The notes under the pieces are model-generated. The model had not been told where the DNA came from and ran no database searches. It worked only from the letters and a program-made list of their open reading frames with translations. Source: Bacillota bacterium (GTDB lineage Bacteria; Bacillota_I; Bacilli_A; Erysipelotrichales; Coprobacillaceae). From it: a stretch of 60,173 nucleotides of DNA. The stretch spans positions 1-60,173 of the forward strand of contig JAUNWT010000006.1 in the NCBI GenBank assembly GCA_030540195.1, given 5' to 3'. Shown one piece after another: positions 1-60,173 of this stretch. Position numbers and translations under genes: made by a program. Positions within the stretch are counted from its first letter, which is position 1. Each line of letters starts with the position of its first letter.

Positions 1-538
1 CATTATAATTGATTATTTGCATAGGATAGATGTATTGATGTTTGATTTCTATAGGATGTTCTATTAAAGAAATATTTGTTGGTAAATCGATATAAATGAT
101 TTTATCTGTTTTTATTTGATAGATGCAAAGAACATAATCAAATAGAAACAATTCTTTTAAATCACTTTCAAATTCATAAAAATCTTTTATCTTTCCCTTT
201 GTCTTTTTATTTCTTAATAAAATAACTACATCATCATTCATAGGACTTATATTTTCTATTTCATAATTTCTTAGAATTGTTTTCTTTGTTAAAAAAGTTT
301 CTTCCTTTAAATCATAAATAGAAAGACACCCAGATTCAAATGTACTCAAAAATAAATAGTTATCTTTTGTATCAATACATACATTTTTTACATGTACTTT
401 ATTAATTCTTTGTGTTTTATTAATTAAAACATGATAAATATTAATAAAAGTATTGTTTACAAAAACAATGTAATTCTCTGATGGTGACACATATTCATAA
501 TCTGATTTTAGCTTTAATATTTCATTTTTCATATTCAT
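1..538 (-). CDS. propeller-like protein of unknown function (3' end outside window)
   Basis: An open frame runs from an ATG at 538 to the left edge without a stop, so the C-terminus is missing (about 179 residues visible). I recognise no named family. The N-terminal half resembles the next gene upstream in register: a 'SPSE-Y-V' turn near residues 18-25, then short beta-like strands, then a 'hYDLKE' motif near residue 75. That pattern is typical of beta-propeller blades (WD40/quinoprotein-like). There is no signal peptide or membrane segment, so a cytoplasmic protein is likely. The gene follows the stop of the upstream gene by 16 bases with only a weak ribosome-binding site (GAAAG), suggesting co-translation within a three-gene cassette. 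Function unknown; the propeller fold is inference from the strand pattern. Confidence 0.7.
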   Translation of the reverse strand, partial: MNMKNEILKLKSDYEYVSPSENYIVFVNNTFINIYHVLINKTQRINKVHVKNVCIDTKDNYLFLSTFESGCLSIYDLKEETFLTKKTILRNYEIENISPMNDDVVILLRNKKTKGKIKDFYEFESDLKELFLFDYVLCIYQIKTDKIIYIDLPTNISLIEHPIEIKHQYIYPMQIINYN

Positions 539-554
539 CTTACTTTCTTTTTAT

Positions 555-1532
555 TTATTCTAATAATTCAGATAATTTATATATTTGACCTTTTCCACGT
601 CTAGGATATTTTTGAAAATTATCAACTCTTAATAAAACATAATCATGTTTTATTGAAACTCGACAAACTCCTATCGTATCTTCAAATACAATTTCTTTTT
701 TTATACCTTTAGTAATGTAATACAATTCTAAAATATTCTTTTGAAATCTATATAAAACAGGTTGATTTTCTTGATCCAAAATCAAATCTCCTATATAAGC
801 TCCTAAAAGACTGATTGCAAACTTAGAATAGAAAACCTTTTCTTGTCCTCTACCAACGCTTGTTTTACAAGCCACATCTTGTACTTGCCATAAAAGTTTA
901 TTATTTTTTAAATCAAATGCTTTTATATCGTAGTTATGATCTTTTAATGTTGGATTCTTCTTGTATTCAAGACAATAAAATCCATTCTTAGAAAATGTAA
1001 ATATACTATTAGGATTTATCTCTTGTTGTTTGATAAATTGATTATTTTCATCTATTGTATAATAAAAATAACGATGTTGATTTTTCATTTTTAATTTAAA
1101 TAAGGTTTTTCCATAAGCATAGATAACGTGTTGAAAAACGTGTTCAATTTCATCTTTTATTTGTTTTTTGAATGTTTGATTTTTTAAATTATAAATACAA
1201 AGTAGTGCATCTTTGTTTCCTTGACACCAGATAAATACTTTTTCTTCATCATATTGTTGGATAAAAGTAATCCAATGTTTACGAGATAAACATTTTTTTA
1301 AAATGATTTCTTTTTGTTTTAAATCATAAACAAAAATATTGGAACCAGTTGTTGATCCTATTAATAAACCATCATCTTCTGTTATACAAATATGTGTGAC
1401 ATATTTTATATCAATCTTAAATTGTGTCTTTTCTTCATTGTCAATAACTGTTAGAAATGTATCTGCATAAAGAACTGCGTATCTTTCAGAAGGTGAAATA
1501 TCTAATGCATTCATAATTATATTTTTAGACAT
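555..1532 (-). CDS. propeller-like protein of unknown function
   Basis: A 325-residue protein, probably cytoplasmic, with no signal peptide or transmembrane segment. It consists of repeating hydrophobic strands with motifs such as 'ISPSERYAVL' (residues ~10-19), 'IFVYDLKQK' (~66-74), 'CIYNLKNQTF' and 'KAFDLKNNKLLW' (~205-216). These look like successive blades of a beta-propeller. The ATG at 1532 is chosen because GGAGGG ends at 1539, six bases before it; an in-frame TTG at 1538 lies against that site. The genes on both sides (1-538 and 1548-2548) share the same layout, so these look like diverged tandem duplicates in one operon. No catalytic motif is visible and I assign no function. Confidence 0.8.
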   Translation of the reverse strand: MSKNIIMNALDISPSERYAVLYADTFLTVIDNEEKTQFKIDIKYVTHICITEDDGLLIGSTTGSNIFVYDLKQKEIILKKCLSRKHWITFIQQYDEEKVFIWCQGNKDALLCIYNLKNQTFKKQIKDEIEHVFQHVIYAYGKTLFKLKMKNQHRYFYYTIDENNQFIKQQEINPNSIFTFSKNGFYCLEYKKNPTLKDHNYDIKAFDLKNNKLLWQVQDVACKTSVGRGQEKVFYSKFAISLLGAYIGDLILDQENQPVLYRFQKNILELYYITKGIKKEIVFEDTIGVCRVSIKHDYVLLRVDNFQKYPRRGKGQIYKLSELLE

Positions 1533-1547
1533 TTTCAACCCTCCTTT

Positions 1548-2548
1548 TTATTTTTTCTTTATTTCTTTAAGTACTTCTTCTATTGGTGGTAAGTCATCTT
1601 TTAATTCAAAGAAACGTGTTTCAATTCTTGGTTTTTGTCTTTGTAAAATAAATCTCTTTCTTTTTTCTTGATAATCTAATGAAAAGCTAAAGGGTGCTTC
1701 ATAGATAATTTTCTTATTTTCAATACTATAAATATAGGTAGACCATTTTGTATTGTACAAATTACATGGATAAGGATGTGCTTGATAAATAATATAAGCT
1801 TGATGATTGTATTCTAAAAAATGTGCTTGCATAACATAAAGTGCTATATGATAAAATTTAATTTCATCAATGACTTGAAGTGTTTTAAAATCAAGAATTT
1901 CTATTTTTCCTAGACACTTTTTTTCATCAATATGAGGAATCGTACTTGATACAAAAGCATATTTTCCACTTGGAGAGATCTTAAATTCAGGCTGTTCTTG
2001 TATATATGTTTTATATATTTCTTTATTTTCATCATATAAAGTAAAAGCATAATCGTTTGTATTTTTATTTTTTCATAGCTTTCAATTGTATGATAGATTT
2101 TCTCTGCATGTTGAAAATAGCTTATGTTATCTTCCTCTTTTAATAATATTTCTTTACATTGTAATGTTTCTTTATCAACTACTATTTTATAATTTTCCCA
2201 TCTAAATTCTTCACCTTCTACTTCTTTATTTAATCCTCTATAATAAATAATAATTTCATTTTCTTTATCAAAAAGATCCGGTCTAGAACAAATATCTTTT
2301 TTTGTATAAGTCACTTTTTGCATTTTCTTTTGATAAATATCCCAAATTAGAATATATTTTCGATAAGATACTGTTAAATAAACTATTTTTTGATCTTGAG
2401 AAACATTCAAAAAACAAACATCGATTCTTTTAAATCGATCTATTAAATGATGTTTATAATCATAAACATCATAGGTATTATTATTTCTTATTAAATAAAT
2501 ATCATCAAAATAATTATTAAGATATTTTCTAATTGATGTATATTCCAT
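1548..2548 (-). pseudogene. propeller-like protein, broken by a one-base frameshift
   Basis: The ATG at 2548 has a good AAGGAG site. The frame reads through about 160 residues of strand-rich sequence ending near 'IESYEK', then goes out of frame and stops at 1910. The other frame carries on without interruption ('NDYAFTLYDENKEIY', 'FKISPSGKYAFVSS', 'GKIEILDFKTLQV') to a stop at 1548. Adding one A to the six-A run (T run at 2068-2073 on the + strand) would join both parts into about 333 residues, matching the intact neighbour of 325. The 'SPSGKYAFVSS' segment mirrors 'SPSERYAVLY' of that neighbour. This may be a true pseudogene, a phase-variable slippage site or a sequencing error; the sequence alone cannot decide. 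Function unknown. Confidence 0.75.
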
Positions 2549-2763
2549 TGTCTTCTCCTTTTATTCAAGTATAAATTTCTATTAAATCTTTATTAAAACC
2601 TATTATATCATAGATAACATCGAATTTTGTTATTTGATTATTGAATCTAAAACTATTTTATTACAAATTTATTTGATTCTAAGTATGAAAAATAGTTTCT
2701 GTCATCATTACTAGCATCGTCAATCAAAATAAAAAAGTATAGAAAATATTTTTTGTATGTTAA

Positions 2764-2787
2764 AAGGAACCGTAATTTCGGTTCCTT
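2764..2787. terminator. intrinsic terminator after the sugar-dehydrogenase operon
   Basis: Nine-bp stem AAGGAACCG / CGGTTCCTT with a 6-nt loop. On the minus strand it lies just after the stop of the HAD gene and is followed by a short T run; T residues also follow on the + strand. Confidence 0.75.
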
Positions 2788-2796
2788 CATTTTTTA

Positions 2797-3570
2797 TTAA
2801 AACCAACCCATTTTTTCACAGATATTATAAATACCATCATCAACATTTTTATCTGTAATGTAAGTTGCTTTTTCTTTTAAGGCATCACAGGCATTTCCCA
2901 TAGCGACACCTGTCCATAAATCTTTATCAAACATATCAAGATCGTTATAGTCATCACCAAAGACAACGACATCTTGAATAGGTGCTTGGAGTATTTCCAT
3001 CATTTTGAAAATACCGCCTTTTTTATTATCTGGTTGAAACATTAAATATTCTTTTTCAAAACGTAATGAACCTAATTGATCTTTGTTTTGAAAAGAGGCT
3101 TCTTCTTTTTCATCTAAAGCAAGATAGATTTTATAAAAGTTTTCTACTTGTGTATAATCAAAATCTCGATCTAAGATATAAGTTGTTGGTTCTTTACGAT
3201 AACCTACTTGTTGAATAAATAAATCATTTTCACCATAGACTTCTTGACTATCGTTGATTGCTACTAAATAACCAATCCCTTTTTCTTTGGCTTCTTGAAT
3301 AATTTTTAAGGCTCCTTGTTTATCTAAGGGGATGTTTTCTTTTAAAATACCATCTAATACAATTCCATTGCCCCCATTACAGACCATATTTTCAAAATTG
3401 AATTCTTTTCTTGTTTTTTCTGCTTTATAATGGGCTCTTCCTGTATTTAAACAAACAAAATGACCTGCTTGTTTAAGTTTTTCTAAAGCAACTTTCGCAC
3501 TTGGGACAATTTGATGTGTTTTTAAATCAGTCAATGTTCCATCAATATCAAAGAAAAAATATTTTTTCAT
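2797..3570 (-). CDS. Cof-type HAD-IIB family phosphatase
   Basis: A 257-residue cytoplasmic phosphatase of the Cof/YidA subfamily (Hydrolase_3). Such enzymes use an aspartyl-phosphate intermediate and Mg2+ to dephosphorylate small sugar phosphates or cofactors. The nucleophile motif DIDGT is at residues 8-12, motif II at 'NTGR' near residue 42, and the Mg2+-binding 'GDDYNDLDM' begins at residue 205. The cap domain lies between them, with normal family length. It is the last gene of an operon that also holds three Gfo/Idh/MocA dehydrogenases and another HAD gene. Its ATG lies one base after the stop of the preceding gene, and a terminator follows. A sugar-phosphate substrate is inferred from context. 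Confidence 0.9.
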   Translation of the reverse strand: MKKYFFFDIDGTLTDLKTHQIVPSAKVALEKLKQAGHFVCLNTGRAHYKAEKTRKEFNFENMVCNGGNGIVLDGILKENIPLDKQGALKIIQEAKEKGIGYLVAINDSQEVYGENDLFIQQVGYRKEPTTYILDRDFDYTQVENFYKIYLALDEKEEASFQNKDQLGSLRFEKEYLMFQPDNKKGGIFKMMEILQAPIQDVVVFGDDYNDLDMFDKDLWTGVAMGNACDALKEKATYITDKNVDDGIYNICEKMGWF

Positions 3571-3571
3571 A

Positions 3572-4603
3572 CTATTTTAAATCCTTTACTCCTGTTTCTA
3601 ACATTTCCATTTGTAGAATTGTTTGCCATGGTTGAATCACTTGTTCCTTACCATTTACAATACTATCATAGATACCATCATACACACGTGCATAGTCGCC
3701 GTCAACTGTTGGTACTTTTTCTTCATGATAAATACCTTCATCATCATAATAAATAAGGGTTCCATAATGTTCTGGTAAATCTTTTCCAAAATCACTATTG
3801 GTTGGCATATGAAAAAGCTTTAAATGTTCTTCTTGACGATCTTTACTATATTTTTCAAACATTCCCTTTTTACCATAAACGATAAAAGAAGGTCTTGATT
3901 TTACTCTAAAGTAACTTGATTTAACAGATACTTTTAATGTTCCATAATAAAGATCAAGATCAAAATAATCATTCATACGACCTGTTCCTAAAAGTTGTCT
4001 TACATCATAATGAATATCATCTGGTTTTCCAAAATAAGAAATGACTTGATCTAAAGTATGACAACCATGTCCATATAAATAAGACATTGCTGGAACAAAA
4101 TGATTGACACTTTCAGGTATTTCAGGACGATAGTAATCAAAGTGCATTTCTAATTCTAGTAAATCTCCTAATTTTCCTGATTCAATGACTTTTTGTACAG
4201 TTAAAAAATCACTATCATATCTTCTGTTTTGATAAGCTGAACAATAAAGACCTTTTTCTTTTGCAAGTGCAAAGATTTCTTTAGCTTGTTGACTATTTTC
4301 CATAAAAGGCTTTTCACATAAACAATGTTTATTATGTTCAAGTGCTTTTTTAGTATATTCATAATGATAATGATGTCCTGTACATACAACCACCATATCA
4401 ATTTCATCATCTAAGAAAATATCATCTTGATTTTCAGTATACTTAACTCCTTCAATTTTATCCCATACATCATGATGAATACGTGGATTATAAATAGTTT
4501 TAACAATAAACTTATCTGGTCTTTGCATTACAAATGGTAAATGATAACGGTTCGTACTTTTTCCATTTCCAATATATCCTAATACAATTTTATTATTTAT
4601 CAT
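3572..4603 (-). CDS. Gfo/Idh/MocA family oxidoreductase (YhhX-like)
   Basis: An NAD(P)-dependent dehydrogenase of about 343 residues. The N-terminal Rossmann fold begins 'VLGYIGNGKSTNRYHLPF', which is very close to E. coli YhhX as I recall it. The catalytic Glu-Lys-Pro is at residues 97-99, followed by 'YQNRRYDSDF' and 'HFDYYRPE', also shared with YhhX. The C-terminal half is the usual alpha/beta substrate domain. Family members oxidise or reduce a sugar or inositol hydroxyl. The start overlaps the end of the preceding dehydrogenase gene by 11 bases. AAGGGA precedes both the ATG at 4603 and a TTG at 4609; the ATG is preferred, though spacing would also allow the TTG. Substrate unknown. Confidence 0.9.
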   Translation of the reverse strand: MINNKIVLGYIGNGKSTNRYHLPFVMQRPDKFIVKTIYNPRIHHDVWDKIEGVKYTENQDDIFLDDEIDMVVVCTGHHYHYEYTKKALEHNKHCLCEKPFMENSQQAKEIFALAKEKGLYCSAYQNRRYDSDFLTVQKVIESGKLGDLLELEMHFDYYRPEIPESVNHFVPAMSYLYGHGCHTLDQVISYFGKPDDIHYDVRQLLGTGRMNDYFDLDLYYGTLKVSVKSSYFRVKSRPSFIVYGKKGMFEKYSKDRQEEHLKLFHMPTNSDFGKDLPEHYGTLIYYDDEGIYHEEKVPTVDGDYARVYDGIYDSIVNGKEQVIQPWQTILQMEMLETGVKDLK

Positions 4604-5570
4604 TGTCAAACACGATCCCTTCTTGCATTCTTCCTTCTTCCATTAATTTAGAAATCAATAATGAAAGTTCTAACATTTCTTTTTGTTTTTTAACATCATT
4701 TTCTTCCATCATTCTCATAAATTCTTTAAATTCATAAATTAAACGATGTTTCTTTTCAAAAGATTTTACTTCACTTGTTCCATCGTTATAACAGATCTCA
4801 TATTCAGTCATTTGACTTAATGGACTTTTAACAACGATCGCTCCTAAATTTCCTTGAATCGTATTCATTAAAGGTGCTTTACAATCTTTAGCCCCAATAC
4901 ATAACGCTTTAAAATGTTCAAAATCAAATATCATCATCCCACTTGTATCAATATTTCTTTCAATATTTGCCATATATTTATGATAAACAGGTTTCCCAAA
5001 TAAATCGATCAAAGCATGAATATTATAAACATTTAAATCCATTAAAGCCCCACCTGCTTTATGATAGTCAAAGGCTGGTAAAATGTTTCCTTCTTTAAAA
5101 GCATTATATCTAGAAGAATATTGAGAATAGTTAAAAGAAACGATTTTGATATCTCCTAATTTCTTTAAATCTTCTTTCAATGAAAGAAAAGCGGGTGTGT
5201 AATGTAAATTCATAGCTTCAAAAATCATAAGATTCTTTTTATTAGCTGTTTCAATTAAATCTTCTAATTCTTTACTATTAGCTGTAATTGGTTTTTCAAT
5301 AATGACATGTTTACCATTTTCTAAAGCTTTTTTTGAAAATTCATAATGTAAATGATTAGGTAAAGCACAATAGATGGTATCAACATCACTATGAAGTAAT
5401 TCATCATAATCTGTATAGACTTTATCTAAATGATATTTTTCCATTAGTTCTAAGGCTTGTGGTTTTGATCTTTCTGTTGAAAAAAGATATGTTTTTTCAA
5501 TACCAAGTTCATGATACATGGTAAGAACATCTTTAACGATCATTCCTGTTCCCAAAATTCCTAGTTTCAT
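4593..5570 (-). CDS. Gfo/Idh/MocA family oxidoreductase
   Basis: 325 residues with the family's two domains. The NAD(P)-binding Rossmann fold starts with 'GILGTGMI' (residues 4-11), and the Glu-Lys-Pro motif is at residues 92-94 inside 'HVIIEKPIT'. The C-terminal part contains 'GGALMDLNVYNIHALIDLFG', the loop-helix region that carries substrate-binding residues in this family. The ATG shares one base with the stop of the upstream dehydrogenase (TAATG), so the two are translationally coupled; GAGGA precedes the ATG. The protein is divergent from both neighbouring dehydrogenases, so the three are not recent duplicates and may act on successive intermediates. Substrate cannot be read from the sequence. 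Confidence 0.9.
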   Translation of the reverse strand: MKLGILGTGMIVKDVLTMYHELGIEKTYLFSTERSKPQALELMEKYHLDKVYTDYDELLHSDVDTIYCALPNHLHYEFSKKALENGKHVIIEKPITANSKELEDLIETANKKNLMIFEAMNLHYTPAFLSLKEDLKKLGDIKIVSFNYSQYSSRYNAFKEGNILPAFDYHKAGGALMDLNVYNIHALIDLFGKPVYHKYMANIERNIDTSGMMIFDFEHFKALCIGAKDCKAPLMNTIQGNLGAIVVKSPLSQMTEYEICYNDGTSEVKSFEKKHRLIYEFKEFMRMMEENDVKKQKEMLELSLLISKLMEEGRMQEGIVFDNDK

Positions 5571-6493
5571 TATTTTGCTTCCTCTCTTATTCTTTCAATT
5601 GTTTCTTGTAATTTCTTTGAATCTTGTAATGTATGAGTTGATTGATCATGATCAATCAAGGCTTGTATTTCTAAAGTCATGTCATCTCCTTCAATTGGAT
5701 ATGTTTTTTGAATGACTTCATTTTCTAAATGAATCGTGTAATCAACTACACGGTTAAACATTGGAACATAAATTTCTCCCTTTTCTCCTTTAATTAAAGC
5801 ATAACGTTCTTTGTTGTAATTAATTGAACCTTCTACTTTTCCTTGAACTTCATTTTCAAAATTTAAAGTCGCTTTAAAATTCATTTCAATCTCATTTTCT
5901 TTTTCAATATGAGATTCCACACTTTCAATCGGTGCATCTACTAAACCAAGGACAAAACCAACGACATAACTTCCAACATCATTTAAAGCACCACCTTGTT
6001 TTGGATCAAACAAGTAAGAATCCTTTCTAAGTTGTGTGCCATCAAAACAAAAGTTTGCTTCAATTGATTTTAGCTTTCCAATCAACTTTAAATCTTCTTT
6101 TAAATGATCAAAGCCATTATTAAACTTTGTTTTAAAAGCCTCTAAACAATAGCCTTGATATTCTTTAACATAGTGATTGATTTCATCAATATCTTCACTT
6201 TTTAAAACAAGTGGTTTTTCACATAAAACCGCTTTATGATGTTTAATGGCTTCTATAATCCATTTTTTATGTTCATAATGAGGAACGGCAATATAAACGG
6301 CCTCAATATCATTATCTTTTAATAAATCTTCATAATCACGATAAAGTTTGACTAAAGGATGACTTTGTAAGTAACTATCCTTTTCATCTAAAGAATGGGA
6401 AGCAATTGCATGCACTCTTCCACCACTTGTATACGTAATACTTTTTACAAATTTACGTGCTATGTTTCCATAGCCTATAATTCCAAAATTCAT
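5570..6493 (-). CDS. Gfo/Idh/MocA family oxidoreductase
   Basis: 307 residues. The N-terminal nucleotide-binding motif is 'GIIGYGNIARKF' (residues 4-15), the Glu-Lys-Pro motif lies at residues 92-94 ('VLCEKPLV'), and the second domain contains 'QGGALNDVGSYVVGFVLGL'. In layout it resembles the bacterial relatives of dimeric dihydrodiol dehydrogenase and glucose-fructose oxidoreductase. It is the first of three such genes in the operon. Its ATG overlaps the stop of the preceding HAD gene by four bases (ATGA), a sign of coupled translation. The reaction is probably NAD(P)-dependent oxidoreduction of a sugar or sugar-derived hydroxyl; this is family knowledge, not substrate evidence. Confidence 0.9.
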   Translation of the reverse strand: MNFGIIGYGNIARKFVKSITYTSGGRVHAIASHSLDEKDSYLQSHPLVKLYRDYEDLLKDNDIEAVYIAVPHYEHKKWIIEAIKHHKAVLCEKPLVLKSEDIDEINHYVKEYQGYCLEAFKTKFNNGFDHLKEDLKLIGKLKSIEANFCFDGTQLRKDSYLFDPKQGGALNDVGSYVVGFVLGLVDAPIESVESHIEKENEIEMNFKATLNFENEVQGKVEGSINYNKERYALIKGEKGEIYVPMFNRVVDYTIHLENEVIQKTYPIEGDDMTLEIQALIDHDQSTHTLQDSKKLQETIERIREEAK

Positions 6494-7224
6494 TTTTCTA
6501 CCTCCAATAACGCTATTGCTTCTGCAATATCATTAACACAATAATGTACTTGTTTTTGTATTTCTTGAGGGGATGTTTTAAAAGTAAAGGCTGTATCTAC
6601 GACTTTTAACATTGGTAAATCATTATACGAATCCCCTATTCCTGCCATCTTTTCTAATTGGTAATACTCTTTAATCATTTTAATTCCTGTTCCTTTTGAA
6701 CATCCTTTTCTTACAATATCAATTGAATTTCTATTTTGAAATCCTTCTACTTCTTGATATTTTTGATTGATTTCAAGACATGCTTTCTTGGTTGTTTTAT
6801 CATCTTTAAAAACAAGAGATATTCCATAAAAAGTTTCATGTTCCACTTCTTTAAAGGAAGAAATGACCTTTAATTTAGGATTATAATCTTCTTTAAGGGT
6901 TGCATAAAAGACATCTGCATTTCCTGTTTGTAAGATGATTTGTGCTTTCTTTTTATATTCATTAAAGATTTGTTGAACGATTTCTTTTTTTAAAGGAAAA
7001 TCATATATGATATTCAAATCTTTATCTAAGATCATTGCTCCTGAAGAAAGAATATAGAAATCTAATTTTAACTGTTTTAAATCAAACAAAGCACATCGTG
7101 GTCTTCCACTGCATACACCAAAAAGATGTTCTTTTTGATACTTTTCAATAGCCTCTTTATCTCGGCTTTTTATTTGTTGATTAAAAACAAGTGTTCCATC
7201 AATATCACTTGCTAGAGCCTTCAT
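6490..7224 (-). CDS. Cof-type HAD-IIB family phosphatase
   Basis: 244 residues with the HAD motifs 'SDIDGTL' (nucleophile Asp near residue 7), 'CSGRP' (motif II), the lysine in 'KGCSKGTGI', and 'GIGDSYNDLPML' (Mg2+ site). It is a clear paralogue of the HAD gene at 8570-9304: same length and same motif order, including 'FYIL', 'GCSKG' and 'GIGDSYND-PML'. The start overlaps the end of the preceding GlcG-like gene by about 20 bases, and its own stop overlaps the next start (ATGA). This position in the dehydrogenase operon suggests it removes phosphate from a pathway intermediate or a dead-end sugar phosphate. Substrate unknown. Confidence 0.9.
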   Translation of the reverse strand: MKALASDIDGTLVFNQQIKSRDKEAIEKYQKEHLFGVCSGRPRCALFDLKQLKLDFYILSSGAMILDKDLNIIYDFPLKKEIVQQIFNEYKKKAQIILQTGNADVFYATLKEDYNPKLKVISSFKEVEHETFYGISLVFKDDKTTKKACLEINQKYQEVEGFQNRNSIDIVRKGCSKGTGIKMIKEYYQLEKMAGIGDSYNDLPMLKVVDTAFTFKTSPQEIQKQVHYCVNDIAEAIALLEVEK

Positions 7225-7657
7225 CTTTTAATTTCCTTAAACAATCAACAATGACTTGATGATCTTCATCATGAGCGAGTCCTGAAACAAGAATACTTCC
7301 TCTTAATTCATTTTGGATAATCAAAGGAAAACCTCCTCCACAAATAACGAGACTTTCATCATTTTCATCTGCTTGATACGTTCTATTTTCTTCATTTTCT
7401 AAATAAATGTAATAGCTACTATGTCCATATTTTTCAACTGTTTTTTGTTTACGATCAAGCCAAGTGACTCCTTTTTTACCATCCATCAAATATTGGAAAA
7501 CAATATCTTCATCTAAAACAATACGGATTCTAACATTTTTTAAATGATTCTTTTCAATATGATCTACAATGATTTGTCCTAATTGATAGGCATCATGGTT
7601 ATTGAATTCTTGAAAAGAAAGTTCTTTTTCTAATTGTAAGACTTCTTCTTTTGTCAT
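7205..7657 (-). CDS. GlcG/HbpS-like (UPF0303, 'heme-degrading' domain) protein
   Basis: 150 residues of the Haem_degrading (GlcG/HbpS/UPF0303) family. The diagnostic C-terminal stretch reads 'ICGGGFPLII' then 'GSILVSGLAHDEDH' around residues 105-135. Proteins of this fold bind small ligands. The family name comes from heme-linked members such as HbpS, but many are found beside sugar or glycolate catabolic genes, where their role is unclear. The ATG at 7657 is chosen because GAGGTG lies six bases before it; the in-frame GTG at 7666 is part of that site. It is the first gene of the dehydrogenase operon, downstream of the RpiR gene's terminator. A sugar-metabolism role is inferred from context only. 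Confidence 0.8.
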   Translation of the reverse strand: MTKEEVLQLEKELSFQEFNNHDAYQLGQIIVDHIEKNHLKNVRIRIVLDEDIVFQYLMDGKKGVTWLDRKQKTVEKYGHSSYYIYLENEENRTYQADENDESLVICGGGFPLIIQNELRGSILVSGLAHDEDHQVIVDCLRKLKDEGSSK

Positions 7658-7711
7658 CTTTTTCACCTCAATCTTGTTATAACATATCTTCTTTTTCTTT
7701 TTAAGTGATGG

Positions 7712-7727
7712 ATTTCATTATGGAAAT
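7712..7727. promoter_or_regulatory. possible RpiR operator
   Basis: Inverted repeat ATTTC-N6-GAAAT about 55 bases upstream of the first gene of the dehydrogenase operon and just after the RpiR terminator. RpiR-family sites often have GAAA/TTTC half sites. The assignment is inference. Confidence 0.3.
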
Positions 7728-7743
7728 AAGGTTCAAAGTAAAT

Positions 7744-7772
7744 AAAAAAAAGTTCAGTTAAACTGAACTTTT
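7744..7772 (-). terminator. intrinsic terminator after the RpiR gene
   Basis: Stem AAGTTCAG / CTGAACTT with a 5-nt loop, just past the RpiR stop. On the minus strand it is followed by a run of seven T. It separates the regulator from the dehydrogenase operon. Confidence 0.8.
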
Positions 7773-7775
7773 GGT

Positions 7776-8570
7776 TCACTTATTTTTAAGATGATAAATA
7801 AGAGCGTGTAAATTATTTAAAATGTACATAAAAGCAAGTTGAGAATAAAAGGTTGCAATCTTATTTTGTTTTTCATAGTCAGGAATAGCGATGTGATATT
7901 GACTATAAGCAACAAGCGGACTTTGAAGATTCGCAGTAATTAAGGCAGCAGGAACTTCTTTTTGATTGAGAATTTTCATACATTCTAAAAATGATGTATT
8001 TTCTCCACCATAGGAAATAAATAAAGCAAAATCTCCTGGTTGTAATTGTTTAGAGATATAGATTTCTTCGCCATATTGCGTTGCTAGGATAGGAAATAAG
8101 TTAAGCTTTGCAAGTTTATTAATAAAGTTTGCCGCTGTTATTTGACTATCGCCATAACCATAAATAAAAACTCTTTTCTTTTGTACCATCAATGTTGCAA
8201 TCTTATTTAAAGTTTCAATTGATAAATGATGGTAAACTTGTTGAATGCTTTCTTGATAAAGAGAAAACATGTTTTGAATGATTTGATCACTTGTCTCATT
8301 GACTTGAAAAGGTGTTGTGTAATCTACTTGACTTACCATGTACTTATTAGCTTCAAGTTCTTGTAATAAAGCCAGTTTAAATTGACGATAACCTTGATAG
8401 CCTACTTTATGACATAGACGAATAATGGTTGCATTTGAAGTATAGCTCTTTTTTGCTAAATCATTGATTGAAAGTAAAGTTAAATCTTCTAAATGATCTA
8501 ATAAATAATCAATGACTTGTTGTTCTGATTCAGTATAATGATTTTCTTTGAGTTGTTGTAATATTTTCAT
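7776..8570 (-). CDS. MurR/RpiR family transcriptional regulator
   Basis: 264 residues. The N-terminal HTH_6 domain (about residues 1-77) contains 'LSINDLAKKSYTSNATIIRLCHKVG', with its recognition helix at 'SNATIIRLC'. The C-terminal SIS sugar-phosphate-binding domain (about 110-250) shows 'VFIYGYGDSQITAANF' and 'FALFISYGGENTSFLE'. Members repress or activate sugar catabolic genes in response to a phosphosugar. Its ATG shares one base with the stop of the upstream HAD gene (8570), so the pair is co-translated. It sits directly upstream of the dehydrogenase operon and most likely controls it. The cognate phosphosugar is unknown. Confidence 0.9.
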   Translation of the reverse strand: MKILQQLKENHYTESEQQVIDYLLDHLEDLTLLSINDLAKKSYTSNATIIRLCHKVGYQGYRQFKLALLQELEANKYMVSQVDYTTPFQVNETSDQIIQNMFSLYQESIQQVYHHLSIETLNKIATLMVQKKRVFIYGYGDSQITAANFINKLAKLNLFPILATQYGEEIYISKQLQPGDFALFISYGGENTSFLECMKILNQKEVPAALITANLQSPLVAYSQYHIAIPDYEKQNKIATFYSQLAFMYILNNLHALIYHLKNK

Positions 8571-9304
8571 TATTCTTTCATTAAAATATCAAGTGCTTCT
8601 TCGACACTATCAACCACGTCATCAACAATCGATGTTAAACTTTCGGGTGATGTTGGAAAAGTAAAAGAATGATCCACAGTTTCTAACATAGGTATGTCAT
8701 TATACGAATCACCAATTCCAGCAACTTCCTCTAAATGCATTAATTCTTTTAATTTTAAAATTCCTAAGCCCTTAGAACATCCTTTTTCAGTAATATCAAT
8801 AAATTCTTTATTTTGATGTGCTGTTAATTCAGGAAAATGTTCTTCAATATCAAGACACACTTTTCTCGCGTTTTCATCTGTTTTTGCATTCATGGATAAA
8901 CCATAAATATCTCCTTCTACTTCATCTAAAGAAGTAATGACTTGTCTAACCATTGAACCTAATTCTTCTTTTAAAAATGTATAAATTTGCATATTCGCTT
9001 GAATAAAAATATCATAATCTTTTTGATAACGATCATAAAATTCATGTAATAAATGTTTAGAAATCGTACTTTTATAAATAACTTCTCTTTCTTTATTTAA
9101 TACGAGCGCTCCTGTACATAGAATATAGAAATCAAAGTCAATATAAGGCTTACAAAATTCATAGATACCTTTAAAAGGTCTTCCACTACATAAGCCAAAT
9201 AAGTTTCCTGCTTTTTGAAACTCTTTGATTTTCTTTAAATCCCCTTCTTTAAATTTTTCATTAAATAATAATGTTCCATCATAATCACTTGCTAGTACTT
9301 TCAT
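8570..9304 (-). CDS. Cof-type HAD-IIB family phosphatase
   Basis: 244 residues with 'SDYDGTLLF' (nucleophile Asp near residue 7), 'CSGRPF', 'KGCSKGLGI' and 'GIGDSYNDIPML'. It is the paralogue of the HAD gene at 6490-7224. GGAGG stands before the ATG at 9304. Translational coupling with the downstream RpiR gene (TAATG) suggests the phosphatase acts on the phosphosugar the regulator senses, perhaps lowering the signal; this is inference. Catalytic residues are intact, so a working phosphatase is expected. Confidence 0.9.
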   Translation of the reverse strand: MKVLASDYDGTLLFNEKFKEGDLKKIKEFQKAGNLFGLCSGRPFKGIYEFCKPYIDFDFYILCTGALVLNKEREVIYKSTISKHLLHEFYDRYQKDYDIFIQANMQIYTFLKEELGSMVRQVITSLDEVEGDIYGLSMNAKTDENARKVCLDIEEHFPELTAHQNKEFIDITEKGCSKGLGILKLKELMHLEEVAGIGDSYNDIPMLETVDHSFTFPTSPESLTSIVDDVVDSVEEALDILMKE

Positions 9305-9341
9305 AATAATCCTCCAATGCCTTTATTGTAGTTGATTTCAG

Positions 9342-9377
9342 AAAAAAAGAAAATCATTTTCATCGATTTTCTTTTTT
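9342..9377 (-). terminator. intrinsic terminator after the LOG-family gene
   Basis: Stem AAAGAAAATC / GATTTTCTTT with a 9-nt loop, about 12 bases after the stop at 9390, followed by T residues on the minus strand. The stem is AT-rich, so it may be weak. Confidence 0.6.
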
Positions 9378-9389
9378 AGAAACATCTTC

Positions 9390-9920
9390 TTATTTTAATA
9401 TCTCTTTTATTTCCTCTAGATTTTCTACAAAATAAATACCTTCTTGTTTTTCCTTAGAGGATAAATCAAAAGTAATCATCTTATCTAAAAGTTTCTTTAA
9501 ATCATCATAATACCCATTTAAATTATAAAGCATACAAGGTGTCTTTAAATGTTTTAATGAGACTTTAGACATAACTTCTGTAATCTCTTCTAACGTTCCT
9601 GTTCCTCCTGGAAAAGCAATAAATGCATCTCCTAATTCAATCATTTTTGTTTTTCTTTCGCTCATATCTTGTGTCACAATTAATTGTGTTATTTCAGGAT
9701 AATCAAAACCGGCATCAATGAAAAATTGTGGTTCCACACCTATAACTTTCCCCTTTGCCTTTAATACACTTTCAGCCAATTCTCCCATTAAGCCACATTT
9801 AGAACCTCCATAAACAAGAGTATGTCCATTTTCGCCAATCCACTTACCAAGTTCTCTTGATGCTAAAGTAAGGCTTTGATCATTTCCACTACTTGCCCCT
9901 AAATAAACTGTTATATTCAT
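9390..9920 (-). CDS. LOG family protein (TIGR00730-type nucleoside monophosphate phosphoribohydrolase)
   Basis: About 176 residues, a normal length for the LOG family. The signature 'PGGTGTLEE' and the N-terminal 'VYGGSKCGLMG' mark the nucleotide-binding Rossmann-like fold. LOG enzymes cleave the N-glycosidic bond of nucleoside 5'-monophosphates, releasing base and ribose 5-phosphate. Many bacterial members were once labelled lysine decarboxylases, which they are not. The ATG at 9920 is preferred since GGAGGT precedes it by four to five bases; an in-frame TTG upstream overlaps the Shine-Dalgarno site. It is a single-gene unit with its own terminator, with no clear functional link to neighbours. 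Confidence 0.88.
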   Translation of the reverse strand: MNITVYLGASSGNDQSLTLASRELGKWIGENGHTLVYGGSKCGLMGELAESVLKAKGKVIGVEPQFFIDAGFDYPEITQLIVTQDMSERKTKMIELGDAFIAFPGGTGTLEEITEVMSKVSLKHLKTPCMLYNLNGYYDDLKKLLDKMITFDLSSKEKQEGIYFVENLEEIKEILK

Positions 9921-10027
9921 GAATACCTCCAAAATTTATAAATTAAATCATTTTTATTCTTTTGACTTATTATATCATTTTCTGTATAAAAAATAAGATT
10001 TTGTCTCATAATAAAGCAGGTGATTTT

Positions 10028-11368
10028 ATGAATGAATCTTATTGGCAAAAGACAAGTCAACATCCTTGTTTTAAACAATTAAATAAAGATATAAAAACCG
10101 ATATTCTTATTATTGGTGGGGGTTTATCTGGTATTTTATGTGCCTATCAATTAAAAGAAACAGGTAAAAAAATAACTGTTGTGGAAAAAGATCTTTTAGG
10201 CAGTCATACCAGTGGACATACCACGGCTAAAATTACTCTTTTACAAGGTCTTATTTATCAAAAACTTGTAAAACATTATAATATCGAAACTGCTTATTTA
10301 TACTATCAAAGTCAAAAAGAAGCAATGAAAGGCATTCAAGATTTAATTAAAAAAGAAAAGATCGATTGTTGTTTTAAAGAATGTACCATGTCTTTATATA
10401 CCGATGATTTAAAAAATGTCGAAAAACTTGAAAAAGAACAACATTATTTACAACTCTTTGGGGAGACTGTTTTTGATGAACAAAAACATTTAAAAACAAT
10501 CAGTTTAGATCATCAATACATTTTTCATCCTTTAAAATATCTTTATAGTCTTATTGATTGTTGTAAAAAAGAAAATGTCCAATTTTATGAACACAGTCGT
10601 GTTGAAAAAATCATAAGAAGAAAAAATGATTTTCTTGTCTATGTACAAGGACATCGTATTATCTGCCAAGATCTCATTCATGCAACGCGTTACCCTTTTA
10701 TTAAAAGAGGATTCTACTTTTTAAAAATGTTTCAATCTTTAGAAAGTGTTGATTTAAAACAAAGAACAGGAAATCAATGTACCCTTTCTATTGATCTTAC
10801 AGAAAGCTATCGTCCTTTGAAAAATCATGCTTTAGTTATTAATTCTAAAAGCAAAGATTGGTTTGCACAAGATACGATTCCTTTAAGAGGAATTCCTTAT
10901 ATGGGTCGTTATAGAGAACATGAATATTTTATTTATGGTTTTCAAAAATGGGGCATGACGAATTCTTTTCTAGCTTCTAAAATTATGAAAGATCTTTATT
11001 TAAATAATGATAATGCCTATCTTTCCTTATTTTCTTGTCATTATTATTCTTTAAGCTATTCTAAAATATTTTTGAAACAAATGTTGCATCATCTTTATCT
11101 TGGTTATATCAAATTTCATTTTCATACCAAAGAAAACTTACAAAGAGAACAAGGAGGACTTATAAAAATCAATCATAAACTCTATGCTGTTTATTTAGAT
11201 AAGCAAGGTATTTATCATTATTTTTCACCCTACTGTCCTCATTTAAAAGGTCTACTCTCTTTTGATGAAAAACATCAAATCTGGCATTGTCCCTGTCATC
11301 AATCTATTTTTGATTGTTATGGAAAACTTATTGAAGGACCTTGTTTAAAAGATATGAAGAAAAGATAA
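10028..11368 (+). CDS. FAD-dependent oxidoreductase with C-terminal Rieske domain
   Basis: 446 residues. A DAO-type FAD domain begins with 'DILIIGGGLSGILCAYQL' (residues ~28-45) and continues to 'IPYMGRY' and 'GFQKWGMTNS' (~300-330), typical of the family to which Bacillus YhfW belongs. A C-terminal Rieske [2Fe-2S] domain (~370-446) keeps the four iron ligands in 'CPHL' and 'CPCHQS'. The extra cysteine that normally forms the disulfide after the first ligand pair is Gly here ('CPHLKG'). The ATG at 10028 follows AGGTG; the upstream ORF extension has no support. The substrate of this family is not well known. The gene faces the surface-protein gene, with a shared terminator between them. Confidence 0.85.
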   Translation: MNESYWQKTSQHPCFKQLNKDIKTDILIIGGGLSGILCAYQLKETGKKITVVEKDLLGSHTSGHTTAKITLLQGLIYQKLVKHYNIETAYLYYQSQKEAMKGIQDLIKKEKIDCCFKECTMSLYTDDLKNVEKLEKEQHYLQLFGETVFDEQKHLKTISLDHQYIFHPLKYLYSLIDCCKKENVQFYEHSRVEKIIRRKNDFLVYVQGHRIICQDLIHATRYPFIKRGFYFLKMFQSLESVDLKQRTGNQCTLSIDLTESYRPLKNHALVINSKSKDWFAQDTIPLRGIPYMGRYREHEYFIYGFQKWGMTNSFLASKIMKDLYLNNDNAYLSLFSCHYYSLSYSKIFLKQMLHHLYLGYIKFHFHTKENLQREQGGLIKINHKLYAVYLDKQGIYHYFSPYCPHLKGLLSFDEKHQIWHCPCHQSIFDCYGKLIEGPCLKDMKKR

Positions 11369-11390
11369 AAACAGCACAATGTGCTGTTTT
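11367..11390. terminator. bidirectional intrinsic terminator
   Basis: Stem AAAACAGCAC / GTGCTGTTTT with a loop of about 3 nt between the convergent Rieske and surface-protein genes. A T tract is present on both strands. Confidence 0.85.
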
Positions 11391-11392
11391 CA

Positions 11393-13570
11393 TTATTTCA
11401 CCATTCTTTTTTTCTTAGTAAACAAGATTCCACCAAGTGATGCAAATAGAGTAAGTATTCCCATTTCTAAAGATGTTTCATCACCGGTTTTTACAGTAGT
11501 TTCTTTTGTAGTATTATTTTTTGTTTCAACAATCGTTTCTTGTGGTTTTTCCTTATTGTTTTCATTTGTCCCTATTACTTGTTCTGACTTTTTATTATCA
11601 TCCACTTTTGAAGAAGGATCATCTTTTTTATCCTCAATGCCTGTAGAAGGTTCTTCTTTTTTGTCATCAACGAGTGCTGGGATGACTTTTCCTTTAACTA
11701 AAACCGTTCCACATTCAATACAGTACGTATCTCCTGTATAACCCTCTTTACCAATTTTAGCTTCTATTTGTCCTCTTATTTCTGTTTCACCCTCATGATT
11801 TTTTAAATCTAGATCACCATATTCTTCATTACAAACACTACATATTGCTTTTTGGTGACAGTTTGCTTTTCCACCTGTATGTTCTTCTACATCTTTTGTA
11901 TTTCCGCATTCGCATTCGAGCCAATGTTTATTTTCATTTGATTTTACTTTATAAGCATGAGCATGTACATTATTTCCTACATTGTTTGAAAAACCAATTG
12001 AACTATCTGCAGGAACAGTAATCATTGAATCTGTATCATCAAATTCTGGAAGTGTGAAATTTCCTTCAGCCTTTTTATCTACTGTTAAAGATGAATTTGT
12101 TGCTAAACGAATTTCACCATTACCGCTAAGAGATTCAATTTTAGCATCTCCAGATATTTTCATACCACCATCATTCATCATTATATTTGAATTATTGATT
12201 TGACTAGCATCTAATGAAACATAAGTGTCTCCTAATTCTATACTTGTAAAGCCTTCTATATTTGGTAAATTATAATAATAATTACTTCTTCCAATGTTTT
12301 CAAATGATATTTGTGCTTGATTACTATAGCCTTTAATTTGAATTTTTTTACCTAAAGATGTACTTCCTGGCAATCTTTCTTTAAAAGTTAGATGATCTCC
12401 AATAATTTCACTAAAACCAAAGCTTCCACCATTATCCATAACAAAAGCATGTTCATTCGCATTTAGTTGACATAATTTTCCTTGATCAGCATTTGTAAAA
12501 TTGTTGACATTTTTTATAGTAAGTGGGGCTTGTAAAGTTATACTTTCTGGAAGTTCAACATTATTTTGTCCAAAGTCAATAATCGTAGCTTTATTAGGCA
12601 TAATAGAAGGCCATTCAACAATACTATCACTCATATAGATCATAAAAGGACCTTCATTACTACTTTCATTAATTCCTTTAAAAGCATCAGTTAAAGAAGC
12701 ATAAGAGATAACTTGACCCTTATTATCCTTTACAACAGCCTTCGTATCTTCTACATTTTCATTAGCGAGTTTTACGGTAACTTTAGTATTTGATTTAAAT
12801 TGTGATGCTACTCTTGATTTTAAATCATTATTGGGAACTAAGAAAGTAACATTTTGTGTGTCTCCAAACATTTCGGCATTTAGATTGCCCACCGTTGAAA
12901 TCTTATGGGGACAATTTAAGATAAATCCACTAGGTAATCCACTAAAAGCGTATCTTGAAAATTGAAGTGGATTTAAAATTGTTATTTTTTCAATACCTGA
13001 ACCAAAAAATGCAAGTGCACTATTTGTCGTTATTTGTACTGAGGCAAATTGTAATTCTTTTAATGCTTTACAATTTTCAAAAGCTCTTCTATCTATGGTT
13101 AAATAGACAGCTGTATCTTCTGTAAATTTTGCTTCTGTTAAATTAGTACAACCACTAAAACAATATTGCCCAATTTTTTTTACTGCTGTTTTTGATAAAT
13201 CAATACGTGTTAATTCTGTATTTCCTTTAAATGCATTATTTTCCAATTCAGTGACATCATATTTTCCATTTGAAGTGATAAATGATGGAATTGTGATATC
13301 TCCTGTTACACTATTTCCATTTGTTAGTGTTACTTTTCCATGTGTTGAACCTGATGGAAGTGCTGTAATTGTATAAGTTATACCATTATCTTCAATTATA
13401 TCTCCTACAGCTAAAGTAACATCGACTGTATTTACTTCACTACTTTCTGTTAAAACAACGTCATTTTTTATATTTGTTGTATTTTCTTGCATGGCAAAGA
13501 CAATGGGACTTTGCGTACACATCATTGTCGCAATCAATACAGCCGAAGCTGCTTTTTGTTTCATTTTCAT
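11393..13570 (-). CDS. leucine-rich-repeat (BspA-like) cell-surface protein with C-terminal sorting-like signal
   Basis: 725 residues. A signal peptide (residues 1-26, lysines then a hydrophobic core, ending 'VFA') is followed by a BspA-like LRR_5 region of about 90-230 with 'FKGNTELTRIDLS' and 'CFSGCTNLTEAKF'. A long central region of beta-strand-type sequence (~270-530) follows, then cysteine pairs resembling small zinc ribbons ('CECG', 'CSVC', 'CIECG', ~545-615). A charged Lys/Asp/Glu linker precedes 'VKTGDE', a hydrophobic stretch and 'KKKR'. The end looks like a cell-wall sorting signal in which the usual LPxTG is degenerate. GAGGAG precedes the ATG. Likely a wall-anchored adhesin or carbohydrate-contact protein; the ligand is unknown. 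Confidence 0.85.
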   Translation of the reverse strand: MKMKQKAASAVLIATMMCTQSPIVFAMQENTTNIKNDVVLTESSEVNTVDVTLAVGDIIEDNGITYTITALPSGSTHGKVTLTNGNSVTGDITIPSFITSNGKYDVTELENNAFKGNTELTRIDLSKTAVKKIGQYCFSGCTNLTEAKFTEDTAVYLTIDRRAFENCKALKELQFASVQITTNSALAFFGSGIEKITILNPLQFSRYAFSGLPSGFILNCPHKISTVGNLNAEMFGDTQNVTFLVPNNDLKSRVASQFKSNTKVTVKLANENVEDTKAVVKDNKGQVISYASLTDAFKGINESSNEGPFMIYMSDSIVEWPSIMPNKATIIDFGQNNVELPESITLQAPLTIKNVNNFTNADQGKLCQLNANEHAFVMDNGGSFGFSEIIGDHLTFKERLPGSTSLGKKIQIKGYSNQAQISFENIGRSNYYYNLPNIEGFTSIELGDTYVSLDASQINNSNIMMNDGGMKISGDAKIESLSGNGEIRLATNSSLTVDKKAEGNFTLPEFDDTDSMITVPADSSIGFSNNVGNNVHAHAYKVKSNENKHWLECECGNTKDVEEHTGGKANCHQKAICSVCNEEYGDLDLKNHEGETEIRGQIEAKIGKEGYTGDTYCIECGTVLVKGKVIPALVDDKKEEPSTGIEDKKDDPSSKVDDNKKSEQVIGTNENNKEKPQETIVETKNNTTKETTVKTGDETSLEMGILTLFASLGGILFTKKKRMVK

Positions 13571-13757
13571 TTATTTTTGCTCCTCATATAATATTAACCT
13601 AAAGCTTTAAATTACACGCCTAGTATATCTAGACAAGAAGTTTCTAAATAGCTTAAAATGATTAATGTCATGTAAAGGTTGTGTAAATTATATTTTGATT
13701 TATGATACCCTTTTCATTCTTTCTATTATATAATAAAAATAGTATGGGAGGAAGTTT

Positions 13758-14651
13758 ATGAAAACATATTTAACATTAGATGTTGGTGGCAGTGCCATCA
13801 AATATGCGTTAATGCAAGAAGATTTAACGATTTTAGAAAAATCAAGTGTTCCAACTCCTATGGATACCCTTGAAAACTTTATTGAAACAATTGGAAAAAT
13901 CTATGATCAATATCAAGATCGAATTGATGGTATGGCCCTTTCGATGCCTGGCATCATTGATCCTGAAAGAGGCTATCAATATACCGGTGGTGCTTTACGC
14001 TATATTGATAAATTAGAAACTGTTGAAGTTTTAAAGAAACGTTGTCCAACAAATATCACTATTGGTAATGATGCCAAATGTGCTGCCAATGCAGAAATTG
14101 GTTTTGGAAATCTTCAAGATATTCAAGATGGTGCTGTCGTTATTTTAGGAACAGGAATTGGTGGATGTTTGATTAAAGATCATAAAGTTCATACAGGAAG
14201 ACATTTTTCAGCGGGTGAATTTTCTTTTATTAAAACAAACAACTTAGATCCTTTTACTTGGAATCATGCTTGGTGCATGAGAAATGGTATTTCAGGTTTA
14301 TTACAACGTGTTCAAGAAGCCCTTGAAACAGATAAAGAATATAGTGGCATTGAAATCTTTGAAATGGCTAATAATGGTAATGAAAAAGTCATTGCGGGAA
14401 TTGATGCTTTTGCCAAAGAAGTCGCAACTCAAATCTTTAATGTACACATTATTTTTGATTGTGAAAAAGTGGCTATTGGTGGTGGTATTTCCGCTCAACC
14501 ACTTCTTATTGAACTCATTAATAAAAATATAAATGAAATTTTTGATAATTTACACTTTGATGTTTATCATCCTGAAATTGTTCCATGTAAATTTAGAAAC
14601 GACGCTAATTTAATTGGTGCCCTTTATCAACACATTCAAACTTTTAAATAA
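13758..14651 (+). CDS. ROK family sugar kinase (no zinc motif)
   Basis: 297 residues. The ATP-binding phosphate loop 'LDVGGSAIKYAL' is at residues 7-18, 'GNDAKCAANAE' holds the catalytic Asp near residue 100, 'ILGTGIGGCLI' is near 130-140, and 'AIGGGIS' follows in the C-terminal half. The usual ROK zinc site (CxCGxxGCxE) is absent; where it should be, after 'SAGEFSF', the sequence reads 'WNHAWCMRNGISG'. Zinc-less ROK proteins include BglK-type beta-glucoside kinases, so a disaccharide or glycoside substrate is possible. No HTH domain is present, so it is an enzyme rather than a repressor. GGGAGG precedes the ATG. It opens a short plus-strand run with a PII-like and a flavodoxin gene. Confidence 0.88.
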   Translation: MKTYLTLDVGGSAIKYALMQEDLTILEKSSVPTPMDTLENFIETIGKIYDQYQDRIDGMALSMPGIIDPERGYQYTGGALRYIDKLETVEVLKKRCPTNITIGNDAKCAANAEIGFGNLQDIQDGAVVILGTGIGGCLIKDHKVHTGRHFSAGEFSFIKTNNLDPFTWNHAWCMRNGISGLLQRVQEALETDKEYSGIEIFEMANNGNEKVIAGIDAFAKEVATQIFNVHIIFDCEKVAIGGGISAQPLLIELINKNINEIFDNLHFDVYHPEIVPCKFRNDANLIGALYQHIQTFK

Positions 14652-14677
14652 TTTTCTCTTTGAGAAATATCTTTTTT
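14652..14677 (+). terminator. possible weak terminator after the ROK gene
   Basis: Six-bp stem TTTCTC / GAGAAA with a 3-nt loop right after the stop, followed by TATCTTTTTT. The stem is short, so read-through is likely. Confidence 0.4.
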
Positions 14678-14720
14678 AATAAAGAAAATCAGTGTACAAT
14701 AACGTTGAGGGGTGACAATT

Positions 14721-15056
14721 ATGCAAGTAGTATTTGTTGTTTTACATAAAACAGAACTTTTACAAAATTTACTAACAAGTTTAAAAAAAGCAGGAGTTAA
14801 TGGTGGAACGATCATTGATTCCCAAGGGATGATTTCTTATATTCAAGAAAGTGATGAAAGTTATATCTTAGGTTCTTTACGACTTTTCCTTGAACAAGCA
14901 CGTCCTGATAGTAAAACAATGTTTTTCATTGTCAAAGATGAACAAACTGATCTTGTTTTTGATACAATTGATAAAGCTTTGGGTGGTTTAGAAAATCATA
15001 ATACAGGTATTGCCTTTGCAATGCCTATTACAAGAGTCGCAGGAGTTGTAAAATAG
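14721..15056 (+). CDS. PII-like small protein
   Basis: 111 residues with the ferredoxin-like PII layout. The first strand is 'QVVFVVLHKTELLQNLLTSL', then 'AGVNGGTIIDSQGM' at the turn that carries the T loop in true PII, and 'NTGIAFAMPITRVAGVV' as the C-terminal strand. The T loop is very short and the uridylylated Tyr of GlnB is not evident, so it is a PII-like protein rather than a standard nitrogen sensor. The ATG at 14721 is preferred; the upstream in-frame GTG at 14712 overlaps the GAGGGG site. Trimeric ligand-binding sensor function is inferred from the fold. Confidence 0.7.
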   Translation: MQVVFVVLHKTELLQNLLTSLKKAGVNGGTIIDSQGMISYIQESDESYILGSLRLFLEQARPDSKTMFFIVKDEQTDLVFDTIDKALGGLENHNTGIAFAMPITRVAGVVK

Positions 15057-15080
15057 AAAGGACGAAAGTTCTTTTTATTT
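15057..15080 (+). terminator. hairpin between PII-like and flavodoxin genes
   Basis: Seven-bp stem AAAGGAC / GTTCTTT closed by a GAAA tetraloop, followed by TTATTT. It could be a weak terminator or could hold the only GGA-type ribosome-binding sequence upstream of the flavodoxin gene. Confidence 0.4.
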
Positions 15081-15087
15081 ATAAAAG

Positions 15088-15543
15088 ATGATTCATTATT
15101 TTAGTCAAACAGGGAATACCCAACTCCTTGGTGATTTCTTAAAAGATCATATCAAAGATTCAAAAACGATCTATGTTGGTTTTTGGACAGATAAAGGAAA
15201 CGCCAATCAAGAAGCTTTAGATTATTTAAAAACATTGCATCATCAAAAAATCTTTCTCTTTGGGACCGCTGGTTTTGGAAAAAGTGAAGAGTATTTTGAA
15301 CGTATTATCAATAAAGTTAAAGAAAACATTGATTCTACGAATGAAGTTGTAGGATATTTTATGTGTCAAGGAAAGATGCCTGAAACTGTTCTTCAACGCT
15401 ATTTTGCTTTAAAAGAAAGTGGAAAAGCACCAAGAAATATTGATTTGCTTATTGAAAACTATTATGAGGCACTTAATCATCCAAATAAAGAAGATCTAGA
15501 AAATTTAAAAAAAGAAGTCCTAAAAATAAAAGACAACTGTTAG
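15088..15543 (+). CDS. flavodoxin family protein (BilS-like)
   Basis: 151 residues with a flavodoxin-like fold. The FMN phosphate loop is 'FSQTGNTQ' (residues 5-12), followed by 'YVGFWTDKG' and 'FLFGTAGFGKSEEYF', then 'GYFMCQGKMPE'. The last three are hallmarks of the group that includes BilS, the flavodoxin-like partner of bilirubin reductase in gut Bacillota. No bilR-like gene is nearby, so a role in bilirubin reduction is not supported here. The N-terminus is a few residues shorter than usual. The ATG has a poor ribosome-binding site and a stop codon sits two codons upstream in frame, so no extension is possible. A strong terminator overlaps the gene's end. Confidence 0.75.
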   Translation: MIHYFSQTGNTQLLGDFLKDHIKDSKTIYVGFWTDKGNANQEALDYLKTLHHQKIFLFGTAGFGKSEEYFERIINKVKENIDSTNEVVGYFMCQGKMPETVLQRYFALKESGKAPRNIDLLIENYYEALNHPNKEDLENLKKEVLKIKDNC

Positions 15544-15563
15544 AAACTAATAGTTGTCTTTTT
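15528..15563. terminator. bidirectional intrinsic terminator
   Basis: Stem AAGACAACT / AGTTGTCTT with the flavodoxin stop codon in the loop, followed by a T run. The SDR gene on the minus strand ends four bases beyond it. Confidence 0.85.
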
Positions 15564-15566
15564 TCA

Positions 15567-16349
15567 TTAATAAGTTTGCCCACCATCAACACCTAAGTTT
15601 TGAGCTGTAATGTTGTTAGAATCATCACTTGCTAGAAATAAAACAGCATTTGCAATATCTTTTGCCTCTTGTGGTCTTCCTAAAGGAATATCCTTTGTAA
15701 AAGAAGCAAAGACCTCATCTTTTTGATCTTCATGACCTACAGTAAGTTCATTTAACATGTTTTCCCATAATGGTGTACGAACAATTCCTGGTAATACACA
15801 GTTAATATTGATATTATCTTTTGCATACTCTCTAGCAAGGCAAGCTGTAAGCTCTAGAACACCTGCTTTAGTAATAGAATAAACAGATGCATTGGCTCCA
15901 CCTAATTTTGCAGCGACTGATGACATATTGATAATCTTTCCATAATGTTGTTTTTGCATAACAGGTAAAACAGCTTTACATCCATAAACTGTTCCATTTA
16001 GGTTAATTTTAATCATACGATCAATGTCTTCATCTTCCATTTCGATTAATGGTAATGACTTACAAATACCCGCATTATTCACTAAAATATCAATTCTTCC
16101 CCATTGACTTTCAATAGCACTTACAAGATTTTGGAAATCATTTGCCTTAGAAACATCCACTTGATAAGCCATCACCTTTGTCCCATATTTTGATAATTCC
16201 TCTTTTGTTTGATTTGCTGTTTCAATATTCAAATCAGCAATCACAACATTTGCTTTTGCCTTAACAAACTCTAAAGCAATCGCTTTTCCAAGACCCATTG
16301 AAGCTCCTGTAATAATTACATTTTTTCCACTAAAATCATATTTAATCAT
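15567..16349 (-). CDS. short-chain dehydrogenase/reductase (SDR)
   Basis: 260 residues, a classical SDR. It has the cofactor motif 'TGASMGLG' (residues ~14-21), 'NNAG' near 90, a catalytic Ser in 'NMSSVAA' (~140) and the 'YSITK' Tyr/Lys pair (~155-159). The C-terminal 'GVDGGQTY' fits the FabG-like class ('G-DGG'). An Asp follows the second strand ('VVIADLN'), which usually means NAD preference. Such enzymes act on 3-oxoacyl, sugar-alcohol or hydroxybutyrate-type substrates; the exact one cannot be told. It has its own promoter in the 91-bp gap after the Nudix gene, so is probably transcribed alone. Confidence 0.9.
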   Translation of the reverse strand: MIKYDFSGKNVIITGASMGLGKAIALEFVKAKANVVIADLNIETANQTKEELSKYGTKVMAYQVDVSKANDFQNLVSAIESQWGRIDILVNNAGICKSLPLIEMEDEDIDRMIKINLNGTVYGCKAVLPVMQKQHYGKIINMSSVAAKLGGANASVYSITKAGVLELTACLAREYAKDNININCVLPGIVRTPLWENMLNELTVGHEDQKDEVFASFTKDIPLGRPQEAKDIANAVLFLASDDSNNITAQNLGVDGGQTY

Positions 16350-16370
16350 TTTCTTTCACCTCTAGTGACA

Positions 16371-16399
16371 ATTATAGAAACCTCAATCTATTTATACAA
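16371..16399 (-). promoter_or_regulatory. sigma-A promoter of the SDR gene
   Basis: On the minus strand, -35 TTGTAT (16394-16399), a 17-bp spacer and -10 TATAAT (16371-16376), about 20 bases before the SDR ATG. Confidence 0.65.
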
Positions 16400-16440
16400 T
16401 TTCATTTGCTAATAGAAATCATTAGTAAAAAGAATTGACA

Positions 16441-16995
16441 TTAAAAAAACATTTTTATTTTTTCATTTAATTTTTTATAAACATTTTCGACCAACCATGG
16501 CTCTGTAGAAGCTTTTAAGGCTTCTTCAAAACCAAACCATTGTAATCCTTTATTTTCATCTTCTTTAATAATTAATTGTTCTTGATCATTAGCTTCCATT
16601 AAATAGGTAATATTGTAATGAAGATGACTAGATACATAAGCACCATTTTTGATATGTCCATTGACTGTTAAAATTTCAATTGAAAAGGGATCCTCTTTTA
16701 AAAATCGAACATGTTTTAAACCACTTTCTTCTTGAAATTCCTTTAAGGCCACTTTTTTAAAATCCTTTTGACCATCAACATGTCCCCCAAGCCAACACCA
16801 AGAATTATATATTTTATGATAACACATTAAAACTTTATCATGATTTTGATTTAAAACCCAACAAGAAACGGTAAAATGTCCTATTGTATTTTTACGTGTT
16901 AGAACATCATCTTGTTCAATCACTTTAAGTAAGAGCTCTTTATCTTTTTCTTCTTGTTCATTAAAAGGTTGATAATTGAATAATTGTTGTTTCAT
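16441..16995 (-). CDS. Nudix hydrolase
   Basis: 184 residues. The Nudix box is recognisable ('GGHVDGQKDF' then 'KEFQEESGL', residues ~73-95): the metal-binding EExGL core is kept, while the first Glu of the consensus and the Arg are both Lys. The preceding 'WCWLGGHVDGQ' is typical of IDI/ADP-ribose-like Nudix proteins. It hydrolyses a nucleoside diphosphate linked to another group; the substrate is unknown. GGAGG precedes the ATG. It lies just after the tandem RpiR-like genes of the nucleoside-salvage cluster, but a terminator hairpin separates it from them. Confidence 0.88.
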   Translation of the reverse strand: MKQQLFNYQPFNEQEEKDKELLLKVIEQDDVLTRKNTIGHFTVSCWVLNQNHDKVLMCYHKIYNSWCWLGGHVDGQKDFKKVALKEFQEESGLKHVRFLKEDPFSIEILTVNGHIKNGAYVSSHLHYNITYLMEANDQEQLIIKEDENKGLQWFGFEEALKASTEPWLVENVYKKLNEKIKMFF

Positions 16996-17007
16996 GGTTT
17001 CCTCCTT

Positions 17008-17033
17008 AAAAAAAACAGGTTATCCCTGTTTTT
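17008..17033 (-). terminator. intrinsic terminator between the RpiR-like and Nudix genes
   Basis: Stem AAAAACAGG / CCTGTTTTT with a 5-nt loop that includes the RpiR-like stop codon. On the minus strand it runs into about eight T. The Nudix Shine-Dalgarno site follows directly, so some read-through may feed that gene. Confidence 0.75.
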
Positions 17034-17775
17034 CAATATATTTTTGATAATACATCACACGAATTAAATCAAAGATCGTCATGATTTGATAGTTGAAATT
17101 AATACCATCAAATCTACCTGGTACTTGAATCGTGTCTGTTGTTAATTTCTTTCTTGCATAGGTTGGATTTTGAGTAATAAGTAAAGATGTGGTATTTTGT
17201 AATGAAAGATTTGTTCTTGTATACATAAATCCTTCTAAAGATCTTCCTGAAGAAGAAGTAAAGATGACATAGTCATTTTCATTAAAAATCATATCTTTAT
17301 CATACGTATGATATTGTAAAACTGTTTTTCCAAACGAAATCAAATCAGTTTGAAACTCTACCGCAATAGACATTGGATAAAGAGCCCCTACTAGAATCAC
17401 TCGTTTTGATTCATGAATTTTTGTACAGACTTCTTCTATTTTCTTTAAAAATTCTTTATTATCATTCGAAACCTTAATACGTTCAACATACGTACAAATA
17501 TTTAAATTTTCCATACGTTCTTCAATTTGTTCAAGACGTACTTTTTTATGTTTATGATAAGTTTCTACAAAAGTTTCATAATCATAGAAACCTAAATATT
17601 TTAAAAAGTTTAAAATACTTTCTGGTGTTGTCTTTAGTTCACTTGCAACTTCATCTAATGAATAATCGCCAAAGTTTTGATAATGAAGGATAAAGAATAC
17701 ACAAAAACGATACGCATCATCAAGAAACAATGTCCCATTTAAATATTTTAAAATTCTTGAAAGTAGTATATTCAT
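17020..17775 (-). CDS. RpiR-like regulator with HTH and SIS domains (second of a tandem pair)
   Basis: 251 residues. The N-terminal HTH_6-like part (~1-80) has 'YSLDEVASELKTTPESILNFLKYLGF', and a SIS-like sugar-phosphate domain (~105-245) shows 'RVILVGALYPMSIAVEFQ' and 'YVIFTSSSGRSLEGF'. It has the same length as the next gene upstream and shares 'GTLFLDD-YRFCVFF', 'GALYP-SIAVEFQTDLI-FGK' and 'MTIFD--RV-YY-KY', so the two are tandem duplicates. GGGGAGG precedes the ATG, 13 bases after the first copy's stop. The pair may form a hetero-oligomeric regulator of the adjacent salvage genes; this is inference. Confidence 0.8.
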   Translation of the reverse strand: MNILLSRILKYLNGTLFLDDAYRFCVFFILHYQNFGDYSLDEVASELKTTPESILNFLKYLGFYDYETFVETYHKHKKVRLEQIEERMENLNICTYVERIKVSNDNKEFLKKIEEVCTKIHESKRVILVGALYPMSIAVEFQTDLISFGKTVLQYHTYDKDMIFNENDYVIFTSSSGRSLEGFMYTRTNLSLQNTTSLLITQNPTYARKKLTTDTIQVPGRFDGINFNYQIMTIFDLIRVMYYQKYIEKQG

Positions 17776-17788
17776 AACATCCTCCCCT

Positions 17789-18544
17789 TTAAATAAAATG
17801 ATATTTTTTATAATACGTTACACGCATAATATCAAAGATTGTCATCAAACGATAGTTAAAGTCAATACTATCATGTCTTGAGCTGGCAACATAGATCACA
17901 CGTTCATCGCCAATTTGACTCTTATATTTTTTATTTTGTGTAATGAGTAAGAATTGAGATCTGTTGATATCAAAATCTTGATGATCATGCATGAAAGCAT
18001 CATACGCTCTTCCTGTTGCTGACACAAATATAACATAATCATCTTTATTAAGATCCAATTGTGTATCAAAAGAATGATATTGGAAAACAGGTTTTCCAAA
18101 AGTAATCAAATCTGTTTGGAATTCAACTGCAATAGAAATTGGATAAAGAGCTCCAATAATCACAATTCTTTTAGATGTTGAAATATCATGACAAATATGA
18201 TCGAGATCTTCAATAAATTTTTCTTTATCATCACATAAATGAACTTGTTTAAAAAGATCATCCATTTTTAAACCAAGCATTCTTGAACGAATTTGATCTT
18301 GTCTTAAAATAACATCGGCATAAAGCTTATCTTGGAAAGAAGCATAATCATCAAATCCTAAATGACTTAAAAAATTCAAAATTGCTTCCTTAGAAATCTT
18401 TGATTTTTCAACGACTTCTTCTAATGTCATCTTATAAAAATCTATATAATTTTCAATAAAGAATACACAAAAACGATAATTATCATCTAAAAAAAGTGTT
18501 CCATTAAAGTATTCAAGTATTCTTGCAAGTAGTACATTTCCCAT
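17789..18544 (-). CDS. RpiR-like regulator with HTH and SIS domains (first of a tandem pair)
   Basis: 251 residues with the same layout as its neighbour: HTH_6-like region 'MTLEEVVEKSKISKEAILNFLSHLGF' (~38-63), then a SIS-like domain with 'RIVIIGALYPISIAVEFQ' and 'YVIFVSATGRAYDAF'. It is divergent from the canonical RpiR at 7776-8570 in this window: both copies begin with a conserved 'ARILEYFNGTLFLDDNYRF' type segment before the HTH. AAAGG precedes the ATG and the upstream HAD stop is 15 bases away. It probably senses a phosphosugar released by nucleoside breakdown, such as (deoxy)ribose phosphate; this rests only on context. Confidence 0.8.
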   Translation of the reverse strand: MGNVLLARILEYFNGTLFLDDNYRFCVFFIENYIDFYKMTLEEVVEKSKISKEAILNFLSHLGFDDYASFQDKLYADVILRQDQIRSRMLGLKMDDLFKQVHLCDDKEKFIEDLDHICHDISTSKRIVIIGALYPISIAVEFQTDLITFGKPVFQYHSFDTQLDLNKDDYVIFVSATGRAYDAFMHDHQDFDINRSQFLLITQNKKYKSQIGDERVIYVASSRHDSIDFNYRLMTIFDIMRVTYYKKYHFI

Positions 18545-18559
18545 ACGTACCTTTCCTTT

Positions 18560-19390
18560 CTATATTAAGCCTAGTTTTTCTAAGCTTAAGGCAATTCCAT
18601 CTTGATCAGGATCTTTAAAAGTATCATAAGCGATATCTAAAAGCTTTTCTTTGGCTCCTTCAAAAACAATTCCTTTATTTGCTTTTTCAAGCATTTGATA
18701 ATCATTCATACTATCACCAAAGGCAATTGTATCATCCATACTTGCATGATAGTATTCCATTACTCTTTCAATCGCATCTGCCTTTGTACAGTTCTTTGAA
18801 ATAATTTCCCCATTAATAAAATCATCTTCAGGTTTTGAAAAAAGAACCACATTGAAATCTTTACTTAAATGAGGCACTGTATCAAGCAATGCATATTTAT
18901 CATATGCAATAAAAACAATTTTAGTCACTTTATCTTTACCAGGATCATATTCAGTAATCGGTTTAAAGGCTTGATTACGTTTTTCAAAGAAACGAGCTAA
19001 TTCTGGATTGGCTTGTGTATCCTTGATTTGTCTTCTTTCCATATACTCTCTGGCATAACCTGATTGAAAAAGTTCATCTTTCGTTTCAAGAGTAAAGCCA
19101 ACTTGAGCATTTGAAAATAAAACAATCGCTTGTTGTAAAAGTTTACTATCTAAAAAGTTTTCATAGATATACTTACCATCAATTTGAATAAAACTTCCCG
19201 CTGCTGAAATAACACCATCAAACCCCACATCTAAAATATCTTGTGTAATCGAAACAGGCGCTCTTCCTGTACACAAGAAAGCCTTATGTCCATTTTCTCT
19301 TAATTTACAAATAGCTTCTTTATTTCTTTTTGTAATTTCTCTACTTTTTCCACGAATTGTTCCATCAATATCAAAAAATACATACTTCAT
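18560..19390 (-). CDS. Cof-type HAD-IIB family phosphatase
   Basis: 276 residues with 'FFDIDGTIRGKS' (nucleophile Asp at residue 7), 'CTGRAP', a lysine in 'SKNCTKADAI', and 'AFGDSMNDYQML' as Mg2+ site. It is closer in style to the HAD gene at 40121-40972 ('DVGFDG', 'TGR', 'AFGD-MND') than to the 244-residue pair. The ATG at 19390 has AGAGGT before it. It lies 12 bases after the pyrimidine-nucleoside phosphorylase stop and 15 bases before an RpiR-like gene, so these genes are co-transcribed. In this operon it may dephosphorylate a pentose phosphate or nucleotide. Substrate unproven. Confidence 0.9.
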   Translation of the reverse strand: MKYVFFDIDGTIRGKSREITKRNKEAICKLRENGHKAFLCTGRAPVSITQDILDVGFDGVISAAGSFIQIDGKYIYENFLDSKLLQQAIVLFSNAQVGFTLETKDELFQSGYAREYMERRQIKDTQANPELARFFEKRNQAFKPITEYDPGKDKVTKIVFIAYDKYALLDTVPHLSKDFNVVLFSKPEDDFINGEIISKNCTKADAIERVMEYYHASMDDTIAFGDSMNDYQMLEKANKGIVFEGAKEKLLDIAYDTFKDPDQDGIALSLEKLGLI

Positions 19391-19402
19391 TTTTCTTACC
19401 TC

Positions 19403-20704
19403 TTACTTCATGATTTCTTCAATCAAAATAGGTTTTTCGACAAATTCATCAACAATTGTATAGCTTTGATAAATTTCATCCAATAATTCTTGATTTAATT
19501 CATTTCTGGCATAGACAGTTAATAACGTTTCACCGATTTCTACATGATCCCCTATTTTTTTATTTAAAACAAGTCCTACAGCATGGTCGACATCTTCATC
19601 TTTTGTCATACGACCACCACCTAATTTCATTGAAACAATTCCTAAATTCTTTGCTTCTAATGATTGAACATAACCTGTTTTCTTTGAAGTTATTTCCATT
19701 ATAACACTTGGTTTTTCAAATAGTTCAGGATTTTCTATATATGAAACATCGCCGCCCTGTCTTTGTACCATTTCTTTGAGTTTTTCTAAAGCTTTTCCAT
19801 TAGAAATCACTTCTTGTAAAGCTTTATACGCCTCTTTTTCATCTTGATAAAGCTTTGCTTGAACAAGCATTGTACTTCCCGCTTTTAAACAAAGTTCTTC
19901 TAAATCTTGAGGTCCATTTCCTTTGAGAGTTTCAATTGCTTCAATAACTTCTAAACTATTACCAATCGCCTTTCCTAAAGGTTGTGACATGCTTGAAATG
20001 GTTGCACGTGTATCTTTATGACAATGTTTTCCAATATCAATCATGGTTTGTGCAAGCTTTTTAGCATCTTCTAATGTTTGCATAAAAGCCCCATTTCCAT
20101 ACTTAACATCCAATAAGATCGTGTCTGCCCCACTAGCAAGTTTTTTAGACATAATAGATGAGGCAATTAACGGAATACAAGAAACTGTTCCTGTTACATC
20201 ACGCAATGCATAGATTTTTTTATCAGCGGGTACAAGGGAAGCACTTTGTCCTATGATAGCTAAACCAATATCATTGACTTGTTTGATAAAATCATCTTCT
20301 GATACATAAATATTAAAACCAGGAATCGATTCTAATTTATCAAGTGTTCCACCGGTATGTCCTAAACCTCTCCCTGACATTTTAGCTACTTTACCACCGC
20401 AAGCGGCAACAATGGGTCCTAAAACAAGTGAAGTTTTATCACCAACACCCCCAGTAGAATGTTTATCTACTTTAACGCCTTCAATTTTTGATAAATCAAT
20501 AATATCCCCACTATATTCCATGGCTTGAGTAAGCATAGCTGTTTCTTTCGCACTTAGTCCTTGAAAACAGATTGCCATTAATAAAGCAGACATTTGATAA
20601 TCAGGAATACTCCCCTTTACATAACCATCTATAATAAATTGAATTTGTTGCTGATTGAATTCTCCATTATTCTTTTTATATTCAATTAAATCAACCATTC
20701 TCAT
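19403..20704 (-). CDS. pdp: pyrimidine-nucleoside phosphorylase
   Basis: 433 residues, the same length as B. subtilis Pdp and with the same N-terminus ('MRMVDLI'). It catalyses phosphorolysis of uridine, thymidine and deoxyuridine to the base and (deoxy)ribose 1-phosphate in the cytoplasm. 'VDKHSTGGVGDKTSL' (~80-94) and 'AKMSGRGLGHTGGTLDK' (~108-124) are the phosphate and nucleoside sites, 'ALRDVTGTV' (~167-175) is also typical, and the C-terminal domain follows. The ATG at 20704 is chosen for spacing to GGGGA; the ATG at 20710 lies too close. It heads a run with a HAD phosphatase and two RpiR-like regulators, suggesting pyrimidine-nucleoside salvage under phosphosugar control. Confidence 0.95.
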   Translation of the reverse strand: MRMVDLIEYKKNNGEFNQQQIQFIIDGYVKGSIPDYQMSALLMAICFQGLSAKETAMLTQAMEYSGDIIDLSKIEGVKVDKHSTGGVGDKTSLVLGPIVAACGGKVAKMSGRGLGHTGGTLDKLESIPGFNIYVSEDDFIKQVNDIGLAIIGQSASLVPADKKIYALRDVTGTVSCIPLIASSIMSKKLASGADTILLDVKYGNGAFMQTLEDAKKLAQTMIDIGKHCHKDTRATISSMSQPLGKAIGNSLEVIEAIETLKGNGPQDLEELCLKAGSTMLVQAKLYQDEKEAYKALQEVISNGKALEKLKEMVQRQGGDVSYIENPELFEKPSVIMEITSKKTGYVQSLEAKNLGIVSMKLGGGRMTKDEDVDHAVGLVLNKKIGDHVEIGETLLTVYARNELNQELLDEIYQSYTIVDEFVEKPILIEEIMK

Positions 20705-20770
20705 TGTCATTTCCCCTTTGTTTCAATCTAATCTTATTTTACTATAATTTATTTCGTTTTGAAAACACTT

Positions 20771-21649
20771 TCATTCTTTCGAGAGAATCTTTTCAATTGT
20801 AGAAAGAAATTCTTTCATTTTTTGAGAAGAATTTTTCTTACAGACGATGCCATAAGGTAAAAAATAGTCTTCTTTTAAAGAAATTGCTTTTAAAGAAGGA
20901 TGAATATTTGTCCAACATTCAAGCGATAATAAAAAATCTTGACTTAAAGCACATTTATTAAAAGTTTCGGTATTATACGCTGGAGAAATATCTTTAATTG
21001 TAATCGATGAATAATGATTTAAAATATCACATCTTATTTGATCATTGATGGGACTATTTCCTTCTTTCATAATACGAATTGTCTGTTGATTTAAATCACT
21101 CAAGCTTAATTGATCAAAAGAAGCAAGTGGATGGTTTTTATGAACCATTAAACAAAAACGATACTTTCCTAAAGGAACAAAATGATATTGTTTTTGTTGA
21201 TTGATAAGATTATAAGGTCCCACAATAAAATCATAATCTTTATCTAATAAATCTAAACGGTGTTGATCATCTTGAAAAGATTGGATCTTGAGTTGAAAAC
21301 TTGGATAGTCTTTTTGAATTTGATCCCATAAATCCATAAAAGATTTACAAGGATAAAGTGTTGATGTTCCTACAATCAATTCTTTTTGATTATCAACTTG
21401 TTGAACCTCTTGTACCATATGATTTGTAATAACCTTTAATTCTTCTATTTTTTGTTTAAGAACTTCTCCTGCTTTAGTCAGTTTTATTCCTTGAGGACTT
21501 CTTATAAACAATTGTACTTTCAACAATTCTTCTAAACTATTCATTTGTTTAATAATAGCGGTATGTGTTAAATAAAGCTCTTTGGCTGCTTTGGAAAAAC
21601 TCCCACATTCAACAACTTTTAAAAAAAGATCAAGTACTGGTAAATACAT
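20771..21649 (-). CDS. LysR family transcriptional regulator
   Basis: 292 residues, normal for the family. The N-terminal winged HTH is 'FLKVVECGSFSKAAKELYLTH' (residues ~9-29, recognition helix continuing into 'TAIIKQMNSLEELL'). A substrate-binding domain follows (~90-290) with 'ELIVGTSTLYPCK' and 'FIVGPYNL'. AAAGGAGGG precedes the ATG. It is divergent from the aldo/keto reductase gene, and the 104-bp gap holds a perfect palindrome with 11-bp arms placed for both autoregulation and activation of that gene. Downstream, 66 bases separate it from pdp, so some co-transcription is possible. The inducer is unknown. Confidence 0.92.
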   Translation of the reverse strand: MYLPVLDLFLKVVECGSFSKAAKELYLTHTAIIKQMNSLEELLKVQLFIRSPQGIKLTKAGEVLKQKIEELKVITNHMVQEVQQVDNQKELIVGTSTLYPCKSFMDLWDQIQKDYPSFQLKIQSFQDDQHRLDLLDKDYDFIVGPYNLINQQKQYHFVPLGKYRFCLMVHKNHPLASFDQLSLSDLNQQTIRIMKEGNSPINDQIRCDILNHYSSITIKDISPAYNTETFNKCALSQDFLLSLECWTNIHPSLKAISLKEDYFLPYGIVCKKNSSQKMKEFLSTIEKILSKE

Positions 21650-21662
21650 AAAATCCCTCCTT

Positions 21663-21687
21663 TAGTAGAAACTTATAGTTTCTACTA
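21663..21687. promoter_or_regulatory. palindromic operator between lysR and the aldo/keto reductase
   Basis: Perfect inverted repeat TAGTAGAAACT-TAT-AGTTTCTACTA. It begins 13 bases upstream of the LysR ATG and abuts the LysR -10 box. Its centre lies near -65 relative to the predicted start of the reductase transcript, a usual place for a LysR-type activator site. Binding by this LysR protein is inference. Confidence 0.7.
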
Positions 21688-21715
21688 TTGTATCTTTTCA
21701 AAACTTCTCTGTCAA
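21687..21715 (-). promoter_or_regulatory. sigma-A promoter of lysR
   Basis: On the minus strand, -35 TTGACA (21710-21715), a 17-bp spacer and -10 TACAAT (21687-21692). The palindrome begins where transcription should start, so binding there would block it. Confidence 0.75.
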
Positions 21716-21727
21716 ACTAACTTCTTT

Positions 21728-21733
21728 TATAAT
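21728..21733 (+). promoter_or_regulatory. -10 box of the aldo/keto reductase promoter
   Basis: A perfect TATAAT about 20 bases before the ATG, with only a poor -35 (TTCTCT) at 17-bp spacing. That fits a promoter needing an activator. Confidence 0.5.
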
Positions 21734-21753
21734 AAAGGCAGGAGGAATATCAA

Positions 21754-22761
21754 ATGAAAAAAAGAATGATTGGAAATTTAGAAGTATCTGAAGTTGCTAT
21801 GGGATGTATGGGATTTTCCCATGGTTATGGAAAAGTACCCGAAGAAAGTTATAGTATTGAAGCTATTCAAGAAGCTTATCAATTTGGCTGTACTTTTTTT
21901 GATACAGCCGAAGCTTATGGACGTGAAATGTTTTATGAAGGACATAATGAACAAATTGTCGATAAAGCTGTCAAGGACTTTAGAAAAGACATTGTCCTTG
22001 CCACAAAATTACATATTCATAATGAAGAACTAAATCAAGGAGAAACGGTTGAAGACATTATTCGTCGTCATTTAAAGAAATCTTTAGAAAATCTTCAAAC
22101 AGATTATGTAGATCTTTATTATCTTCATCGTATTAATGAAAATATTGAAATTGAAGAAGTGGCTCAAGTTATGGGAAAATTAATTGACGAGGGGCTCATT
22201 AAAGGCTGGGGACTTTCTCAAGTAGGCGTTGAAATACTTGATTGTGCCCATCAAGTCACTCCGGTAAGTGCTGTACAAAATCTTTATTCGATGATGGAAA
22301 GAGATTGTGAAAAAGAAGTTATTCCTTATTGTTTAAAACATCATATTGGTGTTGTCCCATTTTCACCAATTGCGAGTGGTTTTCTATCAGGAAAAGTCAC
22401 GACGGAAACAAAATTTGAAGGGGATGATGTTCGTCAATGGGTTCCTCAATTATCAAAAGAAAACATTGAACGTAATCAGCCTTTATTAGAAATGATCCAT
22501 GAACTTGCCTTAAAGAAAAATGCAACAAACGCCCAAATTTCTTTAGCATGGATGTTGCATAAATATCCAAATGTTGTTCCTATTCCTGGTTCAAAAAATA
22601 AAGAAAGAATTTTAGAGAACTTAAAAGCTTGTCAAATTAGTTTTACTAAAAAAGAATTTGATGATTTAGAAGAAGCTTTAAATAAAATTGAAATCTATGG
22701 ACATCGTGGTATTGAAGAAAGTCAAAATAAGTCTTTTAGTGCCAATTGGCGAAAAAAATAA
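21754..22761 (+). CDS. aldo/keto reductase
   Basis: 335 residues, a (beta/alpha)8 NADPH-dependent oxidoreductase of the IolS/AKR13-like type. The catalytic tetrad is visible: Asp and Tyr in 'FFDTAEAYG' (~48-56), Lys in 'VLATKLHIH' (~84-92) and His in 'YYLHRI' (~126-131). The 'PIPGSKNKERI' cofactor loop is near the C-terminus. The N-terminal 'MGCMGFSHGYG' is typical of this subgroup. AGGAGG precedes the ATG. It is followed after 31 bases by a 2-hydroxyacid dehydrogenase on the same strand, with one terminator after both, so the two form an operon controlled by the divergent LysR. Natural substrate unknown. Confidence 0.92.
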   Translation: MKKRMIGNLEVSEVAMGCMGFSHGYGKVPEESYSIEAIQEAYQFGCTFFDTAEAYGREMFYEGHNEQIVDKAVKDFRKDIVLATKLHIHNEELNQGETVEDIIRRHLKKSLENLQTDYVDLYYLHRINENIEIEEVAQVMGKLIDEGLIKGWGLSQVGVEILDCAHQVTPVSAVQNLYSMMERDCEKEVIPYCLKHHIGVVPFSPIASGFLSGKVTTETKFEGDDVRQWVPQLSKENIERNQPLLEMIHELALKKNATNAQISLAWMLHKYPNVVPIPGSKNKERILENLKACQISFTKKEFDDLEEALNKIEIYGHRGIEESQNKSFSANWRKK

Positions 22762-22792
22762 TTTTTGATAAAATATACTTGGAGGTGGATTT

Positions 22793-23758
22793 ATGAAAAT
22801 CTTAGTATGTGCCCCATTACAAGAGGTAGAAAGTAAAAAAATCCAAGAATATTTTATAAATGATACAGTTCTTATTAAAAGAAGACCCACTCAAGAAGAT
22901 ATTGATCAAGTCGATGTGATTGTTGGAAATCCCCATCTTGATTTAAATTTAAATCAAGAACATTTACAAGCTATTTTACTTAATAGCGCAGGTAGTGATC
23001 AATATATTAAAGAAGGTATTTTAAATAAAAACACAAAACTTACCAATGCCAGTGGAAGTTATGGGATTGCCATTAGTGAACATGTTATCGGTATGATGAT
23101 TACCTTCTGTAAGAACTTAAAAACGTATGCTTTACAAATGAAAGAAGGCAATTGGAATCCAACAAATCAAGGAAAAGAAATTTATCATAGTCGTGTTTGT
23201 ATTGTTGGATATGGTGATATTGGCTATGAAATTGCGAAAAGATTGAAAGCTTTTGATTGTCATATTACCGCTATTAAAAGAAGAGTTCAAAAGGATCTTC
23301 CTTATGTTGATGAAGTCGCAACAATCAATGATTTAGATATGATTTTACCACAAAGTGATTTTGTCATCTTATCCTTACCGCAAAGTAAAGAAACCATTCA
23401 TCTTTTTAATTCAGATAAATTATTAAAGATGAAAAAAGATGCTGTTTTAATCAATGTCGGTCGTGGAAGTGCCGTCTGTAGTGAAGATTTAATTGAAATA
23501 TTAAATCAAGGACATCTTTATGGTGTAGGTTTAGATGTTGTCGAAGAAGAACCTTTACCTGCAACTTCTCCTTTATGGAACTATGAACGTGTTTTAATTA
23601 CCCCTCATAGTTCAGGTGGTTTCGTTTGGCAAAGTGTTCGTAATTATTATACAGATCTTGTTATTAGAAATATTGAACATTTAAAGAATCATGAAACTTT
23701 AGAAAATGAAGTTGATTTCCAAACGGGTTATCGAAAAGTTGTTACATACAAAAAATAG
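22793..23758 (+). CDS. D-isomer-specific 2-hydroxyacid dehydrogenase
   Basis: 321 residues. The NAD-binding domain has 'IVGYGDIGYEIAKRL' (~138-152), and the catalytic Arg, Glu and His appear in order in 'NVGRGSAV' (~223-230), 'DVVEEEPLP' (~252-260) and 'ITPHSSG' (~272-278). An acidic residue after the second strand is absent ('TAIKRR'), which suggests NADPH use. It reduces a 2-oxoacid to a D-2-hydroxyacid or the reverse; closest in style to the glyoxylate/hydroxypyruvate reductase-like group. GGAGGTGG precedes the ATG. It forms an operon with the aldo/keto reductase. Confidence 0.92.
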   Translation: MKILVCAPLQEVESKKIQEYFINDTVLIKRRPTQEDIDQVDVIVGNPHLDLNLNQEHLQAILLNSAGSDQYIKEGILNKNTKLTNASGSYGIAISEHVIGMMITFCKNLKTYALQMKEGNWNPTNQGKEIYHSRVCIVGYGDIGYEIAKRLKAFDCHITAIKRRVQKDLPYVDEVATINDLDMILPQSDFVILSLPQSKETIHLFNSDKLLKMKKDAVLINVGRGSAVCSEDLIEILNQGHLYGVGLDVVEEEPLPATSPLWNYERVLITPHSSGGFVWQSVRNYYTDLVIRNIEHLKNHETLENEVDFQTGYRKVVTYKK

Positions 23759-23776
23759 CGCCTCAGCGCTATTTTT
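23751..23776. terminator. bidirectional intrinsic terminator
   Basis: Eleven-bp stem AAAAATAGCGC / GCGCTATTTTT with loop CTCA, between the convergent dehydrogenase and fmt genes. Confidence 0.9.
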
Positions 23777-23777
23777 A

Positions 23778-24731
23778 TTATTCAAATTTTTGATCAACTT
23801 CAAAGATATTATGCCCGTTAAGATAATCTTTTACCAGCATACGTTTTTTACCTTCTAATTGGAATTCAGTAATAATATAAACACCATCTTGCACCTTCAC
23901 CCCAATAGCATCTTTAAAAATCTTCACGATTGTTCCAGGTGCTTGATGTGCATGATGTGTCATTGCATTTGGACAATTATGTACAAGTCCTTGATAAATT
24001 TTTACCGTTTTTCCTTGATACGTTGTATAAGCTCCAGGCCAAGGATTTAATCCTCTTACATGGTTATAAACCTCGATAGCTGGTCTATTGAAATCGATTT
24101 TTTCTTGTTCTCTTGAAATAACAGGAGAGTATGTTACTTTTGATTCATCTTGAGGAATTGATTCATTTGTTCCTTCAATAATCGCAGGCATTGCTTCAAT
24201 AAGTGCTTCAGCGCCTAAAGTCGATAAACGATCATAAAGTTCTCCGACAGTTTCATCATGAGAAATAGGTGTTTCTTTTTGATAAATGATATTTCCTGCA
24301 TCCATCTTTTTAACCATATACATGATTGTCACTCCTGTTTTTTCATCGCCATTTAAGATAGCATAGTGAACAGGTGCTCCACCACGATATTTAGGAAGTA
24401 AAGAAGCATGAACATTAATACAACCAAGACGTGGACAATCTAAAACTTCTTGAGGAATCATTTGTCCATAAGCCGCTGTAATAATTAAATCAGGTTGCAT
24501 ATCTAAAATAGCTTGATAATCTTCTTTAATACGTTGTGGTTGAAATACCGGTATATCATGTTCTAAGGCCACCACTTTGACCTCTGGCATTTTAAGTTCT
24601 TTTTTTCTTCCAACACGACGGTCTGGTTGTGAAACAACTTGGACGATGTTGTAATCGTGTTGAATTAAGTTTTTTAAAACAGCTTCTGAGAAAGTTGCTG
24701 TTCCCATAAATACGATCTTTAATTGATTCAT
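23778..24731 (-). CDS. fmt: methionyl-tRNA formyltransferase
   Basis: 317 residues (E. coli 315). It formylates the amino group of initiator Met-tRNA using 10-formyltetrahydrofolate. The folate site is 'NVHASLLPKYRGGAPVHYAI', with the catalytic Asn and His at about 109-111, and a following Asp sits in 'KMDAGNIIY'. The N-terminal 'VFMGTATFS' and the C-terminal tRNA-binding beta-barrel region ('GLNPWPGAYT') are present. The ATG at 24731 is placed nine bases after GAAGGA; an upstream in-frame GTG is part of the leader. It lies 15 bases downstream of a small gene that follows spoIIP; a shared transcript is possible. Confidence 0.96.
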   Translation of the reverse strand: MNQLKIVFMGTATFSEAVLKNLIQHDYNIVQVVSQPDRRVGRKKELKMPEVKVVALEHDIPVFQPQRIKEDYQAILDMQPDLIITAAYGQMIPQEVLDCPRLGCINVHASLLPKYRGGAPVHYAILNGDEKTGVTIMYMVKKMDAGNIIYQKETPISHDETVGELYDRLSTLGAEALIEAMPAIIEGTNESIPQDESKVTYSPVISREQEKIDFNRPAIEVYNHVRGLNPWPGAYTTYQGKTVKIYQGLVHNCPNAMTHHAHQAPGTIVKIFKDAIGVKVQDGVYIITEFQLEGKKRMLVKDYLNGHNIFEVDQKFE

Positions 24732-24746
24732 TTTTTTCACATCCTT

Positions 24747-25031
24747 CTATAAGATATTACTAATAAATTGCGAGATAAGCAAGACAATTGTTTGAATTAT
24801 TTGGATACATATTTCACTGATTTTTTTGACAATTAATGAAAGGGTATTATCTTGCAGATCATCATAACTTCCTTCATCTGATTTTATTTCTTTTTGTTTT
24901 TTGACATCTTGTTCAAAAGCAACAATATTTTTAGAAACCATTTCATTTTGAATATAATGATTATTAAGTAAACCATTCATGCCAAAAAGTAAAAGGCCAA
25001 CCATCGTTAAATCAATAATAAGTTCTTTCAT
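24747..25031 (-). CDS. small membrane protein in the yqxA (DUF3679) position
   Basis: 94 residues. A hydrophobic N-terminal segment ('LTMVGLLLFGMNGLL', residues ~8-22) and a C-terminal one ('IIQTIVLLISQFISNIL', ~78-94) flank a charged middle. It overlaps the end of spoIIP by four bases and has its own AAGGAG site. In B. subtilis the gene after gpr and spoIIP is yqxA (DUF3679), and the 'LLLFGM' N-terminal segment is compatible with that family. The match is by position and general shape, not by a clear motif. Likely a sporulation-linked membrane protein of unknown role. Confidence 0.55.
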   Translation of the reverse strand: MKELIIDLTMVGLLLFGMNGLLNNHYIQNEMVSKNIVAFEQDVKKQKEIKSDEGSYDDLQDNTLSLIVKKISEICIQIIQTIVLLISQFISNIL

Positions 25032-25744
25032 TGTAAGTACTCCTTAATTACTTGTGACATCACTTCAATTGTATTTTGAACTTCTTCTTTGGTATTACTT
25101 TGACCACCAAATTCAATTAAGACCGTATGATCACAAATTCCTTGATTATAATGATTCTTCTTTACCATAATTCCTTTTGATAACCCCGGAACTTTTTCAT
25201 TTGCCTTATTTGAAAGCTCGGTCGATAACTGATTGACCATATCAAATTTTCCACTACTTCTTCCTACCACAAATAAAATCTTTGCATAGCTTTTTTGATT
25301 GTAAACCAATGTTGAATATTTTTTATCAAGACTATCTCGATGAAAGTCAATAACTAAATCATAATTACCATTTTCTCTTAGAGTATTTTCTAAATACATC
25401 TTAGAAACCACATAAGATTGATTATAAGCAATTCGATGTACATTTTTATAGTTTTCAAAATCATTTTGTTCCACATCACAAAAGTATCCTTCTTTTGTTA
25501 AACATTCTTTTAAATAACTCGCTCCATCTCTTACATTGTAACCTACATACTGTTCTCCTTGATGGGTATTATAAAGATGAATCTTTTTATTAGAAGTAAC
25601 GGGAATACTTGCAGGTAAGGCTTCTGCAGTCGAAATTGCTTTAAAAAGTTTAACGTTTTGATGACTGTACGAAGGTAAATAAAAGATCATTAAAACAATG
25701 ATCATAAGTTTGAAAATAATTTGAATAGATACTTTTATTTTCAT
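25028..25744 (-). CDS. spoIIP: stage II sporulation protein P (peptidoglycan amidase/endopeptidase)
   Basis: 238 residues, shorter than B. subtilis SpoIIP. An N-terminal membrane anchor (~5-25) is followed by the catalytic domain with metal-binding or catalytic residues in 'IHLYNTHQGEQYVGY' (~56-70), 'VIDFHRDS' (~131-138) and 'VLIEFGGQSNTKEE' (~209-222). SpoIIP acts with SpoIID and SpoIIM to degrade septal and lateral wall during engulfment, on the mother-cell membrane. AAGGAG precedes the ATG. It follows gpr after 39 bases, the same order as in Bacillus. Its presence, with gpr, is strong evidence for a spore former. Confidence 0.93.
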   Translation of the reverse strand: MKIKVSIQIIFKLMIIVLMIFYLPSYSHQNVKLFKAISTAEALPASIPVTSNKKIHLYNTHQGEQYVGYNVRDGASYLKECLTKEGYFCDVEQNDFENYKNVHRIAYNQSYVVSKMYLENTLRENGNYDLVIDFHRDSLDKKYSTLVYNQKSYAKILFVVGRSSGKFDMVNQLSTELSNKANEKVPGLSKGIMVKKNHYNQGICDHTVLIEFGGQSNTKEEVQNTIEVMSQVIKEYLQ

Positions 25745-25783
25745 AGGCGCTCTCCTTGTATTTATTCAAATATATGAAATAAA

Positions 25784-26737
25784 TCAAGAATTATACCTTA
25801 AGTCATTTAAAGCTTTTGAAAGAATAGCACTTACTTTTTCTACTGTTTCATCAATTTGTTTATCTGACATCACAAAATTACGATCAACTGGTGTCAGTAT
25901 TTCATAAAGCAGCGATTCTAATTCTTCTTGTTCAAGACTCCCTACATGTCCTAATAAATACTGTTGTTGACTTGCAGAAAGTTCTCCTTCATATTTTTCT
26001 CTTTTACCCATCTTTAATTTATTTTTTATATCTAAAGCATCCCCAAAGTAATCTTTCATTAATTGAAAAACATCTCTTACAATGGAGCTGGCATAGATAA
26101 CCGTAGGAACACCAATGGCGATGACAGGACATCCTAAGGTTTCTTCTTGAATAGCTTGACGATGGTTGCCAATACCACTACCTGGATGGATTCCCACATT
26201 ATTGATTTGAATTACATGTCCTAGTTTTTGATAATCTCTTGCACATAAAGCATCAATAGCAATCACTAAATCAATTTGAAATTGGTCGACCATTGTCTGA
26301 ATCACTTCGACCGTTTCAACCCCAGTTTGATACATCACACCTGGTGTCAATGACAAAATATCATAATAATGATTTTCTAACTTAAGACCATCATCTAAAT
26401 AATGAGTGACTCGAATATCTCTTAAGGTACGAGGTCCAATAGCATCACTGGTTAAATAGGGATTTCCTAGTCCAATAATTAAAATACGGGGATAATCATT
26501 TTGATCAATCATTTCTTTTAAAAGTCGTGTGATATGTTGACTCATTGACATAAAAGATTCTTTAAAAGAAATCTCGATATACTTTCCTTTTTTTAAATAA
26601 TCTGTATCTTCTAAAAATTCATAGGTTTCTATTGAAAAATCATCCATTTTTTCAATAGAACGCTTATAATGTTTTCCTTCCTTTAATAATTCTAAAGATT
26701 CTTTTGCTAAATCACTATGTGTATTATACTTATTCAT
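25784..26737 (-). CDS. gpr: spore germination protease GPR
   Basis: 317 residues, peptidase family A25. During germination it cleaves small acid-soluble spore proteins. The conserved core includes 'IGLGNPYLTSDAIGPRTL' (~86-103), 'PGVMYQTGVETVEVI' (~131-145), 'AIDALCARD' (~158-166) and 'NNVGIHPGSGIGNHR' (~174-188), all characteristic. The N-terminal 'NTHSDLAKES' resembles the propeptide cleavage site at which the zymogen processes itself. AAGGTG precedes the ATG. It is divergent from the MATE gene; in Bacillus gpr is divergent from rpsT, which here lies one gene further on. Confidence 0.95.
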   Translation of the reverse strand: MNKYNTHSDLAKESLELLKEGKHYKRSIEKMDDFSIETYEFLEDTDYLKKGKYIEISFKESFMSMSQHITRLLKEMIDQNDYPRILIIGLGNPYLTSDAIGPRTLRDIRVTHYLDDGLKLENHYYDILSLTPGVMYQTGVETVEVIQTMVDQFQIDLVIAIDALCARDYQKLGHVIQINNVGIHPGSGIGNHRQAIQEETLGCPVIAIGVPTVIYASSIVRDVFQLMKDYFGDALDIKNKLKMGKREKYEGELSASQQQYLLGHVGSLEQEELESLLYEILTPVDRNFVMSDKQIDETVEKVSAILSKALNDLRYNS

Positions 26738-26764
26738 ATTCTCACCTTAAAAATTATTCCCTTA

Positions 26765-26798
26765 TTTCCAACAAATTACACAAAATTGTTGCAATTGC
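26765..26798. repeat. 34-bp direct repeat, copy 1 (upstream of the first MATE gene)
   Basis: Starts TTTCCAACAA and ends GCAATTGC; identical over 34 bases to 28217-28250. It contains an inverted repeat CAACAA-N11-TTGTTG next to the -35 box, and similarity continues weakly into the -10 region. The two copies bracket the MATE gene. Confidence 0.9.
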
Positions 26799-26817
26799 AT
26801 AATTTTTTATATAAACT
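26789..26817 (+). promoter_or_regulatory. promoter of the first MATE gene
   Basis: -35 TTGCAA (26789-26794), with TATAAA (26810-26815) at 15 bp or TAAACT (26812-26817) at 17 bp as -10. The -35 box and upstream bases are identical to the rpsT promoter; the -10 is weaker. Confidence 0.6.
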
Positions 26818-26846
26818 TTGTTTAGAGATAAATACAGTTTATTTCG

Positions 26847-26888
26847 AGTGTTTCAAATTTTCGCTTTAGAATTTGAAGCACTTTTTTT
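26847..26888 (+). terminator. intrinsic terminator in the leader of the first MATE gene (candidate attenuator)
   Basis: Thirteen-bp stem starting AGTGTTTCAAATT, paired with AATTTGAAGCACT (one G-U pair), 10-nt loop, then seven T. No plus-strand gene lies upstream, so it can only act on the MATE gene's own leader. AAGGAGG and the ATG follow directly. No ATG-started leader peptide is present. Confidence 0.75.
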
Positions 26889-26904
26889 GTTAAGGAGGGG
26901 CATT

Positions 26905-28212
26905 ATGAAAATCTACAAACAACTATTTTTATTCTTTTTACCGATTTTAATAGGAACTATTGTCCAACAGCTCTATTCAACCGTTGATACGATGATCGTA
27001 GGACAATTTGTAGGAAAATTAGCCCTTGCGAGTATTGGAGGTTCTGTAGCCATTATTACAGAAATCATTATTACCTTTTTTAATGGACTTGCTGGTGGTG
27101 CTTCGGTCGTCATTGCACATGCTTTTGGTGAAGATAATTCAACAAAACTTCATTCAAGTATCTTAAATGCTTATTTATTTTCTTTCATAATTGGGGTACT
27201 TTTATCTTTCTTTGGTTTTATTTTTACGCCTCAGTTACTTATTTTAATGAATACCCCAAATAAAATGCTTGCTGGTTCTATTCTTTATTTGAGAGTTTAT
27301 TTTTTAGGAATGATTTTTATTTTAATTTATAATATGGGAGCTTCTGCCTTGCGTGCTCTTGGTGATTCGCTCCACCCTTTTATTTATCTTCTGGTTTGTA
27401 GTGTTATAAATATCATTTTAGATTTAATCTTTGTTTGTATTTTTAATCTTGCCATCTTTGGTGTTGCTTTTGCGACAGTAATAGCACAAGCCATCAGTGC
27501 TTGTTTAATCACTTATACTTTAAATAAACATGTTCATTTTTTAAAAAGAAAACATCTTTTAAATTTGGATTATGCTATTTTAAAAAGAGAACTCATTATT
27601 GGTATTCCTGGAGCTTTACAAGCATGTGCTTATGGAATTTCTAACATTATTTTACAAATCGCTATTAATAGTTTTGGTACAAATTGTATTGCTGGATGGG
27701 CTATTTATGGAAAATTGGATATGATTTTTTGGGCAGCAGCAAGTGCTCTAGGAACAACAGTAACTACCTTTGTCGGTCAAAATTATGGAGCTAATAATAA
27801 AAGACAAATATTTAAAATTATTCGTATTAACACATATCTTTCTTATTTACTTTGTGGTTTGATCTTACTTATTTTGTTTATTTTTTGTGAACCTCTTTAT
27901 CAGCTTTTTACAAAAGATCAAAAAGTTATTTCAATTGCTACCTATATGTTAAGATTTTTAGCGCCTAGTTATTTAATAAGTATCTTATTAGAAAATCTAA
28001 GTGGTGGCTTACGTGGTCTAGGTGATGTTTTCTATCCAACTATTTTTACTTTTGGTAGTATCTTTTTAATACGTTTACCTTGGTTATTACTTACGAATAA
28101 ATATCACACCCTTTCACATTTATTAATTAGTTATCCGTTAGCATGGGCTTTTACAATTATCCTTTTAATACCTTATTATTTTTATCGAAAGAAAAAATTC
28201 CTACATTCTTAA
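26905..28212 (+). CDS. MATE family efflux transporter
   Basis: 435 residues and about 12 membrane segments. The N-terminal 'GTIVQQLYSTVDTMIVGQFVG' (~18-38) is the classic MatE opening, and the second repeat begins near 'IIGIPGALQACAYGISNIIL'. MATE proteins export drugs or metabolites by Na+ or H+ antiport in the cytoplasmic membrane. AAGGAGG lies before the ATG at 26905; the longer frame from 26818 covers the leader hairpin and is rejected. It lies between gpr and rpsT, flanked by two copies of a 34-bp promoter segment, and is probably controlled by the leader terminator. The substrate is unknown. Confidence 0.93.
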   Translation: MKIYKQLFLFFLPILIGTIVQQLYSTVDTMIVGQFVGKLALASIGGSVAIITEIIITFFNGLAGGASVVIAHAFGEDNSTKLHSSILNAYLFSFIIGVLLSFFGFIFTPQLLILMNTPNKMLAGSILYLRVYFLGMIFILIYNMGASALRALGDSLHPFIYLLVCSVINIILDLIFVCIFNLAIFGVAFATVIAQAISACLITYTLNKHVHFLKRKHLLNLDYAILKRELIIGIPGALQACAYGISNIILQIAINSFGTNCIAGWAIYGKLDMIFWAAASALGTTVTTFVGQNYGANNKRQIFKIIRINTYLSYLLCGLILLILFIFCEPLYQLFTKDQKVISIATYMLRFLAPSYLISILLENLSGGLRGLGDVFYPTIFTFGSIFLIRLPWLLLTNKYHTLSHLLISYPLAWAFTIILLIPYYFYRKKKFLHS

Positions 28213-28216
28213 ATAC

Positions 28217-28250
28217 TTTCCAACAAATTACACAAAATTGTTGCAATTGC
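28217..28250. repeat. 34-bp direct repeat, copy 2 (upstream of rpsT)
   Basis: Identical to 26765-26798. It starts five bases after the MATE stop and carries the -35 box of the rpsT promoter. Confidence 0.9.
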
Positions 28251-28269
28251 TTGACTTTTTATATATAAT
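28241..28269 (+). promoter_or_regulatory. sigma-A promoter of rpsT
   Basis: -35 TTGCAA (28241-28246), 17-bp spacer, -10 TATAAT (28264-28269); the leader to the ATG is only about 27 bases. Confidence 0.75.
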
Positions 28270-28302
28270 GAAATGGCAAATTGCAAAGCGAGGTGAAAGA
28301 TC

Positions 28303-28563
28303 ATGGCAAATATGAAACAACAAATTAAACGTTATAAAAACGATAACAAAAAAAGAGCTAAAAACGCTTCTTATAAATCAGCTTTAAAAACTGCAATCAA
28401 AAACGTAAGAGCTGAAGTTGAAGCTGGAAATAAAGAAGCTGCTGAAAAAGCATTAGTAATCGCTTCTAGTAAATTAGATTCTTATGTAAACAAAGGAATC
28501 CATCATAAAAACTACGCTATTAGACAAAAATCTAAATTAGCTAAATTAGTTAACTCAATCTAA
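28303..28563 (+). CDS. rpsT: 30S ribosomal protein S20
   Basis: 86 residues, highly basic, normal for S20. It starts 'MANMKQQIKRYKNDNKKR' and keeps the three-helix pattern with 'YKSALKTAIKNV' and 'GIHHKNYAIRQKSKLAKL'. It binds 16S rRNA early in 30S assembly. GAGGTG precedes the ATG. It is a single-gene unit with a strong promoter and terminator. It neighbours gpr and spoIIP as in Bacillus, except that the MATE gene lies in between. Confidence 0.98.
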   Translation: MANMKQQIKRYKNDNKKRAKNASYKSALKTAIKNVRAEVEAGNKEAAEKALVIASSKLDSYVNKGIHHKNYAIRQKSKLAKLVNSI

Positions 28564-28570
28564 TCATTGA

Positions 28571-28596
28571 AACCAGACAAATGTCTGGTTTTTTTG
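28571..28596 (+). terminator. intrinsic terminator of rpsT
   Basis: Stem AACCAGACA / TGTCTGGTT followed by seven T. Confidence 0.92.
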
Positions 28597-28684
28597 TTTA
28601 TTCTTATTTTTCTTGCTTATAATGTTAATAGACTTTGAAATAAAATAAGAGTAAAATATTTTTACATTATAAGGAGAGATATCT

Positions 28685-30454
28685 ATGGAAAGAAAAGATA
28701 TAGAAGAAAAATATACGTGGGATCTTTCTAAAATCTATCAAGATCCTCAAGAGTTTTATCATGATATAGAAGTCAGTCAACAATTACTTGATGAACTCAC
28801 TTCGTTTCAAGGAAAGCTTACCGAAAGCATTGAAACCCTTTTACGCTTTTTATCAAAGCGTGATGAAATGTCCATGCTGGTAAGTAAAGCTTATTGCTTT
28901 GCACATTTAAACTGTGATGTAGAACCCAAAAATCAAGAATATCAAAAAATGTTAGCGACAGTCATGTCACTCATTCAACAATCAAGTGTCAAACTTGTTT
29001 TTGTAGATAATGAAATTGTGGAAAATGATGAAAAAGTAAAAGAATATTTAAAAGATGAACGTTTGAAATCTTATCGTTATTCTATAGAAAATGCTTTAGC
29101 GTTTAAACCTCATTTATTAGATAAAGAACAAGAAGAATTGGTCGCAAAAGTAGACAATATCTCTGAACTTGCAGAACAAGTATTTGATTCTTTACGTTTG
29201 GAGTTTGAAGATGTTGAAGTAAATGGACAAAAGAAAACATTAAATCAAGCAACACTTAATGAATTTTTAAAGAATAAAAATAGAGAAGTCAGAAAACAAG
29301 CATATCATCATTTCTTTAAAGAATATCAACGTTTTGAAAATACTTTTGCCTCAACACTTTCAGGGGTTATGAAAAAAGATGCTTTTTATAGTGATATTCG
29401 TCATTTTGATTCACCCCTTGCTGCGAGTGTTTTTAATGATGATGTTCCTACTGATTTATTCTTTAAGATTTTAGATAAGGCCAATAATGAATATCGTTAT
29501 TTATTCCATCGTTATAATCATTTAAAGAAAGAACTACTAGGTCTTGATGAAATTTATAATTATGATTTATCAGTCCCTCTTGTAAAAAGTGTTTCTAAGA
29601 AATTTACGATTGAAGAATGTTTTGACATCATCAATCAAGCTTTAGCACCTTTTGGTAAAGATTATTTAGCTATTATCAATCGTGCTAAAGAGGAAAGATG
29701 GATTGACTACTACCCTACTACTGGTAAACGTGGTGGTGCTTATAGTAGTGGAAGTTACTTAACACTACCTTATATTTTAATGAACTTCATTGGCGATTAT
29801 AATTCTTTATCAACCATGATCCATGAATTAGGTCATAGTGTGCATACGTATTTATCAAGCCACAATCAAGACTATATTAATAGTAATTATCGTATCTTTG
29901 TCGCTGAAGTCGCTTCAACAGTTAATGAAACTTTACTTATTAACTATATGATAGATCATGCGTCATCAAAAGAAGAAAAAGCTTATTATATTTATGAACA
30001 ATTAGAAAATTGTGTTGGTCTTATTTTTAGACAACCAATGTTTGCGGACTTTGAACATCGTCTTCATGAAATGGCAAAAAATAATGAACCAATGTCATCA
30101 AAAATCATGACAGATCTTTATGCAAAATTAAATCAAGAATACTTTGGTGAAGATGTAAAAATGGATGAACTTGTGGGTTGGTCTTGTTATTATGTTCCTC
30201 ATTTCTATTATGATTATTATGTTTATAAATACACTTTAGGAATGACGGTTGCTTTAGCTATCGTTAAACGTATTTTAAATGGTGACAGACAACAAGTAGA
30301 ACGTTATTTGAACTTCTTAAAATCTGGTGGAAAAGAATCTCCTGTTGACTTATTAAGTCATGCGGGCGTTGACCCTTTAGATGATGCTATTTATGATGAT
30401 GCTTTCCATTATTTTGAAGATTTGTTAAATGAATTTGAAAAGCTGGTAAAATAA
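28685..30454 (+). CDS. pepF: oligoendopeptidase F (M3 metallopeptidase)
   Basis: 589 residues, family M3B. The zinc site HELGH is near residue 380 ('TMIHELGHSVHTY'), with the third ligand Glu in 'VAEVASTVNE' about 25 residues on. The N-terminal 'YTWDLSKIY' and the C-terminal 'YYVYKYTLGM' are typical of PepF. It cleaves medium-sized oligopeptides in the cytoplasm. AAGGAGAG precedes the ATG. The next gene, ispG, follows after 25 bases on the same strand and may be co-transcribed. Confidence 0.96.
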   Translation: MERKDIEEKYTWDLSKIYQDPQEFYHDIEVSQQLLDELTSFQGKLTESIETLLRFLSKRDEMSMLVSKAYCFAHLNCDVEPKNQEYQKMLATVMSLIQQSSVKLVFVDNEIVENDEKVKEYLKDERLKSYRYSIENALAFKPHLLDKEQEELVAKVDNISELAEQVFDSLRLEFEDVEVNGQKKTLNQATLNEFLKNKNREVRKQAYHHFFKEYQRFENTFASTLSGVMKKDAFYSDIRHFDSPLAASVFNDDVPTDLFFKILDKANNEYRYLFHRYNHLKKELLGLDEIYNYDLSVPLVKSVSKKFTIEECFDIINQALAPFGKDYLAIINRAKEERWIDYYPTTGKRGGAYSSGSYLTLPYILMNFIGDYNSLSTMIHELGHSVHTYLSSHNQDYINSNYRIFVAEVASTVNETLLINYMIDHASSKEEKAYYIYEQLENCVGLIFRQPMFADFEHRLHEMAKNNEPMSSKIMTDLYAKLNQEYFGEDVKMDELVGWSCYYVPHFYYDYYVYKYTLGMTVALAIVKRILNGDRQQVERYLNFLKSGGKESPVDLLSHAGVDPLDDAIYDDAFHYFEDLLNEFEKLVK

Positions 30455-30479
30455 TTTATAATAGTATTAGGTGATAAAA

Positions 30480-31538
30480 ATGAAAAGAGAACAAACAAGA
30501 GCGTTCCAAGTTGGAAATCTTACATTAGGTGGGAATAATCATGTCATTATTCAATCAATGACAAATACCAAAACAAAAAATGTAGAAGCAACTGTTAAAC
30601 AAATTCAAGAATTAGAAGATGCTGGCTGTGAAATGGTTAGAATGGCTGTCTTTGATAAAGAAGATGCTTATGCGATTGCGGATATTAAAAAACAAGTGCA
30701 TATTCCTTTAGTTGCCGATATTCATTTTGACTATCGTTTAGCTTTAATCGCAATTGAATCAGGAATTGATAAGATTCGTATTAATCCTGGAAATATTGGA
30801 AGCATCGAAAAAGTTAAAGCGGTCGTTGAATCTTGTAAAGAACATCATATTCCTATTCGTATTGGGGTCAATGGTGGTTCTTTAGAAAAAGAAATCCTTG
30901 AAAAATATGGTCGTCCTACTGCTAAAGGGATGATAGAAAGTGCCAAAAAACATATTGATATCCTAGAAAGTTTAGATTTCCATGATTATTGTATTTCTTT
31001 AAAATCTTCTGATACAATGCTCACAATCGAAGCTTATACCCTAGCAAGTGAAACTTTTGATTGTCCGCTTCATTTAGGGGTTACCGAAGCAGGAACAAAG
31101 CTTGGTGGTACAATTAAATCTTCTTTAGGTATTGGTACTTTATTGTATCAAGGAATTGGGAATACAATTCGTGTTTCTTTAAGTGATCATCCTGTTGAAG
31201 AAATTAAAGTCGCAAAAACATTACTTAAAGAACTAGGATTAATTGAAAATGTGCCAACCCTTGTTTCTTGTCCAACCTGTGGAAGAATCCAATATGATTT
31301 AATTCCTGTCGCTAAAGAAATTGAAGATTTCTTAAATAATATTCATCAAGATATTACTGTTGCCATTATGGGTTGTGCGGTCAATGGTCCTGGTGAAGCA
31401 AAAAATGCTGATATTGGTATTGCCGGTGGGGTTAAAGAAGGATTATTGATTAAAAAGGGAAAAATTGTTAAAAAAGTAAAACAAGAAGATATGGTTCAAA
31501 CGCTCAAAGATGAAATTTTAAAGATGGTTAATTCATAA
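30480..31538 (+). CDS. ispG: 4-hydroxy-3-methylbut-2-en-1-yl diphosphate synthase
   Basis: 352 residues, the short bacterial IspG form. It converts methylerythritol cyclodiphosphate to HMBPP in the MEP isoprenoid pathway with a [4Fe-4S] cluster. The cluster cysteines are in 'SCPTCGR' (~260) and '[10 protein letters not shown]' (~295), with the ligand Glu in the same loop. The barrel domain shows 'QSMTNTKT', '[12 protein letters not shown]' and '[10 protein letters not shown]'. The ATG at 30480 follows AGGTG by eight bases; an in-frame GTG at 30471 is part of that site. With ispH at 37719 the window covers the last two MEP steps. Confidence 0.96.
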
Positions 31539-31553
31539 TAACCATCTTTTTTT
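31521..31553 (+). terminator. intrinsic terminator of ispG
   Basis: Ten-bp stem AAGATGGTTA / TAACCATCTT with the ispG stop in the loop, followed by about seven T. Confidence 0.9.
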
Positions 31554-31582
31554 CATATATATAACTATGGAGGCGTAAAACT

Positions 31583-31837
31583 ATGGAAAAATTATTCATT
31601 GAACATTTTTTATCGTATGAAGATTTTAGAAGCAATAAAGAAATACAAGCGTTAGAGCTAAATGAAGAAGATTTGAAAGTGATCTATCAAGTGATTGATC
31701 AAAACCGTTTTTTACTCTGTAGTGAACATTATTTACCTATTCTATTTCAATCAATTATGAAAAAAACTAGTGTTTCTACTAGTTTAAAATTGAAATCTTT
31801 GTTTCAAAATCATCATTCAATATTTCTAAATTCTTGA
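31583..31837 (+). CDS. small protein of unknown function
   Basis: 84 residues. A good GGAGG lies nine bases before the ATG, and the first 60 residues have a coherent acidic helical pattern ('[27 protein letters not shown]'). There is no signal peptide, membrane segment or recognised family. It starts 30 bases after the ispG terminator, so it needs its own promoter or read-through. The last 25 bases overlap the end of nfo on the other strand, and the coding sequence contains the nfo terminator. A real small gene is likely but unproven; the last 20 residues may be chance reading through the nfo end. Confidence 0.6.
31761..31785 (-). terminator. intrinsic terminator of nfo, inside the convergent small gene
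   Basis: Stem AAACTAGT / ACTAGTTT with a 6-nt loop about 28 bases past the nfo stop; followed by six T on the minus strand only. Confidence 0.75.
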
Positions 31838-32673
31838 TTTTTTAACATATCTATTTCTTCTTTATAAGGAGCTTTACCATCAATATAAGGTGTTTCTAAA
31901 ATCTTAGGAACATCTTTTATTCTTTCATTATGAGCAATCCCATTTAAAATATCAAAACCAATCTCACCTAAACCAAGATTTGCATGTCGATCTTTATGTG
32001 CTCCTTGAACATTTTTAGAATCATTTAAATGAACAACAAGTAAACGATCCAAACCAATAATACGATCAAATTCATCTAAGATTGCATCAAAATCTGATAA
32101 ATCATAACCGGCATCATGAATATGACAAGTATCTAAACAAACACCTAATTTTTCCGGATAATCACAATGAGATATCAAGTATTGGATTTCTTCAAAAGTC
32201 TTTCCTAACTCGCTACCTTTTCCTGCCATTGTTTCTAAAGCAATCTTCCCTTGATAAGGAGTGTCCTTTAAAACTTCATTTAAACCTTTGATGATTTGTT
32301 GAAGTCCTACTTCTTCTCCAGCTTTTACATGACTTCCTGGATGTAAAACAAGAATCGATGTACCAATATCTTGACATCTTTGAAGTTCTTGTTTTAAGAA
32401 GTTGACTGCTAATTCAAAAGTTTCTTCTTTAACCGTATTAGCAAGATTAATGATATAAGGGGCATGAACGACTACATTTTTTAAATCAATGTTGTTTTTT
32501 TTCATTAAAGCTTTTGCTTCTTCTACCTTTAATTCACTAATTGCTTTTCTTCTCGTATTTTGAGGAGCTCCTGTATAAAACATAAACGTATTAGCGCCAT
32601 AAGATAAAGCTTCTTTAACAGAACCTAAAAGCATGTCTTTTCCAGACATAGAGACATGACTACCAATTATCAT
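31813..32673 (-). CDS. nfo: deoxyribonuclease IV (AP endonuclease)
   Basis: 286 residues. It cleaves abasic sites 5' to the lesion using a trinuclear zinc centre. All zinc-binding motifs are visible in order: '[11 protein letters not shown]' (~66-76), 'VLHPGSH' (~107-113), '[11 protein letters not shown]' (~142-152), '[11 protein letters not shown]' (~175-185), 'VVHLNDSK' (~212-219), 'DRHANLG' (~226-232) and 'ILETP' (~258-262). The ATG at 32673 has GGAGG before it and gives the typical start 'MIIGSHVS'. The longer frame reaches into cshB and is rejected. The start overlaps the cshB end by 14 bases. Bacillus has the same yqfR-yqfS order. Confidence 0.96.
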
Positions 32674-34039
32674 TGCCTTCCTCCATACGTTTTGCGATTT
32701 GTGCTTGACGGGCACGTTCTTTCTTTTGACGACGGATATCTTCACGAATCATCGCACGTTTTTGTTTACGTACAACTTGTTCAACTTGATATTTACGTTT
32801 CTTTTTATATCCTGGTTTTACTTTTTTAGGTTTACGGATAATCATTTGAACTTGTTTTTCAAGTTCAGTTTGTTGACGGATACGTTTTTTACGTTTTTCT
32901 CTTTGTCCTAAATCCACAAATTGTCCGTTTTTAAGTTGCATATTCTTAAATTCAATACCTTTTCTTTCAAGAATCGCAATATTTTTTTCATCCGTTGTAT
33001 CATACATACTATAACAGATTCCTGTATAGTTTCCACGACCTGAACGTCCACTACGATGAATATAGAAATCAGGTTCTGTTGGAAATTGCATATTAATGAC
33101 ATGAGAAACACCATCAATATCAATTCCACGGGCAGCGATATCTGTCGCAACAATGTATTGATATTCATTGTTGTTGATTTGTCGCATCATTTTCTTTCTT
33201 TCACGTGGTTCTAAATCTCCATGGATTTCTCCAACTTTATAACCATCTTCTCTTAATTGACGGGTAATCTTTGATACTTCTGTTCTTTTATTCGCAAAAA
33301 TAATACAAATATAAGGATCAATTGTTGCCATGATTTTCTTTAAAACATCATAACGATCTTGATGTTTTGTTGCGAGTAAAATATGTTCAACATTCGCTGT
33401 TGTCGCAAGTTTACTATCAATTTCAATAGTAACTGGGCTTTGCATATATTTCTTTAAAAACGGTCTTAAATTTTGGGGAATTGTTGCTGAGAAAACCATC
33501 ATTTGTAGATCATCAGCCATTTTACCTGCCACCGCATCAATATCTTCTAAATAACCAAATTCTAATGTCATATCTGCTTCATCGACTACAAACGTTTTAG
33601 CTGTGGTAATTTGTAAAGCTTGAGCATCTAAAGATAAATCTTTAATACGTCCTGGTGTTCCAATAACGACATGTGGTTGTGTTGAAAGTTTATTAACAGC
33701 TCTTTGACGATCACTTCCTCCAACAATTAATGAAACACGTAATTCTGGTAAATATTTTGTAAATACTTTAGCGTTATTAAATAATTGAGAAGCAAGTTCT
33801 CTTGTTGGCGCAGTAATCACCGCTTGCACACAATCTTTATTGACATCAATACGAGACATGATTGGTAATAAAAAGGCATGTGATTTACCTGTCCCTGTTT
33901 GTGAAATCCCGATAATATCTCTATTTTTTAATACAAGGGGAATGACTTTTTCTTGTATTGGGGTTGGCTTTTGAAAACCTAACTCTTTAATTACTTCATT
34001 ACAATAATCTTGTAATTTAAAATCTTGAAAAGTTGCCAT
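32660..34039 (-). CDS. cshB: DEAD-box ATP-dependent RNA helicase (CshB type)
   Basis: 459 residues. The Q motif '[10 protein letters not shown]' is near 25-35, Walker A '[11 protein letters not shown]' near 45-55 ('GKSHAFLLP' is characteristic of CshB), DEAD in '[10 protein letters not shown]' near 150, SAT in 'VFSATIP' near 182, and motif VI 'HRSGRSGR' near 330. A strongly basic C-terminal tail of about 80 residues follows, likely binding RNA. It unwinds RNA in the cytoplasm and may help cold adaptation. The ATG at 34039 has AAAGGAGG before it. It is coupled with nfo downstream, as yqfR-yqfS in Bacillus. The symbol rests on the motif and synteny. Confidence 0.92.
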
Positions 34040-34159
34040 AAAATCCTCCTTTTTTTCTTTTTTAGTCACGTTATTATACCACATTTTTGATACATTTCAA
34101 CAAATATTATGGATGGATTTTTATAATTATTCTATAATACTCTTACTGGAGGTGATTGG

Positions 34160-35086
34160 ATGATTTTAAATACAGGTAATCGCACAGATATTCCTGCCTT
34201 TTTTAGTGATTGGTTTTTTAATCGTATTCAAGAAGGCTACGTCTGTGTTCGTAATCCCTATTTCCCTAGTCAAGTCACAAAATATCGTTTAGATCCCCAA
34301 GTTATTGATATCATTTGTTTTTGTACAAAAAATCCAAAACCCATGCTTTCACGTCTTGATTTAATTAAAGACTATAAACAATTTTGGTTTGTAACGATTA
34401 CCCCTTATAATCAAACGATTGAACCTTATGTACCTAATAAAAATGAAATCATTCGTAGTTTCATTGATCTTTCTAAAAAAGTAGGAAGTCATTGCATTGG
34501 ATGGCGTTATGATCCTATCTTTTTAAATGATTATTATACCATCGACTATCATCTTCACATTTTTGAAAAGATGTGTCAAAAACTATCAGGTTATACGCAT
34601 CAATGTGTCATTAGTTTTATTGATCTTTATCAAAAAACAAAAAAGAATTTTAAAGAAGTTCAAGAAGTAAGTCAAAAAGATCAAATTTATCTTTGTCAAA
34701 AATTTGTAGAAATTGGAAAAAGATATCAAATTGAAATCTATACATGTCATGAAAATGAATCTTTAAAAACAACGGGTATCAATACAAGTGGTTGTATGAA
34801 TCAACAAATTATTGAAAGAGCAATAGGTCATTCATTAAAACTTCCTAAAATAAATGAAGCAAGACAAGGATGTGCTTGTTTATTAAATAATGATATTGGA
34901 GTTTATAATACTTGTTTACATGGCTGTCTTTATTGTTATGCCAATTATGATCGTTCTACTGTTTTAAAAAACTTTAAAATACATAATAAAAAGTCACCTT
35001 TTTTAATTGGCGACTTTCAAAAAGACGATATTATTAAAGAAGCAAAACAAGTTTCTTATATCAATCGACAACTTTCCCTATTTTAA
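34160..35086 (+). CDS. DUF1848 family protein
   Basis: 308 residues. The N-terminal 'NTGNRTDIPAFFSDWFFNRI' (~4-23) and the C-terminal cysteine cluster (~236-257: 'CACLLNNDIGVYNTC' then 'HGCLYCYAN') are the DUF1848 signature. The CxxxCxxC at the end resembles a radical-SAM iron-sulphur site, though at the C-terminus, so a [4Fe-4S] protein is likely. The function of the family is unknown to me. GGAGG precedes the ATG. It is divergent from cshB, and its end overlaps the end of the PTS EIIB-like gene by nine bases, with no hairpin between them. Confidence 0.88.
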   Translation: MILNTGNRTDIPAFFSDWFFNRIQEGYVCVRNPYFPSQVTKYRLDPQVIDIICFCTKNPKPMLSRLDLIKDYKQFWFVTITPYNQTIEPYVPNKNEIIRSFIDLSKKVGSHCIGWRYDPIFLNDYYTIDYHLHIFEKMCQKLSGYTHQCVISFIDLYQKTKKNFKEVQEVSQKDQIYLCQKFVEIGKRYQIEIYTCHENESLKTTGINTSGCMNQQIIERAIGHSLKLPKINEARQGCACLLNNDIGVYNTCLHGCLYCYANYDRSTVLKNFKIHNKKSPFLIGDFQKDDIIKEAKQVSYINRQLSLF

Positions 35087-35488
35087 AGGGTGTGCGTGGC
35101 GATAAGCAACACCTCTTGTAATACGAAGTAAATTATCTTCACCAGGGAATTTTACAGGTACCACTGGATTTTCTTGATACATTTTCATAACATCTTCAAT
35201 ATCAACGATAATTTCATCAAATTTCATGAGTCCATACATTTTAGGTGGAAGTAAATAAAGTGGTTTGTCAATTGTTTGATTTTTTAAAGCTTTATCGAGT
35301 TCCACTTTTAAATGTGGACATAAAATAACAACATCAAAACGATCTAATTCTTTTAAACCTAAAGTAAATGGTAAAAATTCAATACTGTATTTATCTTCCA
35401 AATTCTTTTCTTTAATTTCTTTATCCATTCTTGAAGCAATGGCACTTGAAGAAAAACCTCCACCACAACATAATAATATTTTAATCAT
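35078..35488 (-). CDS. PTS EIIB-like protein (lactose/cellobiose type)
   Basis: 136 residues. The N-terminal ~100 residues have the EIIB Lac/Cel fold: 'IKILLCCGGGFSSSAIASRM' with the phospho-cysteine (residue 7 or 8) and P loop, then 'DVVILCPHLK' and 'PLYLLPPKMYG'. A C-terminal extension of about 30 residues ('VKFPGEDNLLRITRG') goes beyond ordinary EIIB proteins. No EIIA or EIIC gene is nearby, so it is either a stray component working with a transporter elsewhere or a regulatory EIIB domain. It lies 66 bases downstream of the diguanylate-cyclase gene on the same strand. Confidence 0.75.
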   Translation of the reverse strand: MIKILLCCGGGFSSSAIASRMDKEIKEKNLEDKYSIEFLPFTLGLKELDRFDVVILCPHLKVELDKALKNQTIDKPLYLLPPKMYGLMKFDEIIVDIEDVMKMYQENPVVPVKFPGEDNLLRITRGVAYRHAHPLK

Positions 35489-35554
35489 TTTAACACCTCA
35501 CTAGTTTTTAGTATAACACATTTTATCTTTAAAATGTAAGGGATTTATTATAGG

Positions 35555-37234
35555 CTATTTATAACGTTTTTCATGCAAGCGATAGTACTCTTCTTTTTCT
35601 TGATACATTAAAGCATCTGCACATTTCATCATGTCTTCTAAATTATTTACATTCTCTTTCCAAAGTAAACCAATTGAAACGTTCAATAATGCATCATTCA
35701 TAAGTTCTTTTAAAAGTTTCATTTTTTCTAAAAAAGTCGTTTCTTTAGTTTCAGTAGAAATAACCACAAATTCATCGCCACCAATACGGTACGTTTTATC
35801 TAAAAAAACATTATTGATCAATGTTGCTGCTTTTTGAATTAAGAGATCTCCCGCTTCATGCCCCTTTTCATCATTTACTTTCTTCAAACCATTTAAATCA
35901 ATATAAGTAACACCTGTTTGGTAAAGCATTTTCCCTTTTTGATGATTAATAACTTCTATGTATCGATTTCTATTATAAAGATTTGTAAGCTTATCGCGAT
36001 AACTTAAATCTTCTAAATATTCCTTTTCCTTCTTACGTTCCAGACTACTTGTGATAAAAAATTGAATAGAAGCAAGAAGTGTCGCATCATCATAATGATT
36101 TTTAGGATTATCTACACCTAAAAATCCAATAACTTGATGATTTTTCATAAGTGGAACAGCTAAAAGACGATAAATAACTTGTTCCTTTAACATCTCATAA
36201 GTGTCCGTTCCCTTTTCTTGTTCTACATCAGAAATAAAATAAGGTTTTGATTCTTTAAAGTTTTCCATCCATCTTGCTATAATATCTACAGGTACTTCCT
36301 GTAAATTATCCTTTTGTGGTAAAACCATCCCTTTGGTATATTCATATGTATTTACAAGAATATTACGTTTAAAATTGAGTTCAAAAATATAACTACGATC
36401 CCCATCAAAATAGCTGTTGATAATTTCCATGAGATTATCAATAGATTGATCAATATCCAAATTGGAAGAGAGTTCTTTGACGCAACGATTCAAAATAGAT
36501 GAAATCTCAAATCTTTCCGCAATTATTTCCTTGCTCCTTGCAATTTGTTCAATTTCTTGATTTTGTTCACTGGTTGTTACAATAAACATAATAATCATTG
36601 AACACCCAATAGCAATATTGATCATTGAACCTCCATAATGTAAAAACTGAAACAATGCAGCTCCTACAGGAAGTACAATATAAGAACCAAGAGCAATTAA
36701 AATTGCTTTACTAACCTTTTTTCGATATTGAACCAATAAAGATAAATCAATCAACATACAAGATAAAGGAAGAATGACAGAGAGAATATAAGCCGTGTTT
36801 CGATGATAAAAGTTTTGTACATCATAAAAGTAATATAAATTCGTAAACTGTGAAATAATAACTAAAATAATTCCTATTACGGCTATAAGTCTTGCAATTA
36901 TAATTCTTTTATCTTTCTGTTTTTTATTTTCTAATAAATAACATGCAATATATTGTTGAAAAAATAATAATGTTAAATTTGTTAATGCAAATACTAAAAA
37001 GTTACTGATTCTTACCATGTAGTAACCTAGTATACTTACATTGCCTCTAAATAGCCAAGCAAAAGCATCACTTCCTAAAAGGACAGCCGTTGATAACTGC
37101 ATATAAAACAGCCATTTTCTTCTTTCATTTTTATAGTAATATTTACCCATAAAGATACAAAAAGCGGCAATTAAGCAAAAAATACACCCCCATAAAAGTA
37201 AAGCAATATTCATTATACGATTAAAATCAGACAT
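35555..37234 (-). CDS. membrane-bound GAF-GGDEF diguanylate cyclase
   Basis: 559 residues. Seven or so membrane segments occupy about 1-220, followed by a short coiled region, a GAF-like domain (~245-390) and a GGDEF domain (~400-559). It makes cyclic di-GMP from two GTP. The active-site 'RIGGDEFVVI' is intact, with 'DLNGLKKVNDEKGHEAGD' as metal- and nucleotide-binding region. The inhibitory RxxD site just upstream reads 'VFLD', so feedback inhibition is probably absent. The ATG at 37234 has AAAGGA nine bases before it. The longer frame would run over the start region of the divergent gene at 37405 and is rejected. The signal is unknown. Confidence 0.88.
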   Translation of the reverse strand: MSDFNRIMNIALLLWGCIFCLIAAFCIFMGKYYYKNERRKWLFYMQLSTAVLLGSDAFAWLFRGNVSILGYYMVRISNFLVFALTNLTLLFFQQYIACYLLENKKQKDKRIIIARLIAVIGIILVIISQFTNLYYFYDVQNFYHRNTAYILSVILPLSCMLIDLSLLVQYRKKVSKAILIALGSYIVLPVGAALFQFLHYGGSMINIAIGCSMIIMFIVTTSEQNQEIEQIARSKEIIAERFEISSILNRCVKELSSNLDIDQSIDNLMEIINSYFDGDRSYIFELNFKRNILVNTYEYTKGMVLPQKDNLQEVPVDIIARWMENFKESKPYFISDVEQEKGTDTYEMLKEQVIYRLLAVPLMKNHQVIGFLGVDNPKNHYDDATLLASIQFFITSSLERKKEKEYLEDLSYRDKLTNLYNRNRYIEVINHQKGKMLYQTGVTYIDLNGLKKVNDEKGHEAGDLLIQKAATLINNVFLDKTYRIGGDEFVVISTETKETTFLEKMKLLKELMNDALLNVSIGLLWKENVNNLEDMMKCADALMYQEKEEYYRLHEKRYK

Positions 37235-37404
37235 TCTATCAAATCCTTTTTCTAAATCTATTTTCTTATTAAAAATCATAAGCTTTTTATAAGCGTATTT
37301 ATAGTGTAACATATTTTTATTAATTATATGAGTTTTATCTGTTTTCTTATCAAAAATAAGGGACCATTTCTTTTTTTTGACATATCCTATATTAGGTGAT
37401 AAAA

Positions 37405-37698
37405 ATGAATCCATTCTATGATAATCCCTATTATGTCTATCGACCTCAAATGCATCCTTATTATCTAAGGCCTAGAAGATTTAATTTACAAAAAACTTTA
37501 AATACCACTATTAGAGGTATTCAAATCGCAAATCAAGTCATTCCTGTCATTAATCAAGTGCGTCCATTAATTAATAATACTCGACAAGGTATGGCTTTAT
37601 TAAAAGCGATGAATCACCTTGATGATATAGATTTAGAGGAAGTTGAAAAAGAAATTAAACCGATAGAGCATGAAGAAATATTTGAAAATATGGTATAA
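37405..37698 (+). CDS. small protein in the yqfQ/vrrA position
   Basis: 97 residues: an aromatic and Pro-rich N-terminus ('NPFYDNPYYVYRPQMHPYY'), an amphipathic helix with repeated 'IANQVIPVINQVRPLI' (~38-53), and an acidic tail. In B. subtilis a small protein, YqfQ (VrrA), lies in this region near ispH, cshB and nfo. The helix resembles YqfQ's 'QQ-GP-V-' helix in style, but the match is weak. AGGTG precedes the ATG at 37405; the in-frame GTG is part of that site. It is 20 bases upstream of ispH and probably co-transcribed. Function unknown. Confidence 0.65.
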   Translation: MNPFYDNPYYVYRPQMHPYYLRPRRFNLQKTLNTTIRGIQIANQVIPVINQVRPLINNTRQGMALLKAMNHLDDIDLEEVEKEIKPIEHEEIFENMV

Positions 37699-37718
37699 TA
37701 GCTTTTGAGGTGATTGGA

Positions 37719-38648
37719 ATGTTAGTAAAAGGTATTGTTCCTAGAGGATATTGTAAAGGAGTTGTAAGAGCTATTGAAATTGCGAAAAAACAAGCACATC
37801 AAGAGACTCCTGTTTATATTCTAGGAATGATTGTACATAATCAATATATTGTAAATGCATTAGAGGATTTAGGAATTCAAACGATTGATCAAAAAGGAAA
37901 AACACGTTTAGAGTTACTAGATGAAATTGATCATGGTAAAGTTATTATTACAGCTCATGGGGCAAGTCAACAAGTTTTTGATAAAGCAAAAGCAAAAGGA
38001 CTAGAAGTTATTGATGCTTCTTGTTTAGATGTTATTAAAACTCATGATTTGATTCAAGATAAATTAAATGAGGGCTATGAAATCTTATATATCGGTAAAA
38101 AAGGACATCCTGAAGCAGAAGGCGCTATTTCTATTGATGAAGATAAAATTCATTTAATTACTTCTTTAGCTGATTTAAAAGAAATCGATCCTACTAAAAA
38201 ATATGTCATGACAAATCAAACGACCATGTCTCTTTATGATGTTTATGATTTATGTGAAAAAGCTAAAGAAATACTTCCTTTTGTAGAAATTGAAAAAGAA
38301 ACCTGTACAGCTACAAAAATACGTCAAGAAGCAATTAAAAGCATTGAAGATGATGTTGATGTTATTTTTATTGTTGGAGATCCTCATTCAAACAATACAC
38401 GAAAACTTGCCAGTATCGCTAAAGACAGCCATAGTTGTGCTGTGCATATGATTGAAAGTATTAATGATATTGAAATTTCATGGCTTAAAGATAAAAATTA
38501 CGCTGCTGTAAGTTCTGGTGCTTCGACACCTACTTATCTTACAAATCAAATTATTGATTATCTCAAACAATTTGATTTTAACGATTCTAAAACTTATCAA
38601 AAACCACTTATCGATAAAACAAAAATACTTAATCAAAAAGGTGCTTAA
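37719..38648 (+). CDS. ispH: 4-hydroxy-3-methylbut-2-enyl diphosphate reductase
   Basis: 309 residues. It catalyses the last step of the MEP pathway, reducing HMBPP to IPP and DMAPP. The three cluster cysteines are at 12 ('GYCKGV'), 102 ('DASCLDV') and 196 ('ETCTAT'), and substrate histidines are at 40, 80 and 130, with Glu 132 in 'GHPEAEG'. 'GDPHSNNTRKLA' and 'SSGASTPTYL' complete the family pattern. The ATG at 37719 has GAGGTG before it. It ends in a hairpin shared with the convergent MATE gene. Confidence 0.96.
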   Translation: MLVKGIVPRGYCKGVVRAIEIAKKQAHQETPVYILGMIVHNQYIVNALEDLGIQTIDQKGKTRLELLDEIDHGKVIITAHGASQQVFDKAKAKGLEVIDASCLDVIKTHDLIQDKLNEGYEILYIGKKGHPEAEGAISIDEDKIHLITSLADLKEIDPTKKYVMTNQTTMSLYDVYDLCEKAKEILPFVEIEKETCTATKIRQEAIKSIEDDVDVIFIVGDPHSNNTRKLASIAKDSHSCAVHMIESINDIEISWLKDKNYAAVSSGASTPTYLTNQIIDYLKQFDFNDSKTYQKPLIDKTKILNQKGA

Positions 38649-38664
38649 GCTTCAGCACCTTTTT
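38636..38664. terminator. bidirectional terminator containing both stop codons
   Basis: Ten-bp stem AAAAGGTGCT / AGCACCTTTT with loop TAAGCTTC. The stops of ispH and of the convergent MATE gene both lie inside it, and the two genes overlap by four bases. Confidence 0.88.
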
Positions 38665-39997
38665 CTTGTGGCAACCATTGTACCTTGAAAAAATAAACAA
38701 TAAAAATCAAACTGCAAACAACCCATGTTGTTGGCCAACCTAAAAATACATATACCACATCACTTGTTACTTTTGTAATCAAGAATAAATAAATTTGTCT
38801 TAAAAATACAAATGAGAAAATCATAACATACATTGGTACAGCAGAACGTCCCGCTCCACGTAAAACACCATTGATGACTTGGTTAATTGGTAAGAAAATA
38901 TAGAATGGCAAGAAAGTTAACTGCATCAATCTTCCTGCATCTATGACATCTTTTTCTTGATTGAATAAAGCAATGAAATCACGTCCAAAGAAATACATGA
39001 TTACAACAAAACAACCAATCGTAAGTGTTGCAAGCAAGGTTGTAATATAGGCGCCTTTTTTTACACGATTATATTGTTTTGCACCGATATTTTGTCCTAC
39101 AAAAGTTGTAATTGCCATATTGAATGCTTGTAAAGGCAAGTTGACAAAACCATCTATTTTGATTGTGACAGAATATCCAGCAATAACTGAAGAACCATAA
39201 ACATTTATGTATGATTGAACAATGACATTTGATAAAGAAACAATACTTTGTTGGAATCCAGTTGGTAAACCAATTTTTATAATTCTTAATAAGATTTCTT
39301 TATCAAATTTAATATCTTTTAAAACAACTTTATACGAATCATCTGTTTTCATTAAAACATACATAACCATAATAGCTGAAATTGCTTGAGCAATTAAAGT
39401 TGCATAACCTGCCCCAGCAACACCAAAATTAAAGTATTTAACAAACAAAAAGTCTAATACAATATTAACAACACTTGAAAAAATCAAGAAATAAAGAGGT
39501 CTTTTAGAATCTCCAACCGAACGTAAAATTCCTGATCCCATATTATAAATCATAACAAAAATCAAACTCCAAAAATAAATAGACAAATACGTTGAAGCTT
39601 CAGAAAAAACATCACTTGGTACCCCTATTGCTTTTAAAATAGGATCATTAAAAATAAGTCCAACAGCTGTTAAAACAACACCCATCACTAAAGTTAAAGC
39701 AATACTATTATGGATTGCTTTCTTCATTTTAGATAAATCACCAGCCCCAAAGAATTGGGCTATAACAACCCCTGCTCCTGTTGAAATCCCCATAAAAAAG
39801 CCAATGAGCATATTAATAATAGGTGTACTTGCTCCTACTGCTGCAAGAGCAACTTTTCCAACATAATTTCCTACAACATAAGAATCAACAGCATTATAGA
39901 GTTGTTGAAATAAGTTTCCTATTAATAAAGGTATGGAAAACAAAATAATTGCTTTGACAATATTTCCTTTAGTAAGATCTTGTGTATTTCCTTTCAT
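38645..39997 (-). CDS. MATE family efflux transporter
   Basis: 450 residues with about 12 membrane segments. It opens with 'LLIGNLFQQLYNAVDSYVVGNYVG' (~20-43), and the second half restarts near 'IGLPTGFQQSIVSLSNVIVQ'. It is about the same length as the MATE gene at 26905 but clearly diverged from it ('VGKVALAAVGAS' against 'VGKLALASIGGS'). AAGGTG lies before the ATG at 39997. It exports organic cations or metabolites by ion antiport; substrate unknown. A single-gene unit, convergent with ispH. Confidence 0.93.
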   Translation of the reverse strand: MKGNTQDLTKGNIVKAIILFSIPLLIGNLFQQLYNAVDSYVVGNYVGKVALAAVGASTPIINMLIGFFMGISTGAGVVIAQFFGAGDLSKMKKAIHNSIALTLVMGVVLTAVGLIFNDPILKAIGVPSDVFSEASTYLSIYFWSLIFVMIYNMGSGILRSVGDSKRPLYFLIFSSVVNIVLDFLFVKYFNFGVAGAGYATLIAQAISAIMVMYVLMKTDDSYKVVLKDIKFDKEILLRIIKIGLPTGFQQSIVSLSNVIVQSYINVYGSSVIAGYSVTIKIDGFVNLPLQAFNMAITTFVGQNIGAKQYNRVKKGAYITTLLATLTIGCFVVIMYFFGRDFIALFNQEKDVIDAGRLMQLTFLPFYIFLPINQVINGVLRGAGRSAVPMYVMIFSFVFLRQIYLFLITKVTSDVVYVFLGWPTTWVVCSLIFIVYFFKVQWLPQEKGAEA

Positions 39998-40120
39998 ATA
40001 TTCACCTTCCATCATTTATTTTACTCTTATTTTAGTAAAATCAATTTTATTTGCATGAAATGAAAAAAATTATTTCTTTATTTTCTATCCATTATAATGA
40101 AATTAAATTGGAGGTTAATT

Positions 40121-40972
40121 ATGAGTAAAAAAATTATCTTTTTTGATGTTGATGGAACACTTGTTGATGTAAGACCGGCAAGAGAATACGTTCCTGAATC
40201 TACAATTAAAGCTGTAAGAGAAACAAGAAAAAACGGAAACTTATGTTTTTTATGCACAGGAAGATCCCTTGCTGAAATCTATCCACATATATTAGACGTT
40301 GGTTTTGATGGAATTATTGGAGCCGGTGGCGGCTTTGTAACAATTGGTGATGAAATGCTTTATCATAAAAAAGTCTCTGATAAAGATGTGCATCGTGTTG
40401 TTGATTTCTTTGAAGAAAATGATTATGACTATTATCTTGAAAGTAATGGTGGCTTATTTGCAAGTGAAAATCTTGTGCCTCGTTTAGAAAAGATTACATA
40501 TGGTGATCTAGAAAATGATGAAAAAGCAAGAAAGAAAAAAGAAGAACAACCAAGTCATTTTATTACCTCTTTAATTGAAGGAGAAAGCATGTATCGAAGT
40601 GACGTTAATAAAATTTGCTTCTTAGAAAATAAAGATATTCCATTTCAAAAAATTGTTGACCTTTTTTCTGATACCTTTAATGTTATTCATTGCACAGTTC
40701 CTGCTTTTGGTGATGATTCTGGAGAATTATCCGTTGTTGGTGTCAATAAGGCAAGTGCCATTGAAACCCTTATTCACCATTTAAATATTCCTCAAGAAAA
40801 TACTTTTGCTTTTGGTGATGGAATGAATGATGCTGATATGCTTGAATATTGTCATGTTGGAATTGCGGTCGGTAATGCCAAGTATAGATTAAAAGAAATT
40901 GCCGATGAAGTTTGTGATGATATTGCGGAAGATGGTATTTATAAAGCCATGAAAAAACATCAGCTTATATAA
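40121..40972 (+). CDS. Cof-type HAD-IIB family phosphatase
   Basis: 283 residues with 'FFDVDGTLVDV' (nucleophile Asp near residue 8), 'CTGRSL' (motif II), the lysine in 'GVNKASAIE' and 'AFGDGMNDADML' as Mg2+ site. It is similar in build to the HAD gene at 18560-19390. The ATG at 40121 has GGAGG before it, so the longer frame is not needed. A TATAAT lies about 23 bases upstream of the ATG. It is a lone gene, convergent with nif3 across a shared terminator. Substrate unknown. Confidence 0.92.
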   Translation: MSKKIIFFDVDGTLVDVRPAREYVPESTIKAVRETRKNGNLCFLCTGRSLAEIYPHILDVGFDGIIGAGGGFVTIGDEMLYHKKVSDKDVHRVVDFFEENDYDYYLESNGGLFASENLVPRLEKITYGDLENDEKARKKKEEQPSHFITSLIEGESMYRSDVNKICFLENKDIPFQKIVDLFSDTFNVIHCTVPAFGDDSGELSVVGVNKASAIETLIHHLNIPQENTFAFGDGMNDADMLEYCHVGIAVGNAKYRLKEIADEVCDDIAEDGIYKAMKKHQLI

Positions 40973-41002
40973 AAAAAGTGCTAGAAATCTAGCATTTTTT
41001 TA
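40972..41002. terminator. bidirectional intrinsic terminator
   Basis: Stem TGCTAG / CTAGCA with loop AAAT, flanked by A and T runs on each side. It ends both the HAD gene and the glyS-to-nif3 operon. Confidence 0.85.
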
Positions 41003-41761
41003 CTATTCATAATTAAAATAATCTTTACTTTCGTGAATTTTGATATCTATTGGTAGATTATTCAAAAGTTTTTGTAGCTCTTTTTCAAAAATTACTTCTA
41101 AATGATGTCCTGGATCAATTAATAAGCAATCATGATCAATGGCATACTTAGCATGACGATATTTGCTATCACCAGTAATGTAACAATCTACTTGACCTGC
41201 AAGTAGTTCTAAATCATCTGCGGCACTTCCGCCACAAATAGCAATCATTTCAATTGTTTTATTGGTATTTTTGCTGTATTTTACATGTTCTAGATGGAAT
41301 GTTTCTTTTACTTTTTGAATAAAAGCTTGTCCTTCCATTGGTTGATTTAAAATAGCTTTTTTACCAACTTCATAGTGATCATAACATTGAACATCATGAA
41401 CACCTAATTGATTAATTAGCCAGTCATTCATAGAAATACCATTTTGTCCACGATCAAGGCAAGTATGTAAACTATAAACAACAATATCATTTTTCATCGC
41501 TAATGAAATAAAATGACCTTGATGTTCATTAACATCCATATTTTTTATCTTTTCAAGTAAAAACGGATGATGTGTAATCAACATTTGACAATCTTGTTCA
41601 ATACAGGCTTGAAGCGTTTCATTGTCTGCATTTAAGGCAATATATACTTTTTGAACCTCTTTATTTCTATTTCCTATTTGTAATCCACAACAATCAAAAT
41701 CCATTTGTAGATGTAGTGGAAAATAATCTTCTAAATAGTTAATAATTTCATAAGCTTTCAT
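41003..41761 (-). CDS. Nif3-like dinuclear metal-centre protein
   Basis: 252 residues of the NIF3/YqfO (GTP cyclohydrolase I type 2 homologue) family. The metal-binding residues are visible: 'MLITHHPFLLE' (~60-70), 'SLHTCLDRGQNG' (~97-108), 'CYITGDSKYRH' (~190-200) and 'DPGHHLEV' (~213-220). It is the short form: the PII-like insert of B. subtilis YqfO is absent. Despite old names, the molecular function is uncertain; the family assembles as a hexamer. It overlaps trmK by 14 bases, the same pairing as yqfN-yqfO in Bacillus. Confidence 0.92.
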   Translation of the reverse strand: MKAYEIINYLEDYFPLHLQMDFDCCGLQIGNRNKEVQKVYIALNADNETLQACIEQDCQMLITHHPFLLEKIKNMDVNEHQGHFISLAMKNDIVVYSLHTCLDRGQNGISMNDWLINQLGVHDVQCYDHYEVGKKAILNQPMEGQAFIQKVKETFHLEHVKYSKNTNKTIEMIAICGGSAADDLELLAGQVDCYITGDSKYRHAKYAIDHDCLLIDPGHHLEVIFEKELQKLLNNLPIDIKIHESKDYFNYE

Positions 41762-42434
41762 TTAATTCACCTTCAATAAGTTTTAGTATTTCATCTATTT
41801 CTTGATATCTTGCATGTTCTTTTGGTAAATCTTTTTGAATATTTTGATATGTTTTATATTGTTTTTTCCAATATTGGATAAATAAATCACTTTTTTCTTT
41901 TCTTAAAACAGGACCAAAAAGAAGATCTTCTTTTGACATTTGTACATCATTTACCTTTTTTACAACCATCATTTCATAAACATGGTGTCCATCTTGAATC
42001 ATTTTTTCATCAAGAATATTAAAATTATTTTTAAATAAATATTCTCTTAAATGATCACTATTTGCATTTGGTTGTAAGAATAAAAGTTTATTTTGATCAA
42101 TGTATTCTTTATTATCTTCTAAAATATCACTTATAAGAAAGGCGCCCATTCCTGCGATAGTAATCATAGAAACCTCTTTATCCAAAATAGGATCTAAACC
42201 ATTTCCTAATAAAGCTTCGATTTGTTTTTCAAAATGATATTGTTTGATTGTAGAAAGAGATGCTTGGTAAGGTCCTTGTACGACATCACAAGCATAGGCT
42301 TTTTCTATAATGTTTTTTTCTACTAAATAGCAAGGTAGATAGGCATGATCTGTTCCTATATCCGCTAAAATAGTACCATTTTTATGTTTATCAACAAGCT
42401 GTGCAAGTTCTAATAAACGATTTGAAAGTTTCAT
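41748..42434 (-). CDS. trmK: tRNA (adenine(22)-N(1))-methyltransferase
   Basis: 228 residues with an N-terminal SAM-binding Rossmann domain: 'LADIGTDHAYLPCYLV' (~23-38), 'ACDVVQGPYQAS' (~48-59) and 'MITIAGMGAFLISDIL' (~90-105). A C-terminal helical coiled region follows. It methylates N1 of A22 in tRNA. The gene begins one base after the rpoD stop and overlaps nif3 at its end, in the order conserved across Bacillota (rpoD-trmK-nif3). Confidence 0.95.
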   Translation of the reverse strand: MKLSNRLLELAQLVDKHKNGTILADIGTDHAYLPCYLVEKNIIEKAYACDVVQGPYQASLSTIKQYHFEKQIEALLGNGLDPILDKEVSMITIAGMGAFLISDILEDNKEYIDQNKLLFLQPNANSDHLREYLFKNNFNILDEKMIQDGHHVYEMMVVKKVNDVQMSKEDLLFGPVLRKEKSDLFIQYWKKQYKTYQNIQKDLPKEHARYQEIDEILKLIEGELNESL

Positions 42435-42435
42435 A

Positions 42436-43677
42436 TTAACGGTCTAAGAAATCCTTTAATCTTTTTGAACGAGATGGATGTTTTAATTTTCTTAAAGCTT
42501 TTGCTTCAATTTGACGAATACGTTCACGTGTTACATTAAATTCACGTCCAACTTCTTCAAGAGTTCTTGTTCTTCCATCATCTAAACCAAAACGAAGTCT
42601 TAATACTTTTTCTTCACGATCTGTCAATTCTAATAAAACATCATTTAATTCATCTTTTAATAATTCGTTAGCTGCATAATCATCTGGTGACATAGCCCCT
42701 TCATCTTCGATGAAATCACCTAAATGAGAATCATCTTCTTCACCAATAGGTGTTTCCAAAGAAACAGGTTCTAAAGATATTTTTTGAATTTCACGTACTT
42801 TTTCAGGTGTCATACCATCCATTTTTTCCGCAATTTCTTCAGCACTAGGTTCTCTTCCTAATTCTTGAATTAATTGTCTTTGAATACGAGTTAATTTATT
42901 GATTGTTTCAACCATGTGTACAGGAATACGGATTGTACGGGCTTGATCGGCAATTGCACGAGTGATTGCTTGACGAATCCACCAAGTAGCATAAGTTGAG
43001 AATTTGAATCCTTTTGTGTAATCAAATTTTTCTACAGCTTTAATTAACCCCATGTTTCCTTCTTGAATTAAGTCTAAGAATAACATACCACGACCTACAT
43101 ATCTTTTAGCGATAGAAACAACTAATCTTAAGTTTGCGGCAGCAAGTTCTTTTTTAGCTTGTTCATCACCTTCTAAAATACGTTTTGCAAGTTCAATTTC
43201 TTGATCATGATTTAATAATTCAACACGACCAATTTCTTTTAAATACATTTTTACAGGATCGTTGATTTTAACATTACTTCCTAATTGTGTACTTTCACTT
43301 TCTTTATCGTCATCATGTTCTTGATACATATGTAATGTATCTCCTGTCATCATGTCGAAATCACCATCAAAGTCTAGATCAGGAGTATCATCGTCATCAT
43401 CAATATTTAAATCTAAATCATCCCCTAAATCTGGTACACCAGCTAATAAGGCATCATCATCAACTTCTAATGAATCTAAATCATCATCAGAAATTGTAAT
43501 ATTGTTGCTTTGAATGTGTTCTAATAATTCTTCTGCGAGTTCATCACTTAAATCATAATTCATTAAGTATTCATCAATTTGTTCTTGTGTTAATACATTT
43601 CCATTTTGCTTTGCTTCATTTACAACTAATGCTTTTAAATCATCAAATGAAACTGCTTGTACTTTTTTCTTTGCCAT
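42436..43677 (-). CDS. rpoD: RNA polymerase primary sigma factor
   Basis: 413 residues. Region 1.2 is '[16 protein letters not shown]' (~140-155), and region 2.4 '[20 protein letters not shown]' (~258-277) recognises the -10 box. Region 3 contains '[11 protein letters not shown]', and region 4.2 '[20 protein letters not shown]' (~375-394) recognises the -35 box. A very acidic, Asp-rich stretch occupies about residues 55-115 of the N-terminal region. The promoters seen in this window match a standard primary sigma. It begins three bases after the dnaG stop with its own AAGGAG site. Confidence 0.98.
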
Positions 43678-43680
43678 ATC

Positions 43681-45432
43681 TTACTCCTTCTCTTTTGAAT
43701 TAATAATTTCTTGTAGAATCTTTGCCTGTTGGCGTGGATCAAAGGTTTGAGCCATTTCACTTTCAAGCTGTTTGATTCTTTCTACTTCCATTTTTTCTTG
43801 TATAATTTTTATATAATCATCAATTGCTTGATTTGATGTTTCTTTTGGTAAATGTTGTGAGGATATCTCTAGTATTCTTTTTACGATTTCTTCATCATCA
43901 ATCATACTGATCAAATCAGCAATTTCTAAGACAACATATTGACGATAATAATCAATAATATAAGAAGCAATCAAACGATTGATTTTATCATACATATAGC
44001 CTGCTTTTGCTTCATATTGCATGGCATAGCCTTTATTTTGCATCATATAAAAAAGCAAGTTTCTTTCTGCTTTTTGATACTTATCGATCATTCTTGTTGA
44101 TTGATCATAAGTAATTGGTTGAAAAGGGATTGGTTGCTTTTCATGAGGTTTTTGACTCAATAATTGATAAATAATCTCTTTTGAAAAGCCTGACTTTTTA
44201 ACCAATTGTTCTATATAATAATCGCGGTCTACCAGATCATCTAAAGAGGCAATCATTTCGACCATTGATTCTAAATATTTCTTTCGATCTTCATAATTTT
44301 CCACATTGATTCTTTCATAATGATAATTCATTTTAAAATCAATCGCACTTTGTGGATTTTTAAATAAAGCAATCAGTTCATCTTTTCCTTTTGCTTTTAA
44401 AAATTCATCTGGATCCATCTGTTCAGGAATAACAACGACCCCAATATTAAATCCAGCTAAAGCCATGGCATCAATACATTTCATCATGGCATTTTTTCCT
44501 GCCTGATCACCATCTAAACATAGGACAACATCATTAGAAAGTCTCTTCAACATTCTTAAATGATTCGAAGTAAGTGCTGTTCCCATAATTGCGACAGCAT
44601 TTTTAATTCCTGCCTTATATAATGCAATTACATCCATGAATCCTTCAAGAACAATAATTTTACCAGCATCTCTTACTGCTTCTTTAACACGATGATAATT
44701 ATAAAGCGTATCACCCTTAATAAAGATTGATGATTCTGGCGAATTCATGTATTTGGCATCTTTTTGACTTGGCCGATAAATCCGTCCACTAAAACCGACC
44801 ACACGTCCTTCACTATTATGTAATGGAAACATAATACGATCATGGTAGCGATCATAGCCCACTTGTGATTCAATAACTAAACCCGAAGCATAAGCTTGCA
44901 TCTTTGTAAAACCTGACTTTTCAAAAGCCGATAATAAAATGTTTTGATCAGGTGCATAACCAATTTCAAAATGATCAATAATATCTTGTGAAAGTTCTCT
45001 TTGTGTTAAATAATTTTTTGCTTCTAAAGCAAGTTTTGTTGACAAATAGTGTTTATAAATACGATTGGCTTCTTCATGCATTAAATAGAAAGGTTCTGTT
45101 TTTTGATTTACAGGCTTCTTTTCTTCATAAAATGTAAAGTCTCCCAAATCGACATTACCCATTTGTGCAACCATCTTTACAGCTTCTATATAAGATATTT
45201 TTAAATATTCTTGTAAGAAGGTAAAGACATTTCCCCCATGATGACAGACAAAACACATAAAGATTTGTTTCTCTGGTGAAACTGACATAGAGGGATGACT
45301 ATCATTATGAAAAGGACATAAGGCAATATAATTGCGTCCTTTTCTTTCAAGTGGAAGATAATTGCCAATAACTTCCACAATATCAACACTTTGTCTTATT
45401 TCATTGATTTTTTCTTGTGAAAGTCTTGGCAT
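43681..45432 (-). CDS. dnaG: DNA primase
   Basis: 583 residues. The CHC2 zinc finger is at about 38-62 ('CPFHNDSHPSM' and 'FMCFVCHHGG'), the N-terminal catalytic domain contains 'EIGYAPD' and 'RIMFPLHN', and the TOPRIM domain has 'VLEGFMDVIAL' (~258) and 'LCLDGDQAGKNA' (~305). A C-terminal helicase-interaction part follows. It makes RNA primers at the replication fork. AAAGGAGG precedes the ATG. It lies between glyS and rpoD, a very common order in Bacillota. Confidence 0.97.
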   Translation of the reverse strand: MPRLSQEKINEIRQSVDIVEVIGNYLPLERKGRNYIALCPFHNDSHPSMSVSPEKQIFMCFVCHHGGNVFTFLQEYLKISYIEAVKMVAQMGNVDLGDFTFYEEKKPVNQKTEPFYLMHEEANRIYKHYLSTKLALEAKNYLTQRELSQDIIDHFEIGYAPDQNILLSAFEKSGFTKMQAYASGLVIESQVGYDRYHDRIMFPLHNSEGRVVGFSGRIYRPSQKDAKYMNSPESSIFIKGDTLYNYHRVKEAVRDAGKIIVLEGFMDVIALYKAGIKNAVAIMGTALTSNHLRMLKRLSNDVVLCLDGDQAGKNAMMKCIDAMALAGFNIGVVVIPEQMDPDEFLKAKGKDELIALFKNPQSAIDFKMNYHYERINVENYEDRKKYLESMVEMIASLDDLVDRDYYIEQLVKKSGFSKEIIYQLLSQKPHEKQPIPFQPITYDQSTRMIDKYQKAERNLLFYMMQNKGYAMQYEAKAGYMYDKINRLIASYIIDYYRQYVVLEIADLISMIDDEEIVKRILEISSQHLPKETSNQAIDDYIKIIQEKMEVERIKQLESEMAQTFDPRQQAKILQEIINSKEKE

Positions 45433-45446
45433 AGTTTCCTCCTTTA

Positions 45447-46820
45447 TTAGAATGCGATTTTATCTTGAATATATGCAACTAATTCATCAATTGGTAAACG
45501 AACTTGTTCCATTGTATCACGATCACGGACAGTAACCGCATTGTCTTCCATTGTATCAAAGTCAACAGTCACACAATATGGTGTACCGATAGCATCTTGA
45601 CGACGATATCTTTTTCCAATTTGTCCGGCAACATCATATTCAACAGAGAAATGTTTAGCAAGAGTTGCATAAATTTCTTCTGCTTTTTCGCTTTGTTTTT
45701 TAGTTAATGGTAAGATAGCTACTTTATATGGAGCAATGGCAGGATGTAATTTCATCACTGTTCTTGTATCTCCATTTTCTAAAGTTTCTTCTTGATAACT
45801 ATCACATAAAACAGATAAGAATAAACGATCTGCCCCTACTGATGGTTCAATAACATAAGGAATATATTTTTCATTTGTTTGTGGATCTAAATATTCTAAT
45901 GATTTTTTAGAATGTTCCATATGACGAGATAAATCATAATCTGTACGATCTGCAATACCCCATAATTCTCCCCAACCAAATGGGAATTTGTATTCAACAT
46001 CGCAAGTTGCTTTTGAATAGAAAGAAAGTTCTTCTTTTTCATGATCTCTAAATTTTAAGTTTTCTTCTTTTAAACCTAAGTCTAATAAGAATTTTTTACA
46101 ATAAGCTTTCCAATAATCGAACCATTCTAAATCAGTATCTGGTTTACAGAAGAATTCTAATTCCATTTGTTCAAATTCTCTTGTTCTGAAAATAAAGTTA
46201 CCTGGTGTAATTTCATTTCTGAATGATTTACCAATTTGTCCAATACCAAATGGTACTTTTTTACGAGACGTTCTTTGAATATTTTTGAAGTTTACAAAAA
46301 TACCTTGTGCTGTTTCTGGACGTAAATAAACGACAGATTTATCATCTTCAACAACACCCATATGTGTTTCAAACATTAATTTAAATTGTCTAACATCTGT
46401 GAAGTTGCTTTTTCCACAGTTAGGACAAACAATGTTATGTTCTTTAATATAAGACATTGTTTGTTCATTACTCCAACCTTCACTATGTACAGAAGGATCA
46501 TATGCTTCAATTAATTTATCTGCACGATGTCTTGTTTTACATTCTTTACAGTCAATTAATGGATCAGAGAAACCACCAACATGACCTGATGCTTCCCATA
46601 CCTTTGGATTCATGAAAATAGCTGAATCTAAACCAACGTTATAAGGAGATTCTTGAATGAATCTTTTCCACCATAAACGTTTAATATTGTTTTTCATTTC
46701 AACCCCTAATGGTCCAAAATCCCATGTGTTTGCAAGTCCATCATAGATTTCAGAACCTTGATATACAAAACCAGTTGATTTTGCATGATTTACTAATTTG
46801 TCCATATCTTTAGTTGCCAT
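45447..46820 (-). CDS. glyS: glycyl-tRNA synthetase (single-subunit type)
   Basis: 457 residues of the alpha2, eukaryote-like class II GlyRS rather than the alpha2beta2 GlyQ/GlyS type. Class II motifs are visible: '[17 protein letters not shown]' (motif 1, ~35), '[25 protein letters not shown]' in two parts (motif 2, ~205-230) and '[11 protein letters not shown]' (motif 3, ~325). The C-terminal anticodon-binding domain follows. The ATG at 46820 has AAGGAG before it. It heads glyS-dnaG-rpoD-trmK-nif3. No T-box is visible upstream, only a terminator-like hairpin. Confidence 0.96.
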
Positions 46821-46839
46821 ATTTTTCTCCTTTTTGTGT

Positions 46840-46873
46840 AAAAATGAATAAAGACTTGGCATTCCAAGTCTTT
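46840..46873 (-). promoter_or_regulatory. hairpin in the glyS leader
   Basis: Ten-bp stem AAAGACTTGG / CCAAGTCTTT with loop CATT (+ strand), followed on the minus strand by ATTCATTTTT. It looks like an intrinsic terminator with an interrupted T tract, 20 bases before the glyS ATG. Confidence 0.5.
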
Positions 46874-46891
46874 TATACTCTTTTCGCGTAT

Positions 46892-46939
46892 CAATAAAAT
46901 ACCCTTATAGTGGATATTTGTCAACCAACTATAAGGGTA
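46892..46939 (-). terminator. intrinsic terminator of the alpha/beta-hydrolase gene
   Basis: Twelve-bp perfect stem TACCCTTATAGT / ACTATAAGGGTA directly after the stop at 46940, 16-nt loop, followed by TTTTATT on the minus strand. Confidence 0.8.
46896..46924 (-). promoter_or_regulatory. possible sigma-A promoter of the glyS operon
   Basis: On the minus strand, a perfect TTGACA (46919-46924), 17-bp spacer and TATTTT (46896-46901). The -35 lies in the loop of the preceding gene's terminator. Confidence 0.5.
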
Positions 46940-47851
46940 CTATATATAGGTTCTTTCATCAAGCCAATTCATAATATTATGATAAACTTCGCGATAATTA
47001 TTTTCATGTAATATATCTTGTCGACGATTATCAAAAATCTTATAACTTAAATCTTTTAACCCATTTTCTTTTAATATTTTATAAAGTTTTATCGTGTCTT
47101 TTCCATTTCGTGTCAAGTTATCAAATCCACCTGATAATAAGTAAACAGGTAAATAAGTTGGAATCTGTTTTAAATGTTCTTCATCACTCGTATATTTTAT
47201 ATAATCTAAAATATCTCGATAAGCTTGATTGGTATAAACAAAATCCGTAAGTGGATCTTCCATATAAAGATTTACTTCTTTTGTATTGGTCATTTTATAA
47301 TTACCATTCAAATTTCTTTGTAGAAATAAATCAATTGCTTTTTTGATGACTCTTGAACGATTCATTTGACCATGTAATAAAACATTGAAATCAACAATCA
47401 TTTTCATACGATAATAAAAACTATTTTTCATACATGTACCTAGTAGAATCATTCCATTAATATAATCTCCATATACACCTGCATATTTTAATAAAACAAG
47501 TGAACCTAAATCAACACCCAACATAAAGTAAGGAAGATCTTCATAGCGTTTAGCAATAATATGGCGTAAGCGTTGAATATCTTCAACTAAGGTGTCAAGC
47601 GCATCCCCTTTACCAAAATAACCTTGTTCAAAATGATAAAGAGACGTTCCATGTCCTGGAAAATCAGGCACTACCACAATAAATCCTTCATGACTTAAAT
47701 ATTCTGCAAATTTTTTATAACGTTCAGAATATTCGCATAAACCATGATGTATTTGAATAATGCCTTTATATCTTAAGATTACATTTGGTTGATAGATATC
47801 AAATTTAACAGATGTATGTGTTCCCGAAGTATAGGTTTCTGTAAATCTCAT
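46940..47851 (-). CDS. alpha/beta-hydrolase (lysophospholipase-like) lacking the usual Ser and His
   Basis: 303 residues with the Hydrolase_4 (PldB/monoacylglycerol lipase-like) layout: '[15 protein letters not shown]' oxyanion region (~31-45), '[11 protein letters not shown]' (~59-69), a nucleophile elbow near residue 112, and 'SGGFDNLT' with the acid Asp (~243-250). At the elbow, where GHSMG is normal, the sequence is 'GVDLGS', so the nucleophile is Asp instead of Ser. Where 'RHE-LNE' gives the catalytic His, the sequence reads 'RRQDILHEN', so that His is Gln. It may be non-catalytic or use another mechanism. The ATG overlaps the ygiQ-like stop (ATGA), so the two are co-translated. Confidence 0.8.
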
Positions 47852-49680
47852 CGTCTAGCGCCTCCTTTTTGATAAGGTCGGTTATAGTTTGATCGTTTTG
47901 TACGTGGTCTAATCAAACATTTTTTGCCAAAACCAATAAGATCTTTTCGATTCGCCTTAATCAACGCTTCATAAACAAGATCATAGTTTTTAGGATTTTT
48001 ATATTGTATCAATGCTCTTTGCATTGCTTTTTCTTTTGGATCTTTTGGAACATAAACTTCTGTCATATCACGAGGATCCAATCCTGTATAATACATTGTT
48101 GTTGAAAGTGTTCCTGGTGTTGGATAAAAATCTTGTACTTGTTCTGGTTGATGATGAATATCTCTTAAATATTCAGCTAATTCAATTGCATCTTCTAAAC
48201 GACATCCTGGGTGGGATGACATTAAATAAGGAACAAGGAATTGTTTTTTATCATATTTTTCATTTAAACGATAATATTTATCTACAAACTTTTCATAAAG
48301 TCCACGTCTTGGTTTTCCCATTTTATATAAGGCATGATTACTAATATGTTCTGGAGCCACTTTTAATTGTCCAGAGATATGATGTTGAACAAGTTCTTCA
48401 AAGAAATGATCATTTTTATCGTACATTAAATAATCATAACGAATTCCTGAACGAACAAAGACTTTTTTAACATTAGGAAGCTGTCTTAATTTTGTAAGTA
48501 GTGATAGATAATCTTCATGATCTACTTTTAAGTTTTTACATGGTTGAGGCCATAAACATTGTTTTGTTGGACAAGCCCCTTTGGTTTTTTGTTTTTCACA
48601 TGCTGTATCTCTAAAGTTTGCTGTTGGTCCCCCAACATCATGAATATATCCTTTAAAATCAGGATCCCATACCATCTTATTTGCTTCAGCTAAAATCGAT
48701 TCATGACTTCTTGCTTGAATAATACGTCCTTGATGGAAAGCAAGGGCACAGAAGTTGCATGAGCCAAAGCATCCACGGTTAGAAATTAATGAGAATTTTA
48801 CTTCATCAATGGCAGGAACATGTTCATAACTTGGATGATAGGTACGGTTGTAATCATAGCCATAAGCACGATCAAATTCTCTTTGCGTAAGTGGTCTATT
48901 TGGTCTATTTTGTACCACATACCATCCTTGATAAGGCTCTACTAATATTTTAGCGTTGTAATGATCGGTATTAAGATATTGTATTTGGAAAGACTCCGCA
49001 TATTTTCGTTTAGAAGAAGTAATTTCTTCATAACTAGGAAGCATAATATAATCAGAGAGATCATCAATATTCTTTGTTTTATAAACTGTTCCATCTAAAT
49101 AGGTTAAATATTTAATTTCTAAACCACTTTCTAAAGCTTCAGCGACTTCAATAATACTGTTTTCTCCCATCCCAAACATTAGTAAATCGGCATTAGCATC
49201 AATAATAATTGATTTTCTAACTTTATCACTCCAATAATCATAATGAGCCAAACGTCGTAAAGAAGCTTCAATACCACCAATGATAATATTTGTATCAGGA
49301 TAAGCTTGCCTTGCCATCTGACTATAAACAATAACCGCACGATCAGGTCTTTTAAATCCTTTTCCCCCTGGTGTATAAGAATCTTTATGTCTTCTTTTTT
49401 TAGAAACTGTATAATGATTGACCATTGAATCTATGTTTCCCGAAGAAATCAAGAATCCTAATTTAGGTTTACCAAATTGTCTGAATTCTTCAACATTATG
49501 CCAATCTGGTTGCGATAAAAAAGCTACCTTAAAGCCGTTAGCTTCTAAAGTACGACAAATAATTGCTGCACCAAATGACGGGTGATCCACATAGGCATCT
49601 CCACAAACATAGACAAAATCAACCTCTTGCCATCCTCTTTCGTCCATTTCTTTTCTATTTATTGGTAAAAATTGCCCCAT
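47848..49680 (-). CDS. YgiQ family radical SAM protein
   Basis: 611 residues. An N-terminal domain begins '[17 protein letters not shown]', typical of YgiQ. The radical SAM CxxxCxxC is in '[13 protein letters not shown]' (~310-322), and the C-terminal DUF3362-like part has '[14 protein letters not shown]' and ends basic. It should bind [4Fe-4S] and SAM in the cytoplasm; the reaction is unknown to me. GGGGGAG lies before the ATG at 49680, and an upstream extension has no ribosome-binding site. It lies between recO and glyS, which are closer neighbours in Bacillus, and is coupled to the hydrolase gene downstream. Confidence 0.93.
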
Positions 49681-49730
49681 ATGTATCTCCCCCTTTGAAT
49701 TTATTTCTATTATAGTCAAAAAGTGTATAT

Positions 49731-49759
49731 AAAAAAAGACAAAAGTGTCGACTTTTGTC
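49731..49759 (-). terminator. intrinsic terminator of recO
   Basis: Nine-bp stem GACAAAAGT / ACTTTTGTC with loop GTCG, overlapping the recO stop and followed by seven T on the minus strand. It ends the dap-ybeY-cdd-era-recO run. Confidence 0.9.
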
Positions 49760-50507
49760 ATAATTTTTCAAGACTTTTTATCATTTTCTTGGTCTTAAAT
49801 AGAATTCCGGTCATTTCATCTACATAATAATCCATGATTTCAATTAATTGATCGATTTCTTCTTGAGAAATTTTTAATTGATCAATTTGTTTAAATGAAA
49901 CTTTATTAATGTAACGAAAAGCTTTTAAAGTTTCTTTATCCAGTTGCTTGTCACGAAGTGATAAACAATCCAAACAAACAAAGCCCCCATCTTCTAAACT
50001 TACTCCAGCAATTCGATCTTGCCTTAAACAACGAACACAGCCATCTACTTGCAAGGCTACCCCGCATCTTTTTAAGATATAAGCGTTGTAGAGTAAATAA
50101 ACAAGTTGAGGTGGATAACCATGCTTTAAAGCATCGAGTGCTTCTTTTAAATGATTGAACACTTCTAAATCAGGTTGATTTTCTTCTTCATTTCTTAAAA
50201 CAAATTCCATAAAATAACTCGCATAAGCTTCTAACTCGATATCTTCTTTAAGATAGCGATAGAAATCAACCGAACTTGCCTTAATAAGAGTTGAAAGTCC
50301 GTTACGTGGAATAAAAGTAAATTCAGACAATGTCAAGCTTTGACAGGCTGCTGCATTTTTACTTTTTAATTTCTTTACGCCACGTGCAATTAATGTCATC
50401 TTGCCATAATCTTTAAAATAAACAGTGACAAGTGCATCACTTTCTTTATAAGATTGTGTCTTTAAGACAATTCCTAGACTAACAACTTCTTCTTTTTTAA
50501 TAGTCAT
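49758..50507 (-). CDS. recO: DNA repair protein RecO
   Basis: 249 residues. An N-terminal OB fold ('[22 protein letters not shown]', ~10-31, and '[11 protein letters not shown]') is followed by a helical domain with a zinc-finger-like 'CVRCL' and 'CLDCLSL' (~155-180). RecO loads RecA onto SSB-coated gaps with RecR. The ATG at 50507 overlaps the era end by 11 bases, and no strong Shine-Dalgarno site is seen, so translation is likely coupled to era. A TTG at 50522 is an alternative start. Confidence 0.93.
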
Positions 50508-51390
50508 CTTCGTTATAACCAAATTCTTTTAGATATTTTTGTTTATTACGCCAATTATTTTCAACTTTTACAAATAATTCAAGATGAACAGGTGTTTGTA
50601 AGAAACGTTTCATTTCTCTTTGAGCATTTTGACGAATCTTTTTAATCATTGATCCTTGTTTTCCAATGAGAATACCTTTTTGTGATTTACGATCAACGAC
50701 AATAGTCGCAATTACTTCAACACTGTCATCTTCTTGTTCAGCCATACGTTCAACAACAATAGCGACACTATGAGGAACTTCTTCTCTGGTAAAATAAAGT
50801 ATTTTTTCTCGAATAAATTCAGCCATGACAAATCTTTCAGGATGATCTGTCATTTGATCTTTAGGATAATACATCATTCCTTCATTTAAATAATTTTTAA
50901 TAGTAGAAATAAGTGTATCAATATTTTGATCTTCTAAAGCAGAAATTGGAATAATTTCTTTAAAATCAAAAAGTTCTTTCCATTCTGTAAGTTTTTTAAC
51001 GACTTCTTCTTTAGAAACAAGATCACATTTATTAAGTAAAAGGAAAACCGGTCCATCGGCTTCTTTTAATCTTTCAATAATAAAACGATCTCCTCGTCCA
51101 ATAGTTTCATTGGCTGGTGCAATAAATAACACCATATCCACTCCATAAATACTATTTAAAGCCGTTGTATTCATAAAGTTTCCTAAACCATCTTGAGGTT
51201 TATGAATACCTGGAGTATCCATAAAAATAATTTGTGCTTCATCATCTGTATAAATACCTTGAATGGTATTACGTGTTGTTTGGGCAACATCAGACATGAT
51301 CGCTAATTTTGTTTTTAAAATTTGATTTAAAAGTGTAGACTTTCCTACATTAGGACGTCCTACAATACTGACAAATCCTGATTTAAACAT
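50497..51390 (-). CDS. era: GTPase Era
   Basis: 297 residues. The G domain has 'GRPNVGKS' (residues 11-18), 'MDTPGIH' (~58-64) and 'NKCDLV' (~120-125), then a C-terminal KH domain with 'GKQGSMIKKI' (~240-249). It binds the 3' end of 16S rRNA and assists 30S maturation. The ATG shares one base with the cdd stop (TAATG). The era-cdd-ybeY neighbourhood is conserved in Bacillota. Confidence 0.97.
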   Translation of the reverse strand: MFKSGFVSIVGRPNVGKSTLLNQILKTKLAIMSDVAQTTRNTIQGIYTDDEAQIIFMDTPGIHKPQDGLGNFMNTTALNSIYGVDMVLFIAPANETIGRGDRFIIERLKEADGPVFLLLNKCDLVSKEEVVKKLTEWKELFDFKEIIPISALEDQNIDTLISTIKNYLNEGMMYYPKDQMTDHPERFVMAEFIREKILYFTREEVPHSVAIVVERMAEQEDDSVEVIATIVVDRKSQKGILIGKQGSMIKKIRQNAQREMKRFLQTPVHLELFVKVENNWRNKQKYLKEFGYNEDDY

Positions 51391-51785
51391 TATAAACTTT
51401 CTCCTATAAATACCATTGGTAATAATTCACCAATCGTGTGTTTTTCTACTTTTTCTTTATTTGCTAGAAAGATAGGCATATCTAAAGCCACAAGTTCTGA
51501 TAAAACTTGTCGACATGAACCACAAGGGGATGCAATTGGTGTACAATCTGCCACAATAGCAAGAGCAACAATATCTTCTTTTCGATACCCTTTGCAATAA
51601 GCCCCAAAGACCGCATTACGTTCAGCACACATTGTTGAACCATAAGCTGCATTTTCAATATTACATCCTTGTACATATGTTCCATCTTTTAAAGCAACAC
51701 AAGCACCTACTTTAAATTGACTATAAGGTGCATACGCATTCTCTCTTGCCGACCACGCAAGCTCTATCAATTTTTCTTGATCCAT
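51390..51785 (-). CDS. cdd: cytidine deaminase
   Basis: 131 residues, the short homotetrameric form. The zinc site is 'CAERNA' (Cys and catalytic Glu, ~53-58) and 'PCGSCRQ' (two Cys, ~86-92). 'APYSQFKVGA' near residue 18 is typical of the nucleoside pocket. It deaminates cytidine and deoxycytidine to uridine forms, which could feed the pyrimidine-nucleoside phosphorylase at 19403. AAGGGAG precedes the ATG. It lies five bases after ybeY. Confidence 0.97.
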   Translation of the reverse strand: MDQEKLIELAWSARENAYAPYSQFKVGACVALKDGTYVQGCNIENAAYGSTMCAERNAVFGAYCKGYRKEDIVALAIVADCTPIASPCGSCRQVLSELVALDMPIFLANKEKVEKHTIGELLPMVFIGESL

Positions 51786-51790
51786 TTCAA

Positions 51791-52252
51791 TTACTCCCTT
51801 GTAATATTTAAAGCATCTAAAATTGTTTTTTGTCTACCAAACATGACTTTTTCATCTTCTTCATTCATATGATCAAAACCAAGAAGATGTAATAAACCAT
51901 GGGTAAATAAGAAACACATTTCTCGATAGAAAGAATGTCCATATTCTTCTGCTTGCATTTTTGCATGATCGATTGAAATAAAAATATCTCCAATTTCTCT
52001 TGGCATTCCTTCAATATAATATTGTTCGCTATCTTCCAAGGCAAAACTAATAACATCTGTACTACGGTCAATTTGACGATATTCACGATTGATTTCATGA
52101 ATACGTTTATCATCTACAAAAATGACCGATAATTCTAAATCATCTTGAATATCAAGTTCTTTACATGCCTCTCTAATAATTTTTAAATAAACTTCTTCAT
52201 AATCTTCATTAAAATCTTCTAATTCATTAATAAGCGCTAAATCAATTTCCAT
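51791..52252 (-). CDS. ybeY: endoribonuclease YbeY (16S rRNA maturation)
   Basis: 153 residues. The zinc-binding HGxLHLxGxDH motif is present ('[11 protein letters not shown]', ~114-124), preceded by 'REIGDIFIS'. It takes part in 16S rRNA 3'-end processing and ribosome quality control. The ATG at 52252 has GAGGAAG before it; the longer frame's GTG overlaps that site. The start overlaps the stop of the peptidase-ABC gene by 11 bases. In Bacillus the upstream neighbour would be pgpH/phoH, which are not here. Confidence 0.95.
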
Positions 52253-54287
52253 AATCTTCCTCACCCACTATTTTTCCTGAGTCAATTATAACATAGTCTG
52301 GAAAACAGTTCATCATATTTATTTGATGACTAACAACAAGAATGATCATCTCTTGTTTCTTTAAATAATCCATTAAAAGCTCTAATCTTTCTTGATCAAT
52401 ATTACTAAAAGCCTCATCTAGAATCAAAACATCTGGTTTAAATAATAAAGCACGTATAATCATCATTAATTGTGCCTGTCCTGATGAAAGAAATCCTCCT
52501 GTTTCATCTAAATAGAGATCTAAGGCTGAAATAAATGTTTCCATTTTAAAATAATAAAGTAATTCTTTCATCTCTTCTTCTAGTTCTTGACGGTCAAAAA
52601 TTAAATTTGTACGCAAGGTTTCTTTATAAAAGACAGGTGTTTTATCTAAATATTTAATATGTTGATAATAGCTATTGAAATCAATATCTTGTAAACGATA
52701 ATTATTAATATAAATATCTCCCTTGCTTGGTTCATATTGTCCCATAATCATCTTTAATAATGTTGATTTTCCACTTCCAGTTTTTCCCTTTATCCATAAA
52801 GAATGATCGATTTTTAATTGAAGATGTTCGAAAAAAGGACGGGTATAGCCATAACTAAAACTTACATGTCTTAGTTCAATACTTTTAATTTTTTTAATTT
52901 TTCTTTTCCTTTCCTTCTTTTCTGGAATCATTTCTTTATATCTTTCAAAGATGATCTTTAATTCATCATGCATCGCAATAAATAAAGAAAGTTTCATTAA
53001 AGGATCAATCATATAAGAAAGTAATAAATAAACAAACATGACATTTCCTAACGTCATTATTTCTTTTTTATAAAGAAACAAGGCAATCAATAAAGAAAAC
53101 ATGATCATTATTTGAATTAATGATTCGAGTTTAATTTGATGTGTGAGGGTTATTTTGTCATGATTATATATATTTTTAAAATATTCATCATAATGAAAAG
53201 CTAATTTATTTTTCATCATTTTTCTTATTTTAAATTGAATTGTTTGAAAATAATTTTCTTGATATTCTAAAATACCATCATTAAGTCTTTCTTTTTGTTC
53301 CATGATTTTTTTATTTTCAATATGAAGCTTTTTATTATAGAAATAGAAGGCAATAAAAATAATAACCATCATCATAAATGTCACAACAAATAAAAATACA
53401 TTTATAAAAAGTAACACACCACAAATAAAAAGAAGCATCACACAATCAATAAAAATGACATGATAAAATTCAATAAAATACTGACTAAGTTCAAACAAAT
53501 TTTGTGCTCTTGATAGAAGAGTTCCTTTTTCAAGCTGTTGAAAGTATTGGAAATCTTGATAGATCATATTTTGCATAGTTTTAGAAACATATTCATCATT
53601 TAATGTACGACTGAGTTCTAAAATATGGTGTTGTCGAGAATAATCTAATATAAGTTTTAAAACATAAAGCAAGCAAAAGCCTCCGGAGATAAGAAGGATT
53701 TTTAAATAAGGATAATTTGAAAATGAATCAATCATGATTTGATAATAATAGGAAAAAAGCATTGTCAATAAAGAAATAAGAATCGTTTTTAAAAGAATTA
53801 ATAGAATTGATTGGTAATGTTGTTTTAAATGATGCGTGATAAAGTTTTTTAATGTATAAGATTCTCTTTCTTCAATAGGACGCCCTACATGATAAATCGT
53901 AATAAGAATTCCTGTAAATTCTTTTGACATGACTTCATAACTCATTTTTATAAGGCCTTTGGCAGGATCACCGACGACAAAATGAGTCTCTTTGATTTTG
54001 TAGAGAACGACATAATGATAGAGTTCTCCTTGTTTTAAATGAATAATGGCGGGTGTTTGAATTTCTTCAAGATGTTTAAATTCACATTGATAAGCTTTTG
54101 CTTCAATATGATATTGTTTTAAGACTTGAATCAAACCATAAACACTGATACCTTCTTTACAAAGGCGGCATCTTTTTTTGATATTTTTGATTTCATCATC
54201 TCTTTTGTAATAATTTAAAAGCATTTTAAGACAATAGGCACCACAACTATTTTCATTGTCTTGTAAAAAAATTGGATACTTTGACAT
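52242..54287 (-). CDS. peptidase-containing ABC exporter (C39, bacteriocin/peptide type)
   Basis: 681 residues in three parts. The N-terminal C39 cysteine peptidase (~1-125) has the oxyanion Gln and catalytic Cys in '[14 protein letters not shown]' (~7-20), His in 'ELYHYVVL' (~90) and Asp in 'VGDPAKG' (~107). A membrane domain of six segments (~160-440) follows. The ABC domain has Walker A 'GKTGSGKST' (~507), signature 'LSSGQ' (~598), Walker B 'VLILDEAF' (~617) and the switch His in 'VVSHQ'. Such proteins cut a double-glycine leader from a peptide and export it. All catalytic residues are intact. No precursor peptide is visible nearby. GAGGTG precedes the ATG at 54287. Confidence 0.93.
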
Positions 54288-54351
54288 ATTGATCACCTCA
54301 TCCTTATATACGCCAAAATATCCATTTTTTCTTTTTATTTTTTAAATTTTT

Positions 54352-55533
54352 TTAATTTTTTTCAATTGCTTCTTTTAAAATTGCAATTGCTTGATCTACA
54401 TCCTTTTCAGTTGTAATAAATGGTGGAAGCATTCTTACAACATTAGGTCCTGCCGTAACAACAATTAAACCTAGATCTAAACATGTTTTTACAATATCTT
54501 TAACTGGTTTATCAAATTCAAGACCAATCATTAAACCTAAACCACGTCTTTCTTTAATACATGGAAATTCTTCTTGTAAATCATCTAATTTTTCAATTAA
54601 ATATTCACTAATATCTTGAACATGATCAATCATTTTAGTATCTTCTAAGATTTTAAAAACAGTACGACATGCTTGTCCAGCCATTGGATTTCCTCCATAA
54701 GTTGAACCATGATCTCCTGGTTCCATGGCTGCCGCAAATTTTTTATTAGCAACAAAAGCCCCCATTGGAAAACCTGCTCCAATTCCTTTTGCTAGACATA
54801 AAATATCAGGTAAGATATCGTATTGGAAATAAGTCATGATCGTTCCTGTACGACCCATTCCACATTGTACTTCATCTAAAATCAAAGCAATATCTTTTTC
54901 ATCACAAAGCTTTCTTAAACCTGTTAAGAATTCTTTTGAACAAACATAGACACCGCCTTCACCTTGAACTGGTTCAACAATGATCGCTGCTGTTTTTTCA
55001 TTTACCAATGCTTTAACGCTATCTAAATCATTAATATCGGCATATTTAACACCTTCAATTAATGGTCCAAAAGCTTCTTGATAATGAGCATTTCCAGTAA
55101 GTTTAACAGATCCTGTTGTTCTTCCATGGAAAGAGTGATTTAATGAAATAATTTCACTATCGGCTTTTCCATGTTTTTGATAATAATATTTACGTGCTAA
55201 TTTTAAAGCACCTTCTGTTGATTCAGCACCAGAATTTGTAAAGAATACTTTATCTAATTTTGTTGCTTTTTTAACACATTCTGCTGCTTCAATTGTTTCT
55301 ACGGTATTGAAATAATTTGAAATATGCATTAAACGATGAAGTTGTTTTTCCATTGCTTCAACATAAGCTGGATAATTATAGCCAAAAGAATTAACCCCAA
55401 TTCCTGAAAAGAAATCGATATATTCTTTTTGGTTTACATCATATAAATGAATGCCATCACCATGATCAAATGTGACATCATATCTTCCATAAGCATGCAT
55501 TAATGCATCTAATGATCTATCATAATAATTCAT
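54352..55533 (-). CDS. class III aminotransferase, ArgD-like; probably N-acetyl-diaminopimelate aminotransferase
   Basis: 393 residues, a PLP-dependent fold-type I aminotransferase of the acetylornithine type. 'NSGAESTEGALKLAR' (~98-112), 'SFHGRTTGS' (~132-140), 'LILDEVQCGMGRTG' (~216-229, PLP-ring Asp) and 'LAKGIGAGFPMGAF' with the Schiff-base Lys (~245-258) are intact. No arginine genes are nearby. Instead it follows dapF, dapH and dapL in a tight operon, so it most likely supplies the aminotransferase step of the acetyl branch. B. subtilis uses PatA (class I) for this, so the substrate is inferred from context. GGGGGA precedes the ATG. Confidence 0.85.
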   Translation of the reverse strand: MNYYDRSLDALMHAYGRYDVTFDHGDGIHLYDVNQKEYIDFFSGIGVNSFGYNYPAYVEAMEKQLHRLMHISNYFNTVETIEAAECVKKATKLDKVFFTNSGAESTEGALKLARKYYYQKHGKADSEIISLNHSFHGRTTGSVKLTGNAHYQEAFGPLIEGVKYADINDLDSVKALVNEKTAAIIVEPVQGEGGVYVCSKEFLTGLRKLCDEKDIALILDEVQCGMGRTGTIMTYFQYDILPDILCLAKGIGAGFPMGAFVANKKFAAAMEPGDHGSTYGGNPMAGQACRTVFKILEDTKMIDHVQDISEYLIEKLDDLQEEFPCIKERRGLGLMIGLEFDKPVKDIVKTCLDLGLIVVTAGPNVVRMLPPFITTEKDVDQAIAILKEAIEKN

Positions 55534-55535
55534 TT

Positions 55536-56666
55536 TTAGTCCCCCAATTGTACATTTTTCGCAAGTCTTTCATAGAGTTCAACAGCTTGTACTAAGACTT
55601 CTTCGTGGAAATTAAAAGTTGGTGTATGTAAGCCTGATGTATATTCTTTACATCTTGTTCCCACATAGAAGAAAACACCTGGAATCACTTTTTGATAATG
55701 AGCAAAGTCCTCTGCCAACATCACAGGTTCTTCAAGTTTTTCAAAGTTTTCTCCAGCATTTTTCTTTAATTGTTCATATAAATGAGCATCATTTAAAACC
55801 GGTGGATTGAATGGTTGACAGGCAAAATCAATGGTACAACCATAAGCTTGTTCCATTCCTTGATTAAAACCTTTCATTGCCTCAACAATACGTGTAAAGA
55901 CTTCTTCACTATAGGTTCTTAATGTGCCATGAAATTCCGTTTGACTAGCCACAATATTTCTTACTGTTCCACCATGAATTTCACCAATATTTAAAACACA
56001 TGGTTGCATAGGTGAAATCATACGTGAAATGATACTTTGATAATTACTGATAAGAAGGCTAGAAATGACAATTGAATCAATGCCTTCATGATATTTACCT
56101 GCATGAGCACTTTTACCACGAACAATAACATCGAGTTCTCCACTTTCAGCCATCAATGGACCTTTACGACAAGCAATTTTTCCAGCCTCAACATCTGGAA
56201 ACATATGAAGTCCATAAATTCCTTTAACATTGTATTTTTCAAAAATACCGGTACGAATAATCGATGGTGCTCCATCAACGGCTTCTTCACCTGGTTGAAA
56301 AATAAGTAAAACATTATTTGGTAAATCTTTAACATCTTTTAACTTATAAGCAAGCCCTAAAAGAGCTGCCATATGTCCATCATGACCACACGCATGCATC
56401 TTTCCTTGATGTGTACTTTTAAACTCTACACCTGTTTGTTCAGTAATTTCTAAAGCATCAATATCACTACGAAAAGCAATCGTTTTTTCTTTATGAAAAT
56501 CTAAATAAACAGCGATTCCCGTCTCTGTTATTTTTTGAGGTTGATACCCCATTTTTTCTAGTTGTTCATAAAGATAAGCTGATGTTTTATATTCTTGAAA
56601 GCCAATTTCAGGAATGGCATGTAAATGACGACGCCATTCCTTGATTTGATCTAATAATTCTTTCAT
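55536..56666 (-). CDS. dapL: N-acetyldiaminopimelate deacetylase (M20 family)
   Basis: 376 residues. Metal-dependent M20 amidohydrolase with 'RRHLHAIPEIGFQEY' (~12-26), 'HACGHDGHMAALLG' (~92-105, metal ligands), 'FQPGEEAVDGA' (~124-134) and 'EDFAHYQ' (~317-323). In the acetyl branch it removes acetate from N-acetyl-L,L-diaminopimelate. The M20 family also contains hippurate- and IAA-type hydrolases, but the position right after dapH supports this assignment, as in Bacillus ykuQ-ykuR. The start is nine bases after the dapH stop with AGGAT before it. Confidence 0.9.
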   Translation of the reverse strand: MKELLDQIKEWRRHLHAIPEIGFQEYKTSAYLYEQLEKMGYQPQKITETGIAVYLDFHKEKTIAFRSDIDALEITEQTGVEFKSTHQGKMHACGHDGHMAALLGLAYKLKDVKDLPNNVLLIFQPGEEAVDGAPSIIRTGIFEKYNVKGIYGLHMFPDVEAGKIACRKGPLMAESGELDVIVRGKSAHAGKYHEGIDSIVISSLLISNYQSIISRMISPMQPCVLNIGEIHGGTVRNIVASQTEFHGTLRTYSEEVFTRIVEAMKGFNQGMEQAYGCTIDFACQPFNPPVLNDAHLYEQLKKNAGENFEKLEEPVMLAEDFAHYQKVIPGVFFYVGTRCKEYTSGLHTPTFNFHEEVLVQAVELYERLAKNVQLGD

Positions 56667-56675
56667 AATTTTATC

Positions 56676-57380
56676 CTAGATTTTACGTAAATCATCCATT
56701 AATTGTGTTTTACCTTCTGTTTTTTCATCTTTTTGTTCTTTGATGATTCTTGCTGGGTTACCTACAACAACAGCTCCTGCAGGTACATCTTGAGTAACAA
56801 TACTTCCTGCCCCAACAACAGCACCTTTACCAATATGAACACCTTCGATGACAACCGCATTAGCACCAATTAAAACATCGTCTTCTAGAATAACTGGTGA
56901 GGCACTAGGTGGTTCAATGACACCTGCAAGCACTGCTCCAGCACCAACGTGACAATGTTTTCCTACTTCAGCACGTCCTCCTAAAACAGCACCCATATCG
57001 ATCATTGATCCTTCACCAATTTTAGCACCGATATTGATAACAGCTCCCATCATAATAACTGCGTTATCACCAATAGAAACATTTTCACGGATAAAGCATC
57101 CTGGTTCAATACGTGCATTGATATTTCTCATATCTAACATTGGAATCGCACTATTACGACGATCTTGTTCGATAAATGAATCTTTGATTAAATCTTTATT
57201 TTCTTCAACATAAGCATTAATTGCATCTAAATCACCAATTGCGATTTTAAAATGACTATCTCCAAATAGATGGAATGCATCTGTATCAGGTAAGTTTTCA
57301 CCTTTTAAATACATTTTAATTGGTGTTTGTTTTTTAGCGTCACCAATATACTTAATAATTTCTTCTGCAGTTTGTAACAT
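56676..57380 (-). CDS. dapH: 2,3,4,5-tetrahydropyridine-2,6-dicarboxylate N-acetyltransferase
   Basis: 234 residues with a left-handed beta-helix of hexapeptide repeats (~90-210: '[16 protein letters not shown]', '[15 protein letters not shown]'). The characteristic '[12 protein letters not shown]'-type segment appears here as '[15 protein letters not shown]' (~69-83). '[12 protein letters not shown]' and the C-terminal '[13 protein letters not shown]' are also close to B. subtilis DapH. It acetylates tetrahydrodipicolinate with acetyl-CoA, opening the acetyl branch of DAP and lysine synthesis. GGAGAG precedes the ATG; it lies ten bases after dapF. Confidence 0.96.
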
Positions 57381-57390
57381 ATTTCTCTCC

Positions 57391-58221
57391 TTATACTTTT
57401 ATTTTTCCTTCAAAGACAGTTGTTGCTGGACCGGTCATAAAAATATGTCCTTCTTTAAGTTCAATTTCTAATTTACCACCAAGCAATTCAACTGTTGTTT
57501 TTTCTTTACAATAACCATTGATATAACTTGCATACATAACGGCACAAGCACCAGTTCCACAAGCCATTGTTTCACCACTGCCTCTTTCCCATACACGCAT
57601 TTTTAAATAATGATCATTGATTACTTCTACAAATTCAGTATTGACAGATTCTGGAAACATTTCATGATGTTCAAATTGTTTTCCAATTGTTTCAATATCA
57701 AAATCCAATGAATCCACATAGGTAACAACATGAGGATTTCCCATTGAAACAGCTGTTAAAGCATATTCCTTGTCCCCAACTTTTACTTTTTCATTAATCA
57801 TTTTTTCTTGATTAAAAATAACTGGAATTTCTTTACAGTTTAAAATAGGTTCTTGCATATCAACCTTTGCGCCAACAACTTCATCACCTTCAAAAACAAG
57901 TTCAACAATACGTAACCCTGCTTTTGTTTCAATATTTAAAACCTTTTTATCCGTTAAATGATGATCATAACAGAACTTAGCAAAACAACGAATTCCATTA
58001 CCACACATCATTCCTTCACTTCCATCAAGATTAAACATACGCATTTTGAAATCGTAAATATCTGATTTTAAAATAACGATCATGCCATCTCCACCGATAC
58101 CAAAATGACGGTCAGATATACGACTGATAAACTCTGGTGTCATATCTACATCTTGGTTGATTCCATCAACATAAATGTAATCATTTCCAATACCTTCCAT
58201 TTTTGTAAAATGTAATTCCAC
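57391..58221 (-). CDS. dapF: diaminopimelate epimerase
   Basis: 276 residues. It converts L,L-DAP to meso-DAP for peptidoglycan and lysine. The two catalytic cysteines are in 'MMCGNGIRC' (~72-80) and 'MACGTGACA' (~219-227). '[10 protein letters not shown]' near the start and 'GIGGDGMI' are typical. The start is a GTG at 58221 placed just after GAGGTG; the ATG eight codons later would lose the conserved N-terminus. It is the first gene of the dapF-dapH-dapL-aminotransferase operon, with a sigma-A promoter just upstream. Confidence 0.96.
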
Positions 58222-58247
58222 TTTATCACCTCACATTATTTAAGACA

Positions 58248-58275
58248 ATTTTACCAAATCGATAATTTTTTTCAA
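58248..58275 (-). promoter_or_regulatory. sigma-A promoter of the dap operon
   Basis: On the minus strand, -35 TTGAAA (58270-58275), 16-bp spacer, -10 TAAAAT (58248-58253), about 27 bases before the dapF GTG. Confidence 0.65.
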
Positions 58276-58342
58276 TGTTCTTTATCATTTATTTTTCTAT
58301 GTCCCATAAAAACACATAATATGACCATTATCTTGGTATATT

Positions 58343-58410
58343 TTTATATTATATTGTAACCATGAAAGATGAATCATCTTTCTTAAATAATAAATTCATA
58401 TTCCCTTCCC
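58343..58410. repeat. degenerate repeat, copy 1, in the dapF/ABC-F gap
   Basis: A 68-base unit starting TTTATATTATA and ending CCCTTCCC on the + strand. It contains the inverted repeat GAAAGATG-AAT-CATCTTTC (58364-58382). It resembles 58486-58557. No credible coding sequence. Confidence 0.55.
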
Positions 58411-58423
58411 AAATTATTATTTA

Positions 58424-58457
58424 AACAAAAAGGCTTGAAAAAGTCTTTTTTGTTTTA
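58424..58457. other. imperfect AT-rich hairpin between the two repeats
   Basis: AAACAAAAAGGCTT pairs imperfectly with AAGTCTTTTTTGTTT. It could act as a weak terminator on either strand. The rest of the 58222-58599 gap, apart from the promoter and repeats listed, shows nothing else to me. Confidence 0.4.
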
Positions 58458-58485
58458 AAAAGAAATATTCAGTTCATAATCAATG

Positions 58486-58557
58486 TTTATATTATAGTCA
58501 AGAAAGATAAATAATATTTAAACATCTTTCTTAGAATTTTTTTCAAATTTCCTTCCC
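58486..58557. repeat. degenerate repeat, copy 2, in the dapF/ABC-F gap
   Basis: A 72-base unit with the same ends (TTTATATTATA, CCTTCCC) and an inverted repeat AAGAAAGAT / ATCTTTCTT with a 15-base loop (58500-58532). Confidence 0.55.
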
Positions 58558-58568
58558 TTATAAAAACA

Positions 58569-58603
58569 TAAAAAAGATAGAGGACTTCCATGAAGTCCTC
58601 TAT
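58569..58603 (-). terminator. intrinsic terminator of the ABC-F gene
   Basis: Twelve-bp stem ATAGAGGACTTC / GAAGTCCTCTAT with a 3-nt loop, overlapping the ABC-F stop codon; six to seven T follow on the minus strand. Confidence 0.93.
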
Positions 58604-60173
58604 TTGTTTTCTAATTCTTCTTTATATTCTAAATATTCATCATAAGTTGATAAACGATCAATGATACCCTCTTTATTAAATTCAATAATTCTATTTGCAA
58701 TTGTTTGTACAAATTGGTGGTCATGACATGTAAAGAGAATATTTTCTTTAAATTGAATAAGTCCTTGGTTTAATGCTTGAATTGATTCAAGATCTAAATG
58801 GTTTGTTGGTTCATCAAAAACAAGAACGTTTGCATCTTCCATCATCATTTTCGCAAGCATGCATCTTACCTTTTCTCCTCCAGATAAGACATTGGCTTTC
58901 TTTAACGCTTCTTCTCCAGAGAAAAGAACACGTCCTAACCATCCTCTTAAATCTTGTTCATAAACATTACCATCAGTAAATTGTCTTAACCAATCAACTA
59001 AACTTAATTCACAATCATTGAAGTATTTTGAATTATCTTTAGGGAAATAAGATTGTGATGTCGTAATTCCCCATTTGAATTCACCTTCATAATCTTCATC
59101 TTCACCCATAATGATTTTAAAGAAAGCTTCAGTTGCTTTATCATCTCCCACAAAAGCAACTTTTTCATTTGGTTGAATAGAGAATGAAACATTATTAATA
59201 AGTTTTTCACCATCAACTACTTTTGTAAGACCTTCAACATTTAAAACAATATTTCCAACTTCTCTCCCTGGTTTAAATCCAATGAAAGGATATCTTCTAA
59301 GCGATGGTTTAATGTCTACCATTTCTAAGTTATCTAATAATTTCTTTCTTGATGTAGCTTGTTTTGCTTTAGAAGCATTGGCACTGAATCGTGCAATAAA
59401 TTCTTCTAATTCTTTTTTCTTAGCTTCTGCTTTTTTATTTTGATCTTTGGCTTGTTGGATTTGCATTTGGCTATATTCATACCAGAAATCATAGTTTCCT
59501 ACATATAATTGAATACGACTATAGTCAATATCCGCAATATGTGTACATACTTTATTTAAAAAATGACGGTCATGAGAAACAACAATGACAGTATTTTTAA
59601 AATTTAATAAGAAGTTTTCTAACCAATTAATACTTTTTAAATCTAAGTGGTTTGTTGGTTCGTCTAATAATAAAATGTCAGGATCACCAAATAAAGCTTG
59701 CGCTAATAAAACTTTTACTTTTTGATTACCATCAAGATCTTTCATATACATATCATGAAATTCAGAAGTAATTCCTAAACCATTTAACATTGTTTCAGCA
59801 TCAGCTTCTGCATTCCATCCATCCATATCCGCAAATTCACCTTCTAATTCACCAAGTAAAATACCATCTTCATCATTAAAATCTTCTTTTGCGTATAATC
59901 TTTCTTTTTCTTGCATGATTTCATAAAGTCTTTTATTACCCATAATTACAGTTTCTACAACTTTATTTTCATCATAAGCAAAGTGATCTTGTTTTAATAC
60001 TGATAATCTTTTATGAGGTTCAATAATAACTTCGCCCTTATTAGGTTCAATTTCTCCTGATAAGATTTTTAAAAATGTAGATTTACCAGCCCCATTAGCA
60101 CCAATAATTCCATAACAGTTTCCTTCAGTAAATTTAACAGAAACATTTTCAAATAAAGCTCTATCTCCATATC
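58600..60173 (-). CDS. ABC-F family ATP-binding protein, YbiT-like (5' end outside window)
   Basis: The frame stays open to the right edge, so the N-terminus is missing; about 524 residues are visible. It has no membrane segment and two ATP-binding domains. The first has Walker A 'GANGAGKSTFLK', a diverged signature 'LDGNQKVK' and Walker B 'ILLLDEPTNHLD'. A basic linker ('FSANASKAKQATSRKK') joins it to the second, which has signature 'LSGGEKVR' and 'VLVFDEPTNHLD'. The second Walker A is degenerate ('VGDDKATEAFF'). 'LKQDHFAYDE' and 'DTVIMGNK'-type sequence match the YbiT/YkpA group. ABC-F proteins act on ribosomes. It lies upstream of the dap operon with a strong terminator between. Confidence 0.93.
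   Translation of the reverse strand, partial: YGDRALFENVSVKFTEGNCYGIIGANGAGKSTFLKILSGEIEPNKGEVIIEPHKRLSVLKQDHFAYDENKVVETVIMGNKRLYEIMQEKERLYAKEDFNDEDGILLGELEGEFADMDGWNAEADAETMLNGLGITSEFHDMYMKDLDGNQKVKVLLAQALFGDPDILLLDEPTNHLDLKSINWLENFLLNFKNTVIVVSHDRHFLNKVCTHIADIDYSRIQLYVGNYDFWYEYSQMQIQQAKDQNKKAEAKKKELEEFIARFSANASKAKQATSRKKLLDNLEMVDIKPSLRRYPFIGFKPGREVGNIVLNVEGLTKVVDGEKLINNVSFSIQPNEKVAFVGDDKATEAFFKIIMGEDEDYEGEFKWGITTSQSYFPKDNSKYFNDCELSLVDWLRQFTDGNVYEQDLRGWLGRVLFSGEEALKKANVLSGGEKVRCMLAKMMMEDANVLVFDEPTNHLDLESIQALNQGLIQFKENILFTCHDHQFVQTIANRIIEFNKEGIIDRLSTYDEYLEYKEELENK

Follow-up and report, generated by a model that had tools for sequence, protein, structure and literature searches.

In the guanidine-IV riboswitch (mepA motif), a terminator combined with a two-loop aptamer, which in C. 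botulinum measures about 88 nt, precedes MATE-like mepA genes (PMC12186494, PMC11611296). In Bacillus subtilis, the resistance gene vmlR is governed by a drug-induced attenuator that makes use of features of its leader (PMC9226507). Here, we analyzed a stretch of 60,173 nucleotides from a bacterium of the Coprobacillaceae (Bacillota; contig JAUNWT010000006.1), referred to as the window, in which an intrinsic terminator lies in the leader of a gene for a MATE family exporter (Table 1). While this leader shares with the guanidine-IV riboswitch an intrinsic terminator in front of a MATE gene, it contains neither an aptamer nor a second loop able to pair with the terminator, and it showed no match to the guanidine-IV class in an Rfam library that may itself lack this class. 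Like vmlR, the gene is of the resistance type, belongs to a Firmicute and has a terminator ahead of it, but a leader ORF and an antiterminator fold are both missing. Its stem-loop and seven-T tail are those of ordinary intrinsic terminators, in the upper range of the gene-end terminators of this genome; unlike these, however, it precedes a gene and has no co-directional gene upstream. The element probably just lowers expression instead of acting as a switch, and would then be a common type of signal in an uncommon place.

Table 1. Features of the MATE locus and its neighbors, in positions of the window.
Feature	Position	Strand	Basis
gpr, spore germination protease, divergent neighbor of the insertion	25784-26737	-	
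Left repeat copy (perfect direct repeat, 34 bp), with -35 TTGCAA of an rpsT-type promoter	26765-26798	+	
Alternative predicted MATE promoter	ATTACA 26775 / CATAAT 26798-26803	+	sequence inference
Predicted MATE promoter: captured -35 TTGCAA, 17-nt spacer, -10 TAAACT	26789-26817	+	sequence inference
Small AU-rich hairpin ahead of the terminator	26825-26845	+	-5.4 kcal/mol, weak
Intrinsic terminator (16-pair stem, 6-nt loop, seven-T tail)	26846-26888	+	sequence, folding, terminator comparison
MATE Shine-Dalgarno sequence AAGGAGG	26892-26898	+	sequence
MATE family exporter, 435 aa	26905-28212	+	TIGR00797, Pfam MatE
Right repeat copy, within the native rpsT promoter (TTGCAA 28241-28246, TATAAT 28264-28269)	28217-28250	+	
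rpsT, ribosomal protein S20, neighbor of the insertion	28303-28563	+	
rpsT terminator	28569-28592	+	sequence

By its sequence and fold, the element at 26846-26888 is a genuine and strong intrinsic terminator, as a stable hairpin (26846-26883) is followed directly by a U-tract (T-run at 26882-26888). The leader from 26820 to 26892 folds with an energy of -22 kcal/mol (z = -5.55), which was reached by none of 200 dinucleotide shuffles. With 93 gene-end terminators from 410 kb of this genome as reference, the hairpin energy was better than that of 96%, and the d'Aubenton-Carafa-type score of 14.5 exceeded that of 82%. A first, sequence-only reading of the locus had described a 13-bp stem followed by seven T that ends four bases before AAGGAGG. 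Hairpin, T-run and the position directly in front of the Shine-Dalgarno sequence stand, but the gap is 3 nt, and the stem reaches 16 pairs by a looser count that includes wobbles and two A-U pairs formed with the T-run, 13 bp being the stricter count. The short inverted AAATA/TATTT element noted in the same reading is present as a 9-bp AU-rich hairpin, but a weak one, equaled or surpassed by 2.7% of shuffles. The hairpin of the terminator has no second copy in the genome, and matches to its family did not exceed the level of a reversed-pattern control; a dispersed repeat was rejected on these grounds.

The placement of the terminator was compared with that of similar hairpins in surveys covering 410 kb of the genome, for which genes were called with a simple ORF caller. 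For start codons with 60 nt or more of intergenic sequence in front, hairpins ending 12-45 nt before the start were counted, allowing up to 2 nt between the stem and the T-run. A terminator-like hairpin was found before 15 of 180 such starts and before 6 of 68 divergent starts, so this placement is uncommon but not unique. Most of the six hairpins at divergent starts were long or imperfect, the sole other compact one being located at L105:13760-14632, and the hairpin in the window was the strongest among all 68 divergent starts. This strength would fit a regulated transcription attenuator, in which a protein, a ligand or a modified polymerase suppresses the terminator so that the MATE gene is switched on at need. 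A T-run ending 3 nt before the Shine-Dalgarno sequence with no gene upstream is also the position of known attenuators, and guanidine-IV riboswitches act in this manner before mepA/MATE genes (PMC12186494, PMC11611296). Nevertheless, the following results make such regulation a tentative and rather unlikely explanation.

When the pairs of the terminator were forbidden, the best fold of the leader reached -5.5 kcal/mol, compared with -23.8 kcal/mol for the fold with the terminator. No alternative pairing was found within 18 kcal/mol of the terminator fold, nor was there an antiterminator, and the small upstream hairpin does not overlap the terminator. Thus, no built-in RNA switch is visible to folding, a one-strand method that is blind to proteins, ligand-stabilized pseudoknots and modified polymerase. 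The stretch of leader ahead of the hairpin amounts to only about 20-35 nt. No credible Rfam match was obtained for the window, the leader alone or about 25 homologue loci, even at E<=10, in agreement with the first reading, which had recognized no riboswitch class. As a competing fold, a conserved leader and a known RNA class were all absent on testing, an attenuator or riboswitch based on RNA folding finds no support. A ribosome-mediated attenuator was rejected, since no short leader ORF with a Shine-Dalgarno sequence lies before or across the terminator. Inspection of the ORFs confirmed that the leader has no ATG-started peptide; the sole short closed ORF has 6 codons, a TTG start and no Shine-Dalgarno sequence, and the remaining GTG and TTG frames continue in frame into the MATE gene. 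Of the attenuation layout proposed initially, the strong terminator without an upstream gene is borne out, but a conditional switch finds no support in a leader with 20-35 nt ahead of the hairpin and no alternative fold.

Conservation of the leader was analyzed in homologues of the MATE gene. A terminator ending at most 45 nt before the start was present in 2 of 29 Lachnospiraceae homologues of 41-57% identity (L120, which is the same as L039, and L150). This equals the background of 12 of 175 starts in two Lachnospiraceae genomes, and both terminators are unrelated in sequence to that of the window. Two further homologues (L126 and L145) have strong hairpins near the start but with poor T-tails. 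In homologues from the order to which the window belongs, upstream hairpins mostly lie 50-100 nt before the start, which is compatible with terminators of neighboring genes. No true orthologue was found among the genomes searched, and a conserved or covarying leader was absent in the homologues. According to the first reading, a stem-loop lacking in orthologues would refute attenuation; with no orthologue at hand and homologues at background, this is largely what we found. On the other side, the terminators of L039 (54% identity) and L150 (41% identity) at the equivalent position before the Shine-Dalgarno sequence could hint at recurrent regulation and against a passive brake, and regulation by a trans-acting factor is possible.

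The two homologues also deserve mention in their own right. The leader of L039 (2828-2940, also seen as L120), from a Lachnospiraceae MAG, has a complex structure that folds at -37.8 kcal/mol; its stems are nested, and its terminators end directly before the Shine-Dalgarno sequence. It has no Rfam match and makes a stronger candidate for a riboswitch or attenuator than the leader in the window. In L150 (G732:C1, MATE gene at 3424801-3426096), the promoter leads straight into a terminator hairpin with a seven-T tail, behind which lies the Shine-Dalgarno sequence, the same minimal arrangement as in the window.

The protein encoded in the window scores 221 bits against TIGR00797. Against the MepA equivalog it reaches 59.6 bits, far under the cut-off of 850, and an identity as MepA or guanidine exporter was therefore rejected. 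The G+C content of the gene (29.5%) matches that of the window (30.0%), so composition is silent on transfer and would make a low-G+C donor likely. No close relative was found in 43 genomes of the family or 295 genomes of the order, the best match being 44% identical, while the nearest relatives come from Lachnospiraceae (57% and 55% identity). Plasmids and viral contigs contained no close donor, and a phage or plasmid origin was rejected as nothing close was found. In the 2.57-Mb genome G000, the window protein has 29 MATE-family matches, a high count. On contig C101 of this genome, a repeat longer than 150 bp occurs in up to three copies (at 737, 3211 and 6913 of L099), one of which lies upstream of another MATE paralogue (C101:27128).

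In 16 genomes (G003, G004, G001 and 13 others), gpr and rpsT adjoin divergently with no MATE gene between them; the closest species compared are G003 (gpr 97% identical) and G004 (gpr 87%). Relative to these species, the MATE segment of about 1.4 kb is, by sequence comparison, an insertion into the rpsT promoter region. It is flanked by a 34-bp direct repeat (TTTCCAACAAATTACACAAAATTGTTGCAATTGC), identical at 26765-26798 and 28217-28250 with a spacing of 1452, which occurs only in these two copies in the genome and as a single copy in relatives. There, the 34-bp sequence makes up the upstream portion of the promoter of rpsT (-35 TTGCAA, 17 nt, TATAAT). Position 33 of the repeat is G in both window copies (TTGCAATTGC twice), A in G003 (TTGCAATTAC) and C in G004 (TTGCAATTCC); with this shared G, the duplication most simply postdates the split from G003 and G004 and is thus recent. 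In the 20 bp beyond the repeat, 14 positions match between the copies (p 0.006, shuffling), a rate that differs from the perfect 34 bp (Fisher p 0.0015); the left copy may once have held a whole rpsT promoter. A repeat at both ends that is single in relatives resembles an insertion with a flanking direct repeat and promoter capture. However, 34 bp exceeds the usual length of target duplications made by transposases, and the inserted segment has no recombinase gene. The assembly may be wrong at the repeat, although one contig contains both junctions.

The MATE gene is probably transcribed from the captured -35 and a new -10 (TAAACT) that is weaker than the native TATAAT of rpsT. With either candidate start, the leader in front of the start codon would be about 80-95 nt long, with the terminator as its sole strong structure. 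As stated in the first reading, no plus-strand gene lies upstream, gpr being encoded on the minus strand, and transcripts from any upstream promoter should therefore mostly end at the terminator. We consider it very improbable that the hairpin simply ends a separate short RNA of 65-70 nt from the captured promoter, with the MATE gene being read incidentally. The promoter-like sequence just upstream would yield exactly such an RNA, but this RNA has neither conservation nor an Rfam match. We also give a very low probability to a minimal attenuator whose leader, about 65 nt long, contains only the terminator and the 9-bp hairpin. It would sense a signal by way of polymerase speed or a trans-acting factor, and would have arisen when a mobile MATE segment captured a ribosomal-protein promoter, the exporter thereby being tied to growth.

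At its 3' end, the MATE gene has no terminator of its own (28212-28592), and its transcripts should therefore cross the rpsT promoter into rpsT, the terminator of which probably also ends them, as judged from the sequence. The right repeat begins 4 bp past the MATE stop codon. Both observations would suit a displaced 3' terminator that in the donor ended either the MATE gene, in a circular or permuted segment joined via the repeat, or an upstream gene, and that has no selected role now. A circle joined at the repeat would indeed place the hairpin about 85 nt past the MATE stop. This origin is nonetheless improbable, as a Shine-Dalgarno sequence lies directly behind the hairpin, no donor sequence was found, and neither an integrase nor a circle was seen.

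Taken together, our results favor, with a probability of roughly 0.56, an unregulated terminator in a recently inserted segment that throttles the MATE gene by partial read-through. A 1.4-kb segment composed of terminator, ribosome binding site and MATE gene would have entered the gpr/rpsT intergenic region recently in this species, the upstream half of the rpsT promoter being duplicated over 34 bp in the event, and the left copy would now provide the -35 region for the MATE gene. The terminator presumably arrived as part of the segment. Placed between promoter and gene, it would stop most transcripts at all times, and a constant minority reading through would give a low, roughly constitutive level of MATE expression that continues into rpsT.

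The locus also shows that a terminator in a leader, with no gene upstream, does not in itself point to a riboswitch. With one side carrying a duplicated piece of a ribosomal-protein promoter, the other a terminator brake, and the native promoter of rpsT left intact, it would offer a clean and datable case of how an acquired exporter gene gains its expression level.
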